Assembly (NCBI GenBank): GCA_963965975.1
Contig: OZ014412.1
Location: 10,211,849 to 10,275,848, forward strand
From: Xestospongia bergquistia
Lineage: Eukaryota > Porifera > Demospongiae > Haplosclerida > Petrosiidae
Reading direction: 5' to 3'
DNA: 64,000 nucleotides
Shown here: piece after piece, positions 1 to 64,000 of the stretch
How positions within the stretch are numbered: position 1 is the stretch's first letter
How the letters are laid out: each line of letters begins with the position of its first letter
Position numbers and translations under genes: made by a program
The notes under the pieces: model-generated
Databases searched by the model: none
What the model saw: only the letters and a program-made list of their open reading frames with translations
What the model was told of the DNA's origin: nothing

Positions 1-269
1 CCATTAACGTGGGAACATGGTGGAATTAACTCAATCTGAGACTTTTAGCCAGAACTGTGATGGTCTCTTACACCAATGCAGGGCCTGGCTGCACTCATTT
101 CCATAAAATGGACCAGACATCACAGTATACTTCACACTACTATGGCTGCGCCACCCCTGGCTCCTATTCTTGCTGTCTCCTAAACCATCACCATTTCTCC
201 AATGTTTCCTAGCCTCCACCCAAAGAACGAACCAGGAGACAGGACATTCTATTCCTAGAATAAAATGCT

Positions 270-3253
270 GTGAGCATATGGGCATATCAATATCACTTGC
301 AGGCAAAGGGAAGATCATTTGTAGAGATTCACACCTTGAAGAAGGCACAAGACGTTATGTTGGGTGATGGACATGCTTTAAGTGCTACTGAAGCCAGTAA
401 TGTTACTCTAGAGCTTGTATTAGGAAATGGCAAGACCAAGGTGTATCGAAGGTAAACCAAATTGGGAAAGAGAGTTGAATTCTATTCCAATGACTGTCAG
501 ATTTTGGATTAGAATGACAAAGTGGTTGCTGTTGGTATCAGGAGTGGGAACCTCTATTACCTGAGCTGTCAACAGGTGAAAGATGATCAAGTCCATGTGA
601 GTGATGCTCAATTGAATGCCGAGTCAAAGGAGTTCATATGGCATTGAAGATTTGGTCATCTGAACGAGAGGAGTCTCCACACCTTACCACGTCATAGGTT
701 AGTCTATGATTTTGACTACAACACATCCAAGCAAATGCCCTTTTGTAAGTCCTGTGTGGAGGGTGAATTACACAAAACTCCTTTTCCAAGTGGAGGTAGA
801 AAACAGGCTGAAGTACCTCTTGGTTTGGTTCATAGTGATGTGTGTGGGCCATTGGGTGCTGAATGGTTGACTAGAGTGAGATACTTTCTCACATTTGTGG
901 ATGACAAAACTCACTATACATAGGTGTATTTTCTGAAGTGCAAAAGTGAAGTTTTTAGTAAATTCCTGGAGTGGAAATCTCTTGTGGAACAAACGTCTGA
1001 CTACAAATTGAAGATTTTCCGTACAGACAACGGTGGAGAATACACATCTAGACAGTTCAGTGACTACCTAAAGGCTCAAGGGATCAGACATCAATTAATT
1101 GTTCCGAAAAATCCTGAACAGAATGGAGTGGCTGAAAGGCTTAACAGAACTCTAGTCAAAAGTGTTCGATCGATGTTAACTGATACTCAACTGCTACACA
1201 AGTTTTGGGCAGAAGCACTCTCAACTACAGTTTTTCTGAGAAATTGGAGCTCAACCTAAAATGTCCTTGGAATGACACCTTTTCAATCTTGGAGTGGACA
1301 GAAACCAAGCATGAATAATCTGAGAGTGTTTGGATGCGTGGCATATTCCCAAATCCCAAAGGATGAAAGGAAGAAATTGGACCCAAAAGCAAGAAGGTGT
1401 ATCTTCCTTGGTTATGGAGATGTCACAAAAGGATACAGGCTCTATGACACAATTAAAGCTCGTTTGATTCACAGCCGAGATGTAGTATTTGATGAAACCA
1501 GTTTAGGATTTGAGAAGGAGCAAATAAAAGATTTGGAAGGTGTTAATAAACCTGTAGTTGAAATTGATGTGAGCACTGAGGAATCTCATTCTGAAGCTGA
1601 AGAGGAACAGACTGTTAATGAGGACGAGACAAACCCAAATCAGTCTGATGAAGAATCCTCAACAGTGCTTCGTCATTCAGAATGAACTCGACAACATCCT
1701 GACTATTATGGAACATGGATCTACACAGCTAAAGAATAAGGAAAGGAACCTGTAACAGTGAAAGAAGCAATGTCCAATCCTGAAGGAGAAAAGTGGAAAG
1801 ACACAATGGAGAAGGATATAAGGTCCATTAAAGCAAATGAGGTCTGGGAGTTAGTTGAACTGCCAAAGGGTAAAAAGACCATTGGCGCAAATGGGTCTAC
1901 AAAAGGAAGGTTGATGTTGATGGGTCTGTGGAAAAGTAGAAGGCTCGTCTTGTTGCTAAAGGCTACTCTCAGCAGTACGGATTAGACTATGATGAAACTT
2001 TTAGTCCAGTAGCAAGGTTTGAATCCTTACGAACACTACTTGCACTAGCTGTACAAGATGGTCTCCATGTACACCAAATGGATGTAATGACTGTTTTTCT
2101 CAATGGAAAACTAAAGGAGGAGGTGTATATGGATCAACCTGAAGGATTTGTAATACAAGGAAAAGAAAACCTAGTGTGTAAACTCAAGCATAGTCTCTAT
2201 GGTTTAAAGCAAGGCCCAAGATGTTGGAACTTCATCCTTGACGAAAAACTGAAAGAAATGGGATTTGCTCAAGAAAACAGTGATCCCTGCATATACATTG
2301 CAAAAAGTGGAGAGCCATTCATAATTGTGATCTATGTGGATGATATCTCACTAGCCGGTAAAAGTGATAAGCGAATCAGTGAAGTCAAGTTAGCCCTGGC
2401 GGAGAGATTTGATGTGAAGGACTTAAGAGAACTCAACTACTTTGTAGGTGTCAAGATAGTACAGAATCACAGAGCTTGTACTATCTGGATTGGTCAACTG
2501 ACCTATACAGAAGGAGTCCTACAGAAGTTCAGTATGGAGAACTGTAAACCCCTGATGACCCCTGTAGAAATTGGTTCGAAGTTGACAAAAGGAACAGAAG
2601 ATAGTGAGTATGTTGACAAGACACACTATCAGTCAGCAGTTGGAAGTCTGTTGTATTTGTCGATGAGAACACGTCCCGACATTACTTTTGCAGTAAGCCT
2701 TGCTGAACGTTTTTGTTTGGAACCTACCTCTCAACATCTGACGGCAGTCAAGCGTATTTTTAGATACCTAAGAGGAACCACACACTATGGATTGCTGTTC
2801 AAGAGAAATGGATCCAAAGACATCATTGGATACTCCGATGCTGCTTAGGGTGGTGATACTATTGACTGTAAGTCTATGACTGGTTACTTGTTCCAGATTG
2901 ATGGTACAGCTATCACATGGCAGAGTAAAAAGCAATCATGTGTTGCTCTGTCCACAGCAGAAGGGGAATACGTAGCTTTATCTGGAGCTGTACTGGAAGC
3001 AGTTTGATTGAAGCAGCTTAATCAAGATCTAACTGGAATAAGTGAGCCTGTAGTAATTTATGAGGATAACCAGTCTGCTATTGCAATCAACCTCAAGTAT
3101 CACTTCATACGAGAACAGGTGAACAATAACAACATTGAACTGAAATACTGTCAAACAAGTGAAATGATCGTGGACATGTTAACAAAAGGACTCGGAAGGA
3201 TCAAGTTTGAGAAATTGAGAGCGATGACTGGGATAGTACCCTTAAAGAACTAA
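270..3253 (+). mobile_element. Decayed Ty1/copia retrotransposon pol (partial)
   Basis: Successive open segments read as copia Pol in canonical order: end of the protease region (about 270-450, with LGDGHALSA), the GAG-pre-integrase zinc region (about 640-760), the integrase core (735-1259, with the blocks FRTDNGGEY and EQNGVAERLNRTL), reverse transcriptase (about 1890-2600, with MDVMTVFLNG, SLYGLKQGPRCW and the catalytic YVDD) and RNase H (about 2820-3240, with ALSTAEGEY and YEDNQSAIAI). The integrase-before-RT order separates copia from gypsy. The element is dead: stops interrupt it near 921, 1257, 1683, 1736, 1939, 2846 and 3006, a frame change lies near 1890, and gag plus the protease catalytic start are missing. 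A purine-rich stretch at about 3264-3273 could be the polypurine tract before a 3' LTR, but no LTR pair can be defined in this window. Confidence 0.9.
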
Positions 3254-5020
3254 ACAGTCTACAAGTGAGAAGGAGTATTGGAACATGACACTTTTGATTT
3301 TATACATAAGACATTAATCTATTGCATAATGTTATTTAGAGGTGTTAATTGTTTTTTTTTGGACTCTTCCAGAATTTTCTGGTTGCTAGATCTAGACTCT
3401 CTTTAGTTGTTATATTATTGTGACTGATGTTTGTACCTATTGTGTCTCTGTTTGATTCATCATTACTAAAAGACTTTAAAAGCTGTAGACTATAGATCAG
3501 TACCCACAGTATTGCCTATCATCCTGACAGAGAGCAAGAGAGTTCTATTCCTCCATGGGTTACCATATATTTAGGTTGAGGTGCAGCGCAGTTTTGTTTA
3601 ATAGTGTCAATACTGTCCTACTTTGGTGTCTATCTCATTCTGTAACTCTTTAATGTATATTCCATGATGAGATGCCTTTTACTTGAGCGAAGCTGTTACA
3701 GGAGCCAAGCCACGATGAGCAAGTCAACTAGGTGTTTTCTGCCTTCCTTAGTGTCTAGTGAATTTACCAACCAGCCCAAGCCTGACAAGGCTTCGAGCCT
3801 AACTGTAGCCAATTTAACAGTGGACTATAGATCAGGACCAGTAGTAAGAAAAACACATTTCACCAGAAGGACACCATATATTTAGGTTGAGGCCCAGCTC
3901 AGATTTGTTCAATATACAAGAACTAAAGATTGTTCTATTCCTAGTCACAATGCAGCCTCATACAAAGGTCATCATAGGTTTAGGATCAGGGCTGTTACAA
4001 CAGCAGCAAAATAGGCAATCCTGAGTTAACCATAGATGCAAAGTAATTAAAGTAAATGATTCAGCTGCCTACATGAAGCACTTTAGAACCCCAACAGAAC
4101 AGTTGTCAAAGGTAGATGATCTGTTCTTCCAGTCCCCCTGACATAAAAACACAGTATTACCTATTTGTCTGGTGTACCTCATTTATAACTGGCACTATAT
4201 ATTCTTTCCAATATATGTTTTCTTGAATAGAAGTCTATTTATTTAAGTAACAAGATTAGTTATGGAGTGCCCAAAGGTTAACTTGGACTGAAGGGCTCTG
4301 CCTTCTTGGTCCTACTGTTTAGCATCATCATCTACTTGCTAACTGTCTAGTTGCATTCATATAGGGTTAATACATTGAGAAGCCAGCTAATTATAACACT
4401 ACTAACAATAACAGTGCTGACAAAGTAATTGAATTGAATGCAAGGTTGGGTAAAGACTTTTTTCTCCCTAATCCCAGTAATGAACAGTACCTAACAGCCC
4501 TATTCACAGAATCCATCATCAATCCCTCCTTCCTATGTATGCAAATAAGCAGTCAAATGTAATAGCACCAATTCTATGTTAAATGACATTTAATAACAAC
4601 TTAAAGAAGATGAATAGGGATTGGGTTGCTGGGCAGGGCTTCTATTAGCTGGAACTGTGGCCATTATAATGCTGTCTCACCGTGGCCTTCTTGATGCAAG
4701 CCTACAGAAGTATAGATGTGGAAAAGTTTTTCTTTATTTCTTTTCTTTTTGCATAATATCTTCAACACTTGTTGTCCACCTTTGAGTATGTAAGTTCATA
4801 GGATTTGATGAAGACTCTGCCCTCCTGGATACTGCTGTCTAACATCGTAATCTACTCCTATCATGCATGCATATGGGCTGATATTTATGTAGTAAAACGA
4901 ACTAATTCTAACGTTACTAATAATAATGATGCAGACCACAGTTAATGTATGTGGGGGTGAGTAAAAGCGGACCAACCATCTAATAATAGGCAGTAAATAG
5001 CAACTATGCATAAAATCCCC
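3254..5020. repeat. Repeat-rich intergenic DNA with two diverged direct-repeat pairs
   Basis: No gene is supported here. A block around 3487-3605 recurs at about 3830-3915; both share the words actatagatca and ccatatatttaggttgagg. A second diverged pair lies at about 4262-4500 and 4795-5000; both share ctctgcc followed by a common order of short words and a run of aact/aata-type sequence. The 5' part may still be the 3' LTR of the copia relic. The 73-codon open frame at 3664-3885 overlaps one of the repeats and resembles nothing known, so it is not called a gene. Confidence 0.5.
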
Positions 5021-5098
5021 TTAATCCTCTTTCCTGAATACTTTTTGCAAGTAGGCAGTAAGAGGGAACAACCTTAATTCAATATTTATATGACTTAC

Positions 5099-6022
5099 AT
5101 TGGTTATGGAACTCTTTGTTGAGATTAAAACTGTTTTAACCTTTGGGGATATGCTCTCCAGCTTATCCCACCAATAGGAGGTGTTAAAATAAATATATAT
5201 AGACTGACTAGGCATGCAGTACATTGTATCAATTTACCTTAGTTATTACCAAGACATTAGTGATGAATGTTTTGAAGTCTTTGTTTAACAACTGAGCTAA
5301 GTCTTTGAACATGCCTGGTTTTTCAAGATTTTGTAATATTTTTGACAACTCATCCTTAAAATTGCACAGTTGCCGCTGACTTCCTTCAAAGCCAGTCTGT
5401 TGGTCGCAACTCTGAAAACAAAAATCAATTAATACATGTTGTACATTGGATTAGCTATGAAATTAGAGTTTTAAGTCAAATTACTCTGCTTATATGAAAA
5501 AAGGATCATTGATTAGCAACATACATTGCTACATAATATTAGTCTTGTGCAAAAGTTTTTATATTAACTTAGGGAAACAACAATACACTAAATATATCCT
5601 ATGAACACCCTGTTAAGTCAACAAAACCACTTGAATTCTATCTCAATTTTTATACATTTGCTTTCAGTCCGCGTATTTACTTACCACACTCTGGCACATT
5701 TCTGATAGTTCAGGAATAGAACTCAGAATACCATCTACTGTTTGAATCTTGCATATAATTGTAAAGACAATAGCATGGTTATATCAAAGACTGTAATTTC
5801 AATTCACCTCGTATAACTCGTCACTGCTGAAACAGGTTTCGTTACTCTTGGTTTTCGTTTTTGAAGGTTGCATCTCCATTAATTTTTTGCCATGGCTACC
5901 ATTTTCGCTCAAAGATCGACCATGTGTTTGCCTCTGTGAATAAGATAATAATGATGACTTTGGACTTTTTGAATTACCTCTTTTAAGTTTTTGTCACGGC
6001 GACCACCACTATCACTCGACAT
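5099..6022 (-). CDS. Small multi-exon gene of unknown function, head to head with the VWA-E2 gene
   Basis: The family is not recognised. Five exons join in one frame with good GT-AG borders. Exon 1 (5978-6022) begins at ATG with MSSDSGGRRDKNLKE. Exon 2 (5808-5933) is basic and Ser/Lys-rich. Exon 3 (5685-5747) begins IQTVDGILSSIPELSEM. Exon 4 (5250-5411, or to 5238 with an alternative donor 12 bases later) is helical with heptad-like hydrophobics (FKDELSKILQNLEKPGM). Exon 5 (5099-5161) ends at a strong GTAAGT donor. Every exon has a length divisible by three, so any could be skipped without a frame break. The terminal exon and stop lie to the left, probably within 300 bp, but could not be fixed. 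No signal peptide or membrane helix is visible. The product is a short, probably soluble, partly coiled protein. It shares a 129-bp 5' region with the divergent gene on the + strand. Confidence 0.6.
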
Positions 6023-6151
6023 TTTGGAAACTAACGTGATAATAACGACTGCGATAATCGTAGATTGTATATAACAAGTTCTGTGCGTGGGGTGGACTCG
6101 GGAACTATACATAAAGTCCGTTCCTCTGCTTCAATTTTATACGGTAGTATA
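6023..6151. promoter_or_regulatory. Putative bidirectional promoter
   Basis: Only 129 bp separates the proposed start codon of the minus-strand small gene (6020-6022) from that of the plus-strand VWA-E2 gene (6152-6154), so both 5' UTRs and core promoters must overlap here. No clear TATA box was assigned. The open frame of the + gene extends upstream to an ATG at 6065, so a start 29 codons earlier is possible and would shorten this region. Confidence 0.5.
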
Positions 6152-9100
6152 ATGGACGACCTGCTGAAATATCTCCTTCCTTCCAATGTAAACGAAAAAA
6201 CTTTAAACGATAAAATTATTCCTCATCTGTTCAACAAAGGGTTTAAGACAGTTGGTGATCTTGAAGATTTGGAGGAAGCAGATTTAGATGGTACTGATGT
6301 ATATTTAAATACGTATCTTGTTCAACACAAGTTTTTTAACATTTTAGGATTTGATGATTTAACCAAACGAAGGATATGGAGGCTAGTCCATTCTGTTAAT
6401 CGACCTTCTGCATTTTCTATTGATAGTGATCTCTGCCAAGAAGAAGAGAGTACTAATATATATCTGCGTTATGTTTTCTGTGCTAGTAACCTCTTCTCAA
6501 ATGACATCATGCAGACTGTCATGAAGGACATTGACCCGACTACGGTGACACTTTTAGATATCACCAATCGTATTTTAAAAGATGATAAAATATGTCCCGA
6601 CCACACTATTGAAATGTATTCTAGTGAAGGGTATCCTTTGCATAACAATGAAATCACAAACAAAGGTATACCAGCCTTTATTTATTTCAAGTACAACAAT
6701 GTATTATATATACAACTATCCCTGTAGCCCCATTAAAGTCTTGGGGAATATCTGATGGTAACCTATTTTATGTGATGATTCGTTCAAAAGAACAACCAGG
6801 AATGTTGGAGTTTGTAACATTACCAGAATTAGATCACGACACTGGTAACAACAGTTAACTGTATAACTAGTATGCAGAAAATAAATTAAATTCTTTACAG
6901 GTCAGGAAACATTCACAGTAGAAACTCCATTTCATGGCTGTTTTCCAATTAATGCTTACATGGATTGTGATTCTCCAGAGGATATTGCACAGAAAGTCTA
7001 TAGTATAACTGATATACCAGCTCCTTATATTACCTTGTTTGTTAGGTAAAGTCAATGATAAACATCAATTATGTTTCTTGTACATGATCTATTTAGACGA
7101 GGCTACACATATGAAAGAATGAGTGCTTTTACTGAATTGGAGGACAAAGACAACATAAGAGTTGTTTTGCGAAACCCACAAGAAGTGATTCACCCTCGTT
7201 CTCCAAACTATGGCTGCCGTAGTTTTAACCCTGTTGTAACTCAATCAGAAGTAGGTATATCGAAATTCTACTCAATTCTAAAATTTCTGGTTAGTTAAGT
7301 TATAACTCATATAACCATGCAATCAGCTTACTATGCAGTGCTCAACGCAACCGCACAACAAAACATATGATTTTGAGAAACTCCTTTCACACCTCCTGAA
7401 TTTCACCAATTTTCCACCACTAGTCCATGCTCTTAGATCTCTGAAAGATCATTCATTCCTAACATTAGCAGGATGGGTAAACAAACAAATTATGTACACC
7501 ATAATACTGTGGAAATATCTAAATTGAAGATTACTAGAACTTGTTTTGTTATGTAGACTGCTCTTGTAGAGGGAAGTTATTATCTCTTTAAAAGAATTAT
7601 TAACTACTTTGCAACTGGTAAACCTATTGGAATTTATCTTTATTCATATGTGAAATAGTTGAGGAAAATAAAATTTTTGAATACTCTGATTATGTATGGT
7701 CTATTCTTATTTATCATTCTCATGTAAGTTATTAATACCACATTGATTACATTATGCTTTAAAAAATAGAATAATGAAGATATCTCTAATATAAAATCTG
7801 AACTACATTCACTCGTATGTCCACTTTCTGGGATTAAAATGTGTAACCCTGTTCGCATCTCATCATCACAAAGTAACTTGGAACAATTCAATTTTGATAA
7901 ATGCAACATTCTGGCAAAGATTGCAGGTATAAACATTCAGATCTGGTGTAATTATTAAAGCATTACAATGATTATAGCTGGTGAAGATTTCTCTGAGTTT
8001 GGACTTAAAGACAATATAATTGAAGTGATGGAACCTGATGCACTGATAGCTCGACTTCTAATGTATTATCCTTGGGAAACTGATACAAAAGTCTCTATTT
8101 GGACTAATCCACCAGAGGAAGTTATTCCTATGTATACTTTTAGCATACAATTATTTTAGTATATGAATATATATATATTATTTAGGATCTGTAGAAAGAT
8201 TGAGGTGACCTTCTCATGGCTTGATATGATGAACTCTCTACAAGAGATTTGTATTGTTGATCCTCGTGGTTTGTATGCTGGATCTGAATGCCTTACATAT
8301 AACAGCAAAGGTAAAGTAACTTCAGCAACAGAAAATGTTAAAATTATTATTTACTGTATACTTAAGGACAACTTGTCTACTTTGTGGGTTCTGCTAAAGG
8401 TACTGATGAGCATAGACGGATTTATAATCCTCAATCTACTGAAGATGATTATTTACAATTAGTCTCAAAGGATGAGCTTTATAGAATTGGATGGTACATA
8501 TACAAGATAACTTCACATTTATCTTTGTGCATTAATAAATACAGTCAAGTTGATCAAGGAACTATTACATGTGACATTGCAAGCCATCTTAAAGATGTCA
8601 CTTCATTTGCTCAATATGTTAACAAATCACATGCTATAAGGTAAATCAATAATTCTATGTAATAATGTCTTTAACCATAACTACATCAAGGTCATCAGCA
8701 ATCATTCAACCTAAAGATAGCATAGGCTGGGAAACAGAGGAAGCCATTGTTGTAAGATGTAGTATGAACATGCAGTCATTCTATAAATAGATAGGTTTTA
8801 TTTGATCAAAGTGGTTCAATGTCTTCAACAGTCTTTCCTGAGTGAGGGTTTATAATCATATTTTTTTAAAAATTATCATCATCAACATCATAGAATGGAG
8901 AACCTAACAAGACTTGATGCAGCTAAAGAGTTGTTCAATGCATTTGCAACACGAACACAAGCTTACAAACTTCACCACTCATTAGGACTAACAATATTTG
9001 GAAGTGAAGTTACTATAAAATTTAATATTTCAAAAAACTTGGAGGAGTTTGAAGTAAGCTTACAAGACAATAAAAATGTATAACGTTGTTATATATACAG

Positions 9101-10856
9101 CATGCTTTATAAATTAAAACACAGTATATTAAAATCACGTTTGATATTAACTTAAGTGTCAAAAATCTTTAATGTGTGAATTAACTTTGCTATATTCTGA
9201 TAATAATTAATTAAACAAATTATAGACAAGTCTGAAAGATGTGGGAATACGTGGCTTAACATCTCTAACAGAGGCAGTAGTTAATGGTGTTAATCAACTA
9301 AAAAATTACCCTTGTCGAAAGTTAGTTAGTTATTATTATGATAACATATTAAACAATGGATTTTTTGTCAGACGAATACTCTGCTTAACAGATGGATATA
9401 ACAGTTCAAGTATACCATATTCTACAGCATTAGACACTGCCAGGGTAAGGTGTAGCAATACCTATGTTTATAATGAATTTGCACTGATTATTAAGCTTCT
9501 TATATTACATTAGAATAATGGAGTCATTGTAGACACAGTGCTATTGACTTGGCCAGATCATAATGCTACACAAAAAGCACTCTGTCATGCCACAGGTACA
9601 AACAAGCAATAGATATGATCCATTGCAAACAATTAATATTTTGATGAGGAAGCTTTTTAAAACATATTAACATATTTTCAAAATATTTTTGTGAGCTTAA
9701 ATTAATCCTTTCATTGGTTCATTATTCTTGTAATGTAGGTGGAGTTTGTGTTCTTCCTAGGAAAATGGAAGAAGCTTTACGTTATTTTGAAATGGATTCC
9801 ATGTTATCTACAAAAGAAAGGATCCCTTGGCAAACAAATTTAACAGTATATAATAGTACAGTTACAATAACAAATGTTTTGCTTCTTAGGCTAGTATTAA
9901 CTACTTTGAGGATATGACAATGTTTCCTTATCAAACAGAAGAAAGCTTTAAATCTAGTTATGTTCAGACATTCCAGCAAGTGAAAACATTCTCAACACAA
10001 AAGTTATTTCAATATTAACAATACTAATGTGCATATTTGTTTTCAGATATTTAGACCATCAGAAAGGGAAACCCAATGATTCATCTCAGCAGAGGCGAAT
10101 AATGAAGGAGATAATGGAGTTTATGCATAATCCTCATGATCACATTTCAGTTTTTCCTTCCCAAAACGAGTATGTTAACTATAGTACATATTAGTCATAC
10201 ATTAGCTTAAGGCATTATACATAGGTATAACAAATGGAAAGTTCTTATGCATGCACCTGAACTCTCTGAATACAAAGGAGGTATAAAGTCATTTAATTTA
10301 TTAATGTCATGCATAATTACATAGGAACATTTGTTATAAGTGTTCATTTTCTTGAAAAGTATCCTTTTTTACCTCCTGAAATTCGATTTTTGACTACAGT
10401 AAGCTGAATAACATCATAGTTACCATAATATGTAACTTAATTGTACCATTTCTGTAGATTTATCATTGTAACATCAGTAGTAGTAGTGGCCGGATATGTC
10501 ACAGCATTCTTGGTGAATCCTACACACCATCTACTAGTATGCGTGACATTCTATGTTATATTTATGGACTACTAATGTGTCCTGATATGGACAGTCCTCT
10601 GGATGGGTAATGATAATAAACTCTCATATAGTATTAATATCAACCATACAGTGCTCTTGCTGATGAGTATGGATATAAGAGCCATCGAGAAAATGATTTA
10701 AACAAGAAGTTAGATTCAGCTAAGTATTTTGGAGCAGCTAATGGGTATTTCAATAAAGCAAGATCTCATGTCCGTCTGTATGCAAGTAAACCTAGAGAAC
10801 ATTTAGAAAAGGTTGGCTTGTTTTTCAGAAAATGCATTCATTTTATATTGCAATAG
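6152..10856 (+). CDS. Multidomain VWA - ubiquitin-conjugating (E2) fusion protein
   Basis: Twenty-four exons join in one frame with no stop, giving about 1,028 residues: 6152-6665, 6728-6844, 6901-7045, 7097-7250, 7327-7476, 7557-7617, 7780-7926, 7978-8131, 8195-8310, 8367-8493, 8545-8640, 8691-8751, 8795-8841, 8894-9053, 9226-9320, 9372-9444, 9514-9595, 9739-9845, 9890-9979, 10063-10169, 10225-10280, 10325-10398, 10458-10606, 10652-10856. Domains in order: a SAM-like helical unit (residues about 1-80); two ubiquitin-like folds (about 103-193 and 211-292); a degenerate RING/U-box-like motif VCPLSGIKMCNPVR (about 392-405); a VWA domain (about 610-800) with DQSGS (618-622), Thr695 and Asp722, a complete MIDAS; and a UBC fold (about 833-1000) with HCNISSSSGRIC, the cysteine at about 925. 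The known E2 role is to carry ubiquitin or a similar modifier on that cysteine; the VWA domain presumably binds a partner through a metal ion. It is probably cytosolic, as no signal peptide or membrane helix is seen. The substrate and pathway are unknown. Confidence 0.85.
8795..9845 (+). other. VWA domain exons of the fusion gene
   Basis: Six exons encode the Rossmann-like VWA fold. Strand 1 carries VLFDQSGSM, the DxSxS metal site. The helix carries RLDAAKELFNAF, followed by LGLTIFGSEV. The second MIDAS element is the Thr in GIRGLTSLTEAV, and the third is the Asp in ILCLTDGYNSSS. All three MIDAS elements are intact, so metal-dependent ligand binding is plausible. VWA domains of cytosolic proteins often serve as assembly or chaperone-like modules (for example in Ku, Rpn10 and copines); which applies here is unknown. 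Confidence 0.88.
10063..10856 (+). other. E2 ubiquitin-conjugating (UBC) domain exons
   Basis: Helix 1 reads RRIMKEIMEFM, then the strands YNKWKVLMHAPE, YKGGTFVISVHFLEKYPF and LPPEIRFLT, then the active-site block IYHCNISSSSGRICHSIL and the closing helices with CYIYGLLMCPDMDSPLDG. These match the UBC order, including the YPF...PP element, the Asn of the HPN motif (Pro is Cys here) and the catalytic Cys after GRI. The domain therefore looks catalytically competent rather than a UEV-type pseudo-E2. A C-terminal tail of about 60 basic and aromatic residues follows, ending at the TAG at 10854-10856. Confidence 0.88.
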
Positions 10857-10992
10857 GAATTAAGTGGTTAGTAACACCATTGCCTTTAATTGAATCTTCT
10901 TATTGTGATAAACAATTAAACTTTGATGTGCACATATACTTTCTTAACTTTAATGATGATAATTATTGCAATCAATCAAACAACAACATAAT

Positions 10993-10998
10993 AATAAA
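10993..10998 (+). terminator. Candidate polyadenylation signal AATAAA
   Basis: An AATAAA hexamer lies 137 bp after the stop codon of the VWA-E2 gene, in an AT-rich 3' flank. The hexamer is common by chance in such sequence, so it is only a candidate. Confidence 0.35.
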
Positions 10999-11184
10999 TA
11001 AGATATGTTTGTAAAAAATCTGATCTTGATGCAAGTGGTGCTGCTAATTCCATATCCATTGTAACTGAACTTATACTGCCATAAGAAGAGACACTACTAT
11101 CAGGGACAATAATATTCTCACATGCAATAAATTAACTCATCACTTGTAAGAAATACTAAAAAATGCTCACTTGCATATAAAGAT

Positions 11185-11395
11185 GTTGCTGTGCCCTAAT
11201 GTAACTGTCATGTCTACTGTGTCCCAACGTACCTGTTCTGCTTACTTTGTCCCAATGCATCTGTCTTGCCTACTGTGTCTTAGTGTACCTGTCCTGTTTA
11301 CTGTGTCCTAATGTAACTCTCCTGTCTACTATGTCCTAATGTAGTTGTCCTGTCCTGTCTAATTTGTCTAATTAACTATCTTGCCAACTGTAGAC
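11185..11395. repeat. Degenerate 28-bp tandem repeat, about 6-7 units
   Basis: Units of the form tactgtgtccyaatgtaact followed by gtcctgtc succeed one another from about 11210 to 11370 with substitutions and one partial unit. The strand is locally pyrimidine-rich. No open frame crosses it. Confidence 0.75.
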
Positions 11396-12604
11396 ATCAA
11401 AGAGCTTCATAAAATACTATTCATTATTGCTGTGAATCTTTTAAACATATCTTTGCACATTTCTTCACTTGACTCATACTATGTAATGGCAAGAGAAATT
11501 TAATTGTAAAATTTTGTTCCTTCTTACCTTTCAATATGATATAGTTCAATGTTTGATTATACAAATGCAGAAAGACATTATATGAACTAATTGTGATAAC
11601 TAGATTGTGTGATATTAATAATAATAATATTATCATAATCATATAACGAGGAACACTTCTACATCCTATAATCTAACAAATATATTAATGCACTTTTAAA
11701 GTTCTAATGTTCAATTCCATTCAATTACAATTGCATAGATTCTGAGATAAAAACACATTCTTCCTCCATCACTATAGTTTATATAGCTGTCAAATCATTT
11801 AGTACTGATTAGAAAAACATAGCTTTTACAAACTATGGCTAATTTTTAATTTATACTAATTTCAAGAATGTCAATGTTTTGCTGTACTAATAGGAATCAG
11901 GTTCACTAAATTAGACTGGACCGGCTGTGATATATGAGTGACCTTAGTTGGAAATTATCTCTGATTTATGTTACACAAAAATTAAATAACCAATTTAGAT
12001 AGCATGTTATATAGTATAACTTTTAATTTTTCACTTTTTATTTAAACATGAAACTTTAAATGTGACATAATAAATTATCATAATATAGCTTCGATTGGTT
12101 TGTTGTGGTAATTTACTCATAGCTGTATATAAGACTGGAGTCAATGGTATGGACTAAGCTGGATGGGAATGGATGTGAATAAGATAATATGCATAGAATC
12201 TAATCCATTATACCACATAATCAAATATACCACATAAATCTTGTTGCATAAGATAATCTAATAGGATTACCAAGCCAATAATTATAGGTATTCCAAAAAT
12301 TATATGTTAGTTTGCATCTCCATATTCTCACACATAATTTGCTGATGTGTATTATATTTTGATTTTAGCTAATAAATTACTGTCACTTACCACTAATGTA
12401 TACCATAATCATTAAACTTAATTATGCTTGTCATAAGCAATACATAAATGAGTGGTATGATTAAACAAGTTTCTAAGCTTGTCATCAACATATACAAGAG
12501 TCATGTCCAAGCTAGTCTTCTAACGTAAATAATAGAAAGTACTTATACTGACTCAAACATCAGCATTATTGTTGTGATATTAGGTTATTCTTTTATTCAA
12601 TCAT

Positions 12605-12900
12605 ACTTTCTCCTTTCTTCTTTAATTCAAAATTCCAATTCTATTCTCCATCACTCAATGAAGTCTTAATGAAGTAAAGCACAGAGCATGAGCACTGTGA
12701 GCTACCTCTTAGAATAGAGCATAGGTACATGTTTCCTCCAGTTAGGCTGGGTGTGTTGAATTTTATTGAACATATTCCATTGAAGGATAGAAAAGAGAAT
12801 TGGAATTGGAATTTTTGGAGAAAGCTGCAAAGTAGAATTGGATATTTTCAGAAAACATCAAAGCAGAATATGAAATTACGAAGTAGAATTGGATGTTAGG
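12605..12900. repeat. Inverted-repeat (MITE-like) element, copy 1
   Basis: The block aattccaattctattctcc near 12630 is mirrored by the reverse complement of ggatagaaaagagaattgga near 12785-12805. The right side continues with the same aaagtagaattgga words as the clearer copy at 14028-14245. Non-coding; probably a non-autonomous transposon or foldback element. Confidence 0.55.
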
Positions 12901-12989
12901 CTTCTGTAGTATTCACACAAAAAACCTCAACAATAGCTAAAGTCACCTGATATGTTCCTAGACTAATGAACCTAAAATAACATTACTCG

Positions 12990-13690
12990 CTATCCTTTGT
13001 ACATAACAATAACCAACACCTGCAGATAGCCTGCCTCAAAATTCCTCTCTCTTTTATACTAGTATGGCAATCGTATGATGGGAAGTGTTGGTATTCATAC
13101 AAGAAACCTCAACATTAACACCTGATATAATGAACCTAAAATAACATTACTCACTATCTTTTGTACATAACAATAATCAACAACCTGCAGATGTCTGCCT
13201 TAAAATTACTCTGCCTTTTATAAATATCAATGACAGTTTAGTATGCTTTACCAGAGTTACGAAAGTGGAAGTCTCTCTCGTATTTTACTAACCTCTTAAA
13301 AACTATAAACTATTAATAATATTTGCACTATTGAGTGTTACATATACATGTATGTATACATAATATTTGGCAGGTGCACATCATATATGTTTATTAAGGA
13401 CTCATTAGATAGATACAGATGTTATTTTCACTTTTATTATATCAACTTTACCATTGCTTTATTAATAACTAACTCATACACATATTGTGCCCTTGTCAAA
13501 AATAAAAGATTTAAAATAGTAAACAATCAATGAGTGAAGACATTGAGGTCCATCTCTCTTATTTTGTTTATCAATGCACTATACTGGTTACATGAAGATC
13601 ATTCATTTTATAGTGTGCTTTTGATGAACTAACTGACAAACCAATCCCACTTCATCATTGTACTTGTTCAATCAAGTTACTTCTAAGTAG
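12990..13690. repeat. Interspersed repeat, family R1/R2
   Basis: This holds the words acctcaacaatagctaaag, acataacaataaccaacacc, the microsatellite-like atgtatgtatac core, and the block gcccttgtcaaaaataaaag. The same words in the same order recur at about 14990-15640, 21330-21700, 22230-22980, 23040-23400, 23760-24560 and 25350-25430. No protein-coding content is visible. Confidence 0.7.
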
Positions 13691-14027
13691 GCCTAGTCCT
13701 GATTTCCTAACTTATATGTTACACAATAAATGTGGTATCATAAATTTTAGTTATACTTTATAACATATGAATTTAGCTGTGATTTTCTCGGTGAAATTTT
13801 GGCCAATTCACCACATTTCTCCACATAATATGCACTTTTACATTCAGTCATATCATCATCGTAACTTTATTCATAGAAATGCAATTGGCATTATGCTATT
13901 CACATGATGTAATTTCATTTATAATTATCGATACCAACATATATTTCACTATATACGATAGAAGAAAAAATTAAAGTTAAAAATAGAAAAAGACAGATAG
14001 CTCAAAGTTATGGAAGACGAAGGTGGC

Positions 14028-14245
14028 CATCCATTTCTACTTTGTAATTTCATATTCCACTTTGAAGTTTTCCAAAAATATTCTAATTCTACTTTGTAGT
14101 TTTCCCAATTCCAATTCTATTTTTTATCCTTCCAGTTAGGGTGGAGATATAGGATTTTAGTTGTTAAATATTCCATTGAAGGATAAAAAATAGAAATGGA
14201 AAATTTCAAAGTAGAATATGAAATTACAAAATAGAAATGGATGGC
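14028..14245. repeat. Inverted-repeat (MITE-like) element, copy 2
   Basis: The left side, beginning near 14033 with ccatccatttctactttg, and the right side, ending near 14243 with aaatagaaatggatgg, are reverse complements with mismatches over roughly 70-100 bp per arm, so the strand can fold into one long hairpin. No coding capacity. The copy near 12605-12900 shares its words. Confidence 0.7.
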
Positions 14246-14989
14246 TGCCTTTGGCTTCTGTACAAAGAAGTCTCAGTGACTCTAGTGCCAGACCAAAAGG
14301 TTGAAACTATAACATTCAAGAATAGCTATAGCATTAAAAAATCAAGAACTAATCTATTCTCTTTGAAACACAATCAAGTCTATTCAATTAAATCACTTTA
14401 ATGCCTTTAGCATTTTAAATACCCTAATTTTCATGTGTTCTTATGGTCATAATTTGCTGATGGCTATACAACTAACTTAAATATCTGTTTGATTTAACTT
14501 GCATTGGTCAATTCAGGACTGGGTAAACCAAAAGCATTATGTTAACAATAGAAAATGTATAGCCTAAGATAGTTTTACTGCTTTCTGGTATAGTTTGAAA
14601 CCAAACCAAAAGGTCAAAACCATGCAGTTCAAGAATAATATCATAGTAATATTTCTATGTATTGAAACACATAGGCATAAAAAAGAAGTTAATATTAGCA
14701 AAGTCCTAGAATAAATTAACCATCAGCACTATTATTACAATCTTAGGCTATTTCTTATTCAATCATGCTTTATTAAATTTAAAATTCTTCATTAGTAAGT
14801 GATTCCAAAGTTAATAGTATTATGTATCAGCATATGAGGACATATAAATGTGACACATTGAAACCTTCAAAGGTATAAGTTAGTGCAAACATATTTCAAG
14901 CATCCCTAGATTATTTTTAGTTCACATTTCATGTTAGTCTATAACAAGGAAAACATATAAAGCATTTTTAGTTACTGGTATGGTGATCA

Positions 14990-15640
14990 TGTGATGGGAA
15001 GACCCTCTGTTGGTATTCAGATAAGAAATCTCAACAATAGCAAAAGTTATCTGATATATTCAAGAGAGCCTGCCTTAAAATTCCTCTTTTTGTTATACTA
15101 GTATGGTAATTATATGATGGGAAGTGCTCTCTGTTGGTATTCATACAAGAAACCTCAACAATAGCTAAAGTCACCTGATATGTTCCTACACTAATGAACC
15201 TAAAATAACATTACTCATATACATAAAAATAACCAACACCTGCAGATAGCCTGCCTTAAAATTCCTCTCTCTTTTATAGTAGTATGGTAATCATATGATG
15301 GGAAGTGCTCTCTGTTGGTATTCATACAAGAAACCTCAACAATAGCTAAAGTCACCTGATATAATGAACCTAAAATAACATTACTCACTATCCTTTGTAC
15401 ATAACAATAACCAACACCTGCAGATGTCTGCCTTAAAATTACTCTGCCTTTTATAAATATCAATGACAGTTTAGTATGCTTTACCAGAGTTACGAAAGTG
15501 GAAGTCTCTCTCATATTTTACTAACCTCTTAAGAACTATAAAGTATTAATAACATCTACACTATAAGTGCAACATATACATATACATGTATGTATACATA
15601 ATATTTGGCAGGTGCACATCATATATGTTATTTAAGAACT
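14990..15640. repeat. R1 repeat in local tandem copies (about 180-bp step)
   Basis: The block ggaagtgctctctgttggta plus the following acctcaacaatagctaaag occurs at about 15120 and 15300, with a shorter version at 15000. The rest of the R1 unit, to the ggcaggtgcacatcatatatg end, follows the last one. Confidence 0.7.
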
Positions 15641-15959
15641 CCTTAAGTAGATATGGATGTTTCTGTTTCACCTATATTATATCAACTTTTATTCATAGAA
15701 ATGCAATTGGCAATATGTGCTGAGGTTATATTTGTCAAATTTTGACCAATTCACCAAATGTATACATATTTTTATGGCTATACTTTACTTTAAATTATAC
15801 AGATAACTTAGTTGCTTGTGAACTTGAACTACACGTACATTTGGAGTAATTTATTATTGAAAATTCAATGAGGATATAGATGAAGTAAAAGTTGCATGTC
15901 AACTATTTTAGCTTAAAATTCTCTACATAGACATCGCTGTTTATTGTCCTAAGATAATG

Positions 15960-16990
15960 GAACTATTACATTAGTAAACAAAACAACGGTAATGCTTAGA
16001 ACTGTTTTCTAGACCTTATTCCCAATGTTGTAGTACTCACAGCATGAGTAATTACAATTCAGTGTTTGCCAAGTGTGCTGTGGTCAGTATTATATAGCTG
16101 GGCTAATTTAATTTGTTACTTACTATGATCTTATTTAAGAAAGAAATAAAACATGTAAAAGTTACTCCCATTCAATTGCAACAAGTTACGTCTACAGTCT
16201 TAATCAATATGCTAATTGGAGGACAACAGTTCAGAAATGATGATCTTAACTTCAACCAACCACATATAAAAATTAAGAACCTAGTCATGCATTTACAGGA
16301 TGGCTCAGATCAACAATATAAGATTATACAATGCTAACATATGTCCCTCTCTCCCTCTGAATAAAAATGTTAACGTTAAATATATACTTTATCTAACATT
16401 GAATTCATGCTGACATAATATAATATATCTTATATATACACAGCATGCATTGGTAGGTAAAACAGAACAAAGTGTGTTGCTAATTATTGTCTTAAGATAA
16501 TGGATTCTTTACAATAAGTAACTAAGATTAGTAAACAAAAACAATGATAATGCTTAGAACTGTTTTCTAGAGCTTATACCCAATGTTGAATAATTATAAC
16601 TAAGTGTTTGTTAAGTGTGCTGTGATCAGTATCATAAATGGGCTAATTTTATTTGTTACTTATAATAGTCATATGTAAGAAAGAAAAATAAGTAAATGTT
16701 TAACTCCCAATCAATCGCAACAGCTACACCTTTACTATGTAAAGCATTAATCAATATGCTAATATTGAGGACAGGAAGCTTCAGAAATCATCATCTTAAC
16801 TTCAATCAACCACATATAAGAATTAAGAATCTAGTCATGCATTTACAAGATGGCCCAAGTAAACAATACAAGGTCATGCAATGCTAACATATGTTGGTTC
16901 CTCCCTCTGAATAAAAATGCTATTTACATAAATTATCTAACCTTGAATTCATGCTGACATAATATAATATATCTTATATGCTATATTGGT
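15960..16990 (+). repeat. Two tandem diverged copies of a 0.5-kb unit with a conserved short frame
   Basis: The sequence 15960-16470 is repeated at about 16490-16990. Each copy has a + strand frame ending at a TGC TAA at the same site (stops near 16337 and 16887), and both end in a block like IKNLVMHLQDG followed by QYK and QC. A third copy of the last part is at 26490-26605. No known family is recognised; it may be a relic exon or a shared non-coding repeat. Confidence 0.6.
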
Positions 16991-17750
16991 AGGTAAAATA
17001 GAACAAAGTGCATAGGAATAGTAAAAGACAAGTGGTGTATAACATAAACTACACCCATCATAACTAACCTGTAAAAGTCAAGATTTTGCTGTTCTAACTG
17101 ACTCTTATCTTCTTAAACATATAACTATGTAGTTCTATTAAATATTGATTTATAGATAAAAATATAGTATCCACTTTACTACTATCTTACATCATATACA
17201 CAAATGTAAATTGTAACACACCTACATTTGGTTGGGTGTGTCTATTCTTTCTCCTTAATTTGATTTACAGCATTTATTAGTGATGCATCTAGTTAGGAAT
17301 GTCTGAACTTCATGACAAATTGTAAATAAATTTTGGTTTCTTGTTCATTTCTGTATGAATTATGTACATACACATCTTAAGAGCACATCAAGTACCTTGA
17401 TGACTACGTATGCATATACTTTAAGTAGAATTTATACTTTTCACTTATTAACAATAGTGAGGCTTTATTGATAAAAACTAATATCATACTAACAGGTGCA
17501 GGAAAGCATGTGAGGTTGATAAACTTATCAATGCTACTATATTGTGGATTATTGCTGAGCTAAGTAATGCATCCTAAAATTTGACTGTCTGTAATACTTT
17601 ACAAATTAATAATGCTCATCATACCTAAATTAATATGATAAAAGCATAAAGAAATACTAGCAGAATATTATTATACCATTAACACTAACTACATTTATAT
17701 AATTATTACTAATACAGCAAAAAAAAGATGTATAGGAAAGATACATAGTG

Positions 17751-17756
17751 TTTATT
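17751..17756 (-). terminator. Candidate polyadenylation signal downstream of copy A
   Basis: An AATAAA hexamer on the minus strand about 140 bp beyond the copy A stop codon. It is matched by the equivalent hexamer at 27436-27441 below copy B. Confidence 0.35.
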
Positions 17757-17790
17757 AAAGATTTTATATAAACTCATTAATGTGTATATG

Positions 17791-17830
<40 letters not shown>
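17791..17830. repeat. AT dinucleotide microsatellite
   Basis: About 20 tandem ta units in the 3' flank of copy A. The same place in the copy B flank (about 27470) is far shorter, so this expanded after the duplication. Confidence 0.9.
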
Positions 17831-17833
<3 letters not shown>

Positions 17834-17896
17834 AGCAGCAAAGGTTTGTATGCTAACATTACTTAATAGCAATTATTAAAAACTAAATAATTATGT

Positions 17897-20806
17897 CTAG
17901 ACTGGTTCAACTTTCTCAAGAATTTCTTGTTGGCTTTTCTTCATTTCTTGTTGGTTTTTCACTAACTTCGTAAAAAGATCATATTATTTCCTCTCTAACT
18001 TAACAAAATCCTCTTCATATTTTGTAGACACCTTTCCTCCAAGTGCTCTAGCTTTTGGAAGCGGAAGGAACTTGTAATCTTTCTTCTCAAACTAAAATAA
18101 ACAAAGTTATTGTAAATATATTAATTATTCAACTCTAAAATTCAAAGAAACCAAACAATATGATATAATTAATAAAGTGACATCACAGCATATGATCCAA
18201 ATCAGACTATTTCTCAATGTTCAACTCAGAAATATTTGGCAAATCTCAATGAGCAACTGTATTACATGCATATTATTTGTTGGATAGCCTTTGGTTGGTT
18301 TAGATTCCTGGCATTTTATCCAGAGAAAAAAAACTAAAATGATTATCCCAATTATACATACTAATTTAATATAACAAGTATACTCACACAATCATAGACA
18401 TATTTTTCAACAGCATTATGATCTTTTGGTTCCTTCGACATGACATGAAAAATAAAATACATGTAATTATACATGTTGTGATCATCATGATAGTGATCTT
18501 CAAAACTCTAAGATAAAGAGAAAATATTTTATTAAATATAGTAATTATAAGAGCTGGCAATTAGTTGTTTATAGTTATTATATCAGAACAGTATCCACAG
18601 GCCAAAAGAGGGTAAATAAACTTATGAGTGACAATTTTGACAGTTTCCATAAAGTTGTAGTTATCAGTCTTACCTTGCCTCTTCGTTCAAAGTGATCACT
18701 TTCAATACCACAAACAAAACAAAAATCTTTCTTGTCCTTTTCAGCTTTATCCTACAGTAACATTGAACACATTTTAAGCTACTGTAGTATACAGTCTTAC
18801 ACTTTCAGTTCTGAGCTGATTAAACCTAACTATCAAGATAGCTGAAATAACTCCCATACCAATAACAGATACTATCACATAAAATGACAAGTCAATAGAT
18901 AAACGTCCCAAGTAAGTTTGAAAAGATGGTTGCATTTGGCCAGCATGATTTACTGGAATCTATATCAATCAGTTTGTGAAAATACATATCTTAATGTTAA
19001 ACACACATTTTTAAAGCCACCTAATAAACCTTCTCTCATTACAGTAATATAACACTCGAAAAGTGTATGACAGAACAAATTGCTACCAGGTTCAGGATTA
19101 AAGAAGTTAGAAATGAAAGCAAATGAGATGGTAGCATAAATCAGTATAATACTCAGAATAAGAAGTCCAACCCAGGATAACTGTATAACTGTAATGTAAT
19201 AGTAATGACATTGGTAATTGTATTGTAATAGTATAAGATATTTATTTACTTACTTCTGCCTCAAATTGCCTTTACGATGTGTTCAAGAACATTAACTTTA
19301 ATAAAAATGTAAGGCAAACAAAAACAATAGAAGTATCCAGATAGTAACAGGCCCAAAATGGAACAAGCAAGAAAGAACAAACGATAAAGTGTATATAGTC
19401 CAAAAAAATAGATCTGAAAACCCTTTTTTCCAATTGGTTTTTCATTCTTTTCTTTCAAATATTCAAATTTATCACGAAGCCTTTTAATCTTGCTAAGCCA
19501 CCCTTTTATTTCATTCCTGTAAGAGAAATTTAATAAAAAGAAAGTATACATTATTGTTCAGACTAACTGTAATGATAATACACATGTCAGAAGGTATACT
19601 TTTACTTTTAAAACAATACACCTACCTTTTATTGAGAACGAATGGAATTTTGTAATAGAAGTTTTGGCGCATTGTGTAAAAGTACTCAAACACCATCAAT
19701 TGACTTAATACAACATGAAATATTGCAAGTTGACGATATACAATTTCGTATGATAGAATTGGATATGGAAATAAGACAATGAAGAGCGAAGAGTTGGTAC
19801 TGCCAATTGTAATGGAACTAGAAAGAACAATTTGAAATGTAACGTTATCATTACATACTTCAGATTACAGTTATGTATTGTAATTAATAATAAATACATT
19901 TGTAACATACTTATCAGAAATTCTAAAGATACTAAGTACAAGTATGTTCAGCAAAATTGTCATAAAGCACAAAGAATAATGCAGTGGAGTCCTAAAAGTT
20001 CAATAAATGAAGGATAAACAGTCTAATAAAGTAAACCTTACGCCATAATCTCTATTAGTTCCCTGAACTTGAGATCATTCTACATAATTGAAATTGAATC
20101 AACACATACAAGTATAAGTATAGATAACACATAAATGTTGTAATTGTATTTTAGTAATGCAAAGTTGTTGACAAGTGCATATTGACCTCAGGACAATAAA
20201 ATCACTAACCTTATATTTCAAGTTTTTATGAACAGATTCAGCCCATACCAAGAGGTCCTTTGCTTTGTCTTCTAGAGAGTCACGATTAATATTCAATTGC
20301 AACTCATTTTTCTCATTTTCAGTCAATTTTCCCTAAAATACATATGCATTCATTGTAAATACCATAAAAAGCAAACAAGCATAAAAAGATACCAACAAAA
20401 TAATGCAATACATATAGATAATTATTTCATAAAGATGGTTAGAAAATTATAAGTTGAACCCTCAGAAATGGGAAGAGGGAATGAAATGGAGTAATATGTT
20501 AACATATATGGCATGTAAACAGCTATAACATCACAACTACAAGGGAGAGCTGTAACTAATCCATTTATTTACACTATGGTCCCTTTTGATATACCATATC
20601 ATTATTATCCTTTGTAATGTGTCTTAGTGTTAAATGTAAGGGCTAAATGTGTATTTATGAACTTACTGAGTCAAAACGGAAATAAACGCTAGTCAATATA
20701 GTATCATCACCTACACTATCATCATTTGAGTTAGTATAGTTCACTTAAATATGACAGGTCTTGTCTTCTACATATTGCCACACCTGGTCATTGGCATCAT
20801 GAGGAG
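17897..20806 (-). pseudogene. Copy A: 3' fragment of an IP3-receptor-like channel gene, nonfunctional
   Basis: The exons match the 3' end of copy B one for one: last exon 17897-18091, Cys-Cys/His-His exons about 18388-18508 and 18674-18753, the last transmembrane exon about 18805-18962, the pore exon about 19015-19185, the S4-S5 region about 19258-19518, S2-S3 about 19626-19818, S1 about 19914-19993, and linker exons about 20212-20333 and 20667-20806. Introns are near-identical to those of copy B. Two nonsense codons break it: TGA at 19261-19263, where B has CGA in KAIRGR, and TAA at 20745-20747, where B and C have GAA in TCHIEVNYT. All upstream exons are absent. It is therefore a truncated duplicate with no intact product, although transcripts cannot be excluded. 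Confidence 0.88.
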
Positions 20807-20984
20807 CTATTAAAGAGTTCAAGACAATGCTAAGTTCATAGATCATACAGGCATATGGCTTTAGATAGTTAACATTGCTTATTATGATGAGTTACCAAAA
20901 AATGTTTAATCTGGTATGTGAGTTATTAACATGGTTATCATATGTACAGTTAGTATTGTATGATAAATATAATACCATTTACTT

Positions 20985-21327
20985 ATGGTAATACACATGT
21001 TAGAAGGTATACTTTTACTTCTAAAACAATACACCTACCTTTTATTGAGAACGAATGGAATTTTGTAATAGAAGTTTTGGCGCATTGTGTAAAAGTACTC
21101 AAACACCATCAATTGACTTAATACAACATGAAATATTGCCAGTTGACGATATACAATTTCGTATGATAGAATTGGATATGGAAATATGACAATGAAGAGC
21201 GAAGAGTTGGTACTGCCAATTGTAATGGAACTAGAAAGAACAATTTGAAATGTAATGTTATCATTACATACTTCAGATTACAGTTATATATTGTAATTAA
21301 TAATAAATACATTTGTAACATACTTAT
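20985..21327 (-). pseudogene. Extra isolated copy of the S2-S3 channel exon
   Basis: This fragment repeats 19572-19917 (copy A) and 29224-29566 (copy B), including the exon that encodes FHVVLSQLMVFEYF, but has no flanking channel exons. The left junction falls inside a copy-B-like intron and the right junction runs straight into an interspersed repeat, so it is a rearrangement product. Confidence 0.85.
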
Positions 21328-24054
21328 CATATGTGTTTATTAAGGAATCCTTAGACAAAATTAATAATGTTATTTTTATCTTTGTTATGTCAACTCTAGA
21401 GTTATTTATTCATAAGCAAATCCATTATATTTTGTGTCCTTGCCAAAAATAAAAGATATAAGATAGTGAACAATCAATGATTATAGACATCAGTGTCCAT
21501 CTCTCTCATTTAGTAATAAATATACTACATTGATTACATGAAGGTCATTTGTTTTATAGTGTACTATTGATGAACCAATCAACCAACATACCAAGCAACC
21601 ACATTTCATCATTGTACTTGCTCAAGTAAGTTACTTTTGAGTATGGAACAGGAAAACCATATCATAGTACTGTCAATAGATTTTAGCTAGATGCTTTTAT
21701 ATTAGATATAATATGAATGTTAATGAGTGTGAATAAGATAATATAAATAGTATATAATCCAATATACCACATAAATCATGGTGTTCAGGACAATCTAACA
21801 TAGAATATTAATATGCTTTCAGAACTTGACCATGTTTACTGCTTTACATGCCAAGCCAGCTAAATGGTCCAAAGATCATGTTGTATATTAGTTTGTATGT
21901 CCACATTCCCACACTGATTTGTACAATGATTAAAGCAAATAAATTGCAGTCACTTACTAACAATTTATACCACAATCAATGAACTTATTATATGTTTGTC
22001 ATAAACAATACATACAATGATTAGTAAGAGTCTCTTTTATTCTTTATTTTAAAATTATTACATTAGTGAGTGAATCTAAGGTCAACTGTATTAAGTAATG
22101 GTATATGTGGACATATAAATCATTATTTATTGAGTCCTTTAAAAGCCAAAGTTAGCGCAAGAAGATTTCATGCATCCCTACATTCTTTTTTAGCTAACAT
22201 TTCATGTTAGTGTATAACAAACAAAAAGGCTTTCTAGTTACTGGTATGGTACTCATGTGATGGGAAGTGCCCTCTGTCAGTATTACTACAAACAACCTCA
22301 ACAATAGCTAAAGCCACCTGATATATTCCAGCACTAATAACCTACAATAACAATTACTCAGTATCCTTTGTATGTATCAATAACCAACACATCCAGATAG
22401 TCTGCCATAAATTCCTCTGTCCTTGTACATAAAAAATAACAGTTTAGCCTACCTTACTGTAATTACTAAGGTGGAATTTTCTCTCATAACCTCTTAAGAA
22501 CTATGAACTATTAAAATTTGAATTGTTAAGTGCTACATGTACATGTACATATACATGTATGTGTACATATATATTGCATAATATTTGACAGGTGCACATC
22601 ACATATGTTTATTAAGGAATCCTTAGACAAATATAGATGTTATTTTCACCTTTGTTATGTTAACTCTAGAGTAATTTATTCTTAAGCTAATCCATACCTT
22701 TTCGTGTTCTTGCCAAAATAAAAGATATAAGATGGTGAAAAATCAATGATTATAGACTTCAGTGTCCATCTCTCTCATTTAGTAATAAATGTACTACATT
22801 GATTACATGAAGGTCATTTGTTTTATAGTGTACTATTGATGAACCAATCAACTAACATACCAAGCAACCACATTTCATCATTGTACTTGCTCAAGTAAGT
22901 TACTTTTGAGTATGGAGCAGGAAAACCATATCATAGTACTGTCAATAGATTTTAGCTAAATGCTTTTATATTAGAGATATAACAACAATATAACCAACAC
23001 ATCCAGACAGTTTGCCTTAAAATTTCTAAAAACAAATAGGCTTTCTAGTTACTGGTATGGTAATCATGTGATGAGAAGTGCCCTCTGTTAGTATTCCTAC
23101 AAACAAACTCAACAATAGCTAAAGTCACCTGATATATTCCAGCACTAATAACCTACAATAACAATTACTCAGTATCCTTTGTACATAACAATAACCCACA
23201 CATCCAGACAGTCTGCCTTAAAATTCCTCCATCCTTTATACATAATGGAAACAGTTTAGTCTGCCTTATTGGAATTACTAAGGTAGAAGTCTCTCTTATA
23301 ATTCATTAACCTCTTAAGAACTACAAACTATTAATAGCATTTGCATTTGTATACAAAATATTTTGCAGACCTATAATCATTGAGTTTAATTACATGTTTG
23401 TCAAAAACACTATTTACAACGATTGGTATGAGTTTGTAAGCTTGTCATCGACTTATACAAGAGCCATATCCAAGTCTTCCAATATCAATAATAGAAATGT
23501 CCTAGAATTAATGTAACCATCAGCATTACAATCTTAGGCTATTCTCTTATTTAATCATACTTTCACTTTTCTTATTTAATCCATTAGTGAGTGATTCCAA
23601 TGTTAATTGTATTTAATAATGGCATATGAGGACATATAAATTGTGATGAATTGAAACTTTCAAACGTATAAGTTAGCTTAAACATAGTTCAAGTGTCCCT
23701 AGATTATTTTTAGTTAACATTTGATGTTAGTGAATAACAAGGAAAACATATAAAGGTTTTTAGTTACTGGTAGGGTAATCATGTGATGGGACATACCCTC
23801 TGTTAGTATTCCCACAAGAACCTCAACAATAGCTAAAGTCACCTGATATGTTTTTGGACTAATGGGCCTAAAAATAATATTACTCAGTATCCTTTGTACA
23901 TAACAATAACTAGTACATCTAGTTTAGTATGCTTTAATGGAATTACTATAGTGGAAACTTGTCTTATAATTTACTAACCTCGTTAGAACTACAAACTATT
24001 AATAACATTTGCACTATTAAGTATTACATATACATATACATGTATATGTACGTT

Positions 24055-24097
<43 letters not shown>

Positions 24098-26485
24098 CAT
24101 GTATATGTATACTGAAGTATCTAAGTCTGTTGAAGAGTGCTCGATGTCGTTTAGACAGAGCGGGTTAGAGTATATGTATATGTATATTTATACATGTACA
24201 TGTATAAGTACATATATGCATGTACATGTAACATAATAATTGACAGGTGCACACAATACCTGTTATTTAAGGGGTCCTTAGAGAGATATAGATGTTATTT
24301 TCACTTTTATTATATCAACTTTAACTTCATTCACAACTAACTCATATACATATTGTGCCCTTGTCAAAAATAAAAGATTTAAAATAGTAAACAATCAATG
24401 AGTATAGACTTTGCTATCAATCTCTCTCATTTGTTTATCAATATACTATATTGTTTACATGGAGGTCATTGATTTTAAAGTGTACTGTTGATGAATCAAC
24501 TGACCAACCAATCATACTTCATTGTACTTGCTTAACCAAGTTACTTCTGAGTAGGCCTACTCCTAATTTGCCAACTATTACATCATATAAGATCTGATTG
24601 ATTTCAAACTTCAGGACTGGGTACACCAAACACAAAAAAATTGATGTTAAAATTAAAAAAAGTTGAAACCACACAATTCAACAATAGCATTATAACAATA
24701 TTCTGATGTATTAGAACACATGGGCATAAAAAATCTAGAACTAATCAATTCTTCCAGGAACACATTTATAGTCTACTTTTGTTAACTTTGACCATGTAAA
24801 TCGCCTTAATGCCACATAAATCATGTTGTTTAGGATTATCTAATGTGATATTATTAATATGTTTTCTTAGCATGTTTACTGCCTTATTTGCCAAGCTAAC
24901 CAGGTGATCCAAAAATCATGTGGTAAGTTAGCTTGTATGTCAATATTTCAATGTATGCCATAATCATTGAACTTAATTACATGTTTGTCAAAAGCACTAT
25001 TTACAATGATTAGTATGAGTTTGTAAGCTTGTCATCAACTTATACATGAGCCATATCCAAGTCTTCCAATATCAATAATAGAAAAGTCCTAGAATTAATG
25101 TAACCATCAGCATTACAATCTTACGCTATTCTCTTATTTAATCATACTTTCTCTTTTCTTATTTAATCCATTAGTAAGTGATTCTAATATTAACTGTATT
25201 TAGTAATGGCATATGTGGAGAAATAAATTGTGATGAATTGAAACCTTCAAAGGTATAAGTTAGCGTAAACATAGTTCAAGTATCCCTAGATTATTTTTAG
25301 CTTATATTTGATGTTAGCATATAACAAAGAAAACATATGAAGCTTTTTTAGTTACTGGGTATGGTAATCATGTGATGGGAAGTACCCTTGTTACTATTCT
25401 CACAATAACCTCAACAATTGCTAGATGGAGAATTGGGATATTCCCGCAATACTAATTAAGAAAATTTGATTAACATATGTTTGGAAAAGAAACACCAAGA
25501 ATTAATAGACAAGCAAAAAAAGAGTTTATAGTATACAAGTAAATGGTCATTCTAAGATTATCCAATCACTTATATCTATACACAATCATTTGTAGAGTTA
25601 AGTTTGAAACATACTACTCAAGAATTGTGTAACTAAAACAGCTTGACTAAATTCAAAATTTAATATGAACTTAATTGAATATGTTGAGAATTATAAGGTT
25701 CTTCTACTTGGAAGTGTGTACCATCTAAAGTGTATTCATATCTTAGAGGAACTAGTCATAATGTGTTAGGGATTGTGATAACTATATTCATGTCCTCCTA
25801 AGAACTAAACTACCTTAATTGGTATGTATTTTATGGAGTAAGAAAACCATAGTGATAGTACTGTCAATAGATTTCATTTAAATACTTTTTTTAGATATAA
25901 CATGAATGTTAATGAATGTAAATAATATATTATATATATAGTGTTTATTATATATATATTATATATACCATATAAATCATGTTGTTTGGGATAATCTAAT
26001 GTGAAACTATTAAAATATTTTCATAAGTTTGACCATGTTTACCGCCTTACATGCCAAGCCAGTATATTCATGTTAGCTTGTATGTACATATTTTAATACA
26101 ATGATTAAAGCAGATAAATTACTGTCACTTATCACTAATGTATACCAATAAACGTAACTATGTTCACTACATAGAATGAGTTTCTAAAGTTGTTCTCAAT
26201 ATATTCAAGAGTCATATTCAAGTAAGTAATCTAACTTCAATAATAGAAACGTCTTAGAATTAACGTAAACATCAGTAATATTATTACAATCTTAGGCTAT
26301 TCTCTTATTCAATCATACTTTCTCTTTTCTTCTTTAAATCAAAATTTCTAAGTGATTCCAAAGTTAACTGTATTAAGTAATGGCATATGAGGACATATAA
26401 ATTGTCACACATTGAAACCTTCAAAGGTCTAAGTTAGCACAAACAGATTTCAAGTGTCCCTAGATTTATTTTAGCTCACATTTCA
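21328..26485. repeat. Amplified interspersed repeats between copies A and B
   Basis: The blocks 21328-21705 and 22600-22980 are nearly identical. Each begins near tgtttattaaggaatcctta and ends near actgtcaatagattttagct. R1 blocks with tagttactggtatggtaatc and acctcaacaatagctaaag lie at about 22230, 23040, 23760 and 25350. Another shared block with cttatacaagagccatatcc lies at about 23440 and 25040. No gene was found in these 5.1 kb. Confidence 0.7.
24056..24100. repeat. AT-rich microsatellite
   Basis: A run of ta dinucleotides flanked by imperfect tatacatgtatatg words within the repeat block. The open frame over it is an artefact of low complexity. Confidence 0.85.
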
Positions 26486-26489
26486 TGTT

Positions 26490-27540
26490 ATTATAAATCA
26501 TGATCTTAACTTCAACCAACAACATATAAGAATTAAGAATCTAGTCATGCATTTACAAGATGGTCCAGGTAAACAATATAAGATTATGCAATGCTAACAT
26601 ATGCCCTCCGAATAAAAATGTTAAATACATACATCATCCAACATCGAAGCTATAATTCATACTAACATAATATATCTTATACACAGCATGTAAATGCTAT
26701 ATTAGTAGGTAAAATAGAACAAAGTGTATAGGAATAGTAAAAGTGGTGTATGATATAAACCACACCCATCATAAACTAACCTGTAAAAGACAATATTTTT
26801 CTGTTCTAACTGATTCTCATCTTTTTAAACATATAACTATGTGGCTCTATTAAATATTGATTTATAAATAAAGATATTGTATCCACTTCACTTCACTTAC
26901 CTCAACATGAATTATAACACACCCACATGTGGCTGGGGTGTGTCTATTATTATACATTATCAAACTTTTTTCTTCTTAATTTGATTTACAGCATTTATTA
27001 GTTAGGTATGTCTGAACCTCGTAACAAATTGTAAATACCATTTTGATTTCTTGTTCATTTGTTTATGCATTATGTACATATATGCATATACTTTAAGCAG
27101 AACTTATACTTTTCACTTACTATCAATAGCAAGGGTTCAATGATAAAAACTAATATCATATGCATACTAACAAGTGCAGGAAAGCAGGTGAGGTTGATGA
27201 ATTTATCAACGCTACTACTATATTGTGGATTATTACTGAGCTAAGTAATGCATCATAAAATTTGACAAATGTTTGTCTGTAGTACTACACAAATTAATAA
27301 TGCTCTTACCTAATATAATATGATAAAAGCATATAAAAAGACTAGCACAATATTATTATAGCATTAACACTAACTACATTTATATAATTATTACTAATAC
27401 AGCAAAAAAAAGGTGTATAGGAAAGATACATAGTGTTTATTTAAAGATTTCATATAAACTCAGCAATGTATATATGTATGTATAGCAGCAAAGGTTTGTA
27501 TGCTAATACTACTTAATAGCAATTATTAAAAACTAAATAA
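26490..27540. repeat. 3' flank of copy B, duplicated at 16.8-17.9 kb
   Basis: From about 26500 to the end of copy B this sequence runs parallel to about 16790-17896, with the same order of words and small indels. The left end holds the third copy of the short frame ending QYKIMQC. This fixes the left edge of the segmental duplication that made copy A. Confidence 0.8.
27436..27441 (-). terminator. Candidate polyadenylation signal of copy B
   Basis: An AATAAA hexamer on the minus strand, about 105 bp beyond the stop codon at 27547-27549. Confidence 0.4.
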
Positions 27541-27546
27541 TTATGT

Positions 27547-29987
27547 CTAGACTGATTCAACTTTCTCAAGAATTTCTTGTTGGCTTTTCTTCATTTCTTG
27601 TTGGTTTTTCACTAACTTTGTAAAAAGATCATATTGTTTCCTCTCTAACTTAACAAAATCCTCTTCATATTTTGTAGACACCTTTCCTCCAAGTGCTCTA
27701 GCTTTTCGAAGTGGAAGGAACTTGTAATCTTTCTTCTCAAACTAAAATAAACAAAGTTATTGTAAATATATTAATTATTCAACTCTAAAGTTCAAATAAA
27801 CCAAACAATATCATATAATTAATAAAGTGACATCACAGCATATGATCCAAATCAGACTATGTCTCAATGTTCAATTCAGAAATATTTGGCAAATCTCAAT
27901 GAGCAACTGTATTACATGCATATCATTTGTTGGATAGCCTTTGGTTGGTTTAGATTCCTGGCATTTTATCCAGAGAAAAAAAACTAAAATGATTATCCCA
28001 ATTATACATACTAATTGTAATATAACAAGTATACTCACACAATCATAGACATATTTTTCAACAGCATTATGATCTTTAGGTTCCTTTGACATGACATGAT
28101 GAATAAAATACATGTAATTATACATGTTATGATCATCATGATAGTGATCTTCAAAACTCTAAGATAAAGAGAAAATATTTTATTAAATATAGTAATTATA
28201 AGAGCTGGCAATTAGTTGTTTATAGTTATTATATCAGGACATTATCCACAGGCCAAAAGAGGGTAAATAAACTTATGAGTGACAATTTTGACAGTTTCCA
28301 TAAAGTTGTATTTATCAGTCTTACCTTGCCTCTTCGTTCAAAGCGATCACTTTCAATACCACAAACAAAACAATAATCTTTCTTGTCCTTTTCAGCTTTA
28401 TCCTACAGTAACATTGAACACATTTTAAGCTATTGTAGTATACAGTCTTACACTTTCAGTTCTGAGCTGATTAAACCTAACTATCAAGATAGCTGAAATA
28501 ACTCCCAAACCAATAACAGATACTATCACATAAAATGACAAGTCAATAGATAAACGTCCCAAGTAAGTTTGAAAAGATGGTTGCACTTGGCCAGCATGAT
28601 TTACTGGAATCTATATCAATCAGTTTGTGAAAATACATATCTTAATGTTAAACTCACATTTTTAAAACCACCTAATAAACCTTCTCTCATTACAGTAATA
28701 TAACACTCGAAAAGTGTATGACAGAACAAATTGCTACCAGGTTCAGGATTAAAGAAGTTAGAAATGAAAGCAAATGAGATGGTAGCATAAATCAGTATAA
28801 TACTCAGAATAAGAAGTCCAACCCAGGATAACTGGATAACTGTAATGTAATAGTAATGACATTGGTAATTGTATTGTAATTAGTATAAGATATTAAGTTA
28901 CTTACTTCTGCCTCGAATTGCCTTTACTATGTGTTCAAGAACATTAACTTTAATAAAAATGTAAGGCAAACAAAAACAATAGAAGTATCCAGATAGTAAC
29001 AGGCCCAAAATGGAACAAGCAAGAAAGAACAAACGATAAAGTGTATATAGTCCAAAAAAGTAGATCTCAAAACCCTTTTTTCCAATCAGTTTTTCATTCT
29101 TCTTTTTCAAATATTCAAATTTATCACGAAGCCTTTTAATCTTGCTAAACCACTCTTTTATTTCATTCCTGTAAGAGAAATTTAATAAAAAGAAAGTAGA
29201 TGTTATTGTTCAGACTAACTGTAATGATAATACACATGTCAGAAGGTATACTTTTACTTTTAAGACAATACACCTACCTTTTATTGAGAACAAATGGAAT
29301 TTTGTAAAAGAAGTTTTGGTGCATTGTGTAAAAGTACTCAAACACCATCAATTGACTTAATACAACATGAAATATTGCCAGTTGACGATATACAATTTCG
29401 TATGATAGAATTGGATATGGAAATAAGACAATGAAGAGCGAAGAGTTGGTACTGCCAATTGTAATGGAACTATAAAGAAGAATTTGAAATGTAATGTTAT
29501 CATCACATACTTCAGATTACAGTTATATATTGTAATTAATAATAAATACATTTGTAACATACTTATCAGAAATTCTAAAGATACTAAGTACAAGTATGTT
29601 CAGCAAAATTGTCATAAAGCACAAAGAATAATGCAGTGGAGTCCTAAAATTTTAATAAATGAAGGACAAGCAGTCAAATAAAGTAAACCTTACGACATAA
29701 TCTCTATTAGCTTCCTGTACTTGAGATCATTCTACATAATTGAAATTGAATTAACACATACAAGTATAAGTATAAATAACACATTAATGTTGTAAATTGT
29801 ATTTTTAGAAATGCAAAGTTGTTGGCAGGTGCATACTGACCTCAGGACAATAAAATCACTAACCTTATATTTCAAGTTTTTATGAACAGATTCAGCCCAT
29901 ATCAAGAGGTCCTTTGCTTTGTCTTCTAGAGAGTCACGATTAATATTCAATTGCAACTCATTTTTCTCATTTTCAGTCAATTTTCCC
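27547..29987 (-). other. Copy B channel domain and C-terminal coupling domain
   Basis: Exons: linker about 29866-29987; S1 about 29565-29648 (LHYSLCFMTILLNILVLSIF); S2-S3 about 29278-29469; S4-S5 28906-29168 (IYFFGLYTLYRLFFLAC); pore 28658-28839; S6 28452-28610; Cys-Cys exon 28325-28402; His-His exon 28039-28158; coil and stop 27547-27741. The pore exon reads LFECYITVMREGLLGGFKN, where IP3 receptors carry a GGGVGD filter. At the cytosolic end of S6, VISAILIVRFNQLR replaces the family's GVIIDTFADLR, losing its Asp. The two Cys and two His that bind zinc in IP3R/RyR channels are present. Confidence 0.82.
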
Positions 29988-32900
29988 TAAAATACATATG
30001 CATTCATTGCAGATACCATAAAAAGCAAACAAGCATAAAAAGATACTAACAAACTAATGGAATACAATAGATAATTATTTCATAAAGATGGTTAGAAAAT
30101 TATAAGTTGAATCCTCAGAAATGGGAAGAGGGAATAAAATGGAGTAATATGTCAACATACATGGCATATAAACAGCTATAACATCACAACTACAAGGTAG
30201 AGCTGTAACTAATCCATTTATTTACACTATGGTTCCTTTTGATATACCATATCATTATTATCCTATGTAGTATTAAATGTAAGGGCTAAATGTGTATTTA
30301 TGAACTTACTGAGGAGTCAAAATGGAAATAAACGCTAGTCAATATAGTATCATCACCTACAGTATCATCATTTGAGTTAGTATAGTTCACTTCAATATGA
30401 CAGGTCTTTTCTTCTACATATTGCCACACCTTGTCATTGACATCATGAGGAGCTATTAAAGAGTTCAGTATATATTAAGACAATGCTAAGTTCATAGATC
30501 ATAGAGGCATATATAAGGCTTTAGATAGTTAACATTGCTTATTATGATGAGTTTCCCAAAAAACTTTAATCTGGTATGTGAGTTATTAACATGGTTATCA
30601 TATGTACAGTTAGCATTGTATGATAAATATAATGCCATTTACTTATAGATGTAAATGTGTATTAATAAAGTTTGTAAAAAATTACCATATTTTCCAACAG
30701 ATATATCAAGATAATCAGCCACTTTTTTCATGATATGATAAGCTTTGACTGTCGCTATATCAACCTCCTTTTTGTGATCACTGACATCATCAAATCTTTC
30801 TTCCTAAAACAGTAAGAGTATAACTATCTTTATCAAATTATTCATAAGTTGTCAGATTTGATTACTTCACAAGTGATTGTCATGACAATATGCCTGCTCC
30901 TGAAGTAGGTTATGTTAAATTAACAGATATATTCATAATAAGCTGTTTGACAACCACATTAAGATTAAGTAATTAAAGACTAAGTAGATAAAACTGGATT
31001 GATTATTTACCTCACGAAGTTTATACATTGTTTTTTCAACAATCTCTCTCTTTAGATCTTTAGCTATAGTTCTTCCAATACGCTGACAAGCATTCTGATC
31101 AGAACAGGTTTCCTCTAACAAAATCTCTAATAGCTCCAAGGCTTTGCACTGCATATGGACATGCTCCCAATTCTACAAATATTAAAACCAAAACCAATTA
31201 TAATAAAAATGATTGTTTTGAAAATGACAATTGACAATAGGTTTAAAACTGAACATCTAACAGAGTGAATACAAAATACAGGCAGGCAGAAAAGTGAGCT
31301 AACAAAAATAAAGGTACTTCAAAGATCAATCAGTTAAAGTTATCATCATAGCACTCATAGTAAAGGCTAATAAAATTCATTGGTTACTATATACATCGAT
31401 AATTATGTGTGTACTTTTAATAGTCACTTACAACAACATGCACAATAAAATAATGTAAGTGGACAAATTTGATATTAATACACATAATTCATGACTCAAA
31501 ACAATTATATGGACTACCTGGCCAACACATTAATAATACATTTAAAAATTAATGTAGATCAAAATCTAACTGATGGTATAATCAGCATCATGATTTCTTA
31601 CCATCATATTGAGTCCTTTAAGTAAGATTAGATTTAATGAGTCAATCACTTGACTATTTATTGCAACTGTTTGATTTTTATGATTACCACCACACATTTC
31701 AATAAGAGCCTTTACAAGAAAAAGAAAGTCCAAAAAATTACACAAGTAATTATTTTTTTACCTGAATTGCTTTCACAATAATAGATACATGCATATCAGG
31801 ATTTTCGTGCTCAGCAAGAGTTTGTAATAGTTCAGACACTTCACCAACAATGCTAATCTGTACACATTTAACAAGAAGTGAATCAGTAAACTATCTTGTG
31901 TACTTACAGAGATATAATGCTCCTGAGACTGTAAAATATCTTGCATTTCTTTGACCTGACGATCACACATTGTAATAATCACATTTAAGACAACATTGAC
32001 ATGTTTAACAGCTTCCTCTTCAGTAACTTCCTATATTAATATATGTTATATGTTGAGATTGTTCTCTATATTAGAGTTGGCGTGTATTCTTACAAGTTGC
32101 CCTGCAGACTCAATAGAATATACTGTGGAGGTTTGAGGTTTATTATTATTGTCATCTTGTTGTTGTTGCTATTGGAAGTATACAAGATTTAAGAGAAAAA
32201 TCAACACAGTTACCAAACATAAACAAAAGATAAAGAATTTAAGTTTAATAAATTAGTAACTTACTAACTGATCTCTATATTCCACCTAGAGAAAAAAAAT
32301 AGCAATAAAACATAATTTTATATTATTTATAATTATTTGATAGTTAACTTACATGAGGATCTGAAGTGATAGAGGCAACATCTTGGACAGAGCTACATAA
32401 AAATCAACATATTTAAATGTATACTAACTCTTAATTTACTAGCACAGTCAATAATGCAAAGAAAATTACCGATAGTAACTGAAACAGGAGATAGCTGTTG
32501 TCAAGAGTTTGTGAAGTCTTATAAAAAGGTTTGCATCTCCATGAGAAATCCAAGCTGCAATCTTCTTTTGCATATTATAATCACATTTGTAAAGTAAGAC
32601 ATATATCAGTCCCAGTACTGTTACAGCAACATCATCATCAGGATGAACAAGATGTAAAACAGCCTAAACAGAAAAAGAGAACTTCCATATATGGAAAGAC
32701 AGCAAAATAACTTATAAAATACAGAGTAACAAAGTTTTGGAACCATTATCTACAACAAGACTTATCAATTAATCTTAACATAACAATAAAGCACCATTAT
32801 GATTTACAGTTAATATAAATCAAGACATTCCAAAACACAGTACCAATATTGCATTAATGAGGGATGACAAGGGTTTAATTAGAATCAATTAATACTTAGC

Positions 32901-35900
32901 ACAATCTGTAAGTTAGATGTCATAGAAAGGTGACAGAAGTGATTTATAATAAAGTAAGTGCATGTGCCGCCTTAGTAGTCAAACATGATAATTCAGCTAC
33001 ATGCAGGGCTTACTATAATTATCCAGCTGCATTACTTTAAATCACCCATTTACTTGTAATAAACACAAATAGTGTCATAATTAATGCAATAACTAGTTAA
33101 TTATAATACCTTTTCATACATCTTCTCCAAATCATTTTCAATCTCTTTTGAATTTATAGGCCTACAATGGACACACAACACTCAATATGCATACTCCGTA
33201 AAGATTTGTTTAATAACATTCATTGCCCCATATGCATTTAAGAGGATAGAGAGCTGGGACTTTGTTCCTCCTTGATGTGGTTGCATGTACTTTCATGTAG
33301 ATAGGTCTTAAGTCTCAGAAGGGAATTGCTTTTAAGTGATAAATACCAGTGTTAAGAACAAAATTGAAATAATTATATAAATGTAAAAATATAATATAAA
33401 TATAATATAGTGGTAACAATCTCATTAGCTGAAAGAAAGGATATAAATGTTACAGAATAGTTCAGTTATTGTTATAAAGGGATGCCAATATACAAAATGA
33501 AAAATAGGTTCTTTCTTCTCAGAGTTACTAATGTTTTCTAGTAAAAATTATTCAAAAAAGAACTTACTTAACACTCTTCATTCTTCTGTCTAGAACTCCA
33601 AACAGTGTTTGCAGTGTGAAAAGCAAGACCTCATTAAGTTGATTTCTCTTATAACTGTCATAAGCCTGACACACATGTAACTGGTTATTAAAAACTCTAC
33701 AAAGAAAAGTGCAAAAAATGACAGGGATTGGCAAATCCAATAACTTCTTAATAAAACAATGTATTACCTTCTTGTAATTTTTACTACTGACTATTTAATT
33801 TTTGCTCTTTAAATGTTGTGGATTCTCACTAATCCAAATATTGTTAATCTGATTCTTTTTATGTAATTTGAATCCACTAGTGGAAAGTGTTTTGTAAAAA
33901 ACTACTAGAACTTCTAACATCAAGCTATTTAGCACAAATGTCAGTACAGTTAGAGCTGTGAATTTGTTCATAAATAATAGCAATATTTAAAAAGCTTCAA
34001 CAATCCAAATATTTCATTAATATAAATGTAGCTTAGTCTCTTGGCATATGGAGAAGTGAGGATCAATTGTTTTGATAAGATTATAGCATGGCCTAAAAGA
34101 ACAATGTTGTCATACATATTACCATTTCAACTTACTCAAGCATATCAGAGAGTGGCTTAGTGATCTCGACACTTCTGTTAATATAAAATATATATATTAT
34201 AGTAATGTGCTAATACCATAGAATTTTTAAAATTTTTATTTATTAAATTCATAAATCATGATAATGGTTACATACATACATGTGCTTCATATTCATATTC
34301 CATTAGACAATTATACATGATTACATAATAATCAAAGGTCAAAAGGTCAACAGTGAACACAGGTTGACACAGTATTTAATGTTAGCACCTAGTTTAATAC
34401 TGATGCAATAGAAATATATACAATTAATAAGTCTTAACCTTTCATAGCAAGCACTCTCTCTACAGTTATCATTACCTTTCTGGTGAGTCATCATTACAAA
34501 ACAACTCAATCAACTGTCGAAAACTCCTTCCACCAGGTAATAATTGTGTACAACATTCACATAAATCTAATTGGAAAAATTTTTTTCCTCAAACTATGCA
34601 AAATGACTATTTCAATAACAAAAGAAAGTAATTTGTCATTAAATACAATACCTGTATCATCAGTGTCTTGATTACCATTATCACTTCCTTGTTCATAAAC
34701 TTTCTGATAGTTAGAAATAAAATTGTGAAATAAGGAGTTTAATCCATTTTCTTCAGCCACTTCAGCCTCATATTTAACAAGCTCTTCAAATTTAAAGTAT
34801 TGCTGTCCAATTTTGGCAGTAGCAGTCTATATATAAAAGTGATTACATTAAATCAAGTATACAAATACTTACATTGGACTATCACTACAGTTTGTATATA
34901 TGGCATTGATAATGATTCTATAACAGCTTTAAACATACAGTTGTAAAAAACAACAAAGAATTCATTACATGCACTTATTTCTTATGTAATTTTTTTAGAT
35001 AGAGTTAGTACACTCTAAGAGTCTCAGTTAAAACAAGCATTAGTAATAAGTTTAATTATATACTAGGGAAGATACAATTGCAGAATGGGCACTGAACAAA
35101 AAATACTAACTGTAGAAGTTCAATTAGCTATTCTACTGAAACCTCCACTAACTATACGCATATTACACAACACAAACTATACCTTATACTGTTCACTTGG
35201 AACTACTTTGGCAATGCTGTTGAAACAGGATTTCCAAAACTCAGTATGAGCTTTACAGGTTAGAAATATTGGAGCAAGATCTTCATTGTGCAGCTTCTAT
35301 TGATAAAAATAAATTAAAACAATAAGTGAATTGAAGAATTAAAAAGTGGACTTAATCACTTAAACGGTTTGTAGAGTATAATTTACAAACCTACTTTTTA
35401 AAGTTAATTCAATAATAACAAATATTTAACAAGTTATAACACATTTACTTACCAATACTGCATCACCAAATTCTTTTAGCTTATATTGTTGTAACTCATC
35501 AAGCTCATCAGAATTTAGCTCATTACAAAGTGAAGTAATTAATGGAATTACTCCATCAACAAGATAAAATAGACCAAAACTAATCTCTTCAGTACTTGAC
35601 TCATCATCAAGTTTCCAAACGTTTGTCCAACTCTGACAAAATGACAATTAAAACCCATATTAGTATAATGCTAGACAAAATACTTAACTTACAATATGCT
35701 CAGAGAACAATCTCTTAAAGAGAAACATAAACTTCTCATCACCAAATGTATCAATATGACGATTAACAAAGAAAGTACAGGCATCAATGTGTTTCCAGAA
35801 ATCACTATCCTTATTTCTATATGTACAATAATATAACTTTTATGGTAATTCCTACAGTTAGTGGCCTTACTTGAGTTCATGCAATGAAGAACAAGAAAAC

Positions 35901-38900
35901 TTCTCACTATAAATGCAACCTTCATTAAGGAGGCGAGCAAAAGGCACTTTACGTTGCCTTGGTACATCATTATTAACAAGAATACTATAAAGAGTTAATA
36001 GTTAGTCATAATTTTAAAAAATTAAAATTTAAAATATGAAACCATAAACAAGCAGTTATTTAATGTCTATATGCTAACCAATAAATGTAATGTATTGATA
36101 CTACAACAATACAATACAATGATACAATGATGTGTATGTGTAGTAATGTATAAGAAAAATGTGTAAATACAGAGGGTTTGCCTCACACAGTTAAAAGCTA
36201 GAGTTAATTATAATAATTACTTTGATCTCTAAGTTTGTCAAGAATAAAAGTAAACATTAGCAATTGTATCTTAAATTCTAAATATCTAGCTTTAAACTAA
36301 GTCTGTGATCTCATTCACTTTCACATTGCTCTAAACATCTTATACATATTTTGCTCTTTTAATTGTTTTTTAAGCTTGTTTCCTCTTTGTTTTTTTCTAT
36401 GTTTCTTTCACCACCTAATGTTGAGTAATGTATTCTTTGAGGACATGAATAACCCATATCTATCACAAACTTGTGATTCAGGATTCCAGTAGGAAATTAT
36501 TATATTCTTTATTGTGACTAAACCACATGTATAAATTTATATAAATACTAAAGTGACATTTAAGACATTAGTTGGATTAGTAGCCTTGCACTAAGCCATT
36601 TAGCAATAAAGAAAACATTTGCAAGATATTAGTCATAAATTAAGTATTGACTTATTACTAACTTCATAAGCTCTTCCACTGTGAAGATCTTGTGACATAC
36701 AACCTCAGCAAACCTGCCTCTACCCTCAGCACATGTAGCTAATAAACTAGATACATTCAACAATGTCAATAATTCAACATCATCATTAGGGGTCTATATG
36801 AAAGAAAAGATAATTTCTATATAAGAGTATACACATACTACTTACATCTTTTGAAAGTACAGCAAGTCGTTCATTAGCCTTATCTTCTAACATAAGACTA
36901 AAAAAATTGTCTTTGTATTGAAAACTTTCGTTCAACATTCTGGCTATATTTTCTTGAGAATTCATCAGAGGAGGACCAGATTTGCATTTGGAGGGCTACA
37001 GAAGTATGAATATAAGTGTTTATTAAAGAAGATTATATATAATAATCTACCTTCATCACAGCTTCAAGAGTAGTAAAAAAGTCTAGATATTCTTTAGTCT
37101 CATTTGAAGTACCATTACAAGCCAGTATATATAGTTGTCTAATATCTCCTTCAGAAAAATTCCGACATAATTCAACATGGTCTGTAATAATCTATAACAA
37201 CAAAATAAATATTACAATTGATTATTTTATTGGTACTGCTGCTATTTCTATTTAAGGAATTGGATAATTGCTAACTTTGAAGACTGGAAAATAGCATAAG
37301 ATATGAAACTGCTTGTAAGCATTTATTCAATCAGAAGCTTAAAACAGTTATACACAATTTAAAGTATTCACTGTAAAAGTAATGATATTTATTAGATGCT
37401 ATGTAAATTGGCAGTAACTGTATGTGGGTTTATTTCATTCGTCATTCTTAAAAGTCACATATAACAATACAATATAATAATGAAAACAAACATATCTGTG
37501 TATATAACACATGATTCAAAACAACTTTAGGACCACCTGGCACACTGTACATGTCAGGTGGAAAAAAGAACAATAGAGCTAATACTGGCTAACATACAAA
37601 TCGAACACTTACTTCTGTCAACAGATAGGAAACTGAAGATATGGCAATCTTGACTTCATAAAAGTCAGTAAAATGTAGAAACATTTTTTGTTGTATCTTG
37701 AATTAAGTAGCTTTACAGTAATACAACTATCATATTAATTCCTACCATTTTATTGCCTCTGCAAATTTTTTGAAGCACGTCAAAAACATCTACTAATACT
37801 TTCTTGATTTTATCTTTTTCAGGATGATCTTTGTAGTCTTTCGAAAAATGCTTGAACACAAAAATCAGAAGAGCTGAATAAACACCTTTTGAAAAGGAAA
37901 AGCAATAACAATGAATAAAAATTAAATATTGTGGAGAGACTAGAGACAATCTCTACAATGATAAACAGTCATATTAAGTTAGATTTACCAGTAGTATAAA
38001 CAATTTTTTGATAGCTTGGCCTTGGACAGACTTCATTTTGAACAAAAAGAAAAGGGCTAGTTTTCAGTTTCAGTATAAAATTTGGCAATTCTATAGTGAA
38101 GAGAAAAAGAATTAATCACTTCTAATTATTACCTGCATAATAATTTTCTTTCTATGTTTTAATCCAAACTGTGCTAATACTAGTACATACTAGATGTTTA
38201 TAAAAACAGAATAGTCATAAAACATTACCTGTGGGATAGTTAGCATCTACTAAGTCTTTCAATTCTAACTTTCTAGAATCTTCTGCCACAGAAACATCAC
38301 TTGTGGGATCATCTTTCGATTTTTGCTTTCCACCTCTAAGAGAGCCTTCATTCAATGACCAGTTGTATATACTATGATGTTCAGTTTCATCCTTTTGATT
38401 AACAGCAGTGTGAATATAAGAGCACTTGGCATCTTCAAATAGTTGATGTTCTTTCTACAATTGAATAAATTATATCAATAGTGTTGTTACACATAAAAAT
38501 GATATGATCACTAATATATATTATATTACCTTATAAATGGCATATAATAAATTAGCACTGCATATTCTCAGTTCATCATTGTCATAGCTCATCAAATCTT
38601 GTAATATTACAACAAGACCTCCAGAATCATCAACATTAAAGCATTTGTAATCACCTCTTGCTCTAACAAATCCTGCCAATGTTTGACAATGTCTACGAAG
38701 GACCCTAAATATATTAAAGAACCAAAAATACATAAAAAGTCATGAAAATGAATGGCAATAGATTGAGAGGGTGGTACCAATTTATGAAGATAGCAATCAA
38801 CTAGCAACAAGCATACCCCAGACAGTAACTTACAGTGCACAATAAGCATAAAAATGCATGAAAATGAAATTTTAACTAGATAAGAATAGCATGAAGTTAT

Positions 38901-41900
38901 TAATTGAATATTGTTTAAGTTATTGAATATTGTTCTTACTCAGTGCCAAGATTTTCAATATTAAATGACATATTCAATAAAGGATTAAGTCCAGGACGGG
39001 TACCGTCTATACAATGTCTGAATTCAACCATTAGTTTCTACATTAATATTATAAAATGTAGAAAATAAATTAAACTGTCAAAATTATTGAAAATTATACT
39101 TACTGCACAAGCTACGTATAAAAATTGTTTCAAGAAACCATGCAACAATTTTACAGCTCTACAAATAAGACAAGGAGGTACAGTTCGTTAAGACATACAT
39201 GTTGCTACAGTATGTATTGGACATTATTATTAGAGAACAAGAGCAATATAAAATCTGTAATAATGTTTGTCTTACATTATTTTGACCTTAAAATCATGTT
39301 CATTGTTTTCCTTTTTACCTATAGTGATAGCAATTAATATATATTGTTTGTTAAGTGTTACACATTAAGTAGGAGTATAAAATTGAGAGTATATAGTATA
39401 GTAGTGAGTTTTAATATTAGTACAGTAGATGAGCCTCTATTGCAAATATACTTCTAACAGACAATGTGTGCATAATAATGTAATAATAAAGGCTTAAAAG
39501 ATCAATGGCAAACCAATATGTAAACAATACAAGTACATGTTATTGTTACAATTGAGTTTAGAGCTTCCAGATTTGAGGAACAAGATCTTCAGAGGATTTA
39601 AGAACAAATCAAGTATATGTATACATATATTGAGGTTTGCAACTATTGACCATCTTGAGTCACCACTCATTATTTAGCTCTGATGTTTACTATTGGGTGT
39701 GGCAGATGCATACTATTATATTATATAAGGTCTTTGAAAGAGAAGCTACCAAAAATGCATATTATAGCTCAGGATTTACAACATTTAAGTTTTCAAATTA
39801 CCATACAATGATGTGCTATATGTATATAACTCACTTCCACGTAAAATTCTAACAAGACTAGAAAGTTCAAACTTTGTATTTTCACTGACATCCCAACAAT
39901 AGGCATAAGCAGTAAGACGTTCCATGACTTCTAACATCTGAGCTAACAGTTCATTATCATCATTCTTTTCAGGGTCTAGCACCTTAGATCAAACAAAACA
40001 ACATATAAATCATATATATGTACATGTCTGATTACTCTTTTATATATACTTTGCATATGCAATACCAACATTGCTAGTTTCTTTAACATTTTAGGATAAT
40101 TAATTTAATAACTTTTGTTTATATACTGAGTATGACTAACATTGGATATTAATACATGTGTTGCCATTAATCCATAAATTGAAATTGAAAATTGTTATAA
40201 TGACACTTATAACGTGCATAATATAAAGATGGAATACTTGAGACAGCTTTTTAAATATAACAACATCAGACAATATAAATGAATCAAGTACTCCATAACA
40301 ATACAAATTGATATAATTAAATTGATTGCTGACAAACATTGACTGTCTTCTACATATATTTTACTACAGTGGTTATTAAAGCAGTCAAGCAAAGTCACAC
40401 ATACATACATATAGAACTCAAACAATTCATAACCTTCAATGTAAAAATAGCATTAACATGTAGTTTGAGTTATAGTGGGCTGAAAACATTTCAGAACACA
40501 GTGATATTTCTAAATATATAGTACAGTCAATGGTCTGATATATTTTCAAAATATATAAGTCCTTAACTATAGTTACCTGTGTGTTCTCAACTTTGTTGCC
40601 AATGATAGATATCAGTTCATGAATGTTAGTAGCATCTTCCAAACTATCTACACTATATCTACTGACATTACTAGCTTTTAATGGATCAGTGTTGGTGAGG
40701 TTTTCCCATAACTAAAATAAGAATGAAAAGGATTATTAATATGAAGTCCACAGTCATTAATCACATTAATTTTCACTTTTTAACAGTTTGTTTTCAGTCT
40801 ATTTAAATGCTATAAATATTTGACATGAATTACATTATTTTTGACATTTTACTGAATCAATAGAATAAATGAACTAATAAATTCAAGGTAATATAAATGG
40901 AGCAATCAATTGTTCATGTTAAATAAGTTTTAAACTGTCTTTATTTCTCAGGCTCACTTATGACCAATCCTGTGTTTATGAACTTGACTGAATTAATAAC
41001 TGATTTAGTAATGAGTTTAATTTAAACTTGTATGATGGCTTTAAAATCACAGTATTACAGAGAAAAAAAGTTTGTCAGAATTAGCATTTTAGCTTCTATC
41101 TACCTGACATGCAAAGTTAACTAGGCAAAAAAACAAATAATTCATTATAATACACATGACCTAAAACATATGACTATATACCTTATTAACATGTTAGCAA
41201 GGAACTTACATAGCAGTGCCATAAGTCATCAATACATCTTCCATTTCTATCAATACTAGGCTCAATATAAACTGATTCCACAAGATCTAAATAAGCTGAT
41301 TTTACATCTGGTGGGACTTTAGAGTCTTTAAGAACAATTAATGCTTCATTAAAGATAGGCCAGTCATTTCCTCTATATTTCTTGATTTCATTAATTGAAG
41401 TCATATTTACACCCTAAACAAGAAATAAATATAAATGCAGTAAGTCTAGTTAATAAAATATTTGGAATTTTTGAAGCCCAAAGCCTCACAATAACGAAGA
41501 CAATTTTGCTTGTAGTATTAAATAAACCACAGTAGTTAACTCATGACCATATTAGAAAGTTCTAATCATTTAACAATTATGAGCATAATTAACCACACTA
41601 TGAATACAATTAAATGGTTCTTTATATTTGCTTACTACTGTACAATGTAACTACAAAGTTATGTAAGGCTGTGGGCTTCTGTTAGTATTTGATATAACAT
41701 ATGATTATCTGTTTCTTTCAAATATCAACTTCATAGTTTTAGCATCACGTTTTTACAGCAATGCTATGTGTACCTTACAAACTCTGCTAAATAGTTTTAG
41801 TTGAGCAATAAATGACTGTTTGACATCATCCTGTTGTATAAAGAAACAGGTAGTCAGTTAGCTATATATATGAAGATTCTACACTTACAGTTTGACAAAT

Positions 41901-44900
41901 CACTGATAATCGTCCTTGAACTACTCCTTGTGAAGGTCCTTCAAGTCCTTGGTCCCCTTGTGAAACAAAATAAACTTCATCACCTTTAACTTCAGTTGCA
42001 TAAAATGACTCCTGTGTGTCAATAAATGATTTTTTACTTCAACATACTCATAATTATGTAGTTAAAACAAACCTGTCTTCTCTTAATGATAGTATTAAAA
42101 ACTTGATCTGAAAAAAGAATTTTCAAAATCAATACTCAGATTATTTATAAATTATTGTAGTACTAAGAAGATAACAAACACTTTACCTTGTAGTTCTCTA
42201 TTAGGTAAATCTGCTGTAAAACAGAGGGCACTATATAATTCAAGAACAGCTGGAGTCTATATAGTAACAATAAGGTCATTAATACTTTTCATATATAGAT
42301 GATTTACAAGTTTTCTGTCAAAATCAGGAATTTCTTTTTTAATCTTCAACACTGAATTAGCAATTTCACTAGCAAAGAGATAACAAGACAAAATGAAAAT
42401 TAAGATACAAGTATGAAGAAACAAAGTGACAATTATTACAAAAACAGTCACTTTTACAATGCTTCAAGTGTTGTAATATATAAAAGCCAAATTATTAATG
42501 GTCTTACCTGTCATGATGAATCAATGTACACAGCACGTTCTTAACATGAATATCATCACCTTTGCATAGCTATCATAAAGTACAATTGAGCATAGAATAT
42601 ACATGTACATAATATATTATATACTCTAACTTACTCTTTTAAGAAACAACTCCAAAAATCTATCTTGTGATAAGTACTTTCTTGATTTATCATTTGGTGT
42701 TCTAGCATAGTGTTCAAGAACTGTACATATCTTTTCTTGTAGCTTTAGCTCTCTGTGTACATGTACAATTACATGATATATAGATTATTGTTAAATCTAA
42801 GACTAATACATCACCTAATGCATGAACATTAAATAGTACATTGACTTTGTTAGATAGTACTGTGTTATAACACTTACAGTACTAAGGTATAGTTCACAAA
42901 TGTGTTTAATCCAAATATGTCATGTTATTCTACATTTAGATACAAACTCTATCTGAGTTATTTACATACATGTTGAATCAGAAATATATGATATGTATTA
43001 AAGCACTTATGTTAGGCAAATAATTAAATTAAATAATAATAGCAACATGTATATACTATACCATGCTATTCTATGACCTAGACTCTATCTAGATATAGTT
43101 AATTACATTATTGTTAAAAAAGATATATAAAATTGTTATGTGAGTTTTACACATGAATATGATATTCAATAGTTCTATATGTGGTGATTGTATAAAGCAC
43201 TAAATAGGTACAATATATGCACAGGTTATATTCACTGAATGAATTTTGTAAACTTACAGATTTATAATAATAAAAAATATATATGGACTTATGACATACT
43301 AACACTAGTTGTATGCAAGTAGTTACAAGAAAATACCATCAAATATATTACTTATTACAATACTTGTGAAAGCTTAAGCCATACACAAAACCAAGCTAAC
43401 CAAACTATAATGATTGCTATTAGTTGAAGTCATTAGTCTAGACATCTAATGAAGCTAATTAATTACAAGTATGAGGAAATGATAATTCTGCACATTGAAT
43501 GATTCCCATTTACCAATCCTAATCACCACATAGAAAAGGAAAACTAATGAGTAATAGGATACTTAAATAATAACTTGATGTGTTTAAATGACTCAACATT
43601 ATTAGCTGTTTATGGAACATATAATCAAACAATAGTGGTGAGAAGCTTTAGTAAGAAAATCTTGTCATTAGACTTACTGTGTATTTTCAAATATTTCAAT
43701 AAGTATATCTACAACCTAAACAAGAGACATCAATATTAATAGATAGTATAATTAACAACATCAACATTACTGAACCGTGTAACAATAACAACTTACATGA
43801 TATATTCTTAACATTTTTGAGCTAGTTGTGATGTCCTTGTCAATCCACTTTACTAATTCATCTAAGATTTTATTGAGTTCATCAGATTTGTATGATGAGT
43901 CCCTCTGTATAGACTACAGTCATCAATATGATTATTATTAAATGTTAATATAATATGTATACTCACTTTGTTATATTCTTGTAGTACATTAGATATACTA
44001 GCCACAAAGTACAGGTTATGGACATGATTTGGAGTTACCTAAAAATAGCATAAATAAATAACGTTAAACTAAAATCACATTGTAATATAGAATTGTGTGC
44101 ATAAAGGGTTAATATATAATTATATTTACTTCTTCAATTCTGAAATTGTCAGCTGTCTCTTTTTCTTTTAGAGAAAGCTACAGGAAAAGTATTATTTTTA
44201 CTTACAACAGACATAAGATAGATGTAATTGTAATCATTGCTATTTTTAATTCAAATAAGAGTTGGCCTGTTTTCCATTTGTCTGATTCCTCTACCTCTTC
44301 ATTTACACGTATTTCAAAATCCATCCACCCATCCATCAGTGCATCTCATCCATTCACCTACCCATCCATCCATGTATCTGTCCATAGCATAAAATACGTT
44401 CACAGAATACATAAACGTTTGTAATATGTACTCACATTAAATAACTTCTGACCAATTTGTCGTTTTTTGCTAACTACCTTTGGCAATATGTGATCACCTA
44501 AACCAGTATAAAATAATATTTCAATACCACTAATACTACTGTTAATATAACAAGTGATACAACTAATACTACTGTTAATATAATAAGTGATACAACTAAT
44601 ACTACTGTTAATATAATAAGTGATACAACTAATACTACTGTTAATATAATAAGTGATACAACTAATACTACTGTTAATATAACAAGTGATACAACTAATG
44701 CTACTGTTAATATAACAAGTGATACAACTAATGCTACTGTTAATATAACAAGTGATACAACTAATGCTACTGTTAATATAACAAGTGATACAACTAATAC
44801 TACTGTTAATATAACAAGTGATACAACTAATGCTACTGTTAATATAACAAGTGATACAACTAATGCTACTGTTAATATAACAAGTGATACAACTAATGCT

Positions 44901-47604
44901 ACTGTTAATATAACAAGTGATACAACTAATACTACTGTTAATATAACAAGTGATACAACTAATGCTACTGTTAATATAACAAGTGATGCAACTAATACTA
45001 CTGTTAATATAACAAGTGATACAACTAATGCTACTGTTAATATAACAAGTGATGCAACTAATACTACTGTTAATATAATAAGTGATACAACTAATGCTAC
45101 TATTAATATAATAAGTAACACATGTAATGTTACTTTGAATTGACAAGAGCACATCATGCACACTGTTATCATTGACGTAATAATCATTAGCTTAATACAT
45201 TGTACAACTTACAATACATGTGCTATATATAATTGTTTTTATGCTGCCATTCATATTTTGTATTTGCTTTGGATGTTTATATCATCAACTGCACATTTTG
45301 AAATTTAGTGTAATTGTACATCTACTTTTACCTTGAGTTGATAAGAACAAGTCAGGCTTACTGTCACCATTGCCAGAATCAATGTCATTAGTAAACCATT
45401 GCAATTTCATTAGACTCCCCCTCAAAACTTCAGAGTCATTACCCTATAATTTTAAAATAGACTTAAAACCACAATACATGTACTAATTTTAAATATACCT
45501 CATTTCTTGAAATCATGACAAACATAGAACCACAAGACTTTTCTAATATTAGCTATGTATGTTGATAATGAAGTCCATTTGTCATAATAAATTACCTTAT
45601 ATTTTCTTTCAACAGTTGATGGTTCTAGTGATATAGACTGTTCTGATATCTGCACTTTCAAGTACTTTTGTGTAGGGACATGTTTTATGTAATACTTCTC
45701 TTTAAAGTGAATTGGACCACCTACAAATTAATTAAGTATAATAATAATTAAAATAATAATTTCTAGTTAACCATCAAAATGTTCTGAATCAACGTTCTCT
45801 AGTTGCCACCAACAATCTCCAGAGACAGGTGGAAGTCTCTTCATTCCATGAAGACTCCATTTCTTTCTCACAGTAACTATTATTAAAATAAAATAACATA
45901 ATATAACAATAATGTAAAGAAATATCTTTACCAGTATCTGCTGCCTTTCCAGTTAAAAATCCATCCACTTTAATATTTCGAAAGCGAATCACACTTCCTC
46001 CCTATAAACATTTATTATTATATGTAAATACACTAGTCTTATGTGTTAAACTTACTCTAATTGCTTCACTTGATTTGAATGAACTTGTATTAGTGTGTAC
46101 TTCAATGACAAAAGACGAATTGGCAACTGCTATTTTCAAGTCATTTCTAATAAATAATAAAAAAGAGAATTTACATGTTAGGACAGATTGACAAACTGTT
46201 ATGTCTACACTGAGAAGGTTCATATTTACTGACAACAGTCTTTAAACTACAACAACTCACTTTTGAGGGTCATCACTTTTACAACTAAGAATATGATAGC
46301 CTTTCCTTGTCATCGATTCCAAAATAACTTCATCACCAGGACATACCTAATAGTCAATATATATAAATACATATTATACATTGTATAAGAAATTATTAGA
46401 GGCCTTTATAGGAACAGTGTAATAAAAATTGTCATAACATTGTTTATGAAGGTATGAACATATGTGTTTAGGTAATCATAGCAATGCCTATCTAGGAATG
46501 GAACAGCTTGTCTATAAAAATGTATTTATAGATTACAAAAAAAACATTTAATATCTCATCAGAACTTTCCATATCCATAGTCTATCTTTCTATAACAATA
46601 CTTTAACAATGACCAAGTATACTACTAAAAAGTTACTAAATAACATTATCCATCTTACAGTTACTCTGTTTTTTAGAAAATGTTTTTATTTACTTCCAGT
46701 TCAATACATTAATTTACAACTAAGCCACGCAATTACAAATGCTTAATAAGATTCAAGATAATGTTAGTGATTAGATAACCAAGACCAATTAATACACTAC
46801 TTAAGTATAGATTTGAGGCATTTGTTTAAATTTGCAAGTAATAACTACATGTAAGAACAAAACTGGCTAATCTTATAATCAATCATCACACTAAATGCCT
46901 TTTGGTTTGAATTGATTATTAAACATAGCTTTACCATAATACTGTTTGCTAAATATTTAATTTTGATGACCACTCACATGTGGTTCTATGATATATAGTA
47001 TTCATGACGATTGGCACTTTTAAAGCATCCTTTTGATAACCATCCATATAAATATATGTGTATAATTTTTCCATAAAGAATCAATCTGTTTGCAATATCG
47101 ATACAATACAATGTACATAACACATATAACAACAACTATAGCAGCTAAAAAATTTTTAGGAGTGTCTACATTCAAGGAGGCACTTGTATTAAAAATAATA
47201 TAAACAAAACATTCCATTTGGAATTATTTCATTATTCTATTTGTAAATCAACAAAATCATACTAGACGATTCAGAGGTTGGTATATACATAATTATTCAT
47301 TAACTTTAATAACTGAGAGAATTAACATTGTATTATTTGTTTATGAATCAGCCATCATGACTATCATTGTTAAGATAGTAGAATACATATTTTTAAACAA
47401 AAGGAATATTCTAAAAGGCTTACAGTGTCTCCTCTCTTCTTTAGGATAGAAATGTCTCCTTTAGCTTGTCTAGTGTGAGTCGGCAAAATTTTAAAGTCAC
47501 AGGGATCATTTATAGTTATAATGCCATTTTTAGCATCTCTTTTCCTAACATCTTTTTTCTTAACAAGAATCTATAGAGAACAAAATCAAATATTTAGTTT
47601 GTAT

Positions 47605-47655
<51 letters not shown>

Positions 47656-48641
47656 TATATAAAAATATAATCTATATAAATGACACAACATAGATATATA
47701 CTAGATTATCACTGTTGTTATCTACAGACAGGAACATGTTTGAAGCAACATGACGTAGCTAAAAAATAAAAATGAAAACCAATTATAACACCATGTTGGT
47801 GTGTGTACACACTACCTTGATTTTTCGACCATATAAAGCATGGGTGAAAATGTCACGCCTATCACCAATGAATGGTTCTTCCTAAAATGAGAAGATATGC
47901 CTTCATCCTTTTATATTCTCTCACCTTTGGCAACATTATTGGTGACGAAAGACTAAAACAAGTGGATTAATTAATTATATTTGAACATGCTTCATATTTA
48001 CCTGCTTATAAATGTATGCCATGGCTCAGAGAGGATTTGAAAGGCAGCAACTAAATTGTACATTGAATATACCAATTAAGTTTGAATAATTGATAACTTA
48101 CAATGAACATTACGAAATATTTGGTCACTTGGTTCATCACTTTGAGTCTGATATTGTTTAGGATTAGGATGTAATCTCACTTTACCTTCAGAAGGACTAC
48201 AGAAAGATAAATCATAATGTACAAACTTGTAGCTAAGTAATCTACTTTGTACTTCTAATGACTACAAATTGTAGACTGGAGTTTAATTGAAAGAGATACA
48301 TAAACAACTATAATTAGGAAAAAGTTATTGTTTGTGCAGTGTCTGTCTAAAACTTTGTCATCTCTTACAAAATAACATGTATGATAAAAAAGATCAAATG
48401 TTTAATTTAGTTGGGATGTCATGAGAAAATGTACATGTTCTGGCTAAAACATTGGTCAGTTGTTGTCTAATTTTTGACTATGAACAACAGGTATGTACTA
48501 GCTTACAATTTGATTTATTATTTACATTTATAGTACCTGTATATCTACAAACCTGATAGCTACTGAAAACACATAGTCTTCTGTCTCAGAACATTTTAAG
48601 AGCACAGTATCACCTTCACATATGGAAAATGGTTGAGCCAT
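27547..48641 (-). CDS. Copy B: inositol 1,4,5-trisphosphate receptor-like channel
   Basis: Over 60 small exons on the minus strand read in family order. The start is an ATG at 48639-48641 followed by MAQPFSICEGDTVLLKC, which lines up with the beginning of IP3 receptors. MIR-type beta-trefoil exons follow, then a long armadillo-like region, six hydrophobic helices and a C-terminal coil ending at the TAG at 27547-27549. Diagnostic matches to the IP3R family: SKKRQIGQK after the MIR region, LIFVFKHFS in the modulatory region, LLATCAEGRGRFAE, and CFVCGI followed by SFEDHYHDDHNMYNYMYF. These resemble IP3 receptors (SFEEH, EHNMWHYLYF) more than ryanodine receptors, and no SPRY exons were seen. The family's role is an intracellular calcium-release channel of the endoplasmic reticulum, a tetramer opened by IP3 and Ca2+. 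The canonical filter GGGVGD is replaced, so permeation may differ. No stop or frameshift was found in the exons read. Confidence 0.85.
30308..44038 (-). other. Copy B armadillo-like (RIH, RIH-associated) modulatory exons
   Basis: Phase-checked exons include 43967-44038, 43797-43913, 43678-43715, 42635-42752, 42508-42569, 42308-42368, 42187-42256, 42073-42107, 41889-42011, 41774-41830, 41210-41412, 40577-40711, 39835-39982, 39104-39156, 38940-39037, 38530-38704 and 38229-38454. About 25 further exons, borders approximate, include about 37746-37886, 37051-37194, 36846-36995, 36662-36792, 35870-35984, 35693-35817, 35454-35634, 34653-34826, 32471-32664, 31910-32031, 31763-31858, 31013-31174 and 30310-30456. 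They are helical and lack membrane segments. Near the 3' end, LIEMCGGNHKNQTVAINSQ and KALELLEILLEETCSDQNA parallel the IP3R stretches LTEYCQGPCHENQ and KLLLAIMESRHDSENA, the RIH-associated region that couples ligand binding to the pore. Confidence 0.72.
44529..45113. repeat. 33-bp minisatellite, about 18 units, inside a copy B intron
   Basis: Units of ataacaagtgatacaactaa followed by tactactgttaat repeat with single-base variants (tac/tgc, aca/ata, gat/gat-gca). The array fills most of the intron between exons 45332-45443 and 44436-44497 in the MIR region. Because the unit is a multiple of three and free of stops in several frames, it produces long open frames on the minus strand that are not genes. 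Confidence 0.92.
47609..47652. repeat. AT microsatellite in a copy B intron
   Basis: About 22 ta units between exons 47702-47758 and 47424-47570. Confidence 0.9.
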
Positions 48642-49620
48642 TCCTTCTATAAACATGAAAGATTCAGATTAAAGCAATAGCAAGATATCTATTAATAAAA
48701 TATCATACTTATTATACAAAAATGTCATATTCATAAAGTATTCACTGAAAAAAATTGGTTGTTTTGACTGATTTGTAGACACTTGGATTACATGAATCCA
48801 ATAAATACACACTGTTTTGATTGTTAATTACTCTGGTTTACTTTATGTACTTTAACAAATGAAAATATTAAAAAAGCCATGTATATAATATGTCTTCCAT
48901 ATTGACAGCACTAGGACTAGCATACATAAATTAACAAACAACAGAATCTCCATTGCTTTGACAATTAACTAAATATACATACACACTGTTAATCAGTATA
49001 TTAGCAATAACAATAGCGTAACCATTACTACTTTCCAACACTCATCTTGTATTGTATACAATAATTATATATAAATTAAAATGGATTGGTTAGATCATCC
49101 TTTATAGTGAATACATTTATGTATAACAAACAGGTTGGAGGTTAAATCACATTGTAATCATGTACATATATGTACTAGTGGATATAAAGTAATTTGTGTA
49201 GTGTACAAATTGGAGTTGTTAAAAGTCCATCAGTTTAGTAAATCCTACAGTTTACAAAATATGACTGTTTTTAAAGTGCTACAATAATTAAATTACTGTA
49301 ACTTCGCTGCCACAGTAAGTTTAATGACTTACATAATCTCGAGCAGACGGTTTTAGTAAAGAACAAACGGTCTCGCCCTCTATTACGCTCTGTTGAAGTT
49401 ACCAGCACATTCACCAGCAACAAGATGCAGTGCCTTATTAAATACTTGTGGTTTCAATAGTTTTGTCACGTGTTTTGCTATACTAACAAGAAAAGAGGAA
49501 ACGAGGTCAGTCAAGAACCTGTTATCAGATCAGGTTAATCGGAGAACAGTCGAGAAAAATCTATTAACAACTGCGGCAGAGCACTGAGAGATTTATGGGT
49601 AGAGCCTTAAGTTGCTGCTG
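48642..49620 (-). promoter_or_regulatory. 5' flank and likely promoter region of copy B
   Basis: No coding exon was recognised upstream of the proposed start codon. The stretch 49300-49590 is less AT-rich than its surroundings, contains several CpG dinucleotides and a CACGTG hexamer at 49467-49472, and could hold the transcription start. The 64-codon + strand frame at 49393-49587 shows no family resemblance and is not called. Confidence 0.35.
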
Positions 49621-49715
49621 TCTACTATTGTCAGGAACAATGTATCTGCTGTCAAAGGGCAATAAGTTTCTACTATTCTGTGAAAAAATCACCACTTGTG
49701 AACAGTGCTTGCATT

Positions 49716-49763
49716 GATTATGGGTAGTAGTAGTCATCCAGGTGACTACTACTACCCATAATC
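49716..49763. repeat. Perfect 21-bp inverted repeat with a 6-base loop
   Basis: The left arm, starting gattatgggtagtag at 49716, and the right arm, ending cccataatc at 49763, pair perfectly over 21 bp around tccagg. It lies in the spacer between copy C (ends 50303) and copy B (starts 48641). It may be a foldback element end, a structured RNA or a protein-binding palindrome. Confidence 0.9.
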
Positions 49764-50302
49764 TTGGCCTTATAATTAAGATATTTGTAAAGGTTCTGGA
49801 AGTGAACTGCTCCAAAAGAATCTATGAAAGATTCTACAACAAGGACAATTAACTATAGAGAAGCATCCTTCAGATCTATCTTGCACTAACATTATTAGTA
49901 ACAATCCCAGTAGTCCCAACCAGTGTGATACCACATACATCAACTCTGATCCAACCTACATCAATACATCTGCAATTAGCATAATATTGTGATCTAATAA
50001 TGACTCTAAGTATTCACATTGTTGTGATAGCTTTGCACTTAATGTTACCTCTCTTTTTTGGCTCTATGTTGAAAAATTCATGATCAATTATTCAATTCTC
50101 TTTATTCTTGCCTCACAATTTTATAAAAACCTCATATCACACAAAGCAATTAAAATTAATTATGTAAAAAGTAGCAAAGTTTGTATGCTCAAAGTTTGTG
50201 TATTAACATTACTATATAGTAAAAGTTCATATCATACTAAGCAACTCAAACTAATTACATAAAAAGCAGCAAAGTTTGTATGCTAACACTAGAAAAATAT
50301 AG

Positions 50303-62910
<12,608 letters not shown>

Positions 62911-63299
62911 CTAAAGTAAGAATGAAAAGGATTTCTAATATAAAGTCCATGACTGTCTGTAACAGACTGTTTTAGTCTACGTTTGTAGACGAGAAACAGG
63001 AAATACATGAAACAAATTACATTATATTTGACACTTTTAGTAGAATAGTGACTTATTAAAGCAAAAATAATAAATTGATTTTGATACTAACTTATACAAT
63101 TGGAGCATTCTGATATTGGTTACTTAAAGTTTATAAACTAAATATTAATCTGTCTTTATTTCCCAGGGTAACATCATATGAGCTCGGCCATGTTTGTGAA
63201 CCTGCCTAGGACTGAAATAATAACTAATTTGGTAATGTATTTATTGCATATTTGTATGATGACATCTCTTTAATTGCTAAATAATAATTATTGTGACAA

Positions 63300-63900
63300 A
63301 AGCTTCTCAGAGTTAACATTACAGTTACAATCAGATTCTGGGGTGTGATAAAGTCAATTTGGGACTCCACTTATTTTTTGTTGCTCTATAGATGTTCTTG
63401 TGCTCATATTTCCAAAGTTGTTGATAGTAATTTTGTCATCATGTTCATGCATTTAATAATTATCATGACAGTACAAATTATAAAATAGACTGAACAAGTA
63501 AATCTTTCATTGAAATCATTCTGTTGCTAGCTCACTAGTTACTTGAATATCGTTGCTGTAGTCTAAAATAGTCAAACACCACAACAAACGGGATCTAAAC
63601 AATCTATTAACTCATGAAAGTCCATATTGTATCTACTTAACCACCTGGACTTATATAGAGATATGTACTACCTGCCAGCTAGTTCATAGATTGACTGAAC
63701 AAGCTAAGTCTTTCATTGATATGATTCTATTACTAGCTTAATAGTTAGCATTATGCTGTTGCTAGTTAGACACATCAGCCAATGGCATCCACACAATTTA
63801 TTAACCCATAAATGCTTATGTTTCATATCTGCATTAGACTACTTTGGGTTAATAAATTGTATAGGTGCCTGGATTTGGCTTCTAATTTATATATGATATT
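63300..63900. repeat. Repeat insertion where the next upstream copy C exon is expected
   Basis: About 63480-63570 recurs diverged at about 63690-63760; both share ctttcattga and a ttgctagct-type word. A 16-bp perfect inverted repeat pairs 63793-63808 (acaatttattaaccca) with 63845-63860. No channel exon was found between 62911 and the window end, although copy B has its next exon only about 500 bp upstream. Confidence 0.6.
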
Positions 63901-64000
63901 AGTTTGAAGTCTCCCAGTGTTATCTGATATGTATGCAGTTTTAATTCACATTGAATTGTCAGTAAAAACCTATAAGGATATCATATACTTGTAGTAAACA

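Follow-up and report, generated by a model that had tools for sequence, protein, structure and literature searches.

Does the window, the whole 64,000-nucleotide stretch of Xestospongia bergquistia DNA analyzed here, encode one protein that joins a VWA domain to an E2 ubiquitin-conjugating (UBC) domain, and could that protein work as an E2? A VWA–E2 fusion gene, named M1, was modeled at 6152..10871. M1 and all of its features given below are on the forward strand. The model has 27 exons, stop included, and encodes 1049 amino acids. Exons 1–9 are located at 6152–6290, 6348–6665, 6728–6844, 6901–7045, 7097–7289, 7339–7476, 7557–7617, 7659–7723 and 7770–7926; exons 10–18 at 7978–8131, 8186–8310, 8367–8493, 8545–8640, 8691–8751, 8795–8841, 8894–9053, 9226–9320 and 9372–9444; and exons 19–27 at 9514–9595, 9739–9845, 9890–10002, 10047–10169, 10225–10280, 10325–10398, 10458–10606, 10652–10811 and 10857–10871. 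All 26 predicted introns are GT–AG, and the spliced frame contains zero internal stops.

M1 was initially predicted ab initio, and these early models had 19 to 28 exons, varying with the intron penalty. Spliced alignment against M1 yielded the model of a paralogue, M2, which in turn served to correct M1. As each model helped build the other, their independence is incomplete. The preliminary description had given 24 exons and a stop at 10856; after comparison with M2, this model was replaced by the 27-exon model ending at 10871. M2 indicates an intron (6291–6347) within the first long ORF, which had been left unsplit. The former end of exon 4 was also replaced, and exon 5 of M1 extends to 7289. 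The former gene end, 10856, is an unspliced alternative of the penultimate exon; M2 indicates a last 15-base exon (10857–10871), which encodes ELSG and a stop and is present in M2 too. The central claim of a continuous spliced frame, VWA followed by UBC, was upheld by the corrected M1 and by M2.

M2 lies 86 kb upstream of M1. It has 27 exons, and its 26 introns share the order and phase of those of M1. M1 and M2 are identical at 760 of 1046 aligned residues (72.7%), and their dN/dS is 0.22 overall, 0.31 in the VWA domain, 0.22 in the linker and 0.19 in the UBC domain. The exons and phases of both genes are thus maintained under purifying selection. The VWA–UBC fusion in the window is genuine and lies in one spliced frame of the computed gene model. 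Eleven loci (C2:10096001–10126000 and 10135001–10212000) were searched with tblastn for more copies nearby, and none matched at E up to 0.01.

A more distant member of the family, M3, was found in the same genome at C4:7859103–7864460. Its domain order is VWA–UBC–U-box. M3 aligned with M1 over the full length (311 of 992 residues identical), and 26 of the 27 exon-start phases of M1 recurred in order in M3 when compared by eye. Pfam matches in M3 were a U-box (PF04564, 39.9 bits, cut-off 21.4), VWA_2 (33.2 bits) and UQ_con (118 bits). Between two C4 copies, the U-box exon had a dN/dS of 0.25. M3 thus unites E2 and E3 domains in one chain, so that two enzyme steps may share one protein. For M1 and M2, no Pfam U-box match was obtained at E up to 0.01. 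Their stub exon (10857..10871 in M1) occupies the place of the M3 U-box exon, has phase 0 and begins with E–L as there. The C2 pair, M1 and M2, probably lost the E3 U-box domain, as judged from three genes without an outgroup. The reverse history, with the C2 pair in its original form and a U-box gained on the C4 branch, is a somewhat doubtful alternative. The small set of genes leaves room for it, but the C2 terminal exon shares the phase and the first two residues of the U-box exon, like a truncated remnant. The preliminary description had spoken of a self-contained machine. As M1 has no canonical E3 domain, this term does not suit it; it does suit M3, in which a U-box follows the UBC domain.

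The VWA domain of M1 spans aa 631–767 (8746..9543). In the corrected model it matched Pfam VWA_2 (aa 631–741, E 5.1e-11, 43.6 bits, cut-off 27) and VWA (E 3.4e-6, 27.8 bits, cut-off 23.8). Seven solved chains were listed for the segment at E up to 1 (best E 0.18), with no meaningful VWA match among them. The DxSxS motif is DQSGS in M1 (D636–S640, 8804..8818), DHSGS in M2 and DTSGS in M3. Together with Thr713 (9259..9261) and Asp740 in LTDG (9391..9393), both also present in M2 and M3, it forms the MIDAS. All these residues are kept in three of three members, and the complete MIDAS read earlier from the sequence was confirmed. We infer that the VWA domain of M1 docks a partner, either a substrate or a scaffold, through a metal ion; the preliminary description had proposed that it selects the substrate or the E3, which it may do. 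In M1, the VWA match ends at 767 and the UBC domain starts at 875, a distance of 108 residues and close to the earlier estimate of about 100.

The UBC domain spans aa 875–1001 (10096..10679) and matched Pfam UQ_con (PF00179) at E 8.8e-32 (110.1 bits, cut-off 27). VWA and UBC, the two domains named in the preliminary description, both exceeded Pfam cut-offs in the corrected M1 and were the only domains in its Pfam scan, which gave no PARP match; NCBIfam profiles gave no match. A full UBC domain with its Cys in GRICHSIL agreed with the UQ_con match and with the E2 alignments. This Cys, previously placed near residue 925, is Cys956 in the corrected M1 (10497..10499), Cys957 in M2 and Cys930 in M3, and it aligned with the catalytic Cys of solved E2s. 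Among the best 60 of 286 solved-chain matches, the nearest was 2r0j (E 1.6e-22), and the nearest kinds were the ubiquitin E2s UBE2D, UBE2E and UBE2N. The match to UBE2D1, a solved active E2, had an E of 2.3e-20. HPN is an E2 motif. It is HCN in all three members, with His and Asn kept and Pro replaced. The residues following the catalytic Cys are His–Ser in M1 and M2 and His–Pro in M3, versus Leu–Asp in UBE2D1. Catalysis may therefore differ. Cys956 and the Asn of HCN are consistent with E2 activity, and we infer that M1 is a large active E2.

The same substitutions, HCN for HPN and the changed residues past the Cys in three of three members, would also fit an inactive pseudo-E2 that, like UEV proteins, serves to bind ubiquitin or to partner an E2, and so would the missing U-box of M1 and M2. 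We consider this unlikely, as every member retains both the catalytic Cys and the Asn, and M1 and M2 are most alike in their UBC domains (116 of 131 residues identical). Exon 25, which holds the Cys, is identical at 140 of 149 bases (94%), and its flanking introns at about 70%. Gene conversion is possible for this exon, and constraint explains its DNA identity equally well.

The N-terminal half of M1 contains several candidate modules. The helical N-terminal segment (aa 1–62, 6152..6394) is SAM-like solely via homology to M3, whose N-terminal segment scored 28.9 bits alone and 22.8 bits in the full protein against PF22931 SAM_TNK (cut-off 25). The N-terminal segments of M1 and M2 had no SAM profile match and gave weak hits to RAD51C and DNA ligase. 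A SAM-like fold in this part of M1 is only suggested. Candidate ubiquitin-like segment 1 (aa 82–171, 6452..6783) came from profile search and hhalign and is not established. A three-sequence profile listed 14 chains with E values up to 10, of which 8 were ubiquitin or ubiquitin variants; the best E was 0.22. The hhalign probability to ubiquitin was 3.7%; none of 60 shuffles reached the score, a lenient control, since all 60 shuffles also scored below control A9 against ubiquitin. Candidate ubiquitin-like segment 2 (aa 192–266, 6901..7175) is weak. Its counterpart in M3 matched UN_NPL4 at E 0.008 (17.1 bits, under the cut-off of 21.9), ubiquitin was absent among the 5 solved chains listed, and 2 of 60 shuffles reached its hhalign score. 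Ubiquitin-like folds within aa 82–266 of M1 are, again, only suggested. A degenerate U-box-like segment (aa 401–477, CPLSG..NPV...FDK.NI, 7794..8075) was detected by hhalign and lies under Pfam cut-offs. When the M1, M2 and M3 sequences of this segment were compared with five U-box/RING sequences from the same genome, the probability was 77.7% (E 1.9e-5), and the score was reached by 0 of 60 shuffles.

The His adjoining the Cys, the HCN motif and the presence of candidate ubiquitin-like segments elsewhere in the protein could also point to an E2 that uses another ubiquitin-like protein, or targets hydroxyl groups, rather than ubiquitin on lysine. This is improbable, given that those segments are not established and that the nearest solved chains are ubiquitin E2s. 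Least credible is that VWA and UBC are two adjacent genes wrongly joined in a model that is, after all, computed: M2 has matching exons and intron phases at a dN/dS of 0.22, its linker is identical at 60 of 85 residues with the same dN/dS, the M1 introns between VWA and UBC exons are 44–143 bases, and the VWA–UBC order recurs in M3, so this artefact was rejected on M2 and M3 as very unlikely.

The preferred reading is that a single gene encodes a 1049-residue VWA–E2 protein, with E2 charging and metal-dependent docking, in a family with a U-box E3. We give this whole explanation a probability of about 0.55. E1 would charge Cys956 with ubiquitin, and the VWA metal ion would dock the partner. 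The N-terminal part, SAM-like in M3, may gather several copies. In M3, a U-box E3 sits just past the UBC domain and would activate the E2~ubiquitin bond, either inside one chain or inside an oligomer. Because M1 and M2 carry a stub in place of the U-box, they would require an outside E3, or would act directly on the docked partner as E2/E3 hybrids do. More tentatively, the family could be a one-chain ubiquitination engine with SAM-like assembly, a VWA receptor, an E2 plus a U-box E3 (M3), and perhaps built-in ubiquitin-like modules along with a worn second U-box; the M1/M2 branch would have dropped the E3 and kept the receptor–E2 unit.

E2s normally act in trans with many E3s. A family with an E2, an E3 and a metal-dependent receptor per chain would probe how covalent E2–E3 coupling affects speed, linkage and specificity. 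A sister branch having shed the E3 would offer a natural with/without comparison inside one genome. If true, an E2 permanently bound to its own E3 and receptor would be a design not described in the available text of the literature searched. Nor did that text describe any protein carrying both VWA and UBC, in line with the earlier statement that no characterized protein with this order is known. Relatives were absent among viral contigs and phages, collections where none would be expected.

In alignments, M1 resembles canonical E2s (UBE2D, UBE2N) in its UBC fold, Cys, Asn and basic first helix, and the Cys, the Asn and this helix have roles in E2s. It differs in that about 870 residues precede the UBC domain and HCN replaces HPN; M1 and M2 also have one additional residue ahead of the Cys. 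UBE2O and BIRC6 are E2/E3 hybrids. To our knowledge, neither a VWA domain nor a canonical U-box is present in UBE2O, UBE2Z or BIRC6, whereas the partner domain in M1 is VWA, and M3 has a canonical U-box. M1 is like these three, large multidomain E2s in the available text of PMC11354881, in having a UBC domain inside a long protein. Clade 6A PARPs, as described in the available text, also have a UBCc domain as the C-terminal part of a larger protein (PMC2964712, PMC4245714), and M1 shares this C-terminal fusion. Unlike M1, they have a PARP catalytic domain and, as described there, no VWA domain. Mb_UBOXa is a VWA–U-box protein of Monosiga, Naegleria and other protists, reported in the available text as ancient and absent from animals (PMC3087547). 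M3 likewise has VWA and U-box on one protein; compared by description alone, Mb_UBOXa differs from M1 and M3 in that a UBC domain is not mentioned in that text (PMC3087547). M1 differs further in lacking a canonical U-box. The VWA–UBC–U-box family bears on the early-animal loss of VWA–U-box ligases reported in the same text (PMC3087547), and M1 adds a VWA-bearing variant to the known multidomain E2s.

The window corresponds to C2:10211849-10275848, in a genome whose gene content and short GT-AG introns are consistent with an animal; a sponge origin is plausible. The gene for the VWA-E2 fusion (M1) occupied window positions 6152-10871 on the plus strand, with 27 exons encoding 1049 residues. 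It was built from ab initio models and then refined against its paralogue, M2. All 26 introns were GT-AG. The preliminary description had given 24 exons and an end at 10856, and both were revised: an extra intron lies at 6291-6347, exon 5 extends to 7289, and the penultimate exon ends at 10811 and is followed, after splicing, by a last exon of 15 bases encoding ELSG and a stop. The single continuous frame that it described, VWA followed by UBC, was borne out, as M1 is one gene under purifying selection relative to M2.

M2 is located on the same contig (C2:10126084-10132235; L009:85-6236) and strand, 86 kb upstream of M1, and has 27 exons and 1050 residues. The two share all 27 exon phases and agree at 760 of 1046 aligned residues. 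Since M1 served as the template for M2, the models partly depend on each other, but each DNA carries its own GT-AG sites and open frame. The Nei-Gojobori dN/dS was 0.22 overall and 0.20 for residues 1-623. The remaining regional values were 0.31 (VWA domain), 0.22 (linker), 0.19 (UBC domain), and 0.33 (C-terminal tail). The low values in the VWA domain, linker, and UBC domain indicated that selection holds both domains and the linker in one frame.

The Cys-bearing exon (window 10458-10606; L009:5821-5969) was identical between M1 and M2 at 140 of 149 bases, and its flanking introns at 42/59 and 28/41; dS was 0.30 in the UBC domain versus 0.76 overall. The high exon identity may reflect either local gene conversion or strong constraint. 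A small minus-strand gene (window 5250-6022) lies head-to-head with M1, starting 129 bases from its ATG. M2 has a relative of this gene 2.4 kb upstream (L014:7529-7690; 54 aa, 41% identity, E 5e-9). As related genes lie near both M1 and M2, a segment seems to have been duplicated.

Pfam analysis of the M1 product scored both expected domains: UQ_con at 875-1001 (E 8.8e-32), VWA_2 at 631-741 (E 5.1e-11), and VWA at 631-767 (E 3.4e-6). M2 gave the same three, plus DUF1194 below threshold. The M1 UBC segment matched 286 distinct solved sequences at E ≤0.001, and the best 60 of these were led by UBC13/UBE2N-, UBE2D-, and UBE2E-like chains. A sequence search of the VWA segment against solved structures matched no solved VWA.

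Searches of the genome (146.5 Mb, 21 contigs) for UBC and U-box yielded 45 and 11 exon matches, respectively; at two places on contig C4, matches of the two kinds lay 0.3-0.6 kb apart. Spliced alignment at one place gave M3 (C4:7859103-7864460; 28 exons, 1082 residues), homologous over its full length to M1 (311/992 identical) and M2 (320/995). Its Pfam matches were UQ_con (118 bits), VWA_2 (33.2), VWA (26.6), U-box (39.9), zf-Nse over the U-box stretch (32.9), and SAM_TNK (22.8 in the full protein, 28.9 for the segment alone; cut-off 25). Of the 27 exon-start phases of M1, 26 were found in M3 in the same order; the exception was exon 11, an uncertain part of the M3 model. The complete MIDAS and E2 cysteine noted earlier are retained in all three members.

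The second C4 copy (L058, C4:7848001-7856500) matched only M3 residues 714-1082, without 953-969. As residues 1-713 had no match anywhere in that stretch, it is, judging from sequence, an N-terminally truncated or decayed VWA(part)-UBC-U-box gene. Its U-box exon is identical to that of M3 at 50/81 positions, with a dN/dS of 0.25. An AIG1-family GTPase ORF adjoins it (L058 1597-2352).

The terminal stub exon of M1 and M2 has phase 0 and first residues E-L, as in the M3 U-box exon; the simplest reading is U-box loss from the C2 pair via an early stop. The members were compared without an outgroup, and the U-box may instead have been gained on C4.

Residues 401-477, as a three-sequence profile, aligned with a U-box/RING set of five same-genome sequences (hhalign probability 77.7%, E 1.9e-5), a score reached by 0 of 60 column shuffles. 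In M2, this region matched zf-Nse weakly (15.1 bits, cut-off 27). For residues 82-171, ubiquitin or designed variants made up 8 of the 14 solved chains listed (best E 0.22); the hhalign probability against ubiquitin was just 3.7%. For residues 192-266, the case for ubiquitin likeness is weaker again. SAM was sought in residues 1-62 of M1 and M2 and not matched; weak matches were RAD51C and DNA ligase. The U-box-like, ubiquitin-like, and SAM-like assignments are leads.

Window 924-2848 holds Copia-like retroelement pieces, with RVT_2 reverse transcriptase at 150.5 bits and an integrase core at 30.2, slightly under the cut-off of 32.6. Two overlapping minus-strand ORFs of a short repeated unit (44400-45187) are probably tandem repeat DNA. 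Diverged ubiquitin repeat arrays with long open frames (≤1328 aa) were found at C3:10268047-10280905, C4:1251723-1285624, and C9:6285374-6287924; ordinary polyubiquitin genes lie separately on C2 and C11.

We propose that an E1 would charge Cys956, the predicted catalytic residue, while the VWA domain would dock a partner metal-dependently and the N-terminal part may mediate assembly. In M3, E2 and E3 could act together within the protein; for M1, an E3 might be supplied from outside, or M1 might act directly. The E2 chemistry may be altered, given the HCN motif and the His following the Cys.

No VWA-UBC or UBC-U-box protein was found in the literature searched, which included few subscription journals; unpublished database entries with such a domain arrangement may well exist. 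In the literature, UBE2O, UBE2Z, and BIRC6 are named as large multidomain E2s (PMC11354881), PARPs bearing a UBC domain are described (PMC2964712, PMC4245714), VWA metal sites are discussed in partner binding (PMC10539598), and a VWA-U-box protein, said to be absent from animals, is reported in Monosiga and other protists (PMC3087547).
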